DNA of 64,000 bases from Leucobacter tenebrionis (GTDB lineage: Bacteria; Actinomycetota; Actinomycetes; Actinomycetales; Microbacteriaceae): contig NZ_CP082322.1 in NCBI RefSeq assembly GCF_019884725.1, positions 992,001 through 1,056,000 of the forward strand. The letters run 5' to 3'. How positions within the stretch are numbered: the first letter of the stretch is position 1; each line of letters begins with the position of its first letter. The notes under the pieces were generated by a model that was not told the DNA's origin, searched no databases, and saw nothing but the letters and a program-made list of their open reading frames with translations. The translations under genes were made by a program, and so were the position numbers. Of the stretch, positions 1-64,000 are shown piece by piece.

Positions 1-326
1 ATACCCTGGGCGCCCTCGCCGAGCAGTCCCTCGATGCGCTCGCGCATCTCGGCGGCCGCCTTGTTCGTGAAGGTGATCGCGAGGATCTGGCTCGGCCACG
101 CCTCTTTATTGCGGATGAGGTGGGCGATGCGGTGCGTGAGCACGCGGGTCTTGCCCGATCCCGCACCCGCGACGATCAGCAGCGCGGGCCCGCGCGAGAC
201 CACCGCGCGCTCCTGCGCCGGGTTCAGGCCGTCGAGCAGCGGATCCTGCCCGCCCGCACCCCGGGCGCCGCCCGCAGAAGGACCACCGAATGGAGCGCCG
301 GGCTCCAGAAGTTCAAACTCGCTCAT
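1..326 (-). CDS. pcrA: ATP-dependent DNA helicase PcrA/UvrD, N-terminal part (runs off the window)
   Basis: Only the first 108 residues are present; the gene continues past base 1. After a Gly-rich leader of about 30 residues come the Q-motif (LNPAQERAV, residues 34-42), the Walker A loop AGAGSGKT (53-60) and motif Ia ([11 protein letters not shown]). This is the start of a superfamily 1A helicase. In the cell such enzymes unwind DNA 3'-5' in nucleotide excision repair and remove RecA or stalled polymerases. The ATG at 324-326 is the only start that keeps the Q-motif. The gene is divergent from the asparaginase gene. PcrA and UvrD1 cannot be told apart from this fragment; Rep is less likely. 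Confidence 0.9.
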
Positions 327-424
327 CGTGGGATCCAGTCTAGGCGGGACCTCTGACATTCCCGTCCGCGGCCGCGACAGCCCCACCGCCGCCCCGCGCC
401 CTCCCGCCGAACACGACGGTTCCA

Positions 425-485
425 GCGAGACCGACGGTTTCAGCGCCCCTGAAGCAGTCAGCCTCGCCGAAACCGTCGGTCTCGC
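425..485. repeat. 17-bp perfect inverted repeat between pcrA and asparaginase
   Basis: Bases 425-441 read GCGAGACCGACGGTTTC and bases 469-485 are their exact reverse complement, with a 27-nt loop. A third, partial copy of the GACGGTT-CAGCG core lies just upstream, near 413-427. The element sits in the divergent spacer of pcrA and the asparaginase gene. It could fold as RNA or act as a dyad operator for both genes. No regulator was identified. Confidence 0.6.
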
Positions 486-541
486 GAGGATCCGTCCTCA
501 CGTGTCCGCGCGTACGGGCGCACGTGCGGGAGAATGGGGGA

Positions 542-1534
542 ATGGCTACTCCCAGCGTGCTCGTCTTCGCGACGGGCGGCACGATCGGCATGCACGAGAC
601 CGACGCGGGCCTGGCGTCCGATCCCGACTTCCCCGAGGTCCTCGAGCGACTCGTCGCCGGCATCTGCCGGCCCCTCCGCATCGAGGCCCGCATCAACCAT
701 CTGCTCCCCGCCATCGACAGCGCGAACGCCGACGCCGAGACCGCGCCGCGCATCGCCCGCGCGATCAGCGCTCGCGTGCGCACGCACAAGCCGCGGGGCG
801 TCGTGATCCTGCACGGCACCGACACGCTCGCGCACACCGCGGCCAGGCTCGCCTTCGAGCTCTCCGGCATCGGCAGCCCCGTCGTGGTGACCGGCAGCCA
901 GCTGCCCCACGGCGCGCCGCGCACCGACGCGGTCGACAATCTCACCCTCGCGATCCGCGCCTCGGTGAAGGCAGCGCCGCAGTCTCCCGTCTCCGTCGCA
1001 TTCGGAGGCGCGATCCTCCCCGCGGTCCGAGCGGTCAAGCACGACAGCGTCTCGCTCTCCGCCTTCCGCGCCGAGCGCCCCCTCGCCCCGAACGCCGCGG
1101 GTGTGCCCGCGGCGCCCTCGGGTCAGGACTCCCCCGCCGCACCCGCGCGGGTGATCTCGTTCAGGTTCACCCCTGCCGTCACCGCGGCGGATCTGCGTGC
1201 CGCCGTCGGCGGTCGCCCCGACGGGCTCGTGCTCGAGTGCTACGGATCGGGCAATGCCCCCATGGCGCGGCCCGGCATGCTCGGCACGCTCCGGGAGGTC
1301 TGCGCGTCGATGCCGGTGGTCGCCGTCACCCAGTGCGCGACCGGAGGGGTGGATCTCGCCCGCTACGCGGTCGGGCGCGAGCTGGCAGCCGCCGGCACGA
1401 TCGACGGATCCGACCTCACGCTCGAGGCCGCCGCCGCGAAGCTCGGATTCCTGCTCGACAGGGGGCACCGCGGTGCAGAGCTACGCAGCCTCATGGAGAG
1501 CAATCTCGTCGGCGAGCTGGTCCCGGACGCGTGA
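542..1534 (+). CDS. ansA: Type I (cytoplasmic-type) L-asparaginase
   Basis: This 330-residue protein belongs to the asparaginase/glutaminase family, which hydrolyses L-asparagine to aspartate and ammonia. The two catalytic signatures are TGGTIG (residues 11-16, nucleophile Thr) and HGTDT (91-95, with the Thr-Asp pair), followed by VTGSQ (116-120). There is no signal peptide, so it should act in the cytoplasm. An in-frame GTG at 524 exists, but the ATG at 542 has GCGGGAG about nine bases upstream and begins exactly where the family begins. A Pro/Ala-rich stretch near residues 180-195 looks like a surface loop. It is convergent with the glycerophosphodiesterase gene. Confidence 0.9.
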   Translation: MATPSVLVFATGGTIGMHETDAGLASDPDFPEVLERLVAGICRPLRIEARINHLLPAIDSANADAETAPRIARAISARVRTHKPRGVVILHGTDTLAHTAARLAFELSGIGSPVVVTGSQLPHGAPRTDAVDNLTLAIRASVKAAPQSPVSVAFGGAILPAVRAVKHDSVSLSAFRAERPLAPNAAGVPAAPSGQDSPAAPARVISFRFTPAVTAADLRAAVGGRPDGLVLECYGSGNAPMARPGMLGTLREVCASMPVVAVTQCATGGVDLARYAVGRELAAAGTIDGSDLTLEAAAAKLGFLLDRGHRGAELRSLMESNLVGELVPDA

Positions 1535-1583
1535 CTCCGACGGTCCCCCGCCGACGGGGACCCCCACGCCTTCCGCCTTCGGA

Positions 1584-1644
1584 CACCGATTCACCTTCCA
1601 GCACCGCGATCGAGCGAGACGAGGTGCTTTTACCTGAATCGGTG
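1584..1644. terminator. Two-part hairpin between convergent genes
   Basis: The outer stem pairs CACCGATTCA (1584-1593) with TGAATCGGTG (1635-1644). The inner stem pairs AGCACC (1600-1605) with GGTGCT (1623-1628). It lies between the convergent asparaginase and glycerophosphodiesterase genes and may end transcription from both sides. There is no clear T-tract. Confidence 0.45.
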
Positions 1645-1674
1645 CCGCTGGATGGACCGAGCCGCTGCGTAGGG

Positions 1675-2715
1675 CTACCTCTGGGCGTCGCGGATCGCCA
1701 CCCCGAGGTCGGGGTGATCCACGAAGACGCCGTCGACCCCGGAACCCACCAGCAGCCCGAACTCCCCCTGCCAGTCTCCCCACTCCGCGCCGCGCAGCGA
1801 AGTCTGATAGCGCACGTTGAGGTAGCGGTTCTCGGGCCTGAGCGTCCAGGTGTAGACGAGCAGGCCGCGCGCGTGCGCCCGCTCCACCAGGTCGGTCGCC
1901 CCCGTCGCGCGTCCCAGCGCGTTCACCCGGATCAGGTTGCCCTTTGCCACGCTGATCCCGTCGACCCTGCGTCGCCCGTCGCCGGCCCGCGCCGCGAGCA
2001 GATCGAGCCCGGCATCGCTGCGGTACCAGGCGAAACTGCGCCGCGGGGCGTCGCCCACCGGCTCATCCGCCGGCGATCCGAAGCGTTCGGCGAGGAACAC
2101 GAGGTCGGCGCGCACGCCGGCGGCGCGCAGCCGATCCAGCACCCCGAGCTCGAACGACTCCACGACCAGGCGATCCGGCCGCTCATCCCACCCGGTCGCG
2201 GCCAGCTCGCCCATCAGGAGCTCGCCGAGGTCGTGACCGAGGCCCGCGAAATACGCGGCGTGCTTCACCTCGATGACCGCCCGCAGGGGCCGGCCCCTCC
2301 GAGCGCTCTCCTCGTCGACGATCGCGAGCATGTCGCGCAGCCGCAGGATCGGCTCAGCGCCGTCGAACTCCCGGTTGTCGGGCCGGACCCGCCCCAGACG
2401 CTCGATGCAGCGCAGGGTCGAGAGCTCCTGCCAGGTGAAATCCTCGGTGAACCAGCCGGTGAGACGCCGGCCGTCGACCGTCTTCGTCGTGCGTCGCGAC
2501 ACGAACTCGGGGCGCTGAGCCACATCCGTGGTGCCGGAGATCTCGTTCTCGTGCCGCACGACCAGCACGCCGTCGCGCGTCGCGACGATGTCGGGTTCCA
2601 CGGCGTCGGCGCCGAGCTCGAACGCGAGGCGGTAAGACGAGGCGCTGTGCTCGGGCCGGTACCCGGGCGCACCCCGGTGGCCGATGATGAGGGGCGCAGG
2701 ATCCGGGGTCTCCAT
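1675..2715 (-). CDS. Glycerophosphodiester phosphodiesterase family protein
   Basis: This 346-residue GDPD-type TIM-barrel protein hydrolyses glycerophosphodiesters to glycerol-3-phosphate and an alcohol, usually in phospholipid recycling. Visible catalytic elements are HRG (13-15), the metal ligands in EPDIVATRDG (Glu40, Asp42) and the general-acid His55 in VVRHE. A conserved EVKH strand lies mid-protein. No signal peptide is seen, so it is probably cytoplasmic, unlike secreted GlpQ. The reading frame extends upstream, but the ATG at 2715 matches the family start and follows a TAGGCT box by 7 nt, suggesting a leaderless mRNA. Substrate range cannot be read from sequence. Confidence 0.87.
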   Translation of the reverse strand: METPDPAPLIIGHRGAPGYRPEHSASSYRLAFELGADAVEPDIVATRDGVLVVRHENEISGTTDVAQRPEFVSRRTTKTVDGRRLTGWFTEDFTWQELSTLRCIERLGRVRPDNREFDGAEPILRLRDMLAIVDEESARRGRPLRAVIEVKHAAYFAGLGHDLGELLMGELAATGWDERPDRLVVESFELGVLDRLRAAGVRADLVFLAERFGSPADEPVGDAPRRSFAWYRSDAGLDLLAARAGDGRRRVDGISVAKGNLIRVNALGRATGATDLVERAHARGLLVYTWTLRPENRYLNVRYQTSLRGAEWGDWQGEFGLLVGSGVDGVFVDHPDLGVAIRDAQR

Positions 2716-2722
2716 GCGTCCC

Positions 2723-2728
2723 AGCCTA
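2723..2728 (-). promoter_or_regulatory. -10 box for leaderless glycerophosphodiesterase mRNA
   Basis: On the minus strand TAGGCT ends 7 nt before the ATG at 2715. A start site at the normal distance would fall on or next to the start codon. No Shine-Dalgarno sequence fits in the gap. Confidence 0.5.
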
Positions 2729-2852
2729 TCCGCGCCGTATCGCCGATCCGCGCTGCGCGAACTCGCGCGAGGATCAGGCAGAGTCACAGCCCCGGAAGCC
2801 CCTTCTTCGTTAGGGTGGAAGAGACCCATACGCCAGGAAAGGATTCCGACGC

Positions 2853-3707
2853 ATGAGCAACCCGGCTCTCAGCAACAACCCGGCACTCAACGGCAAGACC
2901 CTCACCGCTGACGAGCTGCGCCGCATCTACGATCAGCCCGCTGCGCAGACGCAGCGCCCCGGCATCGACGAACCCGTCACGCAGGCGGGCTTCGGCGGCG
3001 AGCAGCCGCCCGTCGTCACGCCCTCCGAGCGTCCCATGACCTACGAGAACACCATCTCGAAGACCATCGGGCTCTTCCTCATCGTGCTCGCGGGCGCCGC
3101 GGTCGGCTGGTTCATGCCGATCCTCATGCTCCCCGGCATGATCGTCGGCCTCGTGCTCGGCCTCGTCAACTCCTTCAAAAAGGAGCCGAGCGTTCCGCTC
3201 ATCGTGCTGTACGCGGTGTTCCAGGGGCTCTTCCTCGGCGGCCTGTCCGGCCTCATGGAGGGCATGTACCCCGGCATCGTGACCCAGGCCCTGATCGGCA
3301 CCTTCGCCGTGTTCGGCGTCACCATGCTGCTGTTCCGCAGCGGCAAGGTCCGCACGAGCCCCCGCATGACCAAGATCGTGCTCATCGCGATGGTGGGCTA
3401 CCTCGTGTTCTCGCTCATCAACGTCGGCATGATGATTTTCGGATCAGGCGATGTCGCGCAGTCCGCCTGGGGCATGCGCACCGGCATCGAGGTGTTCGGC
3501 ATCCCCCTCGGGATCATCGTGGGCGTGCTCGCCGTGTTCCTCGCCGCGTACTCGCTGGTCATGGACTTCGAGCTGATCCAGAACGGCGTGCAGCGGCGCG
3601 TGCCCGAGAAGTGGGGTTGGACGGCGGCCTTCGGCCTCATGGTTACCCTGATCTGGCTGTACGTGGAGATCCTGCGCATCCTCGCGATCCTGCGCGGCAA
3701 CGACTGA
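2853..3707 (+). CDS. Bax inhibitor-1/YccA family membrane protein
   Basis: This 284-residue protein has a hydrophilic N-terminus of about 65 residues rich in Asn, Gln and Pro. Seven or so closely spaced hydrophobic segments follow (about 70-275). The pattern, including the late VMDFELIQNGVQ segment with acidic residues, matches the bacterial YccA/BI-1 family (TMBIM). Characterised relatives act as pH-sensitive calcium leak channels, but no role is established in actinomycetes. The start ATG has AGGAAAGG ten bases upstream. It stands alone, and a strong hairpin follows its stop codon. Confidence 0.85.
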   Translation: MSNPALSNNPALNGKTLTADELRRIYDQPAAQTQRPGIDEPVTQAGFGGEQPPVVTPSERPMTYENTISKTIGLFLIVLAGAAVGWFMPILMLPGMIVGLVLGLVNSFKKEPSVPLIVLYAVFQGLFLGGLSGLMEGMYPGIVTQALIGTFAVFGVTMLLFRSGKVRTSPRMTKIVLIAMVGYLVFSLINVGMMIFGSGDVAQSAWGMRTGIEVFGIPLGIIVGVLAVFLAAYSLVMDFELIQNGVQRRVPEKWGWTAAFGLMVTLIWLYVEILRILAILRGND

Positions 3708-3728
3708 TCCGTCTCCGATAGGCAGAGC

Positions 3729-3758
3729 GAAGGCCCGGACCGTGCGGTCCGGGCCTTC
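3729..3758 (+). terminator. Intrinsic terminator after the BI-1 gene
   Basis: A perfect 14-bp stem (GAAGGCCCGGACCG, 3729-3742, with 3745-3758) encloses a 2-nt gap. It begins 22 bases after the stop codon. The T-tract is poor, as is usual in high-GC genomes. Confidence 0.75.
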
Positions 3759-3773
3759 GTGCATCCGCCAGGC

Positions 3774-3894
3774 TTCGTTCCTCGGGTCCTGTTCGGTTCC
3801 TCGGGCCCGGCTCCGTTCCCCGGGTTCCCCAGGCCCGGTTCCGTTCCCCGGGTCCGGCTCCGTTCCCCGGGCCCGGTTCCGTTCCCCGGGTCCG
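3774..3894. repeat. 19-bp minisatellite, about six copies
   Basis: Six imperfect tandem copies of a 19-bp unit resembling TTCCGTTCCCCGGGTCCGG fill these bases. One unit is expanded to about 28 bp. The third base alternates C/T and the GGGTCC/GGGCCC core alternates between copies. It lies in the spacer after the BI-1 terminator. Open frames across it are low-complexity and are not genes. Confidence 0.8.
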
Positions 3895-4020
3895 TATTTC
3901 GGAGCTCACCGTTGCTTCGGATCGATTCACGCGATCTCATCCGAATTTGCGGTGTGATCCGAAGTACGGGACGGCCGGATCGGGGCCGGAAGCCGGATCG
4001 GGATCCGTCCGGCAAGCGCA

Positions 4021-4047
4021 ACAGAAAAGCCCGGCCGAGGCCGGGCT
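4021..4047 (-). terminator. Intrinsic terminator downstream of guaA
   Basis: On the minus strand the stem AGCCCGGCC/GGCCGGGCT (4028-4036 with 4039-4047) is followed by TTTTCTGT. It lies about 230 bases past the guaA stop codon, so the transcript would have a long structured 3' end. Confidence 0.65.
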
Positions 4048-4120
4048 CTCCTGCGCTACGCCGAGGCGCTCACTCCCAAGCGCCCGCTGCCGCGTTCGCG
4101 TGCCACACAGTGCTCATCCC

Positions 4121-4275
4121 GAGCGGGAGTGAGCTGCTGCGCGGCTAGCATCCTCCGTGCTTCGCACGTCGGCTGAGCGTGAGGCGCGCTCAGCGGCAAC
4201 GCCGCGCAAAGCTCCGCTTTGCCTTCAGCGGCTGGCCGCCCCCTCGATCGAGCGGGAGTGAGCTGCTGCGCGGCT
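4121..4275. repeat. 26-bp direct repeat; the second copy overlaps the guaA stop hairpin
   Basis: Identical 26-bp copies lie at 4121-4146 and 4250-4275. The second copy overlaps the guaA stop codon. It also forms one arm of a 17-bp hairpin (4247-4263 with 4273-4289, one G-U pair, 9-nt loop) whose other arm is guaA coding sequence. Confidence 0.75.
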
Positions 4276-5858
4276 CACTCCCACTCGATGGTCCCCGGAG
4301 GCTTCGAGGTGACGTCGAGCACGACTCGGTTGACCTCGGGCACCTGGTTGGTGATGCGGTTCGAGATGCGGGCGAGCACCTCGTAGGGCACGCGGGTCCA
4401 GTCGGCCGTCATCGCGTCCTCCGAGGAGACCGGGCGCAGCACGATCGGGTGCCCGTAGGTGCGGCCGTCGCCCTGCACTCCCACCGAGCGCACGTCGGCG
4501 AGCAGCACGACGGGGCACTGCCAGATCTCGGAGTCCAGGCCGGCCGCCGTCAGCTCCTCGCGCGCGATCGCATCCGCGGCGCGCAGCGTCTCGAGGCGAT
4601 CCCGGGTCACCTCGCCCACGATGCGGATGCCGAGACCGGGGCCTGGGAACGGCTGGCGACCGACGATCGCCTCGGGGATGCCGAGCTCGCGCCCGATCTC
4701 GCGCACCTCGTCCTTGAAGAGGGTGCGCAGCGGCTCGATCAGCTCGAAGTCGAGGTCGTCGGGCAGGCCGCCGACGTTGTGGTGCGACTTGATGTTCGCG
4801 GTGCCCGAGCCGCCGCCCGACTCGACCACATCGGGGTAGAGCGTGCCCTGCACGAGGAACTTCACCTTCTCGCCCTCGGCCTTGGCCTCGGCGACGAGGT
4901 CGAGCTGCACCTTCTCGAAGGCGCGGATGAACTCGCGCCCGATGATCTTGCGCTTCTCCTCGGGATCGGTGACGCCTTCGAGGTGCCCGAGGAAGACGTC
5001 GGCCGCGTCGACCGTGATGAGCTTCACGCCGGTCGACGCCACGTAATCGCGCTCGACCTGCTCGCGCTCCCCCTGACGCAGCAGGCCGTGGTCGACGAAG
5101 ACCGCGGTGAGCTGGTCGCCGATGGCCTTGTGCACGAGTGCGGTCGAGACGGCGGAGTCGACGCCGCCCGAGAGCGCCGAGATGACCCGCGCGTCGCCGA
5201 CCTGGGCGCGGATGCGCTCGACCTGCTCGGCGATCACGTTGCCCGCGTTCCAATCGGCGGGGATCTCCGCCACGTGGTGCAGGAAGTTCTCGAGGATGCG
5301 CTGGCCGTGGTCGGAGTGCTTCACCTCGGGGTGCCACTGCACGCCGTAGAGCTTGCGCTCGGGCGAGCCGAACGCCGCCACCGGGGTGACCGCAGTGCGC
5401 GCAAGCACCTCGAATCCCTCGGGGGCCTGCTGCACGGCGTCGCCGTGGCTCATCCAGACGTTCTGCTTCTCGGGCTGGCCGCCCAGGATCGCGCCGCCGT
5501 CTCCGATGATCTGCGCCTCGACGCCGCCGTACTCGCGGTCGCCCGTGTTACCGACGGTGCCGCCGAGAGTGTGCGCCATGATCTGGAACCCGTAGCAGAT
5601 GCCGAGCATCGGGATGCCGAGTTCGAAGATCGCGGGGTCGAACTGCGGCGCCCCCTCCTCGTAGACGGAGGACGGGCCGCCCGACATCACGATGCCGAGA
5701 GGCTGCCTGGCCTCGACCTCGGCCGCGGTGATGCTGTGCGGCACGAGCTCCGAGTACACGCCGGCCTCGCGCACCCGACGAGCGATCAGCTGCGCGTACT
5801 GCGCGCCGAAGTCGACCACGAGGACCGGACGGTGATCCGTATCTGACTGTTCTGCCAT
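4275..5858 (-). CDS. guaA: GMP synthase (glutamine-hydrolysing)
   Basis: This 527-residue enzyme aminates XMP to GMP using glutamine and ATP, the last step of guanine nucleotide synthesis. The class I glutamine amidotransferase domain comes first, with nucleophile Cys88 in GICYG and the His176/Glu178 pair in WHPEV. The ATP pyrophosphatase domain follows with the P-loop SGGVDS (230-235). The dimerisation domain ends in the family's typical TIEWE. Length is normal. The ATG at 5858 has GAAAGGC upstream, and TAGACT about 55 bases upstream could be its -10 box. guaB3 and guaB lie within 10 kb. Confidence 0.97.
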
Positions 5859-5915
5859 TGCAGGCCTTTCAGGGATTGATGGAACGCGCCGTCGGCGCGA
5901 TCCTGGGATAGAAGT

Positions 5916-6383
5916 CTAGTGAAGCGGCGCTTCCGCGGCAGGTGCGGCCTCGGCCTCGCGGGCCTCGAGGAAGGCATCCACCTCGCGCACGATGCGAGCC
6001 TCCAGGAAGAACGACATGAACGGGATCACGCCGCCGAGCGCGATGAGGATGAAGCGCCAGAAGTTCCAGCGCATCGGGCTCCACAGCATGAAGTCGGAGA
6101 CGAGGTAGATCACGTAGAACCAGCCGTGGGCGATGAGGATCGCCTTGAACAGGTCGAAGCCCTGCGGCAGGAAGTCGGCCTCCACTCCCTCGGGGGCCAG
6201 CGGGTAGAAGTGCGCGAAGCCGTCGGGGGTGAACAGGAAGAGCTGCACGTTGAAGGCGTACTTCATGACCATCACGGCCACGAGCAGGAGCAGCATGACG
6301 CCCGTGATCACCGAGGTGACCTTGTAGAAGCTCAAGGCCTTGCGAATGCGCGGGTAGTCGGACGGCTTGGGCTGCAGTTGCAT
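5916..6383 (-). CDS. DUF3817 integral membrane protein
   Basis: This protein of about 155 residues has hydrophobic segments near 20-42, 75-97 and 108-128. The family's conserved HGWFYVIYL motif lies in the second. The C-terminus is Ala/Glu-rich and probably cytoplasmic. DUF3817 proteins are common in actinomycetes and have no known function. An ATG at 6392 is also in frame, but it overlaps a TAGAAT -10 box that lies 7 nt before the ATG at 6383, so 6383 is chosen as a leaderless start. It is downstream of guaB3-SURF1 and upstream of guaA, an order often seen in Microbacteriaceae. Confidence 0.8.
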   Translation of the reverse strand: MQLQPKPSDYPRIRKALSFYKVTSVITGVMLLLLVAVMVMKYAFNVQLFLFTPDGFAHFYPLAPEGVEADFLPQGFDLFKAILIAHGWFYVIYLVSDFMLWSPMRWNFWRFILIALGGVIPFMSFFLEARIVREVDAFLEAREAEAAPAAEAPLH

Positions 6384-6390
6384 GGGTTCC

Positions 6391-6396
6391 ATTCTA
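6391..6396 (-). promoter_or_regulatory. -10 box for leaderless DUF3817 mRNA
   Basis: TAGAAT on the minus strand ends 7 nt before the ATG at 6383 and overlaps the alternative ATG at 6392. The spacing argues for a leaderless transcript beginning at 6383. Confidence 0.5.
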
Positions 6397-6403
6397 TCGA
6401 GTC

Positions 6404-6426
6404 GTTCCCTGAGCTTGGCGAAGGAA
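6404..6426. repeat. Intergenic repeat, TTCCC-TGAGCTTG type
   Basis: The sequence GTTCCCTGAGCTTGGCGAAG plus three bases recurs, in reverse and with four changes, inside the tuf terminator (53779-53801). A shorter version forms the hairpin arms at 57387-57431. It has weak dyad symmetry (TTCC...GGAA) and looks like a dispersed intergenic element. Confidence 0.45.
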
Positions 6427-6446
6427 GCGGGGGTCCGCTGGCGGAC

Positions 6447-7433
6447 TCAGCGGGCCGCCTCCGCGTCCGCCGCCTGAAGCAGTTTGAGTTCGTGCTCCTT
6501 CTCCCAGGCGTCGCGCGTGAGGCGGTACCAGAGGAAGAGCGCGAAGCCCGCGAACACGATCCACTCGACGCCGTAGAAGATGTTGAGCCAGTTCACGGTC
6601 TCCGCGGGCAGCGGCGCGACCGAGTCGACGGGGTCGAGCCCGGCCTCGGCGAGCAGCGGCTCGGCGGCCCCCGAGTCGTGCATCACGAGATAGCCGGAGT
6701 AGACGGGGCTGTCGACGCCGGTCCAGACGTTCGCGAGGAAGGCCGGGATCATGGTGTGCATCACCTGCGGGTCCTCGCCCGCCTTCGGCACCTGCGGCCC
6801 CTCGGGAGGCATGAAGCGCCCTTCGATGGTGCGCGGCTCGGAGAACTCGGGATCCGCCTCGAGCTTCTCGATCGCCCGCTCCGCGGCGGCCTCGTCCGCA
6901 GCCCAGCCGATCGCGACGGCGAGGTGCGCGCCCGGAGCGGCGTCGGGCGCCTCGGTCACGAGGTGACCGACCACCCAGGCTCCGGTCTGCCCGTCGTTGA
7001 CGCGCGGGGACACGACGCGCGAGTCTCCGCGGACGAAGGCTCCGTCGAGGTGCACCACCACGCCGGCTCCCTCGTCGGTGACTCCGACGAGGGTGTCAGA
7101 GGCTTCCTGGAGGGGGCGCGGCGTCTCGGTGTCGACCTCCTCGACGGCGGCGTTGCGCACAGCGCTGTCCATCTGCCACTGCCCCAGCCACGCGAAGACG
7201 GAGGCCACGATCATGGCGAACACGAGAGCGAGGATCCAGCGCGGCCTGCGCATCACGCGCCCGAGCGTGGGCTCGCCCAGGTACTCGGGGCGTTTCGACC
7301 GCTGCGGCGGGTCCGTTCGCGCGGATGCAGACGCAGACGCGGACGCAGACGACCGTGAATCCGGTTGCATCGGCTGAGCGGACTGCCGACCCGGGTCGGG
7401 CGAGTCCGGTGAGGGGGGCTGGGTCGAAGACAA
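6447..7433 (-). CDS. SURF1-like protein (cytochrome oxidase biogenesis)
   Basis: This 328-residue protein has the SURF1 layout: a transmembrane helix near residues 64-86 ending in LGQWQ, a large extracytoplasmic domain, and a second helix near 285-305. Family members help assemble haem a-containing cytochrome c oxidase. The first 60 residues are hydrophilic and include a pure Ser-Ala dipeptide repeat coded by a short GCGGAC-type tandem repeat (7319-7350). The start is uncertain. TTG at 7433 lies 13 nt after the guaB3 stop and has GAGG nearby, but ATG codons at residues 22 and 61 are alternatives. It is probably cotranscribed with guaB3. Confidence 0.8.
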   Translation of the reverse strand: MSSTQPPSPDSPDPGRQSAQPMQPDSRSSASASASASARTDPPQRSKRPEYLGEPTLGRVMRRPRWILALVFAMIVASVFAWLGQWQMDSAVRNAAVEEVDTETPRPLQEASDTLVGVTDEGAGVVVHLDGAFVRGDSRVVSPRVNDGQTGAWVVGHLVTEAPDAAPGAHLAVAIGWAADEAAAERAIEKLEADPEFSEPRTIEGRFMPPEGPQVPKAGEDPQVMHTMIPAFLANVWTGVDSPVYSGYLVMHDSGAAEPLLAEAGLDPVDSVAPLPAETVNWLNIFYGVEWIVFAGFALFLWYRLTRDAWEKEHELKLLQAADAEAAR

Positions 7434-7448
7434 CTGCCTCGCGGCCCC

Positions 7449-8570
7449 CTAGCGCTCTGCGTGCACGACGTCGACGCGCTGGAACTCCTTGAGCTCCGAG
7501 TAGCCCGTCGTCGCCATCGCCCGACGCAAAGCGCCGATCAGGTTGGCGCTGCCGTCGGCGACGTGCGCCGGCCCGTTCACGATCTCTGCGAGCGGCGCCA
7601 CCGGCGCGACGCGCATGCGCCTCCCCCGCGGCAGATCCTCGTGGTGCGCCTCCTGCCCCCAGTGCCACCCGCGGCCCGGGGCATCGGACGCCTTCGCGAG
7701 GGCGGCGCCCAGCATCACGGCGTCGGCGCCGCAGGCCATCGCCTTGATGAGGTCGCCCGAGGTGCCGAGGCCGCCGTCGGCGATCACGTGCACGTAACGG
7801 CCGCCCGACTCGTCGAGGTAGTCGCTGCGCGCCCCGGCGATATCGGCGATCGCGGTCGCCATGGGGGCGCGGATTCCGAGCGTCGCGCGGGTGGTCGAGG
7901 ACGCGCCGCCGCCGAACCCGACGAGCACGCCGGCGGCGCCGGTGCGCATGAGGTGGAGGGCCGACTGATAGGTGGCCGCTCCGCCGACGATGACGGGCAC
8001 GTCGAGCTCGTAGATGAACTGCTTGAGGTTGAGGGGCTCGAGCCCCTCCTTCGCCACGTGCTCGGCGGAGACGGTGTTGCCGCGGATCACGAACAGGTCG
8101 ACGCCGGCGTTCACCACCGTGTCCGTGAACTCCGCGGTGCGATGCGGCGAGAGCGCGCCCGCCACGGTCACCCCGGCGTCGCGGATCTCGCCCAGGCGGG
8201 CGGTGATGAGCTCGGGGCGGATCGGCGCGGCGTAGAGCTCGCGCATGCGGTGCACGGCCCGCACCTCGTCCTCGATGCCCGCGAGTTCGGCGAGCAGCGG
8301 CTCGGGATCCTCGTGCCGGGTCCAGAGGCCCTCGAGGTTGAGCACGCCCAGGCCGCCGAGACGCCCGAGCTCGATGGCCGTGGCGGGCGACATGACCGAG
8401 TCCATCGGCGCGCCGAGCACCGGGATGTCGAAGTGGAAGGCGTCGATCGACCACGAAGTCGAGACGAGCTCGGGGTCGCGGGTGCGCCGGGTCGGCACGA
8501 TGCCGATCTCGTCGAAGGTGTACACGCGGCGGGCGCGCTTGCCCCGCCCGATCTCGATCTCGTTGCTCAC
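7449..8570 (-). CDS. guaB3: GuaB3 family IMP dehydrogenase-related protein
   Basis: This 373-residue TIM-barrel protein is related to IMP dehydrogenase but has no CBS pair. The barrel glycine loops (PVIVGGAAT, ADGGLGTSG) are present. The IMPDH catalytic loop GPGSICTTR is replaced by a segment with ASSTTR, so the nucleophilic Cys is Ser here. Enzyme activity is therefore doubtful. The usual IMPDH, guaB, is encoded 5 kb away and has the Cys. GTG at 8570 follows a TAGACT box by 6 nt, suggesting a leaderless mRNA. The GGGAGG in that gap could alternatively be read as a very close ribosome site. SURF1 follows after a 15-nt spacer. Confidence 0.9.
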   Translation of the reverse strand: MSNEIEIGRGKRARRVYTFDEIGIVPTRRTRDPELVSTSWSIDAFHFDIPVLGAPMDSVMSPATAIELGRLGGLGVLNLEGLWTRHEDPEPLLAELAGIEDEVRAVHRMRELYAAPIRPELITARLGEIRDAGVTVAGALSPHRTAEFTDTVVNAGVDLFVIRGNTVSAEHVAKEGLEPLNLKQFIYELDVPVIVGGAATYQSALHLMRTGAAGVLVGFGGGASSTTRATLGIRAPMATAIADIAGARSDYLDESGGRYVHVIADGGLGTSGDLIKAMACGADAVMLGAALAKASDAPGRGWHWGQEAHHEDLPRGRRMRVAPVAPLAEIVNGPAHVADGSANLIGALRRAMATTGYSELKEFQRVDVVHAER

Positions 8571-8576
8571 CCTCCC

Positions 8577-8582
8577 AGTCTA
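8577..8582 (-). promoter_or_regulatory. -10 box for leaderless guaB3 mRNA
   Basis: TAGACT on the minus strand ends 6 nt before the GTG start at 8570. Confidence 0.5.
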
Positions 8583-8622
8583 CCGGGCCTCTCCTGTGCG
8601 GCGTCCCCGACCGGAACGGTTC

Positions 8623-8656
8623 GGGGCGACGGGCGGCCGAAGCCGTCCGCCGCCCC
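8623..8656 (-). terminator. Hairpin after the actP-type gene
   Basis: An imperfect 15-bp GC stem (8623-8637 with 8642-8656, two mismatches) closes a CGAA loop just beyond the symporter stop codon. There is no T-tract. It would end the acetate/propionate operon before guaB3. Confidence 0.45.
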
Positions 8657-8670
8657 TGCGCTTCAGCGAC

Positions 8671-10287
8671 TCAGTGCTGCACGGGCGGCTCCGCGCCGTG
8701 GCCGGTGAGCGCGCGCACCTCCATCTCGGCGGCCAGCTTCTTCGACTCTCGCCCGGAGTCGGTGATCGAGCCCAGCCATCCGAGCAGGAAGCCGAGCGGG
8801 ATCGAGATGATGCCCGGGTTCTTCAGCGGGATGAAGGCGAAGTCCACGCCGTCGCCCAGCATCGCGGTGGGATCGCCGGAGACCACCGGCGAGAATGCGA
8901 TCAGCAGCACGGCGGAGATCAGTCCGCCCAGCATCGACCACACGGCTCCGCGGGTGGTGAACCGGCTCCAGAACAGCGAGTAGAGGATCGTCGGCAGGTT
9001 CGCGGAGGCGGCGACCGCGAAGGCGAGCGCCACGAGGAACGCGATGTTCTGCCCCTGCACGCCGATGCCGCCGAGGATCGCGGCCGCGCCGATCACGAGG
9101 GTCGTGATCTTCGCGACCCGCACCTCCTGCTTCGCCGACGCCTGCCCCCGCTTCATCACGCTGTTGTAGATGTCGTGAGCGAACGAGGCCGACGCCGTGA
9201 TGGTGAGGCCGGCGACCACCGCGAGGATCGTGGCGAACGCCACCGCCGAGATGAAGCCGAGCAGCAGCGGGCCGCCGAGGTGGAGCGCGAGCAGCGGCGC
9301 GGCCGAGTTCTGCCCGCCCGGGGCATTCGCGATGGTCTCGGGGCCGACGAGCGCCGCGGCGCCGTACCCCAGCACCAGCGTGAACAGGTAGAAGACGCCG
9401 ATCAGCCAGATCGCCCACACGACCGAGCGCCGCGCCTCCTTCGCCGTCGGCACCGTGTAGAAGCGCATCAGCACGTGCGGCAGGCCGGCGGTGCCGAGCA
9501 CCAGGGCGAGCGCGAGCGATACGAAGTCGATCGGATTCGCCCCGTACTGCAGACCGGGGGCAAGGATCGCCGTACCGTTCGTGTTCTCGGGGTTGTTCAC
9601 GGCTGCGTCGAGCACGGCCCCGAAGTTGAATCCGTTGAGCGCGAGCACCCAGACGGTCATCGCGCAGGCACCGGCGATCAGCAGCACGGCCTTGATGATC
9701 TGCACCCAGGTGGTGCCCTTCATGCCTCCGATGAGCACGTAGAAGATCATCACGACACCGACCACCGCGATGACGAGCGACTGGCCCAGCTTGTCGTCGA
9801 TCCCGAGCAGCAGCGACACGAGACCGCCCGCTCCCGCCATCTGCGCGAGCAGGTAGAAGAAGCACACCGCGAGCGTCGTGAGCGCTGCTGCCATGCGCAC
9901 CGGCTTCTGCCGCAGTCGGAACGACAGCACGTCGGCCATCGTGAACTTGGCGGTGTTGCGCATGAGCTCGGCGACGAGCAGCAGCGCTACGAGCCACGCG
10001 ACGAGGAACCCGATCGAGTACAGGAAGCCGTCGTAGCCGTTGATGGCGATCGCCCCGCAGATGCCGAGGAACGACGCCGCCGAGAGGTAGTCCCCGGCGA
10101 TCGCGAGGCCGTTCTGTCTCCCGGAGAACGAGCGACCGCCCGCGTAGAAGTCGGCCGCGCTCTTGTTGTTGCGGCTGGCGCGGATCACGATCACCATCGT
10201 CACCGCGACGAAGGCGAGGAAGATGCCGATGTTCAGCACAGGGTTCTGCTGACCCGCCTCCTGGAAGTGGAAGATCGTGGTATTCAT
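8671..10287 (-). CDS. actP: Cation/acetate (monocarboxylate) symporter, SSS family
   Basis: This 538-residue protein has about 13 hydrophobic helices and the sodium:solute symporter pattern of ActP/MctC. The early segment with AGGRSFSGRQNGLAIAGDYL is typical of acetate permeases. It should take up acetate, propionate or pyruvate with a cation. Its ATG overlaps the stop codon of the DUF485 gene (ATGA at 10284-10287), so the two are translationally coupled. This pair, followed upstream by an acyl-CoA synthetase, is the classic uptake-and-activation arrangement. The exact substrate cannot be fixed from sequence. Confidence 0.9.
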   Translation of the reverse strand: MNTTIFHFQEAGQQNPVLNIGIFLAFVAVTMVIVIRASRNNKSAADFYAGGRSFSGRQNGLAIAGDYLSAASFLGICGAIAINGYDGFLYSIGFLVAWLVALLLVAELMRNTAKFTMADVLSFRLRQKPVRMAAALTTLAVCFFYLLAQMAGAGGLVSLLLGIDDKLGQSLVIAVVGVVMIFYVLIGGMKGTTWVQIIKAVLLIAGACAMTVWVLALNGFNFGAVLDAAVNNPENTNGTAILAPGLQYGANPIDFVSLALALVLGTAGLPHVLMRFYTVPTAKEARRSVVWAIWLIGVFYLFTLVLGYGAAALVGPETIANAPGGQNSAAPLLALHLGGPLLLGFISAVAFATILAVVAGLTITASASFAHDIYNSVMKRGQASAKQEVRVAKITTLVIGAAAILGGIGVQGQNIAFLVALAFAVAASANLPTILYSLFWSRFTTRGAVWSMLGGLISAVLLIAFSPVVSGDPTAMLGDGVDFAFIPLKNPGIISIPLGFLLGWLGSITDSGRESKKLAAEMEVRALTGHGAEPPVQH

Positions 10288-10694
10288 CGCGCGCCTCCCT
10301 CGGTGTCGGTCGGATCGTCATCGGTGCGTCGGCCGATCGAGCCGCCGCTCGCGGAGCGCTCGATATCCTCGAGCTCGGCACGCAGCGCGACGGTGGCGGG
10401 ATCGAGCCGCTTGTTGGCGAACGATACGTACCACATGGTGATGCCGAAGGTCGTGATGAACTGCGCCAGGCCGAGCCACAGCCCGACGTTCAAACCGAGC
10501 AGGGGCTGCGCCATGAACTCGTGGGCGTACGCGGCGAGCACGACGTACAGCAGGAACCAGATCATGAACGCCGCTGCGAGCGGGAACACGAAGCGCCGGA
10601 ACCGGTGCTTGTACTCCTGGAACTCGGGTCGCCCCTGGAATGCTTCGTAGTCGATGGGGGTGGTTTCCTCGAACCCCCGGGGTTCATTGGACAT
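10284..10694 (-). CDS. DUF485 small membrane protein (symporter partner)
   Basis: This 136-residue protein has a hydrophilic N-terminus and two transmembrane helices (about 40-60 and 70-95). A conserved motif with TTFGITMWY and ANKRLDP follows. DUF485 (YjcH-like) proteins nearly always sit directly upstream of an ActP-type symporter and are thought to be accessory subunits. ATG at 10694 has a strong AGGAGG ribosome site. The long open frame reaching back over the acyl-CoA synthetase is only an antiphase frame. The acyl-CoA synthetase ends 47 nt upstream, so the three genes probably form one operon. Confidence 0.88.
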   Translation of the reverse strand: MSNEPRGFEETTPIDYEAFQGRPEFQEYKHRFRRFVFPLAAAFMIWFLLYVVLAAYAHEFMAQPLLGLNVGLWLGLAQFITTFGITMWYVSFANKRLDPATVALRAELEDIERSASGGSIGRRTDDDPTDTEGGAR

Positions 10695-10741
10695 GGGGCC
10701 TCCTTGCCTCATGGGAATTGCGGAACACGGGAGAGGATCGC

Positions 10742-12721
10742 TCAGCGCGGCACCGGCACCGCCTGCGTCGGCGGTGCCGACACCGTGCCGCCGAGCGCCT
10801 CGATCAGGGCGTCGATGACGGTGGGATCCTCGATGGTAGCGGGCACGCGGTACTCCTCGCCGTCCACGATCTGCCGGATGGTCTTGCGCAGGATCTTGCC
10901 CGAGCGGGTCTTCGGCAGCCGGTCCACCACGGTCACGTCGCGGAACGCCGCGACGGGCCCGATGTGCTCGCGCACCATCCGCACCAGTTCGGCGGCGAGA
11001 TCCTCGCGCACGACGTCCTCGCCGTGTTTGAGCGTGACGAATCCCGCGGCCCGCTGCCCCTTGAGCTCGTCGTGCACGCCGATCACGGCGCACTCCGCGA
11101 CCGCCGGGTGGCGCGTCAGCACCTCTTCCAGCGATCCCGTCGAGAGCCGGTGCCCGGCGACGTTGATCACGTCGTCGGTGCGGCCCATGACGAAGAGATA
11201 GCCGTCCTCGTCGTAGTACCCGGCGTCGCCGGTCGCGTAGTAGCCGGGGAACGCCGAAAGGTAGGAGTCGACGAAGCGCTGCTCGCTGCCCCAGATACCG
11301 AGCAGCGCACCCGGCGCGAGCGGCAGTTTGATAGCGATATTGCCCTCGACTCCGGGAGCCGTGACGTCGTCGCCCTTCGAGTCGACGATGCGCACGTCGA
11401 ATCCGGGCATCGGTACGGAGGTCGACCCGGCCTTGGCGGGCAGCGTCTCGATGCCCAACGGGTTCGCGCAGATCATCCAACCGGTCTCCGTCTGCCACCA
11501 GTGGTCCACCACCGGAACTCCGAGGCCGTCGTTGATCCAGTGCCAGGTCTCGGGATCCATCCGCTCCCCCGCCAGGTAGATCGCTCGCAGCGACGACAGG
11601 TCGTACCCCGCGAGCTCCTCGAGCTCGGGATCCTCGCGCCGGATCGCACGGAGCGCCGTCGGGGCCGTGGAGAGGATCTTCGCCCCGTAGCTCGAGAGGA
11701 TGCGCCAGAAGGCCCCGGGATCCGGGGTGCCCACCGGCTTGCCCTCGTAGAGCACCGTCGTACCGCCCGCGAGCAGCGGGCCGTAGACGATGAACGAGTG
11801 CCCGACCACCCATCCGACGTCGGACGCCGTGAAGATCGTGTCGCCCGGCCCGAAGTCGTAGATGTTGCGCATCGCCCAGCTGAGGCCCACGGCGTATCCG
11901 CCGCTGTCGCGCACGACGCCCTTCGGGCTGCCCGTGGTGCCCGAGGTATAGAGGATGTAGAGCGGGTCCTCCGAGCGCACGGGCACGGGATCCGCCGGCA
12001 CCGCGGCCTCCTCGAGAGCCGCCCAGTCGTACCAGGCGATCTCGCGTTCGCCGGCGAAGTCGGCCGCCGAGCCCGGCACCGCCTCGCGGTCGCGGACGAT
12101 CACGGACTCCACCCCCGAAGCCTGCCCGCCCGCGATCTCGAGCGCCCGCTGCACGAGCGGCAGGTACTCCACCGTGCGATTCGGTTCGAGGCCGCCCGAG
12201 GCGGTGACGATGACCCGCGGTCTCGCGTCGACGATCCGCACCGCCAGCTCGTTCGCGGCGAAGCCACCGAACACGACCGAGTGGATGGCGCCGATGCGCG
12301 CGCAGGCCAGCATGGCCACGACCGCCTCCGGCGTCATCGGCAGGTAGATCAGCACGCGGTCGCCCGCCGCGACGCCACGCTCCCGCAGCACGCCGGCGAA
12401 GCGCGCCACCCGATCGCGGAGGTGCTCGTAGCTGATGGCAGCCCGAGTGCCCGTCATCGCGGAGTCGTAGATCAGCGCGGTCTCGGCGCCCCGGCCCGCA
12501 TCGACATGGCGGTCGAGCGCGTTGTAGCAGACGTTCAGGGTGCCGTCGGGAAACCAGCGCCACTCGCTCGGGCTGCGCTCATCGAGCGCGCGGGTCGGCG
12601 CGGTGTCCCACGACACGCTCTCGGCCGCCTCCAACCAGAAGCCCTCGCGATCCGCGATGCTCCTCGCGTAGACATCGGGGTAGCGCGTTCCCGGCCTATG
12701 GATCGATGTTGCTGTGCTCAC
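10742..12721 (-). CDS. prpE: Propionyl-/acetyl-CoA synthetase (AMP-forming)
   Basis: This 659-residue ANL-superfamily ligase activates short-chain acids to acyl-CoA through an acyl-AMP. It has the A3 motif YTSGTTGSPKG (258-268), the A5-like WWQTETGW and the C-terminal lysine signature KTRSGKILRK, where the acetylatable Lys lies. The segments TASGGLEPNR and KPVGTPDPGAFWRI are more like propionyl-CoA synthetase PrpE than Acs, so propionate or broad specificity is inferred. It heads the operon with DUF485 and the symporter and is divergent from the GAF-LuxR regulator. Confidence 0.87.
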   Translation of the reverse strand: MSTATSIHRPGTRYPDVYARSIADREGFWLEAAESVSWDTAPTRALDERSPSEWRWFPDGTLNVCYNALDRHVDAGRGAETALIYDSAMTGTRAAISYEHLRDRVARFAGVLRERGVAAGDRVLIYLPMTPEAVVAMLACARIGAIHSVVFGGFAANELAVRIVDARPRVIVTASGGLEPNRTVEYLPLVQRALEIAGGQASGVESVIVRDREAVPGSAADFAGEREIAWYDWAALEEAAVPADPVPVRSEDPLYILYTSGTTGSPKGVVRDSGGYAVGLSWAMRNIYDFGPGDTIFTASDVGWVVGHSFIVYGPLLAGGTTVLYEGKPVGTPDPGAFWRILSSYGAKILSTAPTALRAIRREDPELEELAGYDLSSLRAIYLAGERMDPETWHWINDGLGVPVVDHWWQTETGWMICANPLGIETLPAKAGSTSVPMPGFDVRIVDSKGDDVTAPGVEGNIAIKLPLAPGALLGIWGSEQRFVDSYLSAFPGYYATGDAGYYDEDGYLFVMGRTDDVINVAGHRLSTGSLEEVLTRHPAVAECAVIGVHDELKGQRAAGFVTLKHGEDVVREDLAAELVRMVREHIGPVAAFRDVTVVDRLPKTRSGKILRKTIRQIVDGEEYRVPATIEDPTVIDALIEALGGTVSAPPTQAVPVPR

Positions 12722-12742
12722 TCATTTCTCCTTTGAAATCCC

Positions 12743-12777
12743 GCGACGACCTCGTCGCTGTGTGCGTGGATTAGGCT
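12743..12777. promoter_or_regulatory. Divergent control region of the acyl-CoA synthetase and LuxR genes
   Basis: The 103-bp spacer contains a 7-bp dyad GCGACGA-cc-TCGTCGC (12743-12758). A TAGGCT box (12772-12777) is placed as a -10 for the regulator. The short G- or C-run half-sites known for RamA are not obvious here. A role as operator is inference. Confidence 0.35.
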
Positions 12778-12824
12778 ATTGAGCACAGGAGTTCAGGCAA
12801 TACCCTCGAAAGTTGGTAGTCCCG

Positions 12825-13766
12825 ATGCAGCGACTGAATCCACAAGAGCACCAGAGCCTGCTCGAACTCGCCGTTGCCGAATTCGCCGCGTCGACGGGGT
12901 TCCCCCTGGCATTCGGCGGGTTCGAATCGCGCGGATCGGCGACCGTCACGGCGATCACCGGCCACCGCACCCTGAGCCTTCGCGGGCTCTGCGTGCAGAC
13001 CGGACGCGGTCTCGGCGGCCGGGCGATGGCCGAGTGCCGACCGCGCCTGACCATGGACTATCAGCACTCGCGGCACATCACCCACGACTACGACGCCCAG
13101 GTGCTCGGCGAGGGCATCGTGACGCTCTTCGCGTTCCCCGTGCTCGTCGACGGCATCCCTCGCGCGGTGCTCTACGGAGGCGCGCGCGAGGGAACCCTCG
13201 CCGGTGCCGAGTTCGCGCAGTCCGCGGCGGCGGTCAGCGCCGAGTTCGCGCGGGAGATCAAGATGCAGGACGAGATCGAGCGGCGCGCCGCACGTCTCGC
13301 GGCGCGGCTCACCGCGGAGCGGGAATCACGTGGGTTGCCCGGCCCTGCGCTCGAGGCGCTGCGCAGCAGCCACGCCGAGTTGCGAAGCATCGCCGCGGCC
13401 GTACCCGATCCGGCGCTCCGGGCGCGCATCGCAGAGGTCGAACGCAGGCTCGCCTCGCTCGACGCTGAACCGGGTCGCTCCCGCGCGGACCGGCCCTCGG
13501 GCGCGGTCGAGACCCCGAGCGGATCGGAGGCGTCCGTGAGGTCACGGACGCCGTGCTCGGACAGCGAGCCGGTGAAGCTGACGGCCCGCGAACTCGACGT
13601 GATCTCCCACGCCGCGCTCGGCAGCACCAACGCCGAGATCGGTCGCGCCCTCGGTCTCACCGAGAGCACCATCAAGAGCTATCTCAAGACGGCCATGGCG
13701 AAGCTCGAGGCATCCACCCGCCACGCCGCGGTGTCCGCAGCACGCATGCAGGGGCTGATCCCCTGA
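12825..13766 (+). CDS. GAF-type LuxR family transcriptional regulator (RamA-like)
   Basis: This protein of about 313 residues has an N-terminal GAF-like sensor region (about 15-125), an Ala/Arg/Glu-rich helical linker (130-220) and a C-terminal LuxR helix-turn-helix. The helix-turn-helix is about 250-295, with the hallmark LTARELDVI and NAEIGRALGLTESTIKSYL. The same order is found in RamA, which activates acetate genes in Corynebacterium glutamicum. Its place divergent from the acyl-CoA synthetase and acetate symporter fits that role. Function is inferred from architecture and context. A TTG at 12813 is an alternative start; ATG at 12825 is preferred, though its ribosome site is weak. Confidence 0.8.
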   Translation: MQRLNPQEHQSLLELAVAEFAASTGFPLAFGGFESRGSATVTAITGHRTLSLRGLCVQTGRGLGGRAMAECRPRLTMDYQHSRHITHDYDAQVLGEGIVTLFAFPVLVDGIPRAVLYGGAREGTLAGAEFAQSAAAVSAEFAREIKMQDEIERRAARLAARLTAERESRGLPGPALEALRSSHAELRSIAAAVPDPALRARIAEVERRLASLDAEPGRSRADRPSGAVETPSGSEASVRSRTPCSDSEPVKLTARELDVISHAALGSTNAEIGRALGLTESTIKSYLKTAMAKLEASTRHAAVSAARMQGLIP

Positions 13767-13781
13767 CCGGGAATCAGCCCC
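13751..13781. terminator. Terminator hairpin holding the LuxR stop codon in its loop
   Basis: GGGGCTGATCCC (13751-13762) pairs with 13769-13781 with one bulged base. The regulator's TGA stop (13764-13766) lies in the loop. It separates this gene from convergent guaB. Confidence 0.6.
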
Positions 13782-13795
13782 GAGCGAGCTATTCC

Positions 13796-13825
13796 GTCAT
13801 CCTGCGCGAAGTCGCAGGATCTCGG
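13796..13825. repeat. REP-like palindromic intergenic repeat, copy 1
   Basis: This 30-nt element (GTCATCCTGCG...CGCAGGATCTCGG) has CCTGCG/CGCAGG arms. Related copies lie at 21176-21212, 34678-34714 and, inverted, 34718-34753. It lies between convergent luxR and guaB. Confidence 0.65.
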
Positions 13826-13826
13826 C

Positions 13827-16358
<2,532 letters not shown>

Positions 16359-16375
16359 TCAGCCAGGGCACGCAT

Positions 16376-16413
16376 AGAGCCGGGCCCCGATCATGAGATC
16401 GGAGCCCGGCTCT
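16376..16413 (-). terminator. Terminator hairpin after groES
   Basis: A 17-bp stem with one G-U pair (16376-16392 with 16397-16413) and an ATGA loop starts 16 bases after the groES stop codon. There is no clear T-tract. Confidence 0.65.
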
Positions 16414-16429
16414 GAACGGAAACGAGCGT

Positions 16430-16726
16430 TTAGCGCTCGACGACCGCGAGGATGTCGCGGGCCGAGAGGACCAGGTAGTCGTCGCCGCCGACCTTGACCT
16501 CGGTGCCGCCGAACTTCGAGTAGATCACGATATCGCCGACGTTGACGTCGAGCGGGATGCGGGTGCCGCTGTCCGCGACGCGGCCGGGGCCCACTGCGAC
16601 GACCTCGCCCTCCTGCGGCTTCTCCTTGGCGCTATCCGGAATCACCAGACCGGACGCGGTGGTCTGCTCTGCCTCGACCTGCTTGATGACGATACGATCC
16701 TCGAGCGGCTTGATGGCTACCGACAC
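16430..16726 (-). CDS. groES: Co-chaperonin GroES (Hsp10)
   Basis: This 98-residue protein caps the GroEL folding chamber. The N-terminus [11 protein letters not shown], the mobile-loop region and the C-terminal [14 protein letters not shown] match the family, and length is normal. The GTG at 16726 has AGAGGT seven bases upstream. No groEL lies next to it, so the chaperonin itself must be encoded elsewhere. A CIRCE operator about 80 bp upstream indicates HrcA repression and heat-shock induction. Confidence 0.97.
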
Positions 16727-16807
16727 GGTTGACCTCTTTCCAATGTCTGAAGGTTCTCTCGCGCTCGCCCCGTGCGAGCGCGCCTACAGCAGAGTTTAGG
16801 ACCCTCG

Positions 16808-16834
16808 TTGGCACTCTCGCAAGGGGAGTGCCAA
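16808..16834. promoter_or_regulatory. CIRCE operator (HrcA site) upstream of groES
   Basis: TTGGCACTC (16808-16816) and GAGTGCCAA (16826-16834) form a perfect 9-bp inverted repeat with the canonical 9-nt spacer. This matches the CIRCE element bound by HrcA. It lies 81 bp upstream of the groES start codon. Confidence 0.93.
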
Positions 16835-16914
16835 TTCGCGATCCGAGGATCGCCGAAAGCGAACGGGATCCGCGTCCGCGCGACGCGCCCCGCGACCTCC
16901 GCGACCGCGCCGCC

Positions 16915-16920
16915 TACAAT
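16915..16920 (+). promoter_or_regulatory. -10 box of the first DUF4190 gene
   Basis: TACAAT is a near-consensus -10 hexamer 61 bp upstream of the ATG at 16982. The matching -35 region is weak. Confidence 0.4.
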
Positions 16921-16981
16921 CGAAGGGACAGCCGATGCGCCCCGGGCGGATCGGGAGCCCGCAACCGCTCGAGGAGCAGTC

Positions 16982-17419
16982 ATGACCACCCCGAACCCTC
17001 CCCAGCAGCCAGAACGCAGCGCCCCGTCCCCGACCGCGCCGCAGTACTCGCAGACCCCGCAGGGCGGCGCGCCCCAGGCGAGCACGGCGGCACCCCGGTA
17101 CCAGCAGCCCGCGCAGCAGGCCCCCTACCGCCCGCAGCCGGCCACCGCGACGACGCTCGGCGCCACCAACACGTACGCCGTGCTGGCCGTCATCTTCGGC
17201 TTCCTGGTGCCCATCGCCGGCATCGTCTTCGGGCACATGGGCCTCTCCCAGATCAAGCGCACCGGCGATCCCGGCCGAGGCCTGGCGCTGACCGGCCTCA
17301 TCGTGGGCTACGCCTACTTCGCCCTCATCGCGATCCTCATCTTCCTCTACATCAGCTTCTTCGTGATGATGTTCGCGGCCATGGGCAGCGCCTTCTCCAG
17401 CAGCGACCTCTACTACTGA
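16982..17419 (+). CDS. DUF4190 domain membrane protein (first of three)
   Basis: This 145-residue protein has a Pro/Gln-rich cytoplasmic tail of about 60 residues, then two transmembrane helices. Between them lies the DUF4190 signature GHMGLSQIKRTG. The C-terminus is short and acidic (SSSDLYY). ATG at 16982 has GAGGAG upstream. The family is abundant in actinomycetes and has no known function. It is followed after 48 bp by a paralogue with the same layout, and a third copy lies at 19.5 kb on the other strand. Confidence 0.85.
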   Translation: MTTPNPPQQPERSAPSPTAPQYSQTPQGGAPQASTAAPRYQQPAQQAPYRPQPATATTLGATNTYAVLAVIFGFLVPIAGIVFGHMGLSQIKRTGDPGRGLALTGLIVGYAYFALIAILIFLYISFFVMMFAAMGSAFSSSDLYY

Positions 17420-17467
17420 TCCGACTCTCGACCCGGGCCTCCCGCGCCTCTCGAAAGGAAACTCGCA

Positions 17468-17875
17468 GTGTCCCAGAACCAGCCCTCCAACGGCGACGAC
17501 GCCCAGCCCGGCTACGCACCCCCGCAGCCGCAATACGCACCTCCGCAGCCGCAGTACCAGCAGCCCTACGGGCAGCAGGCTCCCTACCAGGTCTACCCGC
17601 CGGCCGCGCCGACCAACGTCCTGGCCATCGTCTCGATGATCGCCAGCATCGTCGGATTCTTCACCTTCGCGATCTTCGCCGTCGCCGGCGTCATCATGGG
17701 GCACATCTCACTGAACCAGATCAAGCGCACCGGTGAGAACGGGCGCGGCATGGCCATCGCGGGCCTCATCGTCGGCTATGCGGCGATCGGCTTCTGGGTG
17801 CTGATCCTGCTCTTCTACGTGCTCATCATCGTGGTGGGGCTCGGGATCGCGGGCGCATCGAGCGGCAGCTTCTGA
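17468..17875 (+). CDS. DUF4190 domain membrane protein (second of three)
   Basis: This 135-residue paralogue of the preceding gene has a tail rich in Tyr-Ala-Pro-Pro-Gln-Pro-Gln repeats (about 15-45) and two transmembrane helices. The signature GHISLNQIKRTGENGRGM links the helices. The GTG at 17468 is preceded by GAAAGGAAA. It probably shares a transcript with the gene before it and with the methyltransferase gene 20 bp after it. Function is unknown; a small envelope protein is likely from topology. Confidence 0.85.
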   Translation: MSQNQPSNGDDAQPGYAPPQPQYAPPQPQYQQPYGQQAPYQVYPPAAPTNVLAIVSMIASIVGFFTFAIFAVAGVIMGHISLNQIKRTGENGRGMAIAGLIVGYAAIGFWVLILLFYVLIIVVGLGIAGASSGSF

Positions 17876-17895
17876 GCGGGCGGCGCTCCCCCGAG

Positions 17896-19176
17896 ATGCC
17901 CCAGCGCCCGAAGAGCGCGGCCCCCTCGGCTTCTCCGGGATCCGCCCCACGCAGCGTGGCTCAGGAAGCCCCGGGCTGGCGAGAACTCGCCGCGCCGGCG
18001 GGTGCCGCAGTGCTCGAACGCATCTCAGCGGGTATCGCAGCCGGGCGCACGCTCGATCAGCTCTCCCGCTCTCTGCGCGCCGAGGGCGCCGACCCCGCGC
18101 TGCTCGCCGCTGCGCTGACGCAGACGGAGCTGCGCGGCCGCGCCGTCGCGAAGTTCGGGGAGGCCGCGAACTCGATGCTCTTCACCCGGGCCGCGCTCGA
18201 GCAGGCGACCCGATCGCGCGTGGCCCGGCTGCACGCCGAGCGGTTCGTCTCGGCGGGCTGCCGGTCGGTGGCCGATCTCGGCTGCGGCATCGGCGCGGAA
18301 TCACTCGCGTTCCTGGCAGCCGGCCTCGAGGTCCGCCCCGTGGAGCTCGATCCGCTCACCGCTGAGTTCGCGCAGCACAACCTCTCAGCAGCAGCGGGCG
18401 CTCGCGGCGTCGCCGCTCCGCTCGTGCTCGTAGGCGATGCGGAATCGCTGGGACCGGGCGACGCCGACGCCGTCTTCCTCGACCCCGCCCGGCGCACCGC
18501 GGGGCACAGCAGCACCCGCAGGCTCGCCTCGCCCGACGATTACTCGCCCTCACTGGACTTCGCGTTCGACCTCGCACGTCGGCATCCCGCGGGCATCAAG
18601 CTCGGGCCGGGCCTCGACCGGGAGCTGATCCCGGAGGACGCCGAGGCGCAGTGGATCTCGATCGACGGCCAGCTCGTCGAGACCGGCCTCTGGTTCGGTG
18701 ACGCGGCGCGCCCCGGCGTGCGCCGCTCGGCGCTCGTGCTGCGCGGGGCCGAGGATTCAGCAGAACTGACCGCGGCGGACGATGCCGAGGACGTCGCAAC
18801 GCGGCCGCTCGGCGAATACCTCTACGAACCCGACGGCGCGGTGATCCGCGCTCGCCTGATCGGCACACTCGCCGAGCGGCTTCACGCGGGCATGGTCTCC
18901 GATGGCATCGCGTATCTCACCGGCGACGAACTCGTCGACACGGCCTTCGCCGATGCCTTCCGCGTCATCGAGCGACTGAGCTCGCGGGAGAAGGATCTGC
19001 GCCGCGCGCTCGCGGCCCGCGACATCGGGGCACTCGAGATCAAGAAGCGCGGCGCCGACGTCGACCCCGCGGCGCTGCGGCGCAGGTTGAAGCTCCGAGG
19101 ATCTCGGAGCGCGACGCTGCTCCTCACCCGCGACGAGCTCGGCAAGCACGTCGCTCTGCTCGCCGAGCGCTGCTGA
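17896..19176 (+). CDS. Class I SAM-dependent methyltransferase with THUMP-like C-terminal domain
   Basis: This 426-residue protein carries the SAM-binding motif DLGCGIGAES (127-136), the acidic ribose ligand in RPVELDP and a motif IV of the form DAVFLDPARR (191-200). A C-terminal domain follows with KKRGADVDPAALRRRLKLRG, typical of THUMP-like methyltransferases in actinomycetes. The DPAR motif and the domain suggest RNA rather than protein as substrate, but no target is known. The ATG at 17896 starts 20 bp after the DUF4190 gene. It ends before a large palindrome. Confidence 0.78.
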   Translation: MPQRPKSAAPSASPGSAPRSVAQEAPGWRELAAPAGAAVLERISAGIAAGRTLDQLSRSLRAEGADPALLAAALTQTELRGRAVAKFGEAANSMLFTRAALEQATRSRVARLHAERFVSAGCRSVADLGCGIGAESLAFLAAGLEVRPVELDPLTAEFAQHNLSAAAGARGVAAPLVLVGDAESLGPGDADAVFLDPARRTAGHSSTRRLASPDDYSPSLDFAFDLARRHPAGIKLGPGLDRELIPEDAEAQWISIDGQLVETGLWFGDAARPGVRRSALVLRGAEDSAELTAADDAEDVATRPLGEYLYEPDGAVIRARLIGTLAERLHAGMVSDGIAYLTGDELVDTAFADAFRVIERLSSREKDLRRALAARDIGALEIKKRGADVDPAALRRRLKLRGSRSATLLLTRDELGKHVALLAERC

Positions 19177-19292
19177 CGCCTTCACACCGCGTGCTTCGCA
19201 CCGCCCCGTGCCCACGTCATACCCGTTCCGTGCCCCACGTCACACCCGCCCCGCACTCGCCCCGTCGCAGGATCCACACGGGGTCCTGGCGC

Positions 19293-19331
19293 CGAGACCG
19301 CCTCTCGCAGTAAGCCCCAGAGGCGGTCTCG
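19293..19331. terminator. 13-bp hairpin after the methyltransferase gene
   Basis: CGAGACCGCCTCT (19293-19305) pairs perfectly with 19319-19331 around a 13-nt loop. It lies about 120 bases after the stop codon. Confidence 0.45.
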
Positions 19332-19410
19332 ACAGCGGGGAGGAGGCTCGACAGCGGGCGGCCGTCTCGACGGCGGGAGGCGGTTTCGACGACGGAAAGG
19401 AGAGCGGGAA

Positions 19411-19474
19411 GGGGCGAGCCTTGAGCGGGTCGGGTCCGGAACGATCCGGACCCGACCCGCTCAAGGCTCGCCCC
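19411..19474. repeat. Perfect 30-bp-arm palindrome with 4-nt loop
   Basis: Bases 19411-19440 and 19445-19474 are exact reverse complements separated by ACGA. The arms are GC-rich and start GGGGCGAGCC. It lies between two convergent genes and could be a two-way terminator, but it is about twice the usual length and lacks T-tracts. Confidence 0.85.
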
Positions 19475-19517
19475 CGCGGCTCAGTAGTTCAGGGTCGCCC
19501 CGCGGCTCAGTAGTTCA
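19475..19517. repeat. Duplicated tail of the DUF4190 gene
   Basis: A 17-bp segment (CGCGGCTCAGTAGTTCA) occurs at 19475-19491 and again at 19501-19517. The second copy contains the last codons and stop of the DUF4190 gene, so a 26-bp tandem duplication includes that gene's end. Confidence 0.75.
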
Positions 19518-19938
19518 CGTCCGAGCAGGAGACCGTCTGGCCGGCGATCTCCACGAACTCGGCTCCGTTCATGCACTGCTGCACCGCGTCGACGCCCGCA
19601 CCCAGCGCCCAGATCACGGTTATGGTGACGATCGCGCCGATGATGAGGCCGACGATGGAGGTCACGAGGCCCGTGATCGAGAACGCCTTGGGCTGCTTCT
19701 TCACGAGGGCGATGATGCTCAGCACGAGTCCGACGAGCGCGAGGCCGACGCCGAGGAACGGCACCCAGCTGAGCACGAGGCCTGCGATGCCGAGCGCCAT
19801 ACCGGTGATGGCGAGCGCCTTCTTCGGCTGAGCCGGAGCGGCTCCGTAGGCGGGGGCCGCAGGCTGCGCGGAGGGAGCCGGCGGCATGGGAGGGACGGGG
19901 TTCGAGGACGGCTCGTTGCCGGGCTGCGTATCAGACAT
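19507..19938 (-). CDS. DUF4190 domain membrane protein (third of three)
   Basis: This 143-residue protein has a Pro/Ala-rich N-terminal tail of about 45 residues and two to three hydrophobic helices (about 48-68, 70-88, 96-120). A short extracytoplasmic C-terminus has two Cys residues that could form a disulfide. The central IIALVKKQPKAFSITGL segment replaces the QIKRTG loop of the other two copies. ATG at 19938 has AAGGAG upstream. It is convergent with the methyltransferase gene and has no known function. Confidence 0.82.
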   Translation of the reverse strand: MSDTQPGNEPSSNPVPPMPPAPSAQPAAPAYGAAPAQPKKALAITGMALGIAGLVLSWVPFLGVGLALVGLVLSIIALVKKQPKAFSITGLVTSIVGLIIGAIVTITVIWALGAGVDAVQQCMNGAEFVEIAGQTVSCSDVNY

Positions 19939-20039
19939 GTTGCTCCTTCGATCAAAGCTCGACGGGGCGCTCCCCCGATCGCCCTTCAACAATAATGAAG
20001 ATCACCGGGCAGTCGCGACCCCGAATCGCCGGGTCACCC

Positions 20040-20058
20040 GCCGGGGCCGGTCCCCGGC
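20040..20058 (-). terminator. GC hairpin after tsaD
   Basis: GCCGGGG (20040-20046) pairs with CCCCGGC (20052-20058) around a 5-nt loop. It begins a few bases beyond the tsaD stop codon and has no T-tract. Confidence 0.4.
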
Positions 20059-20062
20059 AGTG

Positions 20063-21145
<1,083 letters not shown>

Positions 21146-21175
21146 ATGCCCTCTCCAAACCATCGTTTCAGCGTC

Positions 21176-21212
21176 GTCATCCTGCGTGGGCTCGCGAATC
21201 GCAGGCTCCCGG
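21176..21212. repeat. REP-like palindromic intergenic repeat, copy 2
   Basis: This is the same family as at 13796-13825: GTCATCCTGCG, a variable middle, then CGCAGGCTCCCGG. It lies in the rimI-tsaD spacer, about 30 bp upstream of the tsaD start. Confidence 0.65.
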
Positions 21213-21236
21213 GATCCCGCGGCGCTGCGGCACCGC

Positions 21237-21794
21237 TCACGAGCAGCGCTTCCGGATCTCGAGTCTCATGATCACCGCGTCCACTCCGTCGGGCTGATAG
21301 TAGCGGGGCCTCACCCCGAGCTCCTCGAAGCCGAGCGAGCGGTACAGGGTCTGCGCGACCGGGTTGTCGGCGCGCACCTCGAGAAAGACCTCGCGCACCC
21401 CGGAGCGCTCCGCCTCATCGAGCAGCGCGTTCATGAGGCGTCGGCCGTGGCCCTCCCCGCGGGCCCCCGGGGAGACCGCGATCGTCTGCACGTCTCCCTC
21501 GGTTCCGACTGCCAGCAGCCCCGCGTAGCCGAGCACCGCGCCGGAGCCGTCGACGAGCGCGAGGTAGCGCCGATGCGGAGCGGTGAGCTCCTCCCGCATC
21601 ATCTCCCGACTCCAGGCCTCGGCGCCGAACACCGAGCTCTCGATCCCCCAGATCGCGTCGAGGTCGTTCTCGCCGGCATCGCGCAGACTCAATTCCGAGG
21701 CTTCGCCCCTCTCGTGCCCGGTCTCGGACTCCGCGTTCTCGGGCTGAGACCCCGCGTGCGACTCGGCTGCCCCGGAGTCCCGATCATCGCTCAC
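21237..21794 (-). CDS. rimI: Ribosomal protein S18 alanine N-acetyltransferase-type GNAT protein
   Basis: This 185-residue GNAT protein has the acetyl-CoA loop [15 protein letters not shown] and the [19 protein letters not shown] region typical of RimI. An acidic 40-residue N-terminal extension is not needed for the fold. RimI acetylates the N-terminus of S18, and its clustering with tsaB and tsaD is widespread. The GTG at 21794 overlaps the tsaB stop codon (GTGA, 21791-21794), which fixes this start over the longer open frame. RimI is supported mainly by position, since GNAT substrates are hard to read from sequence. Confidence 0.88.
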
Positions 21795-22480
21795 GTCGAT
21801 ACCCGTTTCGGAGCACCGGGCTGCTTGACGTCTGGGGCACGCAGGTACACGGCCCGGTCGGGCTCGAAGTCCTTCCCCGAGAGGAGGCGTCTCGACGCGA
21901 GGCGCACGAGCGCCCCGGTGGGAATCCGCTCGGGCCACAGCTCGTTCGGCACCGCCTCGTAGTCGGCACGAGCGACGAGCCGCGGCCCCGAGGAGCGCTC
22001 GGGAACGCCCGCCCAGTCGAGCCCGGAGAACTCGGTGACGAAGAGTTCGCGCCGTCTCGCGTCCTGCACCACTCGGACGCCGCTCGTGGCTCCCTCGAGT
22101 GCTTCGAGGGCCACGGCCTCGTGGCCCTGGAGCGGCAGAAGCGGCACTCCGCGAGCCAGGGCGAACGCGTGCGCGGCGGCGATCCCGACGCGCAATCCCG
22201 TGAACGGCCCCGGCCCGATACCGGCGACCACACCCGTGACCGCCGCAGCCGGCACCCCGGCCGCATCGAACACCGCGGCCAGCAGCCCGCCGATCGCCTC
22301 GGCGTGCCCTCGGGGGTCGTCGCTCGAGACCTCGAAGACCCGCCCTCCGACTCCGAGCGCCACGCTCGTGCCGATGGCCGTGTCGACCGCGAGCAGCACT
22401 CGATCGCCGAGCTCCGGTGCCTCAGTCTCGCGCACGCCGAGACTCCCGGCACCCGGAATCGACACCCCGTCGCCCGTCAC
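21791..22480 (-). CDS. tsaB: tRNA threonylcarbamoyladenosine biosynthesis protein TsaB
   Basis: This 229-residue ASKHA-fold protein is the partner of TsaD in t6A synthesis. The N-terminal LLAVDTAIGTSVAL, the GIGPGPFTGLRVGIAAA segment and the RRRELFV strand are typical. The first 25 residues are an extra Gly/Pro-rich extension, if the start is right. The GTG at 22480 overlaps the tsaE stop (GTGA), as does the rimI start at the other end, so the three genes are coupled. Confidence 0.94.
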   Translation of the reverse strand: MTGDGVSIPGAGSLGVRETEAPELGDRVLLAVDTAIGTSVALGVGGRVFEVSSDDPRGHAEAIGGLLAAVFDAAGVPAAAVTGVVAGIGPGPFTGLRVGIAAAHAFALARGVPLLPLQGHEAVALEALEGATSGVRVVQDARRRELFVTEFSGLDWAGVPERSSGPRLVARADYEAVPNELWPERIPTGALVRLASRRLLSGKDFEPDRAVYLRAPDVKQPGAPKRVST

Positions 22481-23154
22481 CGTGATCCCCTCTCGTCTCC
22501 GTCGGTCCGTGAATCATGCGCTCGCGGGCCAATGCTCTGCTCGGAGATCGGCCCCAGCGGATCAGTCTCCCCTGCGCCCCACCTCGGCCCGTATCCGGTG
22601 ACGGTGACGATTCGCGCCTCGACCGGCGCCTCGGACCAATCGGGTTCCGCGGCCCCCGCGTCGATGCCGCTGCCGACCGGGCGCTCGATGACCACTTCCA
22701 TCCATGAGCCGCGCGGCTCGACCATCCCGGCGCCCCACTCCGCGACCACCACGGATCCCTCGAAGTCGAGATCGAGGTCGTCGAGCTCGACTGCACCGGC
22801 GCCGTCCGAGTCGCCACGATCCGCGGCGCGCCCGTCGGCGCCGGTCCCGTCGGCACCGCCGCGCTCCGCGCCGCCGATCCGGTAGGCGTCGACGTGCACG
22901 AGCGGCGCCCCTCCGACGAGCGACGGGTGCGTGCGGGCCAGCACGAAGGTCGGGCTCTGCACCGGCCCCCGCACGCCGAGGCCCTCGCCGATCCCGCGTG
23001 TCAGCGTGGTCTTGCCCGCGCCCAGCGGGCCCGTCAGCAGCACCAGATCGCCGGCCCGCAGCAGACGCCCCAGTCGCACCCCCAGCTCGTGCATCGCATC
23101 GGGATCCGCGATGCTCAACCGCACCGTGTTGCCGGCGTCGTCACCGAGAGTCAT
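22477..23154 (-). CDS. tsaE: tRNA threonylcarbamoyladenosine biosynthesis ATPase TsaE
   Basis: This 225-residue ATPase drives the TsaB-TsaD cycle. It has Walker A GPLGAGKTTL near residue 44, the SPTFVL switch region, and HVDAYRI followed later by VVAEWG. It is about 70 residues longer than usual. There is a Gly/Ala/Asp-rich insertion between HVDAYRI and the LDLDFEG strand (about 98-128), plus a C-terminal tail. Both lengthenings are low-complexity. ATG at 23154 overlaps the alr stop codon (ATGA). Confidence 0.92.
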   Translation of the reverse strand: MTLGDDAGNTVRLSIADPDAMHELGVRLGRLLRAGDLVLLTGPLGAGKTTLTRGIGEGLGVRGPVQSPTFVLARTHPSLVGGAPLVHVDAYRIGGAERGGADGTGADGRAADRGDSDGAGAVELDDLDLDFEGSVVVAEWGAGMVEPRGSWMEVVIERPVGSGIDAGAAEPDWSEAPVEARIVTVTGYGPRWGAGETDPLGPISEQSIGPRAHDSRTDGDERGSR

Positions 23155-24287
23155 GCCGGATCCTCATCGACGGGGATCCGCAGCACGCGCGGTCCGACCC
23201 CCACCACGATCTCATAGTTGATGGTGCGCATGAGCCCCGCCCAGGTCTCCACCGGCGGGTGCCCCAGCTCCGGGTCGCCGAACAGCACCACGGGCTCGCC
23301 GAGGCTCACGCGACCGGCGAGCGGCCCGACGTCGACGATGAACTGATCCATGCCGATGCGCCCGACGATGGGGCGCGGCTCCCCGGCCACCGTCACCCAC
23401 GCCCCGGAGCCGTTGAGGGCGCGGGGCATGCCGTCCGCGTACCCCATGGGCACCAGCGCGAGTGTCGTGGCCGTCTCGCACACGTGGTTGAAGCCGTAGG
23501 AGACCCCGGTGCCCGCGGGCACACCGCGCAGCGCGACGATCTCGGAGCGCAGCGTCATCGCGGGCACGAGCCCGAGCTGCGCAGAGGTCTTGTCCGCGAA
23601 CGGGCTCAGTCCGTAGGCCGCAATGCCCACCCTGACGGTGTTGTAGTGGAGATGCGGGGACGAGAGCGTCGCCGCGCTCGCGGCCAGGTGCTTCATCTCG
23701 GGATCGACACCGGCCTCGCGCAGCATCGCGATCGCCCGGTCGAACTGCGCTGCCTGCGCCCGGTCGTGCTCGTCACCGGCGTTGGCGAGGTGGCTGAAGA
23801 TACCGCGCACCCGCACCAGGCCCTCCTCCGAGAGCTCCGCGGCGCGGGCAAAGAGTTCGGGCCACTCCTCGGGAGCCGCACCGTTGCGGCTGAGCCCCGT
23901 ATCGATTTTCAGCTGGGCCGTCGCCCGGCGCCCCACTCGCCTCGCGGCATCGGCGAGCGCCTCGAGCTGCTGCAGGTGGCTGACCCCGATCTCGATATCG
24001 GAGGCGACGGGCTCCGCGAAGTCGACCCGTGCGCCGTGCAGCCAGCACAGGATCGGGGCTTCGATGCCCGCCTCCCGCAGCGCGAGCGCCTCCTCGAGAT
24101 CGGCGGTCGCGAGCATCGCGGCACCGCCCGCGAGCGCGGCCTCGCCCACGATCCTCGCGCCGTGCCCGTAGCCGTCGGCCTTGACCACCACAATCACCGA
24201 ACCGCCCGTGAGGTTCCGCAGATGCGCGACGTTCTGCCTGATGGCGGGCAGCGAGATCTCGGCTACGCGCATTGCACCCGTTCTCAT
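23151..24287 (-). CDS. alr: Alanine racemase
   Basis: This 378-residue PLP enzyme interconverts L- and D-alanine for peptidoglycan. The PLP lysine is Lys36 in VVKADGYGHGA. The C-terminal beta domain has GVSYGFNH (catalytic Tyr region) and RIGMDQFIVDVG. The ATG at 24287 overlaps the acpS stop (ATGA) and has CGGAG upstream. The in-frame ATG at 24272 is possible but lacks a ribosome site. Its place between glmS/acpS and the t6A genes links envelope precursor supply with translation genes. Confidence 0.95.
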   Translation of the reverse strand: MRTGAMRVAEISLPAIRQNVAHLRNLTGGSVIVVVKADGYGHGARIVGEAALAGGAAMLATADLEEALALREAGIEAPILCWLHGARVDFAEPVASDIEIGVSHLQQLEALADAARRVGRRATAQLKIDTGLSRNGAAPEEWPELFARAAELSEEGLVRVRGIFSHLANAGDEHDRAQAAQFDRAIAMLREAGVDPEMKHLAASAATLSSPHLHYNTVRVGIAAYGLSPFADKTSAQLGLVPAMTLRSEIVALRGVPAGTGVSYGFNHVCETATTLALVPMGYADGMPRALNGSGAWVTVAGEPRPIVGRIGMDQFIVDVGPLAGRVSLGEPVVLFGDPELGHPPVETWAGLMRTINYEIVVGVGPRVLRIPVDEDPA

Positions 24288-24769
24288 CTGGACTCCGATC
24301 CTTGATCCGTCGTCGGAAGATCGGCCACCGATCGTTCCGCTGCCGACGCTGATGCGACTCTACCCGCGGCCTCCGACATCGACGCTCCCGCCCCGGCCCC
24401 GGGACCCGATCCGGTCTCCGCCCCCTCCACGATCACGAAGGCCGTCGCCACACCCGCGTCGTGCGTCATCGAGAGGTGGGCGCGCTCCGCTCCACGATCC
24501 GCGAGCGCCGACGCGAGCGCCGACGTCATGACGAACGCGGGCGCTCGATCCCGATCCCGAACAACCTCGAGGTCGTGCCACCCCAGGCTCCCCGACCCCC
24601 CGAGCGCCTTGATGAGCGCTTCCTTCGCGGCGAAGCGAGCCGCCAGCGAGGCAAGCGATAGCGCTCGCTCCGCGCCGGTGAACAATCGCTCTCGCAGAGC
24701 CGGGGTGCGCTCGAGCTGGCGCTCGAAACGCGCGATGTCGACGGTGTCGACCCCGATGCCCCGAATCAT
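24284..24769 (-). CDS. acpS: Holo-[acyl-carrier-protein] synthase AcpS
   Basis: This 161-residue phosphopantetheinyl transferase activates the fatty-acid acyl carrier protein. GIGVDTVDIARFER (Mg-binding Asp) and the RFAAKEALIKALGG motif (Glu-Lys) are intact, as is LSMTHDAGVATAFV. A C-terminal low-complexity tail of about 45 residues, Gly/Ala/Ser-rich, is unusual; typical AcpS is 115-130 residues. The ATG at 24769 has GGGAG upstream. glmS lies 59 bp upstream in the same direction. Confidence 0.93.
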   Translation of the reverse strand: MIRGIGVDTVDIARFERQLERTPALRERLFTGAERALSLASLAARFAAKEALIKALGGSGSLGWHDLEVVRDRDRAPAFVMTSALASALADRGAERAHLSMTHDAGVATAFVIVEGAETGSGPGAGAGASMSEAAGRVASASAAERSVADLPTTDQGSESR

Positions 24770-24828
24770 GAAACTCCCGGTGTGCGGCGGCTGCGATCCC
24801 TGCGTTCACTCGTTCCGAGCGCGCGGGC

Positions 24829-26679
24829 TTACTCCACCGTCACCGACTTGGCGAGGTTGCGCGGCTGGTCAACGTCGAGGCCCTTCGCCGTCGAGAGCTC
24901 GAGCGCGAACCACTGCAGCGGTACGACCTGCAGCAGCGGCTCGAAGAGCGAGTCGGCCAGAGGCAGACGGATCACGTCGTCGGCGAACGGCAGCACCGCG
25001 GTGTCGCCCTTCTCCACGACGGCGATCACGCGAGCGCCCCGGGCGCGGATCTCCTGGATGTTCGAGACGACCTTCGAGTGCATGAGCGGCGACGTGCGCG
25101 GGCTCGGCACCAGCACGAACACGGGCTGCCCGTGATCGATGAGCGCGATCGGGCCGTGCTTCAGCTCGCCGGCGGCGAAGCCCTCCGCGTGGATGTAGGC
25201 GATCTCCTTCAGCTTGAGCGCGCCCTCGAGCGCGACCGGGAAGCCCACGTGGCGCCCGAGGAACAGCACCGAGCGGGTGTCCGCCATCCAGTGCGCCAGC
25301 TGCGCGATCTGGTCGTGCGTGTCGACGGCCTCGCGCACCTTGGCGGGCAGCTCCTCGAACTGCTGCACGGCCTGCGCCGAGTCCTCCGCCGAGAGGGTGC
25401 CGCGCACGCGCCCCAGGTGCAGACCGACGAGGTACAGGGCCGTGACCTGGGCGATGAACGCCTTCGTCGAGGCGACCGCGACCTCGGGGCCCGCATGGGT
25501 GTAGACCGCGGCGTCGGACTCGCGAGGGATCGTGGCGCTCTGGGTGTTGCACACCGAGACGGTGGTCACGCCGCGCTCGATGGCGTACTTCACGGCCATG
25601 AGCGTGTCCATCGTCTCGCCCGACTGGCTCACCGAGATCACCATCGTGCGATCGGAGAGCACGGGATCGCGGTAGCGGAACTCGTGGCTCAGCTGCACCT
25701 CGACGGGGATGCGGGCCCACTGCTCGATCGCGTAGGCGGCGACCTGGCCGGCGTAGGACGCCGTGCCGCACGCGATGATGACGATGCGGTCGATGCTGCG
25801 CAGGCGCTCGTCACCGAGCTCGGTCAGCTCGGGAATCTCCACCCCGTCGGCCGAGATGCGGCCCCGCACCGTGTTCTCGACGGCGTCGGGCTGCTCGTTG
25901 ATCTCCTTCGCCATGAACGACGACCAGCCGCCCTTGTCGGCCGCGTCGGCGTCCCACTCGACCTCGTACTCGGAGAACTCGACCGGGTTGCCGGCGAAGT
26001 CGGTGATGCGCACCTCGTCGGGAGTGATGACGGCGATGTTGTCCTCGGCGACGGCGACCGCGCGGCGGGTCGACGAGACGAACGCCGCGACGTCGGATCC
26101 GAGGAAGTTCTCACCGTCTCCGAGACCCACGACGAGCGGCGAGTGGTGCCGGGCCGCGACGACCTTGCCGGGCTCGTCGCGGTGCATGGCGAGCAGCGTG
26201 AACGTGCCGCTGAGGCGGGTGACCACCGTGCGGAACGCCGTCTCGAGATCGCCCTGCCGCGCCACCTCGCGCCCCACGAGCGCTGCGACGACCTCGGTGT
26301 CGGTCTCGCTGATCAGCTCGATGCCGTCGGCGTCGAGCTCGGAGCGCAGCTCCGCGAAGTTCTCGACGATGCCGTTGTGGATCAGCGCCAGCTTGCCGTC
26401 GTCGCCCAGGTGCGGGTGCGCGTTCGCGTCGGTCGGCCCGCCGTGGGTCGCCCAGCGCGTGTGGCCGATGCCGGTGCCCGTGGCCCGGACCGGGCTGGCC
26501 TCGAGCAGTTCTTCCAGACGGGCGAGCTTGCCCGAGCGCTTCCGCACCGCCAGCTCACCGCTCTCATCGATCACGGCGATGCCCGCGGAGTCGTAGCCGC
26601 GGTACTCCAGGCGGCGCAGACCAGTGATGAGCGCCTCAACCGTATCGTTGGGGCCGACATATCCGACGATTCCACACAT
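24829..26679 (-). CDS. glmS: Glutamine-fructose-6-phosphate aminotransferase (isomerising)
   Basis: This 616-residue enzyme makes glucosamine-6-phosphate, the first step to UDP-GlcNAc. The amidotransferase domain begins MCGIVGYVG, with Cys2 as nucleophile once Met is removed. Two SIS sugar-isomerase domains follow (about 290-430 and 460-600), with SQSGETMDT and the C-terminal QPRNLAKSVTVE. Length is normal. The ATG at 26679 is required by Cys2. A TAAACT box ends exactly 7 nt before it, so the mRNA is probably leaderless. No glmS ribozyme is visible. coaA starts 33 bp away on the other strand. Confidence 0.97.
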   Translation of the reverse strand: MCGIVGYVGPNDTVEALITGLRRLEYRGYDSAGIAVIDESGELAVRKRSGKLARLEELLEASPVRATGTGIGHTRWATHGGPTDANAHPHLGDDGKLALIHNGIVENFAELRSELDADGIELISETDTEVVAALVGREVARQGDLETAFRTVVTRLSGTFTLLAMHRDEPGKVVAARHHSPLVVGLGDGENFLGSDVAAFVSSTRRAVAVAEDNIAVITPDEVRITDFAGNPVEFSEYEVEWDADAADKGGWSSFMAKEINEQPDAVENTVRGRISADGVEIPELTELGDERLRSIDRIVIIACGTASYAGQVAAYAIEQWARIPVEVQLSHEFRYRDPVLSDRTMVISVSQSGETMDTLMAVKYAIERGVTTVSVCNTQSATIPRESDAAVYTHAGPEVAVASTKAFIAQVTALYLVGLHLGRVRGTLSAEDSAQAVQQFEELPAKVREAVDTHDQIAQLAHWMADTRSVLFLGRHVGFPVALEGALKLKEIAYIHAEGFAAGELKHGPIALIDHGQPVFVLVPSPRTSPLMHSKVVSNIQEIRARGARVIAVVEKGDTAVLPFADDVIRLPLADSLFEPLLQVVPLQWFALELSTAKGLDVDQPRNLAKSVTVE

Positions 26680-26686
26680 GACGCTC

Positions 26687-26692
26687 AGTTTA
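26687..26692 (-). promoter_or_regulatory. -10 box for leaderless glmS mRNA
   Basis: TAAACT on the minus strand ends 7 nt before the glmS ATG. The start codon is fixed by the essential Cys2, which makes this the firmest leaderless case in the window. Confidence 0.6.
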
Positions 26693-26711
26693 GTGGCACG
26701 ATGGATGAATA

Positions 26712-27734
26712 ATGGCCGAGTACAGCACCCCGGATCCTGCGCGTGTCGAAGACGCCTCCCAGGAGCCCGCCGCACTGAGCACCGATACTCAGGCGCTCAT
26801 GCGCCCCGAGTTCACGTCGCCCTTCACCGAGATCGATCGTGCCGAGTGGGCGAGGCTGGCGGGCGAGACGCCGATGCCGCTCACCGAGCAGGAGATCGAT
26901 GCGTTCCGCGGGCTGGGCGAGCCGCTCGATCTCGCCGAGGTCTCGGAGGTCTACCGGCCCCTCAGCCGGCTCATCAATCAGTACGCGATCGCGACGCGCG
27001 AGATGCATCAGCGCACGCGCGGCTTCCTGCGGCGCGACGGCGAGCGCCAGAGCCCGTTCGTCATCGGGATCGCCGGATCGGTGGCGGTCGGCAAGTCGAC
27101 GGTCGCGCGTATTCTGCGGGATCTGCTGGCGCGCTGGCCCGAGACCCCGAACGTGCAGCTGATCACCACCGACGGTTTCCTGCACCCGACGCGCGAGCTC
27201 GAGCGGCGCGGGATCGTGCACCGCAAAGGATTCCCCGAGTCGTACGACCGGCGCGCGCTGCTGCGCTTCGTGTCCCAGGTCAAGGCGGGCGTCGAAGAGG
27301 TGCGCGCGCCCGTGTACAGCCACCTCGTCTACGACATCGTGCCCGACGAGTACATCGTCGTGCGGCAGCCGGACATCCTCATCGTCGAGGGGCTCAACGT
27401 GCTGCAGCCGGCCTCGATGCAGCACCCCGTCGCGGTGAGCGACCTCTTCGACTTCTCCGTCTACGTCGACGCGCGCATCGCCGATATCCAGCGCTGGTAC
27501 CGCGACCGGTTCCTGCGCCTCAGGGAGAGCGCGTTCGCGAACCCGCGCTCCCATTTCCGCAGGTTCGCGACGCTCAACGACGAGGCCGCGATCGCGGTCG
27601 CCGACGAGTTCTGGAACAACATCAACGAGCCCAACCTGATCGAGAACATCAGGCCGACGCGGGCGCGGGCCACCCTCGTACTGCGCAAGGAGGCCGATCA
27701 CCGGGTCCAGAAGGTGCTGCTCAGGAAACTGTAG
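26712..27734 (+). CDS. coaA: Pantothenate kinase, type I (CoaA)
   Basis: This 340-residue P-loop kinase phosphorylates pantothenate, the first step of CoA synthesis. Walker A is GSVAVGKST (122-130), followed by [17 protein letters not shown] and VEGLNVLQ, all hallmarks of the prokaryotic type I enzyme. The first 30 residues precede the usual start region ([13 protein letters not shown]), so ATG at 26799 is an alternative, although neither has a clear ribosome site. The gene is divergent from glmS across only 32 bp, so its promoter must overlap glmS sequence. A strong two-way terminator follows. Confidence 0.94.
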
Positions 27735-27783
27735 GGGCTGGCCGCGGCCCGCGCTCGCCACTGCGCGACCGATCCCGCCGCTA

Positions 27784-27821
27784 TGCAAGAAGGCCCGGTC
27801 ATGCGACCGGGCCTTCTTGCA
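27784..27821. terminator. Bidirectional terminator between coaA and glmM
   Basis: A perfect 17-bp stem (TGCAAGAAGGCCCGGTC, 27784-27800, with 27805-27821) closes an ATGC loop and is followed by TTT. It lies between convergent coaA and glmM. Confidence 0.85.
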
Positions 27822-27835
27822 TTTCGACGCGCGAC

Positions 27836-29185
27836 TCAGACCGCGAGCCGCTCCTTCACGATCTCGGCGAGGTCGTCGGCGAGGCGCTGCGCCTGCTCCT
27901 CGTGCTCCGCTTCGACCATCACGCGCACCACGGGCTCGGTGCCCGAGGGGCGCAGCAGCACGCGGCCCTTGCCGCCCAGCGCGAGCTCGGCCTGGTGCAC
28001 CGCCTGCTGCAGCACATCGTCCCCGGAGACCCCGGTGCGGTCGACGCCGCGCACGTTCACGAGCACCTGCGGGTACACGGTCATGCACTGCGCCAGTTCG
28101 GCGAGCGACTTGCCGGTGCGCTTCACCTCGGCGGCGATGTGCAGACCGGTGAGGATGCCGTCACCCGTGGTCGCGTAGTCGCTCATGATGACGTGCCCCG
28201 ACTGCTCGCCTCCCAGCGAGTAGCCGTGCTCGTTGATCGCCTCGAGCACGTAGCGGTCGCCCACCCCGGTCTCGACGACGTCGATGCCGTTGTCGGCCAT
28301 GGCAAGCTTCAGTCCGAGGTTGGACATCACGGTCGCGACGAGCGTGTTGCGTTCGAGCTTGCCTCGGGCCGACATCGAGAGCGCGAGGATCGCCATGATC
28401 TTGTCGCCGTCGACCACGTTGCCGTCGCCGTCGACCGCGAGACAGCGGTCGGCGTCACCGTCGTGGGCGATGCCGAGGTCGCCGCCGTGCGCGCGAACAG
28501 CAGCGATCAGCGGCTCGAGGTGGGTGGAACCCACACCGTCGTTGATGTTGAAGCCGTCGGGATCGTTGCCGATCACCGTCACCTTCGCCCCGGCATCGCT
28601 GAACACGTCCGGCGAGATCCCGGCCGCGGCGCCGTGCGCGCAGTCGAGCACGACGTGCAGCCCGTCCAACTTGACGCCCTCGAGCGTGCCGAGCAGGTGC
28701 ACGAGGTAACGGTCCTCGGCGTCCGCGAAGCGGCGGATCCGACCGACCTCCCGGCCTGTGACCGCGATCCTCGTGCCGCTCATCGCGGCCTCGATCTCGT
28801 CCTCGATGTCGTCGGCCAGCTTGCGGCCGCCCTCGGCGAAGAACTTGATGCCGTTGTCTGGCGCCGGGTTGTGCGAGGCCGAGACCATCACACCGAAGTC
28901 GGCTCCGGTGTCGGCGACGAGGTAGGCGGCGGCGGGAGTCGGGATCACGCCGGCGTCGAGCACATCGACGCCGGCAGCGGCCAGACCGGCCGAGACGGCC
29001 GCCGCGATGAACTCACCGGACACTCGCGGATCGCGAGCGACCACGGCTACAGCGCGACGGCTCTCGCTCCGGGCTGAACGCCCGAGAACGAGAGCCGCTG
29101 CGTGGGCGAGGTTCATGGCCAGCTCGGCGGTCACATCGACCCCGGCCAGACCACGAACCCCATCGGTGCCGAACAGGCGTCCCAT
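27836..29185 (-). CDS. glmM: Phosphoglucosamine mutase
   Basis: This 449-residue enzyme converts glucosamine-6-phosphate to the 1-phosphate, the step after GlmS. The start [10 protein letters not shown], the phosphoserine loop SASHNP (active Ser104), the metal-binding DGDADRC and the sugar-binding GGEQSGH are all present. The C-terminal phosphate-binding [12 protein letters not shown] is intact. It starts 17 bp after the rpsI stop, so it is the third gene of the rplM-rpsI-glmM operon, while glmS lies in the next transcription unit. Confidence 0.97.
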
Positions 29186-29202
29186 GAGAGGGTGCTTCCT
29201 GC

Positions 29203-29682
29203 TTAGCGCTTCGAGTACTGAGGCGCCTTGCGGGCCTTCTTGAGACCGGCCTTCTTGCGCTCCTTGATGCGGGCGTCGCGGCTGAGGAAGCCGGCCTTCT
29301 TGAGCGTCGGGCGGTTGTGCTCCGCGTCGATCTCGTTCAGGGCGCGGGCGATCGCGAGACGCAGGGCGCCGGCCTGACCCGAGGGGCCGCCGCCGACGAT
29401 GCGGGCGATCACGTCGTACGAGCCGTTCAGCTCGAGCACGGTGAAGGGATCGGTGATGAGCTGCTGGTGCAGCTTGTTGGGGAAGTACTCGTCGAGCTCG
29501 CGCCCGTTGACGGTCATCTTGCCCGAGCCGGGGATGAGGCGCACGCGGGCGATGGCCTGCTTGCGACGGCCGACGGCTGCACCGGGAACGGTGAGCGCGG
29601 GGCGGGGGGTCGACGCGGTCGCCTGCGAGGCGGGCGTCTCGGTGGTGTAGCTCTCGGGGGCCACGGTCTGCTCTTCAGTCAC
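29203..29682 (-). CDS. rpsI: 30S ribosomal protein S9
   Basis: This 159-residue protein has a hydrophilic N-terminal extension of about 35 residues, Thr/Ala/Pro-rich, before the conserved [12 protein letters not shown] start. [18 protein letters not shown] is conserved, and the C-terminus ends in the invariant SKR that touches P-site tRNA. It lies 37 bp after rplM in the rplM-rpsI pair found in nearly all bacteria. The long N-terminal tail is common in actinomycetes. Confidence 0.97.
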
Positions 29683-29719
29683 TGTGAAGTCTCTCTCTTA
29701 ACGTCTCGTTGCGCCGCGA

Positions 29720-30166
29720 TTACTGCGCGACCTGGCCGAAGGTGTAGGGGGTGGGCTGCTGAGCCGCGTGCGGGTGCTCTGCGCCCGCGTAGACCTTCAG
29801 CTTGCGGAAGATGTCGGCGCCCAGGGAGTTCTTCGGCAGCATGCCGCGGATGGCCTTCTCGACGGCGCGCTCGGGGTTCTTCTCGAGCAGCTCGGTGTAG
29901 CTCACCGAGCGCAGGCCGCCCGGGTAGCCCGAGTGGCGGTAGGCCTTCTTCTTGGCCGCCTTGCCCGCGGTCAGCACGACCTTGTCGGCGTTGATGATGA
30001 TGACGTAGTCGCCCATGTCCATGTGGGGGGCGAACGTCGGCTTGTGCTTGCCGCGGAGCAGAGCCGCCGCGTGCGAGGCCAGGCGGCCGAGCACCACGTC
30101 GGTGGCGTCGATGACGAGCCAGTCGTGCTTCTGCTCGGAGGCCTTCGGCGAATAAGTGCGAGTCAC
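29720..30166 (-). CDS. rplM: 50S ribosomal protein L13
   Basis: This 148-residue protein is of normal length with [35 protein letters not shown] and [10 protein letters not shown]. It is an early-assembly protein of the large subunit. It heads the rplM-rpsI-glmM operon. A good extended -10 promoter lies about 120 bases upstream, giving a leader of roughly 115 nt. Confidence 0.97.
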
Positions 30167-30273
30167 TAGAGTGCTGCTTTCTGTCGAATTGGAGGTGTTC
30201 GTGGATCCCGCTCCGATGCCCGGTCCCCTATGGGTGCGCGAGCGATGGAGGGCTCAACAAATCGGGTGCTTAC

Positions 30274-30292
30274 GCACCAAGGATCAACTTTA
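30274..30292 (-). promoter_or_regulatory. rplM operon promoter with shared ribosomal-protein signature
   Basis: On the minus strand TGC-TAAAGT (extended -10, box at 30287-30292) is followed directly by TTGATCCTTGGTGC. The 19-nt block matches the blocks upstream of rpsL (58511-58529) and infA (35269-35287). The -35 region is weak. Confidence 0.65.
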
Positions 30293-30397
30293 GCACAGGA
30301 TCGCGGAGCCTCTCCATGATCTCCAGGGCCTGCAGGCCTCCAGGGCCTTCGTTGCAGTCTTTCCAGGCCCTGGATCAATCGAGACGGTCCATTCCTC

Positions 30398-30439
30398 TCG
30401 AGCCGGGCTGCAATTCGCGTGAATTGCAGCCCGGCTCGA
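30398..30439. terminator. Perfect 19-bp hairpin downstream of truA
   Basis: TCGAGCCGGGCTGCAATTC (30398-30416) pairs exactly with 30421-30439 around GCGT. It probably ends the alpha-operon/truA transcript, though no T-tract follows on the minus strand. Confidence 0.65.
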
Positions 30440-30506
30440 TACTTTGAGGCCGACTCGCACGCTCGCCCGGGGCCACGACTTCAAGAAGGCCCCGCCATGG
30501 ATCCGC

Positions 30507-30561
30507 GACGTCGGCCGTCGGCCGTCACCCATCAGAAGCCAGACGTCGGCGGTCGGCCGTC
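30507..30561. repeat. 20-bp direct repeat after truA
   Basis: GACGTCGGCCGTCGGCCGTC at 30507-30526 recurs with one change at 30542-30561. It sits in the spacer just past the truA stop. Confidence 0.6.
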
Positions 30562-30587
30562 TGCGCTCGGCCTCAGGCCGGCAGCCG

Positions 30588-31619
30588 TCAGCCGTCGAGA
30601 GGAGCCCGCTTCGCCCGCGTCTGCTCGGCTCGCGCTGCGAGCGCCTCGTCGGACGGGTACGCGATCTCCTCGAGTGACAGCCCGTGAGCCGGCATGACCG
30701 TGAACCTGCTGGATCGCGCACGGGCGTCGCGCAGCCGGATCAGCTCATCGTGCCCGATCCTCCCGCTGCCCACCGCGACAACCGCCCCGACGAGCGCCCG
30801 CACCATCGAGTGGCAGAAGGCGTCCGCTTCGATGCGCGCCGCGTAGGCGCCGTCCTCCGTCTCGCGCCACTCGAAGCAGAGCAGATCGCGCACGGCGGTG
30901 GCCCCCTCGCGCGCCTTACAGAAGGTCGTAAAGTCGTTCAGGCCGAGCAGTTCGTCACTGGCGCGCTGGATCGCCGAGAGATCGAGCGGCCGCGGCACCT
31001 CGGCGGTGAAGCGCGCGGTGAGCGGATCGCGGCGCATGCCCTCCCCCCGCAGCCGGTATTCGTAGCGCCGGCGCAGCGCCGAGAATCGTGCATCGAACAC
31101 GTCGGGCACGATCCTCACCGCATGCACCGCGATGTCAGGCGCACCGCGCTTCAGCACGCCGTTGAGCTTACGAGCTCGGGTCGCGGACTCCTCCGCCTCG
31201 GTGCGGCGCGCCTGCCCGCGCCGAGCGCTCCACTTCGCGAGCTGCGCGTCCGTGACATCGAGGTGCGCGACCTGGCCCCGTGCATGCACGCCCGCGTCGG
31301 TGCGGCCTCCGACGGTGAGCCGCACGCCCGCGTTCTCGGGGCCCGTGCGCAGCAGCAGGCCGATGGCCCGCTCCAGCTCGCCCTGCACGGTGCGCAATCC
31401 AGGCTGCGCAGCCCACCCGGAGAAGTCCGTGCCGTCGTAGGCGAGGTCGAGCCGCAGCCGGGTGCGCTCCGCGGGCCGGCCCGCGGTCGCGGGTGCGGAC
31501 TCGGCGTGCGGCCCAGCGGGAGCAGGTGCGTCGGACCCAGCGTGCACGGCAGAGGCGTCGGCGTGCACGGGACGGTCGGGCTCAACATGCACGGGGCGGT
31601 CTGGTCGGTCGAGGATCAC
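30588..31619 (-). CDS. truA: tRNA pseudouridine(38-40) synthase TruA
   Basis: This protein of about 343 residues isomerises uridines 38-40 of the tRNA anticodon arm. The catalytic Asp lies in GGRTDAGVHARGQVAH. YDGTDFSGW near the start of the domain, RRRYEYRL and FCHSMVRALVG follow in family order. The start is uncertain: the domain begins near TRLRLDLAYDG, and the chosen GTG (31619, with AGGATCGAGGA upstream) adds a 45-residue Pro/Ala/His-rich leader. The open frame runs back to 31706. truA follows rplQ as in many bacteria, but a hairpin lies between them. Confidence 0.9.
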   Translation of the reverse strand: MILDRPDRPVHVEPDRPVHADASAVHAGSDAPAPAGPHAESAPATAGRPAERTRLRLDLAYDGTDFSGWAAQPGLRTVQGELERAIGLLLRTGPENAGVRLTVGGRTDAGVHARGQVAHLDVTDAQLAKWSARRGQARRTEAEESATRARKLNGVLKRGAPDIAVHAVRIVPDVFDARFSALRRRYEYRLRGEGMRRDPLTARFTAEVPRPLDLSAIQRASDELLGLNDFTTFCKAREGATAVRDLLCFEWRETEDGAYAARIEADAFCHSMVRALVGAVVAVGSGRIGHDELIRLRDARARSSRFTVMPAHGLSLEEIAYPSDEALAARAEQTRAKRAPLDG

Positions 31620-31753
31620 TCCTCGATCCTGCCAGATCCGCAGCCGGCCGTCCCGACCCGTCGTGCCGGCCCGCCTCTCTCTCTCCCCCCCCGATCGAGA
31701 TGACACATTCGGCCCCCATATCGCAGCGCGAGGGCGGAACGCGTCATCTCGGC

Positions 31754-31829
31754 GAGGAAGCAGGTCGGGAACGAGGAAGCAGGGCGAGCACGAGTAAGCA
31801 GGGCGGGAATGAGGAAAGAACGCGGGAAT
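31754..31829. repeat. 19-bp minisatellite, four units
   Basis: Four consecutive 19-bp units start GAGGAAGCAG, GAGGAAGCAG, GAGTAAGCAG and GAGGAAAGAA. The period is exact and the sequence drifts. It lies just upstream of truA. Confidence 0.75.
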
Positions 31830-31890
31830 GGCGGGAAAGCCCGGGACCAGGAGGGAGAGCGGCGCGGGAAGGGACGGCGGGAGAGAACAG

Positions 31891-31929
31891 CGAAGCGCCC
31901 CGCGTTCCTGGAGGGATCGCGGGGCGCTT
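31891..31929 (-). terminator. Terminator hairpin after rplQ
   Basis: A perfect 13-bp stem, GAAGCGCCCCGCG (31891-31903) with 31917-31929, closes a 13-nt loop about 20 bases past the rplQ stop. Confidence 0.7.
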
Positions 31930-31950
31930 CGTCGTGCGGGAGTCGAGACG

Positions 31951-32466
31951 TTACTCGGCCTTCTCCTCGGCCGGAGCCTCGGTCTCGGCTGCCTCCTCGG
32001 CGGGAGTCTCGGCCTCGGCGACCTCGGTCTCCTCGGCGGGGGTCTCGACGACCTCCTCGGCCTTGGGCTCCTCGGCAGCAGCCTTCTTCGCCTTCGGCTT
32101 CGGGTTGACCGGCTCGAGCACGAGCTCGATCACTGCGAGGGGCGCGTTGTCGCCCTTGCGGAAACCGGTCTTGATGATGCGGGTGTAGCCGCCCTCGCGG
32201 TTCTCGACGAGCGGGGCGATCTCGGTGAAGAGCTCGTGCACGACGCTCTTGTCGAGGATCTGACGCATCACGCGACGGCGGGCGTGCAGGTCGCCGCGCT
32301 TGGCGAAGGTCACGAGGCGCTCGGCCACGGGCTGCAGGCGCTTAGCCTTGGTCTCCGTGGTCTGGATCCGCTTGTGCTCGAAGAGCTGGGACGCCATCTG
32401 GTTCAGCATGAGGCGCTCGTGTGCGGGGCCGCCTCCGAGGCGGGGGCCCTTGTTGGGCTTGGGCAT
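31951..32466 (-). CDS. rplQ: 50S ribosomal protein L17
   Basis: This 171-residue protein has the L17 core (residues 1-118: [42 protein letters not shown]). An acidic Ala/Glu/Pro-rich tail of about 50 residues follows. Such tails are common in actinomycete L17 and E. coli lacks them. It is the last ribosomal gene of the alpha operon and is followed by a terminator hairpin. Confidence 0.97.
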
Positions 32467-32511
32467 TGTTTACTCCAGTAAGTGTGCGATCAGGCGAGCA
32501 GCGCCGGGTCG

Positions 32512-33498
32512 TTAGTTGTTGTCGTCTTCGTAGCTGTAGAACTGCGCACCGTCGAAGCCGGGCACCGCGTCCTTCAGCGAGAGGCCCATCTCGGTGAGCT
32601 TGTCGCGCACCTCGAAGACGGACTTCTGGCCGAAGTTGCGGATGTTCATCAGCTGCGCCTCGGAGAGCGCGACGAGCTCGCTCACCGTGTTGATGCCCTC
32701 GCGCTTCAGGCAGTTGTAGCTGCGCACCGAGAGATCCAGGTCCTCGATCGGGATCGAGAGCTCGCCCTCGGCCACGACCTCGACCGGCGCGGGGCCGATC
32801 TCGACGCCCTCGGCGGCGGTGTTGAGCTCGCGGGCCAGGCCGAACAGCTCGACGAGGGTCGAACCGGCCGACGCGATCGCGTCGCGGGGCGTGATGGCGG
32901 GCTTGGTCTCGACGTCGACGACGAGGCGATCGAAGTCGGTGCGCTCACCCGCACGCGTGGCCTCCACGCGGTAGGTGACTTTGAGCACCGGCGAGTAGAT
33001 CGAGTCGACCGGGATGCGGCCGACCTCGGCGTCCTCGTTGCGGTTCTGGGCAGCCGAGACGTAGCCGCGGCCGCGCTCGATGGTCAGCTCGAGCTCGAAC
33101 TGCGCGGTGTCGCTCAGAGTCGCGATGACGAGCTCGGGGTTGTGCACCTCGACACCCGCGGGAGCGGAGATGTCGGCGGCGGTCACCTCACCGGCGCCGG
33201 TCTTGCGCAGGTATGCCGTGATCGGCTCGTCGTGCTCGCTCGAGACGACGAGATCCTTGATGTTGAGGATGATCTCGGTCACGTCCTCGGTCACACCGGG
33301 GATCGTCGTGAACTCGTGGGCAACGCCCTCGAAGCGCACGCTGGTCACCGCGGCACCGGGGATCGACGAGAGCAGGGTGCGACGCAGGGAGTTGCCGAGC
33401 GTGTAGCCGAAGCCGGGCTCGAGCGGCTCGATGGCGAAGCGCGAACGGTACTCGGAGATCGATTCTTCAGTCAGAGTGGGTCGCTGTGCAATGAGCAC
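32512..33498 (-). CDS. rpoA: DNA-directed RNA polymerase subunit alpha
   Basis: This 328-residue subunit nucleates polymerase assembly through its N-terminal domain (about 1-230, with [20 protein letters not shown]). It contacts UP-element DNA and activators through the C-terminal domain (about 250-315, with [14 protein letters not shown] and VSELVALSE). Length and motifs are normal. It follows rpsK directly with no rpsD between them, and a 200-bp spacer with a perfect hairpin separates the two genes. Confidence 0.98.
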
Positions 33499-33578
33499 TG
33501 TGTGTGGTCCTTTCGCTGGAGTCCGCTATATGACTCATGCGTTGATGGGAAAGGGAAGGACTGAAACAGCCTCGGCGA

Positions 33579-33608
33579 CCGGCCGCAACGGGATTCCGTT
33601 GCGGCCGG
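33579..33608 (-). other. Perfect 13-bp hairpin in the rpsK-rpoA spacer
   Basis: CCGGCCGCAACGG (33579-33591) pairs with 33596-33608 around GATT. There is no T-tract. It could slow polymerase or set the ratio of rpoA to ribosomal proteins where rpsD would normally sit. Confidence 0.6.
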
Positions 33609-33699
33609 AAGCCGCTAGCATTCGCCGATGTCGATCTGGGTGCCTCGACGCCGCGGAGGGCGGCAGTCGAAGCCGACCGCAGTCGGCTAGACAATCAGT

Positions 33700-34098
33700 T
33701 CAGACGCGACGGCGCTTCGGCGGACGGCAACCGTTGTGCGTCTGCGGGGTGACATCGGTGATCGACCCGACCTCGAGGCCTGCCGCCTGAAGCGAGCGGA
33801 TCGCGGTTTCGCGGCCCGAGCCCGGACCCTTCACGAAGACATCGACCTTCTTCATGCCGTGCTCCTGCGCCTTGCGCGCAGCCGACTCCGCGGCGAGCTG
33901 AGCGGCGAAGGGGGTCGACTTGCGCGAGCCCTTGAAGCCGACGCCGCCCGAGGAGGCCCAGCTGATCACGGCACCGGTGGTGTCGGTGATCGAGACGATC
34001 GTGTTGTTGAACGTCGACTTGATGTGGGCCTGGCCCACGACGACGTTCTTCTTGTCCTTGCGACGCGGCTTACGAGCCGCGGTCTTGGGTGCAGCCAT
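33700..34098 (-). CDS. rpsK: 30S ribosomal protein S11
   Basis: This 132-residue protein ends with the invariant [13 protein letters not shown]. It also contains [29 protein letters not shown] and [14 protein letters not shown], all matching S11, a platform protein of the small subunit. It lies between rpsM and rpoA in the alpha operon. Confidence 0.97.
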
Positions 34099-34146
34099 TG
34101 AGTGTTCTCCTGAAAAGCTCTGTGTGTTCGGTCAGTGAACCGGCGG

Positions 34147-34515
34147 TTACTTCTTCTTGCCGGCGACGGTGCGCTTCGGGCCCTTGCGGGTGCGAGCGTT
34201 CGTCTTGGTGCGCTGACCGTGCACGGGCAGGCCCTTGCGGTGGCGGAGACCCTGGTAGCTGCCGATCTCGACCTTGCGGCGGATGTCGGCTGCGACCTCG
34301 CGGCGGAGGTCGCCCTCAACCTTGAAGTTGCCTTCGATGTAGTCGCGGAGCGCGACGAGCTGGTCGTCGGTGAGGTCCTTGACGCGGATGTTGCCGTCGA
34401 TGCCGGTGTCGGCGAGGGTCTTCAGCGCGCTGGTGCGGCCGACGCCGTAGATGTAGGTGAGTGCGATCTCGACGCGCTTATCGCGCGGGATGTCGACTCC
34501 TGCGAGACGTGCCAT
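34147..34515 (-). CDS. rpsM: 30S ribosomal protein S13
   Basis: This 122-residue protein starts [26 protein letters not shown], with the invariant Gly-Ile/Val-Gly helix region. It ends in the basic tail [15 protein letters not shown] that reaches the P site. The open frame extends 13 codons further, but ATG at 34515 is the family start and has AGGAG upstream. rpmJ is 241 bp upstream across a spacer with an inverted pair of palindromic repeats. Confidence 0.97.
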
Positions 34516-34677
34516 GTTGGCTCTCCTTGCGGATCGTGGAGGTTTGGTGCGCATCGGGGGTTCGGGCCTCCGACCCGAGGTGTCCCCCGCACGTCGACAG
34601 ACGGTGGTCTGCGTCCGTGCGGGCTCTTCGATGCGCTGGATCAGTTATTGAGTTGCGTGTTCTGCTCGAGCAGTCTC

Positions 34678-34714
34678 GTCACCCTGCGTGAGCTTGCGAA
34701 CCGCAGGATCTCGT
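34678..34714. repeat. REP-like palindromic repeat, copy 3
   Basis: GTCACCCTGCGTGAGC, a variable middle, then CGCAGGATCTCGT. It is the same family as at 13796 and 21176, and lies in the rpmJ-rpsM spacer facing an inverted copy 3 bp away. Confidence 0.65.
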
Positions 34715-34717
34715 ATG

Positions 34718-34753
34718 AGACTCTGCGACGACTTGCTCACGCAGCATGACGAC
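34718..34753. repeat. REP-like palindromic repeat, copy 4 (inverted)
   Basis: Read on the minus strand this is GTCGTCATGCTGCGTGAGC, then AGTCGTCGCAGAGTCT. It is the opposite orientation of copy 3, so the two form a head-to-head pair of about 76 bp inside the alpha operon. Confidence 0.6.
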
Positions 34754-34756
34754 CTG

Positions 34757-34873
34757 CTAGCCCTGACGCTGCTTGTGGCGCGGGTTGCTCTTGCAGATCA
34801 CCATGACGCGGCCGTGACGACGGATGACCTTGCAGTGATCGCAGATCGGCTTGACGCTGGGCTTGACCTTCAT
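34757..34873 (-). CDS. rpmJ: 50S ribosomal protein L36 (zinc-binding form)
   Basis: This 38-residue protein reads [17 protein letters not shown], then a basic stretch and [13 protein letters not shown]. The Cys-X2-Cys, a later Cys and a His form the zinc ribbon of the C+ paralogue. It is too short for most gene finders but is complete, starting with ATG at 34871-34873 and ending at TAG. infA lies 67 bp upstream. Confidence 0.95.
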
Positions 34874-34940
34874 GATGTTTCCTTCATAGTTCGCTGTCCT
34901 CGTACTCGCGGGGTGCCGCGAGCCGTTACTTTCCAGCGAC

Positions 34941-35162
34941 CTACTTGTAGCGGTAGACGATGCGGCCGCGGGTCAGATCGTAGGGCGTCAGCTCCACGAT
35001 CACGCGGTCCTCGGGGAGGATGCGGATGTAGTGCTGGCGCATCTTTCCGGAGATATGAGCGAGCACCTTGTGTCCATTGGTCAACTCAACGCGGAACATC
35101 GCATTGGGCAGAGCCTCGACAACCTGTCCCTCGATCTCGATGACGCCGTCTTTCTTCGCCAT
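34941..35162 (-). CDS. infA: Translation initiation factor IF-1
   Basis: This 73-residue OB-fold factor occupies the ribosomal A site during initiation. [21 protein letters not shown], the [14 protein letters not shown] strand and the [18 protein letters not shown] end are all canonical. ATG at 35162 is the family start. It has its own good promoter, described separately, so it probably heads the infA-rpmJ-rpsM-rpsK-rpoA-rplQ operon. Confidence 0.97.
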
Positions 35163-35268
35163 AGCCTCACTATCGCTTGCGTAGGTTTGTGCTGGTCTTG
35201 CGAATGCCCTGAACTTGCCTGCGAGCACGAAGCGGATCCTCCGCCGCGAACACGAAAACAGGCGCAAA

Positions 35269-35310
35269 GCACCAAAGATCAAGAGTACCCGGGCGTGGCG
35301 CATTTGTAAA
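35269..35310 (-). promoter_or_regulatory. infA operon promoter with shared ribosomal-protein signature
   Basis: The -35 box is TTTACA (35305-35310) and the -10 box is TACTCT (35282-35287), with a 17-bp spacer. The bases after the -10 read TGATCTTTGGTGC, matching the rplM and rpsL promoters. The predicted leader is about 110 nt. Confidence 0.72.
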
Positions 35311-35358
35311 CCCGAGGTTCACGACACGCCGATGCGGCTACGGGATCGACAGGAATGC

Positions 35359-36201
35359 CTACGGGATCGGAACCGGAGTGATCCCGAGCGGCTCGAGACC
35401 GCTCGCTCCGCCGTCCTCGGCGGTCAGCACCCAGATCCCCTTCTCGTGCACGGCGACCGAGTGCTCCCACTGAGCGCTCATCGAGCCGTCGGCGATCGTG
35501 ACCGTCCAGTCGTCGTCCTGCACCACGGTGTCGATCCCGCCCGCGGAGATGATGGGTTCGATCGCCACCACGAGCCCGGGCTTCACCTCGGGCCCGCGCC
35601 GCTTCACCGGCACGTTGAAGACCGGTGGATCCTCGTGCATGCTGCGTCCGATGCCGTGGCCGATGTAATCCTCGAGCACGCCGAAATCGCTGTGCGAGCG
35701 GACGTAGGCTGAGACGGCCTCCCCCACCTCGTTCAGGTGGGACGCCGACGCGAGCCTCGCGATCCCGCGCCACATCGCGGCCTCGGTGACGTCGCTGAGC
35801 TTCTGGATCTCAGCGGTGCGCTCGGACCGCGCATGATCGGGCAGCACCGCCGTGATGGCGGCGTCGCCGTGCCAGCCCTTCACCACTGCCCCCGCGTCGA
35901 GGGCCACGATGTCGCCCGGCTCGAGCGGGCGATCCGTCGGGATCCCGTGCACCACGTGCTCGTTGACGTTCGCGCAGATGGTGTGGCGGTAGCCGGGTTC
36001 GAGCATGAAGTTGGGGGCGCCGCCGCGGGAGCGGATCGCCTCCTCTGCGAGCGCGTCGAGTTCGAGCGGCGTGATACCGGGGCGCACCGCCTCGCGCATC
36101 GCCGCGAGGGCCGCCGCGGTCGCGAGTCCCGGTTCGACCATCAGCCGCAGCTGCGCCGGCGACTTGTAGATGGAGCGGCGCAGGATCCCCCGACGGGCCA
36201 C
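35359..36201 (-). CDS. map: Methionine aminopeptidase, type I
   Basis: This 280-residue pita-bread enzyme removes N-terminal Met. The metal ligands are in ALDAGAVVKGWHGDAA (two Asp), GHGIGRSMHE (His), EPIISAG (Glu) and the late QWEHSVAV (Glu). It begins 3 bp after the adk stop, so translation is coupled to adk. This secY-adk-map order is conserved in actinomycetes. Confidence 0.96.
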   Translation of the reverse strand: MARRGILRRSIYKSPAQLRLMVEPGLATAAALAAMREAVRPGITPLELDALAEEAIRSRGGAPNFMLEPGYRHTICANVNEHVVHGIPTDRPLEPGDIVALDAGAVVKGWHGDAAITAVLPDHARSERTAEIQKLSDVTEAAMWRGIARLASASHLNEVGEAVSAYVRSHSDFGVLEDYIGHGIGRSMHEDPPVFNVPVKRRGPEVKPGLVVAIEPIISAGGIDTVVQDDDWTVTIADGSMSAQWEHSVAVHEKGIWVLTAEDGGASGLEPLGITPVPIP

Positions 36202-36204
36202 GGC

Positions 36205-36800
36205 CTAGCGCTCCACCGGAGCGGCGAGCTTCGCTTCGAGCCCCTCGGCGATGCGCTGGGCCACTTCCTCGACGGTGCCGAGGGCGTCGACGGTCACCAG
36301 GATCCCGCGCTCCGAGAATAGCGCGATGAGCGGCGCGGTCTGCTCGGCGTACACCTCCTGGCGGTGGCGGATCACCTCTTCGGTGTCGTCGGCGCGGCCC
36401 TCGATCTCGGCGCGCTTCAGCAGACGGGCGACGACCGCGTCGACGTCGGCTTCCAACAGCACGACCGCGTCGAGCGACGAGCCGTCGAGCATGTTGTCGA
36501 GCGCGTGCACCTGATCGACCGTGCGGGGGTATCCGTCGAGCAGGAATCCGGCGGCCGCATCGGGCTGCGCGAGGCGATCCTCGACGATCTCGTTGGTGAG
36601 CGAGTCGGGCACGAGCTCGCCGCGCTCGATGATCGCCTGCACCCGCTTGCCGAGTTCGGTGCCGCCCTTGATGTTGGCGCGGAAGATGTCTCCGGTCGAG
36701 ATGGCCGGCACCCCGTAGCGCTCCGCGATCGCGGAGGCCTGGGTGCCCTTGCCCGCACCCGGCGGGCCGATGATCAGCAGTCGTGTGGTCTGGGTATCGG

Positions 36801-36804
<4 letters not shown>
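36205..36804 (-). CDS. adk: Adenylate kinase (short-lid form)
   Basis: This 199-residue kinase balances ATP, ADP and AMP. The P-loop GPPGAGKGT lies at about 12-20, GDIFRANIK and FLLDGYPRT bind AMP, and [20 protein letters not shown] forms the lid. The lid is short and has no zinc Cys residues, as in other actinomycete enzymes. The GTG at 36804 overlaps the secY stop (GTGA), fixing the start. Confidence 0.96.
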
Positions 36805-38126
<1,322 letters not shown>

Positions 38127-38185
38127 AATCTGCCTCCTGGGAACGTCGTATGGGCCTTCGCCTGACGACGAGAACCGATTGCACC

Positions 38186-38213
38186 AGCCTACATGGATGG
38201 TGGGGCCTGAAAA
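38186..38213 (-). promoter_or_regulatory. Probable secY-adk-map promoter
   Basis: A TTTTCA -35 (38208-38213) and TAGGCT -10 (38186-38191) are separated by 16 bp. They lie just downstream of the rplO terminator and give a leader of about 50 nt. Confidence 0.5.
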
Positions 38214-38240
38214 ACAGGGATCGGCCGAGCGGCGATCCCT

Positions 38241-38297
38241 CAAACAAAAAGCGGGGGCGAGGCGGGGCGGCACGTGTGCCGACCCCGCCGCGCCCCC
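38241..38297 (-). terminator. Intrinsic terminator between rplO and secY
   Basis: On the minus strand a stem of about 20 bp (38253-38273 with 38274-38297, one mismatch, one bulge) is followed by GCTTTTTGTTTG. It is the clearest T-tract terminator in the ribosomal block and cuts the spc operon before secY. Confidence 0.82.
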
Positions 38298-38339
38298 ACT
38301 ACCCGAGTCATGCTCGAGTGTTCGAGTCCTGACGGACCC

Positions 38340-38801
38340 TTACTTGATCTCTCCGCCGGCGGCGACGATCTTCTGCTCGGCAGAGCCGGAGACCTTGTCG
38401 ACCGACACGGTGAGCTTGACCTGCAGATCGCCGTCGCCCAGCACCTTGACGGGCTGGTTCTTGCGGACGGCGCCCTTCGACACGAGATCCTCGACGGTCA
38501 CGTCCCCACCCTGCGGGTAGAGCTCTGCGAGCTTGGCGACGTTGACGACCTGGTACTCGGTGCGGAACGGGTTCTTGAACCCGCGCAGCTTCGGGGTGCG
38601 CATGTGCAGCGGCATCTGCCCACCCTCGAAGCCGGCCTTCACCTGGTACCGGGCCTTGGTGCCCTTGGTACCGCGGCCCGCGGTCTTGCCCTTCGAGCCC
38701 TCGCCGCGACCCACACGGGTCTTGGCCTTCTTCGAGCCCGGAGCCGGACGCAGGTGATGCGCCTTGAGCACCGGCTCGCGCTCCTCGTTCTTCTCGCTCA
38801 T
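38340..38801 (-). CDS. rplO: 50S ribosomal protein L15
   Basis: This 153-residue protein carries the Gly/Lys-rich [21 protein letters not shown] segment and the KLRGFKNPF strand of L15. Its ATG overlaps the rpmD stop (ATGA, 38798-38801). It is the last gene before the internal terminator. Confidence 0.97.
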
Positions 38802-38986
38802 GCGTCGATCTCCTCAACCTCTACAAGGTGAGCGACAGCGCGCACGTAGCCGCGGTTAGCCTGGGTGTCCTCACGAACGACCGACTGGCCGATCTTCTTG
38901 AGGCCGAGGCTGCGCAGGGTATCGCGCTGGTTCTGCTTCTCACTGATAACGGACTTCGTCTGCGTAATCCTCAGGCTCTTCGCCAT
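38798..38986 (-). CDS. rpmD: 50S ribosomal protein L30
   Basis: This 62-residue protein contains [10 protein letters not shown], the helix with [14 protein letters not shown] and the V-x-HLVEVEE end of L30. Its ATG shares one base with the rpsE stop (TAATG) and its stop overlaps the rplO start, so rpsE, rpmD and rplO are tightly coupled. The frame continues further upstream but the family start is at 38986. Confidence 0.96.
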
Positions 38987-39681
38987 TACGCACCTGCCTT
39001 TGCCTTCGCGGCAGCGTCGGCCGCGGCCTTCGCCTCGGCGCGCACGATGCGAGCCGGGGCGACGCGGTCGAAGTCGAGACCGCGGCGGGCTGCGACGGAG
39101 CGGGGCTCCTCGAGCTGCTGCAGCGCCTCGACGGTCGCGTGCACGATGTTCAGGGTGTTGGACGAGCCGAGCGACTTGCTCAGCACATCGTGGATGCCGG
39201 CGCACTCGAGCACGGCGCGGACCGGACCACCGGCGATAACACCGGTACCGGCAGCAGCCGGACGCAGCAGCACGACGCCGGCTGCGGCCTCGCCCTGCAC
39301 GGGGTGCGGGATGGTGCTGCCGACGCGGGGCACGCGGAAGAAGTTCTTCTTCGCCTCCTCGACACCCTTGGAGATGGCGAGGGGCACCTCCTTCGCCTTG
39401 CCGTAGCCGACACCGACGGTGCCGTTGCCGTCGCCCACCACGACGAGCGCGGTGAAGCTGAAGCGACGGCCGCCCTTGACGACCTTCGACACGCGGTTGA
39501 TGGTCACGACGCGCTCGAGGAACTGGCTCTCGCTGCGATCGCGTCCGCCGCGCTCGCCACGGGTACCGCGGTCACGGCTGCCGCGACGCTGCTCGCGGGG
39601 CTCGTTGCGGTGATCCTGAGCCGGCGCCTCGGCGGCCTGAGTCTCAGCAGACACTTCCTGCTCCTTCGTTTCGTTGCTCAC
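38986..39681 (-). CDS. rpsE: 30S ribosomal protein S5
   Basis: This 231-residue protein has the S5 double-stranded-RNA-binding fold from about residue 53 ([19 protein letters not shown]) and the [20 protein letters not shown] loop. An N-terminal Arg/Glu/Gln-rich tail of 50 residues and an Ala/Lys-rich C-terminal tail make it longer than E. coli S5 (167). Both tails are common in actinomycetes. The ATG position rests on its ATGA overlap with rplR at 39678-39681. Confidence 0.96.
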
Positions 39682-40052
39682 AGGGCCAGCCCCCCTTCGC
39701 GAGCGCCATCGGCGATCGCTGCGACGCGGCCTGCGTACTTGCTGCCGCCGCGGTCGAAGACGACTGCCTCGACACCGGCGTTCTTCGCGCGCTCTGCGAC
39801 GAGCTCGCCGACCTTGCGCGCCTTGGCGGTCTTGTCGCCGTCGAACGCGCGCAGATCGGCTTCCATGGTCGAAGCCGAAGCGACGGTGACGCCCTTCGAG
39901 TCGTCGACGATCTGGACGAAGACGTGGCGAGCCGAGCGGTTCACGACGAGACGGGGACGCGCCTCGGTGCCGACGATCTTCTTGCGCAGGCGGGTGTGGC
40001 GACGGATGCGAGCAGCCGTACGACCCTTAGCCCGAGATACTGAAGCGGCCAT
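39678..40052 (-). CDS. rplR: 50S ribosomal protein L18
   Basis: This 124-residue 5S-rRNA-binding protein has [19 protein letters not shown] and [13 protein letters not shown]. The C-terminal [26 protein letters not shown] is the family's most conserved part. It overlaps rpsE by 4 bp and follows rplF by 3 bp. Confidence 0.97.
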
Positions 40053-40055
40053 GGG

Positions 40056-40592
40056 TTACTTACCAGCCTTTCCTGCCTTGCGACGGACGTTCTCACCGGC
40101 GTAGCGAATGCCCTTGCCCTTGTAGGGCTCCGGCTTCTTCAGCTTGCGGATGTTCGCAGCGGCCTCGCCGACCGCCTGCTTCGAGATGCCGCTCACGATG
40201 ATCTTCGTGTTGCCCTCGACGGCGAGCGTGATGCCCTCCGGCGCCTCGACGTTCACCGGGTGCGAGAAGCCGAGCGCGAGCTCGAGGCCCTGGCCCTTCT
40301 GCTGCACGCGGTAACCCGTGCCGACGACCTCGAGCTGCTTCGAGTAGCCCTCGGTCACACCGATGATGTTGTTGTTGATGAGCGTGCGGGTCAGACCGTG
40401 CAGCGCTCGGGAGTCGCGCTCGTCGTCGGGACGGGTGACCAGCACCTGGCCGTCCTCGAGAGCAACGCGGATCGGTTCGGCGACGACGAGCGACAGCTCG
40501 CCCTTCGAACCCTTGACCGTGACCTTCTGGCCCTCGATCTTGACGTCTACACCACCGGGAACGGTGATGGGAAGCTTACCAATACGTGACAT
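40056..40592 (-). CDS. rplF: 50S ribosomal protein L6
   Basis: This 178-residue protein begins [17 protein letters not shown] and has two similar halves, with [15 protein letters not shown] between them. The C-terminal signature [16 protein letters not shown] is intact. It lies 6 bp after rpsH. Confidence 0.97.
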
Positions 40593-40598
40593 GACGGC

Positions 40599-40997
40599 TT
40601 ACCACACGTAAGCGAGGACTTCCCCGCCAACGCCCTTCTGCTCAGCCTCGCGGTCGGTGAGGAGCCCCGAGGAGGTGGACAGGATCGCGATGCCGAGGCC
40701 GCCGAGCACGCTCGGGATCTCGGTCGAGCGCGCGTACACCCGGAGGCCGGGCTTCGATACGCGCTTGATGCCCTCGATGGAGCGCTCGCGGTTCGGGCCG
40801 TACTTCAGCGACATGGTGAGGGTGGTGCCGACGCGAGCCGCCTCCACCTTCCAGTCCTTGATGTAGCCTTCGCGCTTGAGGATCTCAGCGATCCGCTCCT
40901 TCAGCTTCGAGCCGGGGAGCGAAACGTCGTCATGATGCGCAGAGTTGGCGTTGCGCAGCCGGGTCAGCATATCTGCTACCGGATCAGTCATCGTCAT
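40599..40997 (-). CDS. rpsH: 30S ribosomal protein S8
   Basis: This 132-residue protein starts [17 protein letters not shown] and ends GGEVLAYVW, with the [11 protein letters not shown] and [11 protein letters not shown] signatures. The open frame extends ten codons more, but ATG at 40997 is the family start with a purine-rich ribosome site. A 117-bp spacer with a hairpin separates it from rplE, where many actinomycetes have rpsN. Confidence 0.97.
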
Positions 40998-41067
40998 GAG
41001 TGACTCTTCTTTCTCGCCTGGTATCACACACCGTTACACGGAGTGCGACCTGGGTGACACACGGATC

Positions 41068-41094
41068 GGGTGCCCGGGAAACTCCCGAGCACCC
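41068..41094 (-). other. Hairpin in the rplE-rpsH spacer
   Basis: GGGTGC and CGGGA (41068-41079) pair with TCCCG and GCACCC (41083-41094) around one mismatch and a 3-nt loop. It could be an attenuator or feedback site, since in E. coli S8 represses the spc operon at rplE. That link is inference here. Confidence 0.5.
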
Positions 41095-41114
41095 TCACCG
41101 TTTGGACTATTCAG

Positions 41115-41675
41115 TTATTCCGACTTGAAGGGGAAGCCGAGCGCCTTGAGCAGCGCGCGACCCTCGTCGTCGGACTTCGCGGTGGTCACGACAGTGATGT
41201 CGAAACCGCGCACTCGATCAATCTTATCCTGATCGATCTCGTGGAACACACTCTGCTCGGTCAAACCGAAGGTGTAGTTGCCGTTTCCGTCGAACTGCTT
41301 GTCCGAAAGACCGCGGAAATCGCGGATTCGGGGCAGCGCGAGGCTGATCAGGCGATCGAGGAACTCCCACGCGCGGTCACCGCGGAGGGTGACGTGGGCG
41401 CCGATGGCCTGGCCCTCGCGCAGCTTGAACTGCGCGATGGACTTGCGGGCCTTGGTCACCATGGGCTTCTGGCCGGTGATCTTGGTGAGGTCGGCGATAG
41501 CGCCCTCGATCACCTTGCTGTCGCGAGCGGCATCGCCGACACCGGTGTTCACGACCACCTTGACGATGCCCGGAACCTGCATGATGTTGGCGTACTCGAA
41601 CTCTTCGCGCAGCTGCGGAACGATGTCGTTCCGGTACTTCTGCTTGAGACGGGGCTGAACCTTGGTCTCAGTCAT
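41115..41675 (-). CDS. rplE: 50S ribosomal protein L5
   Basis: This 186-residue 5S-rRNA-binding protein has [19 protein letters not shown], the [18 protein letters not shown] segment and FPEI-like [15 protein letters not shown] at 41675 follows the rplX stop with no gap (TAAATG). Confidence 0.97.
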
Positions 41676-42038
41676 TTAGAGGTCCTTCCCAGACTGCTTG
41701 GCGTAGCGCACGCGAACGGTCTTCTTCTTGCCGTTCTTCTCGACCTCCTCGACGCGGAACCCGACGCGAGTCGGCTTCTTCGTCTCGGGATCGACGATAG
41801 CGACGTTGGAGACGTGGATCGGGGCCTCGACGGTCTCGATGCCGCCCTCGCGGGTGCCCCGATCCGACTGGCCGACGCGCACGTGCTTCGTCACGAAGTT
41901 CACTCCCTCGACGACCACGCGGTCGCTCTCGGTGAGCACGTCGATGACGCGGCCCTGCTTGCCCTTGTAGCCGCCGCGCTCCTGCGACGGGCCCGAGATG
42001 ACCTCGACGAGGTCACCCTTCTTGATCTTTGCGCCCAT
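41676..42038 (-). CDS. rplX: 50S ribosomal protein L24
   Basis: This 120-residue protein has the KOW motif near its start ([23 protein letters not shown]) and the [15 protein letters not shown] strand of L24. It joins rplN (4 bp upstream) and rplE (0 bp). Confidence 0.97.
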
Positions 42039-42042
42039 AGGA

Positions 42043-42411
42043 CTAGATCACCTCCGGTGCGAGCGAGACGATCTTCATGAACCGCTTGTCGCGCAGCTCA
42101 CGGCCGACCGGCCCGAAGATACGGGTGCCGCGGGGCTCCCCGTCTGCCTTGAGAATGACGGCTGCGTTCTCGTCGAAGCTGATGTACGAGCCATCGGCAC
42201 GACGGGTCGACTTGCGAGCCCGGACGACGACGGCCTTGACCACGTCGCCCTTCTTCACGTTGCCGCCGGGGATCGCGTCCTTCACGGTCGCGACGATCGT
42301 GTCGCCGAGACCGGCGTAACGACGCTTCGAGCCCCCGAGCACACGGATGGTGAGCAACTCCTTGGCGCCGGTGTTATCGGCGACCTTGAGTCGGGATTCC
42401 TGCTGAATCAC
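42043..42411 (-). CDS. rplN: 50S ribosomal protein L14
   Basis: This 122-residue protein has the highly conserved [18 protein letters not shown] start, the [12 protein letters not shown] strand and the C-terminal [19 protein letters not shown]. It lies 31 bp after rpsQ, the usual S10/spc junction. Confidence 0.98.
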
Positions 42412-42442
42412 TTGTTACTCCTTCACTCAGTAAGCGCGAGGC

Positions 42443-42715
42443 TTACTTCGCCTTCTCGAGGATCTCGACCAGACGCCAGCGCTTGGTGGCGCTCAGCGGG
42501 CGGGTCTCGTGGATGAGCACGAGATCGCCGATGCCTGCGGTGTTCTGCTCGTCGTGGGCCTTGACCTTCGACGACCGGCGCATGACCTTGCCGTAGAGCG
42601 GGTGCTTCACGCGATCCTCGACCTCGACGACGATGGTCTTGTCCATCTTGTCGCTGACGACGTAACCGCGGCGGGCCTTACGGTAGCCGCGCTGTTCCTT
42701 CTCGACCTCAGCCAT
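42443..42715 (-). CDS. rpsQ: 30S ribosomal protein S17
   Basis: This 90-residue OB-fold protein contains [20 protein letters not shown] and [13 protein letters not shown]. The C-terminal [20 protein letters not shown] is also present. It lies 2 bp after rpmC. Confidence 0.97.
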
Positions 42716-42717
42716 TC

Positions 42718-43029
42718 TTAGGCCTCCTTCGTCTCAGCGGCGGCGTCCGCCTGCTCGGTCTTCTTGCTGCTCTTCTTCGCCTTGGCGGGAGCAGGGGCGG
42801 CCGCCGGGGTCACCCGGAGACCGAGCTCGCGCTCGCGCAGCACGGTGTAGATGCGAGCGATGTCGCGCTTCACCTGGCGCACGCGGCCGTGGCTCTCCAG
42901 CTGGCCGGTGGCCGACTGGAAACGAAGGTTGAAGAGCTCGGCCTTGGCCTTCTTGAGCTCCTCGGCCAGACGCTCGTCCTCGAAGCTATCGAGTTCGGTG
43001 ATGGCCAGTTCTTTGGTACCGATCGCCAT
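42718..43029 (-). CDS. rpmC: 50S ribosomal protein L29 with extended C-terminus
   Basis: This 103-residue protein has the L29 helix pair in its first 70 residues ([24 protein letters not shown], with [20 protein letters not shown]). A 30-residue Ala/Lys/Pro tail follows that typical L29 (about 65-80 residues) lacks. Its ATG shares one base with the rplP stop. Confidence 0.95.
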
Positions 43030-43448
43030 TACGCGTCGCCCTCCTCGCGCTTGATAATACGGGCCTTGAGCGGCAGCTTGTGGATCGCGCGGGTCAGCGC
43101 CTCACGAGCGAGCTGCTCGTCGACGCCGGCGACCTCGAAGAGCACACGGCCCGGCTTGACGTTGGCCACCCACCACTCGGGCGAACCCTTACCCGAACCC
43201 ATGCGGGTTTCCGCGGGCTTCTTGGTGAGGGGACGGTCGGGGTAGATGTTGATCCACACCTTGCCGCCGCGCTTGATGTGACGGGTCATCGCGATACGAG
43301 CGGACTCGATCTGACGGTTCGTCACGTAAGCGGGGGTGAGGGCCTGGATACCGAACTCGCCGAACGCGACCGTGGTGCCGCCCTTCGACTGACCGCTGCG
43401 GCTGGGGTGGTGCTGCTTGCGGTACTTGACTCGACGGGGAATCAGCAT
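43029..43448 (-). CDS. rplP: 50S ribosomal protein L16
   Basis: This 139-residue protein has [19 protein letters not shown] and the [11 protein letters not shown] strand. [20 protein letters not shown], near the peptidyl-transferase centre, is also intact. It lies 2 bp after rpsC and overlaps rpmC by one base. Confidence 0.97.
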
Positions 43449-43450
43449 GC

Positions 43451-44209
43451 TTACTTCTCCGCTCCTGCTGCAGCGGGTGCAGCCTCGGCCTGCGCGCCAC
43501 GGGGCGCGCGGCGACGATCGCCGCGGTCGCGCGACGGCTTCTGGGCCGCCTGCTCGCGAGCGAGTTCCTTGTTGGTGAGGTCACCCTTGTAGATCCAGAC
43601 CTTCACGCCGATGCGGCCGAAGGTGGTCTTCGCCTCGTAGAAGCCGTAGTCGATGTTCGCGCGCAGCGTGTGCAGCGGCACACGACCCTCGCGGTAGAAC
43701 TCCGAGCGGCTCATCTCGGCGCCGCCGAGACGGCCGGAGACCTGGATACGGATGCCCTTGGCGCCGGCGCGCTGAGCGCCCTGCAGGCCCTTGCGCATCG
43801 CACGGCGGAACGCCACGCGAGCAGCGAGCTGCTCGGCGATGCCCTGAGCGACGAGCTGAGCGTCGGCCTCGGGGTTCTTCACCTCGAGGATGTTCAGCTG
43901 GATCTGCTTGCCGGTGAGCTTCTCGAGGTCGGCGCGGATGCGCTCGGCCTCGGCGCCGCGGCGGCCGATGACGATGCCGGGACGCGCCGAGTGGATATCC
44001 ACGCGGACGCGATCACGGGTGCGCTCGATCTCGACGCGGGAAACGCCCGCGCGGTCAAGCTGCTTCGTCAGGTGCTGGCGGATCTTGATGTCCTCGGCCA
44101 GGTAGTCGGCGTAACGCTGACCCTTTTTGGTCGAGTCCGAGAACCAGCGCGACACGTGGTCGGTGGTGACCCCGAGGCGGAAGCCGTAGGGATGAATCTT
44201 CTGGCCCAT
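43451..44209 (-). CDS. rpsC: 30S ribosomal protein S3
   Basis: This 252-residue protein has an N-terminal KH domain with the [19 protein letters not shown] loop and a C-terminal domain with [21 protein letters not shown] short Arg/Ala/Pro tail follows. ATG at 44209 ([13 protein letters not shown]) is the family start. The longer open frame runs into rplV in another phase and was rejected. Confidence 0.97.
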
Positions 44210-44213
44210 ACCG

Positions 44214-44594
44214 TTAGGCTCCCTTCTTCGCGGCGGCGAGCTCGTCAGCGGTCTGCAGAACGACCGTGATGTGGCTCGTGCGCTTGTTGATGCGGAATGC
44301 GCGGCCCTGTGCACGAGGGCGGAAACGCTTGAGCGTCGCTCCCTCGTCCACGAAGGCGCGAGCAACGACGAGCTCGTCCTCGTTGAGGCGCAGGTTCTCG
44401 TTGTCGGCCTTGACACGCGCGTTCGCGATCGCCGATGCGACGAGCTTGAACACGGGTTCCGCGGCCGCCTGCGGGGCGAACTTCAGGATGGCGAGGGCCT
44501 CCTGGGCGTTCTTTCCGCGAACCAGGTCAACAACGCGACGGGCCTTCTGGGGGGTGATGCGGATATGACGCACGCGTGCGATCGACTCCACCAT
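44214..44594 (-). CDS. rplV: 50S ribosomal protein L22
   Basis: This 126-residue protein has [20 protein letters not shown] and the loop with [12 protein letters not shown]. The exit-tunnel hairpin contains [20 protein letters not shown], and no macrolide-resistance deletion is apparent there. Confidence 0.97.
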
Positions 44595-44619
44595 TTCTCT
44601 TCCTCCTTCACGTCACCGC

Positions 44620-44901
44620 TTAGCGGCGACGGCCCTTCTTGTCGTCCTTCACGTGGCCACGGAAGGTGCGGGTGGGCGCGAACTCGCCCAGCTTGTGACC
44701 CACCATGGTTTCGGTGACGAACACCGGGATGTGCTTGCGACCGTCGTGAACCGCGATGGTGTGCCCCAGCATGGCGGGGATGATCATCGAACGGCGCGAC
44801 CAGGTCTTGATCACGTTCTTGGTGCCGGCTTCGTTCTGGGCAACCACCTTGTTCAGCAGGTGGTTGTCGACGAAGGGGCCCTTCTTGAGACTACGAGGCA
44901 T
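44620..44901 (-). CDS. rpsS: 30S ribosomal protein S19
   Basis: This 93-residue protein starts [16 protein letters not shown] and contains [20 protein letters not shown] and [20 protein letters not shown]. It binds 16S rRNA in the head of the small subunit with S13. Confidence 0.98.
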
Positions 44902-44925
44902 CTTCTACTCTCTCCTACCTGCCGT

Positions 44926-45762
44926 TTAACGCTTCTTGCCGGTCGGGCGGCGACGCACGATGAGCTTGTCGCTTTCCTTGTTCGGGTGGCGCGTGCGGCC
45001 TTCCTTCTGACCCCAGGGGCTGACCGGGTGACGACCGCCCGAGGTGCGGCCTTCGCCACCGCCGTGCGGGTGATCCACCGGGTTCATGACGACACCGCGC
45101 ACGGTCGGGCGGACGCCCTTCCAGCGCATACGGCCGGCCTTGCCCCAGTTGATGTTCGACTGCTCGGCGTTGCCCACCTCGCCGACGGTCGCGCGGCAGC
45201 GCGCGTCGACGTTGCGGATCTCGCCCGAGGGCAGGCGCAGCTGGGCGTAGGGGCCGTCCTTCGCCACGAGGCGAACCGACGCGCCGGCGGAACGAGCGAG
45301 CTTCGCTCCCCCGCCCGGCTTCAGCTCGATCGCGTGGATGACCGTACCGGTGGGGATGTTCTTCAGCGGCAGGTTGTTGCCGGGCTTGATATCCGCGCCG
45401 GCGCCCGACTCGACGATGTCGCCCTGCTTCAGCTTGTTGGGGGCGATGATGTAGCGCTTCGTGCCGTCCTCGAAGTGCAGCAGCGCGATGCGCGCCGTGC
45501 GGTTCGGGTCGTACTCGATGTGCGCGACCTTGGCGTTCACGCCGTCCTTGTCATTGCGACGGAAGTCGATGACGCGGTACTGGCGCTTGTGTCCACCACC
45601 GATGTGACGGGTGGTGATACGGCCCTGGTTGTTGCGGCCGCCCGTCTTGGGGAGCGGGCGGAGCAGCGACTTCTCAGGCGTCGAACGCGTGATCTCAGCG
45701 AAATCAGCAACGCTCGAGCCGCGACGACCCGGGGTCGTCGGCTTGTACTTGCGAATAGCCAT
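44926..45762 (-). CDS. rplB: 50S ribosomal protein L2
   Basis: This 278-residue protein is essential for subunit association and peptidyl transfer. It has the [18 protein letters not shown] region and the universal [14 protein letters not shown] loop with the conserved His. It ends in a basic tail with [11 protein letters not shown]. Confidence 0.98.
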
Positions 45763-45784
45763 GTTGTGTTCCTCTTCGCCCCTT

Positions 45785-46084
45785 CTACAGCGCAGCCGTG
45801 AAGATGTCGATGGAGCCCGACTTCAGCGTGACAATGGCGCGCTTGGTGTCCTTGCGCTTGCCCATGCCGAACTTCGTGCGGCGGGTCTTGCCCTTGCGGT
45901 TGAGGGTGCGGACCTTGTCGACCTTCACGCTGAAGACCTGCTCGATGGCGAGCTTGATCTCGGTCTTGTTCGCGGTCGGCTGCACCTCGAAGGTGTACTG
46001 GCCGTTCGCGTCGATGAGGTTGTAGCTCTTCTCCGAGACGATCGGGCGGATGATGACGTCGTGTGCAGACTTAGGCAGGCTCAC
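45785..46084 (-). CDS. rplW: 50S ribosomal protein L23
   Basis: This 99-residue protein sits at the tunnel exit and docks trigger factor and SRP. It has [15 protein letters not shown], the TKTEIK-like [17 protein letters not shown] and [21 protein letters not shown]. Its ATG overlaps the rplD stop (ATGA). Confidence 0.97.
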
Positions 46085-46749
46085 TTCGCGCCCTCCTTAG
46101 CGGTGTTGGTGTCAACCGTGCGGCCGGCGACGAACGCGTCGAAGGCTGCCTTGGTGAAGACGAGATCGTCGCTGACGACCACGTCGTAGGCGTTGAGCTG
46201 ATCCTGGAACAGCACGTGGACGTGCTGCAGGTTGCGAACGCTGAGCGCGGTGACCTCATCCTCACGGGTGATGACCACGAGCACACGCTTGCCCGGCGCG
46301 ACCGATGCGAGGAACTCGCGAGCCGACTTGGTGCTGGGCTTCTCGCCGATGCCGAACGACTCGACGACGTGCAGACGGTTCGCGCGAGCGCGATCCGAGA
46401 GCAGGCCGGTGAGCGCGGCAGCGATCATCTTCTTGGGGGTGCGCTGTGCGTAATCGCGCGGCACGGGACCGTGCACGATACCGCCGCCGCGGTGCTGCGG
46501 CATGCGGACCGAACCCTGGCGGGCGCGGCCGGTGCCCTTCTGCTTGAACGGCTTGACACCCGAACCGGAGCGCTCGCCGCGGTTCTTGGTCTTGTGCGTA
46601 CCCTGGCGCGCAGCTGCGAGCTGAGCGGTGACCACCTGGTGGATCAGCGGGACGTTGGTCTCGGCGCCGAAGATGGCCTCGGGAAGATCGACCGATCCGG
46701 CCTTCTTGCCCTGGGCATCGAGCACCTCGAGCTTGGTAGCGGTAGCCAT
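46081..46749 (-). CDS. rplD: 50S ribosomal protein L4
   Basis: This 222-residue protein has the tunnel loop [26 protein letters not shown]. The conserved RSPQ-like [15 protein letters not shown] follows. In E. coli L4 represses the S10 operon through its leader; whether that holds here is unknown, but the rpsJ leader region is long and structured. Confidence 0.97.
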
Positions 46750-46752
46750 GAA

Positions 46753-47406
46753 CTACGCCCCCTTCACTGCGTTGCGAACGAAAACGAGACGACCGCGAGC
46801 GCCGGGAACCGCACCCTTGACCAGGATGAGACCCTTCTCGGCGTCGATCGCCTGCACGGTGAGGTTCTGCACGGTGACACGATCGCCGCCCATACGGCCG
46901 GCCATGCGCTGTCCCTTGAAGACGCGACCCGGGGTGGCGGCGCCACCGATCGAGCCCGGCTTGCGGTGGTTGCGGTGCGCACCGTGCGAAGCCGAAACGC
47001 CCTTGAAGTTGTGGCGCTTCATGGTGCCCGCGAAGCCCTTGCCCTTCGAGGTACCCACGACGTCGATCTTCTGACCGGCCTCGAAGGTGGCGTCGACGGT
47101 GAGCTCCTGACCGAGCGAGTACTCGGCCGCGTCGGCCGTGCGCACCTCGGTGAGGTGACGGCGAGGCGTGACGCCCGCCTTCTCGAAGTGACCGGCCGAA
47201 GGCTTGTTGACCTTGCGGGGATCGATCTGACCCGCGGCGATCTGAACGGCGCTGTAGCCGTCGACCTCGGGGGTGCGGATCTGGGTGACCACGTTGGGGG
47301 CCACCTCGATGACGGTCACGGGGACGACGTTGCCGTTCTCATCCCAGACCTGCGTCATACCGAGCTTGGTGCCCAGAAGACCCTTCACGTTACGTGCTAC
47401 TGACAT
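46753..47406 (-). CDS. rplC: 50S ribosomal protein L3
   Basis: This 217-residue protein has [17 protein letters not shown], the [15 protein letters not shown] loop that reaches the peptidyl-transferase centre and [14 protein letters not shown]. It lies between rpsJ (15 bp) and rplD (3 bp). Confidence 0.97.
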
Positions 47407-47421
47407 GCTGCGGATCCCCCC

Positions 47422-47730
47422 TTAGAGCTTGATCTCGATGTTGACGTCGGCAGGCAGATCGAGACGCATGAGCGAATCGACGGCCTTCGGGGTGGGATCG
47501 ACGATGTCGATCAGGCGCTTGTGCGTGCGCTTCTCGAAGTGCTCGCGGCTGTCCTTGTACTTGTGGGGCGAACGGATCACTGCGATCACGTTCTTCTCCG
47601 TGGGGAGCGGCACGGGGCCGATCACAGTCGCACCCGCGCGGGTCACCGTGTCGACGATCTTACGTGCGGAGCTGTCGATGACCTCGTGGTCATACGACTT
47701 CAGTCGAATGCGGATCTTCTGTCCCGCCAT
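47422..47730 (-). CDS. rpsJ: 30S ribosomal protein S10
   Basis: This 102-residue protein starts [19 protein letters not shown] and has [19 protein letters not shown] and the [18 protein letters not shown] loop (transcription antitermination/NusE role). It heads the S10 operon. The frame extends upstream but ATG at 47730 is the family start. A gene-free 510-bp region lies upstream. Confidence 0.98.
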
Positions 47731-48059
47731 GACATCTCTACTTTCTACTTGCGTCGTACCGCTGCACTCCCCGAGCATGTCGGGAGGCGCGCCGGCATTG
47801 GACGTCTTGCGTACCAGCGCCCTGGCACACGCGCTCTGACGAGCGCTCCGTGCTGGGTCTCTGTTCACCTGTCAAGAACCGCGCCTGCGACCTGCGCAGA
47901 GGCGGCCCCGCACACATGAAGCGACCGGGCTTTCGCCGAGCCGCTTCGATGCACGGGTGGTGTTCGCTACCCGCGGCCTCACTCGCCCCGGACGAACCCG
48001 AGCGATGATGCACTGCCTGGCAGTGATCCGCGCAAAGGCGCGGAGTACTGAACCTGTCT

Positions 48060-48089
48060 ATCCTCGCACGGGTGCGGGAGTTGATGCAA
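48060..48089 (-). promoter_or_regulatory. Candidate S10 operon promoter
   Basis: TTGCAT (-35, 48084-48089) and an extended -10 TGC-GAGGAT (box 48060-48065) are separated by 18 bp. The -10 is a poor match, so this is tentative. Confidence 0.3.
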
Positions 48090-48108
48090 CCCGGGCGTGT
48101 CGCGGTTC

Positions 48109-48200
48109 GGGGATTGGTTTCTGCGCTTAGACGGGGACCCCTCGCGCGTCGCTCCTCCGTCGCGCCGCGCGGCCCCGAGGCGCGCAGAACTCCAATCCCC
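48109..48200. other. Long-range hairpin between the sugar transferase and rpsJ
   Basis: GGGGATTGG (48109-48117) pairs with CCAATCCCC (48192-48200), and CTGCGC (48121-48126) with GCGCAG (48182-48187), across small internal loops. The apical region is 55 nt and very GC-rich. It may end the transferase transcript. Confidence 0.5.
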
Positions 48201-48240
48201 TCACCGCCCGAGAAGCGGGCCCCGTGAACTCTCGTCGCGT

Positions 48241-49338
48241 CTATGCCCGGCGCGGGAGCAGACGGGGAAGGAGGGTGTAGAAGACCACCACCGCGAGACC
48301 GCCCACGAGCAGTGCCAGCGTGCCCCAGAGACCCGTGAACAGCGACGCCAGGCCGAGCAGCGACGCCAGCGCGGTGCATCCGGCCGTGATGAGCGAGGCC
48401 TGCACATGCGTGTAGCCGAGCTGCTGGATGCGCTGGTAGGCGTGCTCCTTGTGCGGTTCGTCCCACTTGTGGCCGGCGCGCACCCGTTTCACGAGCGTGA
48501 CCCCCACGTCGCCGAAGTAGATGACCATGGGGCCGATCGTGGCGAGGAACGGCACGCCCGAGACGAGCGCGGCGAAGCTCGTGATCGCAACCGCTCCCCC
48601 GAGCAGATAGCTGCCGACATCGCCGAGGAATGCGCCGGGCCTGGTGAGGTTCCACGGCAGGAACCCGCCGAATCCGGCGGCCAGCACGAGGCCGGCGAGC
48701 AGCAGCCAGCCGTGGCCCGTGAGATATCCGGCGGCACCGAACGCGAGGCCGGCGATGACCCCGTGGAAGCCGCTGATCCCGTTCAGCCCGTCCATGAAGT
48801 TGGCCACGTTGATGTAGCTGGAGATGAACAGGATCGCATAGACCGCCAGCAGGATGAGGCCCCACAGCGGCAGTGGGCTCTGGGTCGGCCAGCCCGACAC
48901 CCACTGCAGGATCACCGGGCTCGCCAGGCCGGATGCCTCGGAGAAGAGCTGCGGCTGCCACAGCATCGAGGTGGAGACGCAGCAGGCGATGAGCAGCAGG
49001 CAGAGGCTGCGGATCCGCACGCTCAGGCCCCGCAGATCCTCGGCGAGGCCGAGCAGGCCGGCCGCGAGCGAACCGAGCACCACGGTGATCAGGGTGCTCG
49101 AGACATAGGACTCGCCGAGAAGTGGCGGCAGCAGCGCACCGGCACCGCCGCCGACCGCCATCGCGATGAGCACCGCGAGCCCCAGACCGCGCAGCACCGG
49201 CTTCTCGTGCGAGGAGCGCTCATTGGGAACGTCCATGATGCCGAGTTTGAACAGCCAGGGCCTCACTGCGAAGGGCAGCAGCAGGCTGAGCACGAGCGTG
49301 ACGGCGCCGATGACGAACGCGCCTCCGATCCCGATCAC
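48241..49338 (-). CDS. WecA/WbpL-type undecaprenyl-phosphate sugar-1-phosphate transferase
   Basis: This 365-residue protein has about ten hydrophobic helices. It should move a sugar-1-phosphate from a UDP-sugar onto a lipid carrier, starting a cell-wall glycan. Family motifs in order are DVPNERSSHEKPVLRGLG (about 36-53), AEDLRGLSVR (Asp loop, 99-108), NFMDGLNGIS (180-189), FLGDVGS and the C-terminal PHKEHAYQR (295-303). The last motif fits WbpL/WecA rather than MraY. The GTG at 49338 overlaps the stop of the dehydratase gene (GTGA). Confidence 0.88.
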   Translation of the reverse strand: MIGIGGAFVIGAVTLVLSLLLPFAVRPWLFKLGIMDVPNERSSHEKPVLRGLGLAVLIAMAVGGGAGALLPPLLGESYVSSTLITVVLGSLAAGLLGLAEDLRGLSVRIRSLCLLLIACCVSTSMLWQPQLFSEASGLASPVILQWVSGWPTQSPLPLWGLILLAVYAILFISSYINVANFMDGLNGISGFHGVIAGLAFGAAGYLTGHGWLLLAGLVLAAGFGGFLPWNLTRPGAFLGDVGSYLLGGAVAITSFAALVSGVPFLATIGPMVIYFGDVGVTLVKRVRAGHKWDEPHKEHAYQRIQQLGYTHVQASLITAGCTALASLLGLASLFTGLWGTLALLVGGLAVVVFYTLLPRLLPRRA

Positions 49339-51134
49339 TGCACGCGCTCCTCGGCCGCCTCGGTCAGGTCGAGACGGGCGACCCACCCCTCATGGTCGAG
49401 CACCTCCGGCGAGATCGTGTCGACGTGGGCGTGCGAGATCTTCGGATGGAAGGGACGTTCGTCGCCCTCGCCGACGCCCACCAGCTCCTCGTGCAGCTTC
49501 TCCCCGTGCCGCAGCCCGGTGAACACGATCTCGATGTCCTTGCCCGATTGCGCGATCATGCGCCGCGCGACGTCGATGATGCGCACGGGATCCCCCATGT
49601 CGAGGATCAGCACCTCGCCCGGCCGCCCGATGCCGCCGGCCTGCACGACCAGCTGACACGCTTCCGGGATCGTCATGAAGAACCGCGTCACCTCGGGGTG
49701 TGTCACCGTGAGGGGTCCGCCCGCCTCGATGAGCTTGCGGAAGGTCGGCAGCATGGAGCCCCGGCTGCCGATCACGTTGCCGAAGCGGACCGAGAGGTAC
49801 CGCTGGCCCGTCTGCTGCGCCATCCACGCTGTGAGCTTCTCGGCGACGCGCTTCGAGTGGCCGAGCACGCTGGTGGGGTTCGCTGCCTTATCGGTCGAGA
49901 TGTTGACGAACGTTCCGACGTGCGCCGCCTGCGCCGCGCGCAGCACGTTCAGCGTGCCGAGCACGTTGGTCTTCCACGCCTCGTCGGGATACTGCTCGAG
50001 CATGGGCAGGTGCTTGAGCGCGGCCGCGTGGAACACGACCTCGGGCCGACGGGCGGTGAAGATGCGCTGCAGAGCGGCCTCGTCGCGGATGTCGGCGAGC
50101 ACCACGTCGTTGGTGTCGAGGAGCCCGTGGCCGCTGATCGACAGCTGCGTCTCCTGCAGCGCGGTCTCGTCGCGGTCGAGCATGATCAGCTCGCTCGGGG
50201 CGAAGCGCGCGAGCTGGCGGCACAGCTCGGATCCGATCGACCCGCCTGCGCCCGTGACCAGCACGCGACGATCCTGCAGGTACTCGGCGATCGATTCCGT
50301 CTCGAGCCGCACGGGGTGACGGCCGATGAGATCCTCGATCGACAGCTCGCGCACGTTGGAGATCGCAGAGGCGTTCTGCAGGATCTGCTCGAGCGGCGGC
50401 AGCACCATGGCGGTGATCCCCGCCTCGTCCGCGGCCTGATCGACGCGCCGCATCATCGCCGCGTCGGCATCGCCGATGCACACGATCAGCCGGGTCGCGC
50501 GGGTCTGCCGCGCGGCCTCGGCGAGATCCTCGAAGCCGCCGAGCACCCGCACTCCCCTGACCTCCTGGTGCCGCTTCTCAGGATCGTCGTCGATGAATCC
50601 GACCGGCAGCACCGACCCCTTGGAGTCGGTGAGCAGACGCTTCGCGGTCTGCACGCCCAGATATCCCGCGCCGTACAGCAGCGCCCGTTCCGCCTCGGCG
50701 CCCGGCTTCAGCTGCCGCTCGTTGTAGAGGCGCAGCACATATCGCGACACCCCCATGAGACTGAAGGTGATCGGGGCGGCGATGATCATCGTGCTGCGCG
50801 GGATCCCATTGCCGTATCCGACGAGGAAGGCGAACACCCAGGCGACGATCATCACGGCGGTGATGTTCAGCACCAGCGCCCGCACCTCGTCGAAGCTGCC
50901 GACCTCGTATCGATTGCGGTACAGCCAGAAGATCCACCCGCCGAGCAGCTGCAGCACCACGGTGATGCCGATCACCGCGAGGGTCCAGCCCCAGTGGATG
51001 CGGTTGAGGTTGAAGTCGAAGCGCAGTACGAGAGCGGCGAGGATCCCGATCGCCCAGGAAGCGGCGTCGAGCAGGAAGAGCAGCCCGTACTGGCGGGTAA
51101 AGTGGGCGACGCGCTCGCCTGGGGTCTGCGGCAC
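49335..51134 (-). CDS. CapD/FlaA1-type nucleotide-sugar 4,6-dehydratase (membrane-bound)
   Basis: This 599-residue protein has four N-terminal helices (about 18-130), a first Rossmann region (LYGAGYLG, 153-160) and a second SDR domain with TGAGGSIGSE (294-303). The catalytic region has NISTDKAANPTSVLGHSK (411-428). The usual Tyr of YxxxK is Leu424 here, where the membrane-type dehydratases usually have Met. Substrate is probably UDP-GlcNAc, as for WbpM/PglF. GTG at 51134 has GGAG upstream. It is coupled to the sugar-phosphate transferase, so the two probably make and load the first sugar of a surface glycan. Confidence 0.87.
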   Translation of the reverse strand: MPQTPGERVAHFTRQYGLLFLLDAASWAIGILAALVLRFDFNLNRIHWGWTLAVIGITVVLQLLGGWIFWLYRNRYEVGSFDEVRALVLNITAVMIVAWVFAFLVGYGNGIPRSTMIIAAPITFSLMGVSRYVLRLYNERQLKPGAEAERALLYGAGYLGVQTAKRLLTDSKGSVLPVGFIDDDPEKRHQEVRGVRVLGGFEDLAEAARQTRATRLIVCIGDADAAMMRRVDQAADEAGITAMVLPPLEQILQNASAISNVRELSIEDLIGRHPVRLETESIAEYLQDRRVLVTGAGGSIGSELCRQLARFAPSELIMLDRDETALQETQLSISGHGLLDTNDVVLADIRDEAALQRIFTARRPEVVFHAAALKHLPMLEQYPDEAWKTNVLGTLNVLRAAQAAHVGTFVNISTDKAANPTSVLGHSKRVAEKLTAWMAQQTGQRYLSVRFGNVIGSRGSMLPTFRKLIEAGGPLTVTHPEVTRFFMTIPEACQLVVQAGGIGRPGEVLILDMGDPVRIIDVARRMIAQSGKDIEIVFTGLRHGEKLHEELVGVGEGDERPFHPKISHAHVDTISPEVLDHEGWVARLDLTEAAEERVQ

Positions 51135-51407
51135 TCGTTCTCCATTCGCTCTGCTGGACCGATCAGAGGCTGAGCCTCGGGACACTTCGAGGATACCGCT
51201 CAGCTCCTGGCCGCGAGCCGCACCGCGCCGTCCCGAGCACCACCGCTCAAGCCCGGGTATGGACCCCCATCGAACATGCATCGCACGGCCCGCGCGGAGA
51301 CCTCTATAGATTGGATCCCATCGCCTTCGGCGATGGCCCCGGGCGTGGGCGCCGCTCGCTGCGCCCGCTCCCCTGCAATGACGCAAAGGAACAGAGGTGC
51401 ACCCGCT

Positions 51408-53645
51408 ATGACTGTCAGATCCGCCGCCCGCCCTTCGACGCCCGAGCCTCCGCCGCTCCGGCGCCCGCGGCGCTCCGAACGCCGAGGCGCCCGCGTCGCG
51501 GCGGCTTCGCTGCTCGCCGCCGCGTTACCGCTCATCGGCGCGACCGCTGCGCATGCGACCCCGATCGACGGCTCGTCGAGCTACGGCGACTCGCTCTTCA
51601 CCGGCATCGGCAACGGCGGCTACGATGTGCTCCACTACGACGTGGACCTCGATTACACGCACACGGCCACCGAGGATCGACCCGCGGGAGACCTCGACGC
51701 GACGGCCGGGATCACCGCCACCGCACCCGAAGCGCTCAGGTCGTTCTCCCTCGATTTCGAGGGGATGACCGTCGACTCCGTGACCGTGAACGGCGAGCCC
51801 GCGACATTCACACGGCCCGCGGTCGACAAGCCGTCCGAGTCGTACAAGCTCGTGATCACCCCGGCCGCCCCGGTGCAGGGCGAGTTCACCACGGTCGTGC
51901 AGTACTCGGGCGTTCCCAGCATGCACATCGACAACGACGGTTCGAGCGAGGGCTGGGTCGCCACCCCGAACGGCGTGATCGCGCTCGGTCAGCCGGTGGG
52001 CACCATGACCTGGCTGCCGAGCAACAACACGCCGGCGGACAAGGCCACCTTCAATACGCAGATCACCGTCCCCACGACGATGAACGAACTCCCGGCTTCG
52101 GCTGTGAGCAATGGGGAGCTCGTCGGATCCGTCGACAACGGCGACGGCACCACGACCTGGCACTGGCAGCAGCAGAAGCAGCAGGCGACGATGTCCGCGA
52201 TGGTGGGGATCGGCAACTACGATCTGCACCAGAGCACGATCACGCTGAGCGACGGTCGCGAGATCCCCGAGTGGTCGTTCATCGACGCCTCGCTCACGCC
52301 GGAGCAGAAGAGCACGACGATCGACCGTCTCGGCCGGATGCAGGAGATCCACCGTTTCCTGGAGTCCAAGTACGGCCCGTACCCCGGCAACAGCACCGGC
52401 ATCATCGTGCACGAGTCGAACGTGGGCTACGCGCTCGAGACGCAGGACCGCTCGTACTTCCCCGGAGTCCCCGGGCTCAGCACGCTCGTGCACGAGATCG
52501 CCCACCAGTGGTTCGGCGCGGCCGTCACCCCCGACGACTGGAACAACATCTGGATGAGCGAGGGGCAGGCCACCTACTCGTCGGCGATGTTCGATCAGGA
52601 GATCGGGCTCGGCGCGGAGCCGGGCAAGACCACCGCTGAGACCTACTTCGCAATCTGGGACGACACGGACGCGGCGCACGACAGGTGGAAGGTCGCGCCA
52701 GCGGCCATGACGGATCAGGTCGAGCTCTTCGGGTGGCAGTCGTACACGCGTGGGGCGATGACCTACGAGGCGCTGCGCCAGGTCATCGGCGACGAGGTCT
52801 TCTTCGACCTCCTCTCGACCTGGGCCCAGTCGAACAGCGGGCAGAGCAAGTCGACCGCTGACTTCATCGCGCTTGCTGAGGAGAAGTCGGGGAAGGATCT
52901 CGCGGCGTTCTTCCAGGACTGGCTCTACGAGCGCGACAAGCCCGCCTGGCCGTCGACGTGGACTCTCGACCTCGCCGCAGATCCCGCGGGCGGCGAGGTG
53001 GTGCCCGGCGGCGAGATCGTATACACGCTGACGGCGAAGAACACCGGACAGGTCCCACTCGCGGGGACCGCGACGGTCGACCTCTCCGAGGTCCTCGACG
53101 ATGCGCAGCTCGATGACGCGGCCCTCGATCCCGCTCTGTCGCTCGACGGCGCAACGCTCACCTGGGAAGTGCCCGAGATCACCGGCACCGAGTCCACGAC
53201 CGCGTCGTTCGCCGTGCGGGTGCAGGATCGCGCCTACAGCGCCGCCCTCGACGCGACCGCCTCGGGTTCGCTGGGCGCATTCTGCGGTACCTGCGCCGTC
53301 GGCCACACCACGGCCCCGGACCAGGACAGCACCGGCAGTCCCGACGGCGCAGGCGATCCCGACGGCACAGGCGACCCCGACGGCACCGGCGACCCCGACA
53401 GCACAGGCGGTCCCGACGGCACCGGCGACCCCGACGGCGCAGGCTCGGACGGTGCCGGTGCGAGCGGCGATGCCGACGGCGGCACTCCCCCGCGTACGTC
53501 CGGGAACGACGCGCTTCCCACCACTGGCGCGAGCGCAGACATCGCGCCGTGGGCGGTCGGAACCGGCGCGCTACTGCTCGTCGCAGGAACGATCCTGCTG
53601 CTCCGCCGCCGGGCAGCGGAGGACGCCGGGACCTCGGTCGAGTAG
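51408..53645 (+). CDS. Secreted LPXTG-anchored M1-like zinc metallopeptidase
   Basis: This 745-residue protein has an Arg-rich signal peptide with probable cleavage after AHA (residue 50). An N-terminal beta domain resembles M1 aminopeptidases. The zinc site is HEIAHQW (His362, Glu363, His366) with Glu385 in MSEGQATY. The M1 exopeptidase motif GxMEN is not present; the equivalent region reads GYALETQ, so the specificity may differ. A beta-sandwich (about 530-625), an Asp/Pro/Gly repeat linker (GDPDGT units, about 640-690), LPTTG (703-707), a helix and an Arg tail follow. It should be sortase-anchored at the surface. ATG at 51408 has AGAGGTG upstream. Confidence 0.87.
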   Translation: MTVRSAARPSTPEPPPLRRPRRSERRGARVAAASLLAAALPLIGATAAHATPIDGSSSYGDSLFTGIGNGGYDVLHYDVDLDYTHTATEDRPAGDLDATAGITATAPEALRSFSLDFEGMTVDSVTVNGEPATFTRPAVDKPSESYKLVITPAAPVQGEFTTVVQYSGVPSMHIDNDGSSEGWVATPNGVIALGQPVGTMTWLPSNNTPADKATFNTQITVPTTMNELPASAVSNGELVGSVDNGDGTTTWHWQQQKQQATMSAMVGIGNYDLHQSTITLSDGREIPEWSFIDASLTPEQKSTTIDRLGRMQEIHRFLESKYGPYPGNSTGIIVHESNVGYALETQDRSYFPGVPGLSTLVHEIAHQWFGAAVTPDDWNNIWMSEGQATYSSAMFDQEIGLGAEPGKTTAETYFAIWDDTDAAHDRWKVAPAAMTDQVELFGWQSYTRGAMTYEALRQVIGDEVFFDLLSTWAQSNSGQSKSTADFIALAEEKSGKDLAAFFQDWLYERDKPAWPSTWTLDLAADPAGGEVVPGGEIVYTLTAKNTGQVPLAGTATVDLSEVLDDAQLDDAALDPALSLDGATLTWEVPEITGTESTTASFAVRVQDRAYSAALDATASGSLGAFCGTCAVGHTTAPDQDSTGSPDGAGDPDGTGDPDGTGDPDSTGGPDGTGDPDGAGSDGAGASGDADGGTPPRTSGNDALPTTGASADIAPWAVGTGALLLVAGTILLLRRRAAEDAGTSVE

Positions 53646-53665
53646 ACGAATTCCTCGGAGAACAC

Positions 53666-53696
53666 GACAGGGCGGGGCTCCGGCTCCCGCCCTGTC
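53666..53696 (+). terminator. Terminator after the M1-like peptidase
   Basis: A perfect 11-bp stem, GACAGGGCGGG (53666-53676) with 53686-53696, and a 9-nt loop lie 20 bases after the stop. Confidence 0.7.
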
Positions 53697-53768
53697 GCAT
53701 TCCCGGCGCCGGTCACGAACCCGGGATGCGGTGTGAACGACGCACCCCGGGGGTTCCGCAGACGCGAA

Positions 53769-53809
53769 GAACCCCCGCTCCCCTCGACAAGCTCGGGGAA
53801 CGGGGGTTC
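53769..53809 (-). terminator. Terminator after tuf
   Basis: GAACCCCCG (53769-53777) pairs with 53801-53809 and CCCC with GGGG inside. The loop carries the GAGCTTGTCGA repeat also seen near 6404 and 57387. The T-tract is weak. Confidence 0.65.
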
Positions 53810-53846
53810 TCGGTGCGGATCGGGATCCGATCAGTCAGTCTGAGAC

Positions 53847-55040
53847 TTACTCGACGACCTTGGTCACCGTGCCGGCGCCGACGGTGCGGCCACCCTCACG
53901 GATCGCGAAGCCGAGGCCCTCCTCCATAGCGATCGGCTGGATCAGCTCGACCGACATGTCGGTGGTGTCGCCGGGCATGACCATCGGCTTGTCCTCGGGC
54001 AGGGTGATGACACCGGTCACGTCAGTCGTACGGAAGTAGAACTGCGGACGGTAGTTCGTCTCGAACGGGTTGTGGCGGCCGCCCTCTTCCTTCTTCAGGA
54101 TGTAGGCGGTGCCCTCGAACTTGGTGTGCGGGGTGATCGAACCGGGAGCGACCACGACCTGACCGCGCTCGACCTCTTCGCGCTTGGTGCCGCGGAGGAG
54201 GAGGCCACAGTTCTCGCCGGCCCAGGCCTCGTCGAGCTGCTTGTGGAACATCTCGATGCCGGTGACGGTGGTCTTCTGCGTCGGACGCAGACCCACGATC
54301 TCGACCTCGGAGTTGATCTTCAGCGTACCGCGCTCGGCGCGGCCGGTGACCACGGTGCCGCGGCCGGTGATGGTGAAGACGTCCTCGACGGGCATGAGGA
54401 ACGGCTTGTCCTTGTCACGCACGGGATCGGGGATGCTGCTGTCGACGGCCTCCATGAGCTCGAGGATCGAGTTGACCCACTTCTCCTCGCCCTGGAGCGC
54501 CTGGTAGCCCGAGACGCGCACGACGGGAGCGTTGTCGCCGTCGAAGCCGTTCTTGGTGAGCTCCTCGCGGACCTCCATCTCGACGAGCTCGAGGATCTCC
54601 TCGTCGTCGACCTGGTCGCACTTGTTCAGCGCGACGAGCAGGTAGGGAACGCCGACCTGCTTGGCGAGCAGGATGTGCTCCTTCGACTGAGCCATGAGAC
54701 CGTCGGTCGCCGCGACCACGAGGATCGCGCCGTCCATCTGAGCGGCGCCGGTGATCATGTTCTTGATGTAGTCAGCGTGACCGGGGGCATCAACGTGAGC
54801 GTAGTGGCGCTTGTCGGTCTCGTACTCGACGTGCGAGATGTTGATGGTGATGCCGCGCTGGCGCTCCTCGGGAGCCGAGTCGATCGTATCGAAGTCGCGC
54901 TGCACGTTGACGTCAGACGGGAACTTGTCAGCGAGGGTCTTCGAGATCGCCGCGGTAAGAGTGGTCTTACCGTGGTCGACGTGACCGATCGTTCCGATGT
55001 TTACGTGCGGCTTGGTCCGCTCGAACTTGGCCTTCGCCAC
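53847..55040 (-). CDS. tuf: Elongation factor Tu
   Basis: This 397-residue GTPase delivers aminoacyl-tRNA to the ribosome. G motifs are GHVDHGKT, the switch I RGITIN, DAPGH and NKCD. Domains II and III follow with [13 protein letters not shown] and the C-terminal [15 protein letters not shown]. The GTG at 55040 has GAGGAGG upstream and gives normal length. It is the last gene of the str operon but lies 165 bp after fusA across a hairpin, so it may also have its own promoter. Confidence 0.98.
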
Positions 55041-55160
55041 TATGGTCCTCCTCAGGACATCGTTGCACTCACTTTCCCTCGACGGTTTCGAGGGCACGCG
55101 AGCACGGGGTGTGTGTACCTATGTTACAAGCTCAAGCCTGCGATCGCGACCTGAGCGATG

Positions 55161-55195
55161 TGTTCGGCGGCGGAGCCGAAGTCCGCCGCCGAACA
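55161..55195 (-). terminator. Hairpin between fusA and tuf
   Basis: A 14-bp stem, TGTTCGGCGGCGGA (55161-55174) with 55182-55195, and a 7-nt loop start 11 bases after the fusA stop. There is no T-tract; it may cause partial termination. Confidence 0.6.
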
Positions 55196-55205
55196 GCGGG
55201 CGGGA

Positions 55206-57326
55206 TTACTCGCCCTTAGCCTTCTGAACGATCTCATCGGCCACGGCCTTCGGCACCTCAGCGTAGGAGTCGAAGGTCATCGAGAACACCGCACGACCGC
55301 TGGTCTTCGACCGCAGGTCGCCGATGTACCCGAACATCTCGGAAAGCGGCACGAGGGCGCGCACGACCTTGACGCCGCTCGCATCCTCCATGGACTGGAT
55401 CTGCCCGCGACGGGAGTTCAGGTCGCCGATCACGTCGCCCATGTACTCCTCGGGAGTACGCACCTCGACCGCCATGAGCGGCTCGAGGATGACGGGCTGA
55501 GCGAGGCGCGCGGCCTCCTTGAAGGCCATCGAACCCGCGATCTTGAACGCCATCTCCGAGGAGTCGACGTCGTGGTACTGGCCGTCGAGCAGCTGAGCCT
55601 TGACGTTGACCACGGGGAACCCGGCGAGGATGCCGTACTGCATGGCGTCCTGGATGCCGGCGTCGACCGACGGGATGTACTCGCGAGGAACGCGACCGCC
55701 GGTCACCTTGTCCTCGAACTCGTACGTCTTGTCGCTGCCCTCTTCGGTCTCGAGCGGCGCCAGCGAGATCTGCACCTTCGCGAACTGACCGGATCCACCG
55801 GTCTGCTTCTTGTGGGTGTAGTCGTACTTCGGCACCTCGCGGCGGATCGTCTCGCGGTAGGCCACCTGGGGCTTGCCCACGTTCGCCTCGACCTTGAACT
55901 CGCGCTTCATGCGATCGACGAGGATGTCGAGGTGCAGCTCGCCCATACCGGCGATGACGGTCTGGCCGGTCTCGGCGTTGAGGCTCACGCGGAACGTGGG
56001 ATCCTCTTCGGCGAGCTTCTGGATCGCGACGCCGAGCTTCTCCTGGTCGCCCTTGGTCTTCGGCTCGATGGCCACCTCGATCACAGGCTCGGGGAAGGTC
56101 ATCGACTCGAGCACGACCTGGTTGTTCGGGTCGCAGAGCGTGTCGCCCGTGGTGGTGTCCTTGAGACCGATCACCGCGTAGATGTTGCCGGCGGTGAGCT
56201 CGTCGACCGGGTTCTCCTTGTTGGCGTGCATCTGGAAGATCTTTCCGATGCGCTCCTTCTTGCCCTTGGTCGAGTTCACGACCTGGGCGCCCGACTCGAC
56301 CTTGCCCGAGTACACGCGCACGTAGGTGAGGCGGCCGAAGAAGGGGTGCACGGCGATCTTGAACGCGAGCGCCGAGAACGGCTCGTCGGCCGACGGCTTG
56401 CGCTCGATGACGACCGACTCGTCGCGGGGATCGTGCGCCTGGATCGCGCCGATATCGAGCGGGTTCGGCAGGAAGTCGACGACCGCGTCGAGCATCGGCT
56501 GGATGCCGCGGTTCTTGAACGCCGAGCCGCAGTACACGGGGTAGATCTCGTTGTTCACGACCATCTTGCGGATGCCGGCCTTGAGCTCGTCGATCGTGAG
56601 CTCTTCGCCGCCGAAGAACTTCTCGAGCAGCTCGTCGTCGCTCTCGGCGACGGTCTCGACGAGCTGCGCGCGGTACTCCTCGGCCTTGGCCTGGAGCTCG
56701 GCGGGGATCTCGCGGGTCTCGTAGGCGGCGCCCAGGGATACGTCGCCCTTGGCGTCGCCCTCCCAGACGAAGGCCTGCATCGACAGCAGGTCGACGACGC
56801 CGATGAAGTCGCTCTCCGAGCCGATGGGCAGCTGCATCACGAGCGGCTTGGCGCCGAGGCGGCTGATGATGGTGTCGACCGTGAAGTAGAAGTCGGCGCC
56901 CATCTTGTCCATCTTGTTGACGAAGCAGATGCGGGGAACGCCGTACTTGTCGGCCTGACGCCACACGGTCTCGGACTGGGGCTCCACACCCTCCTTGCCG
57001 TCGAACACGGCGACGGCGCCGTCGAGCACGCGCAGCGAGCGCTCCACCTCGACGGTGAAGTCGACGTGGCCCGGGGTGTCGATGATGTTGATCTGGTTCT
57101 TGTTCCAGAAGCAGGTCACCGCGGCACTGGTGATGGTGATGCCGCGCTCCTTCTCCTGCTCCATCCAGTCGGTCGTCGAAGCGCCGTCGTGGGTCTCACC
57201 CAGCTTGTGGTTGACACCCGTGTAGAACAGGATGCGCTCGGTCGTAGTGGTCTTGCCGGCATCGATGTGCGCCATGATGCCGATGTTGCGGACCTTGCTC
57301 AGGTCGGTGAGCACGTCTTGTGCCAC
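55206..57326 (-). CDS. fusA: Elongation factor G
   Basis: This 706-residue GTPase moves tRNA and mRNA after peptide bond formation. G motifs are [30 protein letters not shown] and [10 protein letters not shown]. Domains II-V follow, with the [13 protein letters not shown] strand and the C-terminal [10 protein letters not shown] segment. Length is normal. It follows rpsG by 116 bp with a perfect 14-bp hairpin between. Confidence 0.98.
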
Positions 57327-57386
57327 AGGGGTCTCCTCCGAATAGGGGGTGAAAAGATTATGCGGGCCGGGATTGCCGGTCCTTCA

Positions 57387-57431
57387 TCGAGCTTGTCGGG
57401 ATGACGGGATCCGCCACCCCGACAAGCTCGA
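57387..57431. repeat. 14-bp inverted repeat in the rpsG-fusA spacer
   Basis: TCGAGCTTGTCGGG (57387-57400) and its reverse complement (57418-57431) enclose 17 nt. The arms share GAGCTTG-CG with the repeat at 6404 and the tuf terminator. It may be an inserted repeat acting as a hairpin. Confidence 0.65.
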
Positions 57432-57442
57432 AGCGCAGATGA

Positions 57443-57913
57443 CTACCAGCGGTAGTGAGCGAACGCGCGGTTCGACTCGGCCATCTTGTGAGTGTCCTCG
57501 CGGCGCTTCACGGCGGCGCCGAGGCCGTTGGAAGCATCGAGGATCTCGTTGGTGAGGCGATCGGTCATCGAGTTCTCACGACGAGCCTTCGCGTAGCTGG
57601 TGAGCCAGCGCAGTGCGAGCGTGTTCGCGCGGTGCGGCTTCACCTCGACGGGCACCTGGTAGGTGCTGCCGCCGACGCGACGCGAGCGGACCTCGAGCGT
57701 GGGACGCACGTTGTCGAGCGCCTTCTTGAGCACCGTCACCGCGTCCTGACCGGACTTCTCGGCGACGTTCTCGAGTGCACCGTAGACGATGCGCTCGGCG
57801 AGACCCTTCTTGCCGTCCAGCAGGATCTTGTTGACGAGCTGGCTGACGATGGGGGCACCGTAAACGGGATCGGCGACGACGGGGCGCTTGGGAGCGGGAC
57901 CTTTACGGGGCAT
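57443..57913 (-). CDS. rpsG: 30S ribosomal protein S7
   Basis: This 156-residue protein has [19 protein letters not shown], the [23 protein letters not shown] region and the C-terminal [14 protein letters not shown]. It nucleates the small-subunit head. The ATG shares one base with the rpsL stop (TAATG). Confidence 0.97.
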
Positions 57914-58284
57914 TACTTCACCTTCTTCGCACCGTAGCGGCTGCGAGCCTGCTGGCGATCCTTGACCGCCTGCGTGTCGAGCGCGCCGCGCACGATCTTG
58001 TAACGGACACCGGGGAGGTCCTTGACACGACCACCGCGCACGAGCACCAGCGAGTGCTCCTGCAGGTTGTGGCCCTCACCCGGAATGTAGGCGGTGACCT
58101 CGGTCCCGTTGCGGAGCTTCACACGAGCGACCTTGCGCATCGCCGAGTTTGGCTTCTTCGGGGTGGTGGTGTAGACGCGGGTGCAGACCCCGGCCTGCTG
58201 CGGGTTCGCCTTCAGGGCGGGCGCCTTGGTCTTGGAGACCTTCGGCGTACGGCCCTTGCGAACCAGCTGCTGAATAGTAGGCAC
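57913..58284 (-). CDS. rpsL: 30S ribosomal protein S12
   Basis: This 123-residue decoding-centre protein has [19 protein letters not shown] and [17 protein letters not shown]. The Lys residues where streptomycin-resistance changes occur (the KKPNSA and RVKDLPG positions) are the sensitive wild type. It heads rpsL-rpsG-fusA-tuf. A consensus-like promoter lies about 240 bp upstream, giving a long structured leader. Confidence 0.98.
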
Positions 58285-58377
58285 TGATTCTCCTCATTCG
58301 TCCTGCACGGTGACAGGAATGCTTTCATGGTCAAGCATGTGCGATCGCTTGCGCGGCCGCTGAGCTGCTGTCGAAGA

Positions 58378-58395
58378 CGACGCGCGAGCGCGTCG
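58378..58395 (-). other. Hairpin in the rpsL leader (proximal)
   Basis: CGACGCGC (58378-58385) pairs with GCGCGTCG (58388-58395). It lies in the predicted rpsL 5' leader, about 95 bp upstream of the start codon. Confidence 0.45.
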
Positions 58396-58452
58396 GCGGC
58401 GACCGAGTGCAGCTATGCCGTGGGGGTGTCAGCTCTGCTGAGCGAGGGACCC

Positions 58453-58482
58453 GACGGTGAGCACTCCCCCGCTCACCCCGTC
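58453..58482 (-). other. Hairpin in the rpsL leader (distal)
   Basis: GGTGAGC (58456-58462) pairs with GCTCACC (58471-58477), extended by GAC/GTC around a 2-nt bulge. It lies about 35 nt into the predicted transcript. Confidence 0.45.
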
Positions 58483-58510
58483 ACATGCATGACGAAACCA
58501 TCGGTGGAGG

Positions 58511-58552
58511 GCACCAAGGGTTAACTTTACGCCCTGTGGAGCGGCTTGGCAA
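58511..58552 (-). promoter_or_regulatory. str operon (rpsL) promoter with shared ribosomal-protein signature
   Basis: The -35 box is TTGCCA (58547-58552), the spacer is 17 bp, and the -10 box is TAAAGT (58524-58529). It is followed by TAACCCTTGGTGC. The block matches those upstream of rplM and infA. The leader to rpsL is about 230 nt. Confidence 0.78.
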
Positions 58553-58560
58553 GAGCCGGG

Positions 58561-59202
58561 CTACTGCGGCGGCTCGAGGTGCTGGGACAGTTCGTCGAGC
58601 ATCGCCCTGATCTGCGGTTCGACGAAGCGCTGGATCGCGGCCTCGATCCGCCCCCGGTGCGCCACGAGCGCGAAGCAGACCTCCCGCCCGATCTCCTCGG
58701 CGTGCGCGTCGGCGAGCTCGATCTCCCGGCGCAGCCGCTGCTTCTCCTCATGGCTCAGGGGCGGCCTCGGGAGCGGCGGCTCGGGCTTGCTCTCCTCCGC
58801 GAGCCCGGCGAGCGTGAAGAGGAAGGGCTGCTCGCTGTCGTCGGGCTCGGGATCCGGATCCAACCCCTCGTACTCGGGGGCGAGCCCCTCCGCGGGATCG
58901 TAGCCGCCCGCTCGCCACAGCTCCTCCCCCGTCAGCTCCTCGTGCAGCGCGGGGAGTTCGGCCGCCGTGAACTCGTCCACCCGCTTGTCGATGATGCGCT
59001 GCATGCGCGAGACGAGCGCGTGGGTGACCTGGTGCGGCACATCGTTCGTGAGGCCGGCGGCTGCGAGGATCGGGGATCCGGTGCACCTCCGGCAGAGGCG
59101 GGATCTCCCGCGGTGCGTGCCCGGCGACCAGCTCGGCACCCACCGCAGCCAGGCGTCCACGGCGGCGTTCACTCTCTCGTCGATGGCGCCCGCCACGATC
59201 AC
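58561..59202 (-). CDS. Uncharacterised cytoplasmic protein, last gene of a three-gene operon
   Basis: This 213-residue soluble protein was not recognised. An N-terminal segment has CRRCTGSP, possibly half of a metal or disulfide site. An acidic middle (GLDPDPEPDDSEQ) and a C-terminal charged helical region (EEKQRLRREIELADAHAEE) follow. GTG at 59202 overlaps the stop of the membrane-protein gene before it (GTGA). It shares a coupled operon with two membrane proteins, so a membrane-associated role is possible. It ends just before the rpsL promoter. Confidence 0.7.
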   Translation of the reverse strand: MIVAGAIDERVNAAVDAWLRWVPSWSPGTHRGRSRLCRRCTGSPILAAAGLTNDVPHQVTHALVSRMQRIIDKRVDEFTAAELPALHEELTGEELWRAGGYDPAEGLAPEYEGLDPDPEPDDSEQPFLFTLAGLAEESKPEPPLPRPPLSHEEKQRLRREIELADAHAEEIGREVCFALVAHRGRIEAAIQRFVEPQIRAMLDELSQHLEPPQ

Positions 59203-59681
59203 TCGTCCTCCCCCGCGCGCTCCCACGGCCACTTCGGGGCGGGGCGGTCGGTGTAGACCCGGCGCGCGAGCACGCTCCAGAACAGCAGCGAAGCCGCGGC
59301 CCAGATCACGGGCAGCGCCGCCGCGAACGGGCTCACCCAGGTCTCGTCGACCGAGAGGCCGGCCAGCATCCCGCCGAGGCACCAGAGCAGGTACACGCCG
59401 CCCGCGACCGCGATGACGGTGCCCCAGGCGGGGCCGCGGCGGCCGCGCAGCAGCACGATCGCCTGCTGCCACAGCGCGGCGGCGAGCAGTGCCAGACCGA
59501 GGAACAGCAGGACCGGGGCTGCCCACCGGGGCACCCCGTCGCTCGAAATCGGATCGCGCTGCATGGCGAGAGAGAGCATCCCCCAGGTCGCGATGAGCAG
59601 CGCTGCGGCCACGATCACGCCGGCCAGAGCCAGGCCGGCGACGTAGCCGCGCGTCACACCGCGTCGGGGGCTTTCGGTCAC
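59199..59681 (-). CDS. Uncharacterised four-helix membrane protein
   Basis: This 160-residue protein has hydrophobic segments at about 14-38, 52-74, 85-108 and 118-142, and a charged C-terminus. No family motif was recognised. GTG at 59681 overlaps the stop of the upstream gene (GTGA), and its own stop overlaps the next start, so all three genes in the operon are translationally coupled. It may work in a complex with the gene before it, which has a similar helix count. Confidence 0.7.
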   Translation of the reverse strand: MTESPRRGVTRGYVAGLALAGVIVAAALLIATWGMLSLAMQRDPISSDGVPRWAAPVLLFLGLALLAAALWQQAIVLLRGRRGPAWGTVIAVAGGVYLLWCLGGMLAGLSVDETWVSPFAAALPVIWAAASLLFWSVLARRVYTDRPAPKWPWERAGEDE

Positions 59682-60742
59682 GACTGAGTCGCCCGCTTAC
59701 CGGCCGGGCCGGCCACCGAGGCGCCGAAGGGCTGGTCGGAGGCCGAGTGCTTCTCCTGGGACTCGGCGAGCGCGGCCTCGTACTCGGCGAGCGCCTCCGC
59801 GTTCTTCTGCTTCATGCGACGTCCGCGGCCGCCGATCCACGCACCGAACCAGATCGTGACTTCCCGCGCGACGAGCGCTGCCACGACCGCGGGCACCGTC
59901 AAGCCGAAACGCTCGGCGATCACCAGCGGGGGCAGGTGGAACAGCGCGCCGAACCCGCTCACATCGGTCATGACGCCGATGGTCGTCACGACCCAGACCG
60001 CGCCCGCGACGAGGAACCCGCCCAGCACATAGGCCCACCACCCTGCGCGGCCGACGATCAGCACGAGCACCGAGAGACTCACGAAGAAGGCCGCCACCGC
60101 GGCGGCGGTGCTCCACCTCAGCAGCTGCTCCGTCAGACCGTCGACGAACTGCGACGGAGCGAGCGAGGGCGCGAGCACCAGGGCGTACACCCCCGCGTAC
60201 ACGAGCGCGAACCCGACGGTGGCGAGCACGGAGATGAGCAGGCCGGCGCCGCGATTGCCGCGGATGTCGGGGGGCATGGGCGTCTGCATGTAGAGGGCCG
60301 CCATCGGGTGGTCGGCGCTGATGCGGATCTCGCCGTCCCGAGCCGGCGGGAGGGGCGCCTCGGCGGAGGCCGACGGAAGGTCGTCGAGCGCCGGCAGCGA
60401 AGCCACCTCGCTCTCCGCGGGCTCGGCAGGACGCCCGACTCCCAGCGTCTCGAGATCGAGCTGCGTGTCGACCTCGGAGGCGGCCTCACGGCGGGCGCGC
60501 TCGGCTTCGGCCTCGTCGGCGGGCGATGCCTCCTCCGCGTCCACCACCACGATCTCCTCGGCCGCGACGACCTCGCGCTCCGACCCCGCGTCGGAATCGG
60601 AGCTCGTGCTCCGCGATCGCTGCACCGCGGCGAGCACGTCGGTCTGGCTTGCCTCGGCCTCCTCCACCGGCGCCCCCGGATTCGCCGACGTCTCGGGGGC
60701 CTCTGCGGCTCTCGATGCGGGGGTCTCGCGGTCGTCGCTCAT
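59678..60742 (-). CDS. Uncharacterised membrane protein with long acidic N-terminus
   Basis: This 354-residue protein has an acidic Ala/Glu/Asp/Ser-rich N-terminal region of about 150 residues, low in hydrophobics and probably disordered. Four transmembrane helices (about 170-195, 215-240, 245-270, 285-305) and a charged C-terminal helix (KQKNAEALAEYEAALAE) follow. ATG at 60742 has GAGAGG upstream. No domain was recognised. It heads the coupled operon between rpoC and rpsL. A TAGTGT box near 60808 could be its -10. Confidence 0.68.
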   Translation of the reverse strand: MSDDRETPASRAAEAPETSANPGAPVEEAEASQTDVLAAVQRSRSTSSDSDAGSEREVVAAEEIVVVDAEEASPADEAEAERARREAASEVDTQLDLETLGVGRPAEPAESEVASLPALDDLPSASAEAPLPPARDGEIRISADHPMAALYMQTPMPPDIRGNRGAGLLISVLATVGFALVYAGVYALVLAPSLAPSQFVDGLTEQLLRWSTAAAVAAFFVSLSVLVLIVGRAGWWAYVLGGFLVAGAVWVVTTIGVMTDVSGFGALFHLPPLVIAERFGLTVPAVVAALVAREVTIWFGAWIGGRGRRMKQKNAEALAEYEAALAESQEKHSASDQPFGASVAGPAGKRATQS

Positions 60743-60855
60743 CGCTGCACCTCTCGTCGTGGGGCGCTCGGTCGCCGAGTCACCACCGAGCACATACTCT
60801 GGCCGTCACACTACAAGCAGCCGCCGACATTCCGGGGAGCCCGCGCGCAGAACAC

Positions 60856-60894
60856 GCGAAAAAGGGCGCCCGCACCGAAGTACGAGCGCCCTTT
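60856..60894 (-). terminator. Intrinsic terminator after rpoC
   Basis: AAAGGGCGC (60861-60869) pairs with GCGCCCTTT (60886-60894), and TTTTTCG follows on the minus strand. It begins 23 bases after the rpoC stop. Confidence 0.8.
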
Positions 60895-60916
60895 CCACGG
60901 CCCGGGCCGCTCCCCG

Positions 60917-64000
<3,084 letters not shown>

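Follow-up and report, generated by a model that had tools for sequence, protein, structure and literature searches.

What is a perfect palindrome of 64 bp doing between two converging genes of Leucobacter tenebrionis? The palindrome lies in a 64-kb stretch of DNA (the window, by which we mean the whole stretch analysed), and a first-pass annotation had offered several answers: a very strong two-way terminator, a cruciform, or the trace of an inversion or duplication. We consider it probable that the palindrome is a shared, bidirectional RNA 3'-end hairpin between the two genes, most likely an unusually long but ordinary two-way transcription stop. The support comes from the exact palindrome, its position, the recurrence of a hairpin in the same spacer of relatives and a change in the core that preserves pairing. 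The features of the locus are given in Table 1.

Table 1. Features of the spacer and its flanking genes (positions in the window)
Feature	Position	Strand	Remarks
THUMP-like-domain methyltransferase (presumed), convergent gene 1	17896..19176	+	PF18096, E 3.1e-20; exact start uncertain
Tandem repeat, 23-nt unit	19206-19248		
Second, weaker hairpin	19293..19331	.	13-bp arms, 13-nt loop; 116 nt past methyltransferase stop
Degenerate 19-nt tandem repeat	19320..19390	+	3.7 copies
21-nt block	19409..19429	+	AA plus 19 left-arm nt; absent from L005, whose flank there can be aligned
Perfect palindrome	19411..19474	.	30-bp arms, loop ACGA
Palindrome core	19423..19463	.	Orthologous in G047 (L004) and G041 (L005)
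26-nt tandem duplication	19464..19517	+	Contains outer right arm; repeats the membrane-gene end including its stop codon
Small protein, membrane-type by eye, convergent gene 2	19507..19938	-	No Pfam match at E 0.001
tsaD	20063..21163	-	PF00814, E 4.4e-90; next after membrane-type gene

The palindrome is exactly what the first-pass annotation had described, with perfect 30-bp arms and a 4-nt loop. All 30 bases of the arm at 19411-19440 are complementary to those of the arm at 19445-19474 (30/30, 100%), and the bases just outside (A and C) are unpaired. It is far beyond chance: about 2e-11 perfect 30-bp arms with a loop of 3-12 are expected in 64 kb, and 30 dinucleotide-Markov simulations of the window yield arms of 12 at most. 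Folded as RNA, the 64-mer reaches -73.2 kcal/mol on the + strand and -74.1 kcal/mol on the - strand. The 131-nt region around it has a folding z of -10.06, and none of 200 shuffles folds equally well. Elsewhere in the window hairpin arms reach 13, 14, 14, 18 and 19 bp, which makes the palindrome an extreme within a class. Rfam models give no match at gathering score between positions 17000 and 22000 of the window.

The flanking genes do converge, as had been claimed, and leave a spacer of 330 bp. The product of the first we take, from its sequence, to be a methyltransferase; the second has no Pfam match at E 0.001. In many relatives tsaD adjoins this gene pair. The smaller repeats said to lie nearby are also there, namely an inverted repeat of 13 bp, two tandem repeats with units of 23 and 19 nt, and a tandem duplication of 26 nt. 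The membrane-gene stop is 32 nt away from the palindrome, across the 26-nt duplication; the methyltransferase stop, to which the weaker hairpin is nearer, is 234 nt away. The stable, GC-rich stem-loop of a canonical intrinsic (L-shaped) terminator is present. A U-tract directly after the stem is absent and there are no terminator-like matches; the 8 nt after the stem hold one T on the + strand, as in U-poor (I-shaped) terminators, and three T on the - strand, at the borderline of the count used for Streptomyces.

The ends of the weaker hairpin, CGAGACCGCC and GGCGGTCTCG, recur in similar hairpins elsewhere in the genome, and by eye the whole (CGAGACCGCC...GGCGGTCTCGAC) resembles hairpins around position 1501 in L159, L161 and L163. 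AGGCGGTCTCGA has 10 exact copies in the genome (control 0). Since three of these (L159, L161, L163) lie in like hairpins, the hairpin at 19293-19331 probably belongs to a small repeat family. The 64-bp palindrome was considered as a member of the AGGCGGTCTCGA family and ruled out, all 10 copies having been checked.

Are long perfect hairpins peculiar to this spacer? In a 464-kb sample of the genome (the window and 20 further stretches) we find perfect arms of at least 14 at 20 places: 9 in convergent spacers, 7 in tandem spacers, 2 in divergent spacers, 1 at a stretch edge and 1 in a gene, these classes being approximate since the genes of the sample were called by a simple script. Three simulations of the same sample give no arm above 13. 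The palindrome is the longest of the 20, so the rarity that had been claimed for it holds for its length and not for its kind. Arms of at least 14 occur in 9 of 48 convergent versus 7 of 148 tandem spacers (Fisher p-value 0.0045); with the palindrome itself excluded, the convergent count is 8 of 47 (p-value 0.011). Four further Leucobacter genomes, sampled at 400 kb each, are similar, with 13, 15, 16 and 17 such arms. We see the striking palindrome as the long tail of a habit, the carrying of long perfect hairpins, that is found in all five Leucobacter genomes sampled and, in this genome, mostly in convergent and tandem spacers. U-tracts are scarce throughout: among 27 non-genic hairpins with arms of at least 12, the highest count on the better side is 5 T in 8 nt, reached by a single hairpin.

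The mispairs of these stems carry some information on whether they act as RNA. On the coding strand of tandem spacers, G.U pairs outnumber A.C mismatches 16 to 5 (p-value 0.027), as expected of RNA structure. In convergent spacers, where the choice of strand is arbitrary, the order is reversed, 9 to 21 (p-value 0.043). The two classes differ (p-value 0.0017), convergent spacers leaning towards A.C. A G.U pair read from the opposite strand becomes an A.C mismatch, and for this reason we considered selection for strictly Watson-Crick stems in convergent spacers. It is not supported: the two kinds together are not rarer there (30 of 544 pairs) than in tandem spacers (21 of 442).

Several other hairpin families came to light. 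One, dispersed and palindromic, is built around GCGAGACTGACTGTTTCAG and has 38 pattern matches in the genome at up to 3 mismatches (control 0), many as inverted pairs and some at 18-bp steps; it includes hairpins at 425-485 of the window, at L061 8954-9002, at L065 760-812 and in the spacer at L065 18306-18540. A second, likewise dispersed and palindromic, is built around GCGGAGTCCCGAATTGCTGG and is found near L053 18719, L057 3011 and L071 12407; its 44 pattern matches (3 mismatches or fewer, control 1) frequently form inverted pairs whose starts are 36 bp apart. Palindromes with TGTAGACCTCTCGCACCG in the intergenic spacers L064 9948-10911, L067 10654-11026 and L068 13337-14155 are likely a third. 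Two related long hairpins (CACCGATCT...AGCACACCGA) lie about 8 kb apart at L060 6910-7258 and 14840-15188, in spacers called convergent. Finally, the L005 hairpin 26 nt past the methyltransferase stop and the one at L070 17575-17637, both very long and from different species, show a loose resemblance by eye (GGGGTCA.TTT...CGTGTC) and may be a shared element or a pair of transposon ends.

Does the same spacer carry a hairpin in relatives? The methyltransferase is found in 52 of the 54 genomes of the genus, from which 50 loci were used (G002 and G010 were left out). At 38 of these a located membrane gene is convergent with the methyltransferase; the 12 loci with no located membrane gene do not enter the hairpin count. 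Among the 26 orthologous spacers of at least 60 bp, 18 have a hairpin with a score of at least 12 and 8 have none. For 21 of the 26, at most one of 50 shuffles matched the hairpin score, and the control gene segments (ten random placements per locus) reach a score of 12 at none of the 26. There are 12 spacers shorter than 60 bp, of which 10 are under 20 bp and were left unscanned; the 2 scanned have no hairpin of score 12.

What recurs is the hairpin and its place. The sequences of the hairpins at orthologous spacers are mostly unrelated: 145 of the 153 pairs formed by the 18 hairpins have no 10-mer in common, and the other 8 share one. Perfect palindromes occupy the same spacer in L005 (L. 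chironomi; 26-bp arms) and L028 (Leucobacter sp. PH1c; 31-bp arms). Among 14 listed hairpins whose perfect arms measure at least 13, 11 have their end 10-20 nt from the stop codon of the membrane gene. Distances to the methyltransferase stop range, over all 14, from 14 to 411 nt, so that the element seems to be anchored to the membrane gene. Arm length of 30 is not required, since 11 of the 14 have arms of only 13-20 bp. A scan reaching beyond Leucobacter, from 20 nt before to 300 nt after the methyltransferase stop, counted perfect arms and not imperfect stems; within the best 80 of 169 loci, 11 have a perfect arm of at least 11 in this range, namely 6 of the 21 titled as Leucobacter and 5 of the 59 others. 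Features expected of a bidirectional terminator that can be read from sequence are found here: a position between convergent genes, pairing possible on both strands and, in 18 of 26 spacers, a hairpin at the orthologous place.

Loss of SbcCD was considered as a reason why long palindromes persist, and is not supported. SbcD (TIGR00619) has no match in the L. tenebrionis genome (G000); over the 54 Leucobacter genomes, 19 have some match and 7 pass the curated cut-off. Five of these seven have a spacer below 60 bp and no hairpin at the locus, and the other two carry one, with 18-bp arms in L033 and a score of 13 in L051; relatedness could explain this lean. In the 400-kb samples, perfect arms of at least 14 number 13 and 15 with SbcD (G011, G019) and 15, 16 and 17 without (G000, G047, G045); for arms of at least 20 the numbers are 0 and 2 with it and 4, 1 and 4 without. 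There is no clear difference between genomes with and without SbcD.

How did the palindrome come to be so long? The two closest relatives by methyltransferase, L004 and L005 (78% each), both have its core, which in L005 sits in a second hairpin. Over the 19 core pairs in three sequences, 52 of 55 cells are paired (94.5%) and 3 are unpaired. Two pairs are changed on both sides, and none is at any of six slid registers; with three sequences and a structure drawn from the window, 44 of 500 shuffles reach two such double changes.

Outside the core, the left arm tells a different story in L005, which lacks the 21-nt block. Once the block is taken out, an alignment of the left flank to L005 reaches a score of 12 (0 of 5000 shuffles), and 18 of 5000 shuffles are as good when the hairpin's own GCGGG is left out; these counts are flattering, because the block was picked by eye before the flank was tested. 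That 19 nt of the block mirror the right arm follows from the perfection of the palindrome, and the independent part is the alignable flank in L005. The left flank of L004 outside the core does not align (1617 of 5000 shuffles as good), so the case for template switching rests on one relative and is the weaker for that. The right outer arm and the corresponding position in L005 have a 7-nt word in common, which 42 of 5000 shuffles equal. The left side thus probably arose from the right by inverted copying, the pattern that template switching would leave. Beside the block, at 19402-19408, is a second GAGCGGG, and a deletion in L005 between the two copies is a possible alternative to a gain of the block.

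It is tempting to hypothesize that one template switch carried a copy of 19 nt from the right side to the left and so extended a core stem of less than 20 bp to a perfect 30-bp palindrome, and that Leucobacter gene-end hairpins are renewed and kept perfect in this way, not by slow compensatory substitution. We advance this tentatively, with more doubt than conviction. If true, a terminator would have been caught lengthening in one mutational step, and renewal of this kind would leave unrelated yet perfect hairpins in the same spacer of related species. The earlier suggestion of an inversion or duplication is partly right: a portion of the left arm looks as if copied in inverted form from the right side, and the end of the right arm lies in the 26-nt tandem duplication. 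Template switching is reported to be able to create perfect stems in one event (PMC8794818). In the hairpins described there, as here, one arm appears to have been copied, inverted, from sequence close to the other, and the stem is perfect; those are in RNA genes, whereas here the event rests on one alignable relative and the direction of copying is presumed. Among the matches listed in open-licence literature, no title or opening of an abstract describes this locus or the growth of a bacterial terminator by template switching, and no Leucobacter Term-seq study was found there.

We propose the following model. The left-going transcript of the membrane gene and the right-going transcript of the methyltransferase would each fold the same 30-bp stem on leaving RNA polymerase. 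The stem may stop or stall the polymerase, as proposed for the U-poor "I-shaped" terminators of GC-rich bacteria, or it may mark the endpoint of 3'-to-5' exonuclease trimming that follows Rho termination. Either way, each transcript would be kept out of the opposite gene. The unusual length of the stem may derive from a template switch during replication in which the left arm was templated by the right side. Of the functions first suggested, the two-way terminator is the best supported, by position, recurrence in relatives and the pair-preserving change, although a proper U-tract is missing and its being "very strong" is conjecture.

A sub-case of the 3'-end hairpin, whose odds overlap with those of the general proposal, is that the stem does not itself terminate but is a barrier that shields both mRNAs at their 3' ends once Rho has ended transcription further downstream. 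This is a real possibility, if not the one on which we would settle. The missing U-tract is consistent with it, as are the Rho-dependent 3' ends of E. coli, which are reported to carry a stable upstream stem-loop that is protected from exonuclease (PMC8269248), and the genome has a Rho match of 372 bits, below the curated cut-off of 509 (of 14 controls, 12 matched and 8 were over the cut-off). Sequence alone would not separate self-termination from protection of ends made by Rho, and the short distance of the sister hairpins to the membrane-gene stop suits either. It is improbable that the palindrome is a mutational product only, owing both its origin and its perfection to template switching or arm conversion and having no selected function. 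The left-arm block lacking in L005, where the flank can be aligned without it, and the adjoining 26-nt duplication fit such an origin, but it leaves unexplained the recurrence of hairpins in the spacer of relatives, their spacing of 10-20 nt from the stop and their scarcity in genes.

Could the palindrome act as DNA, as a cruciform or a protein-binding site? Its perfect dyad symmetry and 4-nt loop would suit this, and the G.U excess of tandem spacers is missing from convergent ones; yet that excess in tandem spacers speaks for RNA, and a protein site would not be expected to share no 10-mer in 145 of 153 pairs of spacer hairpins. We regard a DNA-level role as quite unlikely. Rarer still in our estimation is the chance that it is a copy of a dispersed palindromic repeat or the trace of a mobile element. 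Such families do exist in the genome, some hairpins of other spacers belong to them, and the smaller hairpin of this very spacer resembles hairpins at three other places. For the palindrome itself the idea is largely refuted: no second copy is found in its own genome by DNA search or with a degenerate pattern allowing 3 mismatches, in a DNA search of 40 genomes (its own, 24 of the genus, 15 of the order) it matched only itself, and its core is orthologous at the same place in two other species. Palindromes can also be mis-assembled, and the first-pass annotation had advised a check for this. An artefact is extremely unlikely, because the genome is a single contig and because two other assemblies have different perfect palindromes (26- and 31-bp arms) in the same spacer. 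On balance, an RNA-level element at the 3' ends of both genes is the favoured reading, and the locus offers a compact natural test case of how GC-rich bacteria stop converging transcription and of how such hairpins arise.

How does this element compare with known terminators? Canonical bidirectional terminators have an A-tract before the stem and a U-tract after it. Like these, the palindrome is one hairpin between convergent genes, positioned for both strands; unlike them, it has neither tract. Inverted repeats at gene ends are known from E. coli, where the longer ones are reported to be mostly parts of intrinsic terminators (PMC6060812). Paired changes are documented in the terminator stems of Bacillus cereus (PMC5381666), and inverted-repeat arms near terminators are described as less variable than other arms within the species studied (PMC13155455). 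In Streptomyces clavuligerus there is a class of highly structured, U-lacking transcript ends, which the authors read as I-shaped terminators or Rho-dependent ends (PMC8269248); in S. avermitilis U-lacking ends are reported as weaker terminators than U-rich ones (PMC8780764). A review states that the I-shape predominates among the intrinsic terminators of M. tuberculosis and that intrinsic terminators are scarce in mycobacteria, where Rho dominates; termination without U is disputed, the same review citing titles both for a requirement of the U-tract and for its dispensability with the mycobacterial polymerase (PMC12288462). The palindrome shares with the U-poor "I-shaped" terminators of mycobacteria and the highly structured, U-lacking ends of Streptomyces a stable GC-rich stem, a short loop, a place near the gene end and the absence of a U-tract on the + strand. 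It differs from them in its 30 perfect pairs and in being common to two convergent genes, and from the Streptomyces ends in its three U in 8 nt on the - strand, which would be U-rich by the Streptomyces count. The locus is probably a known kind of element, exceptional in length and perfection.
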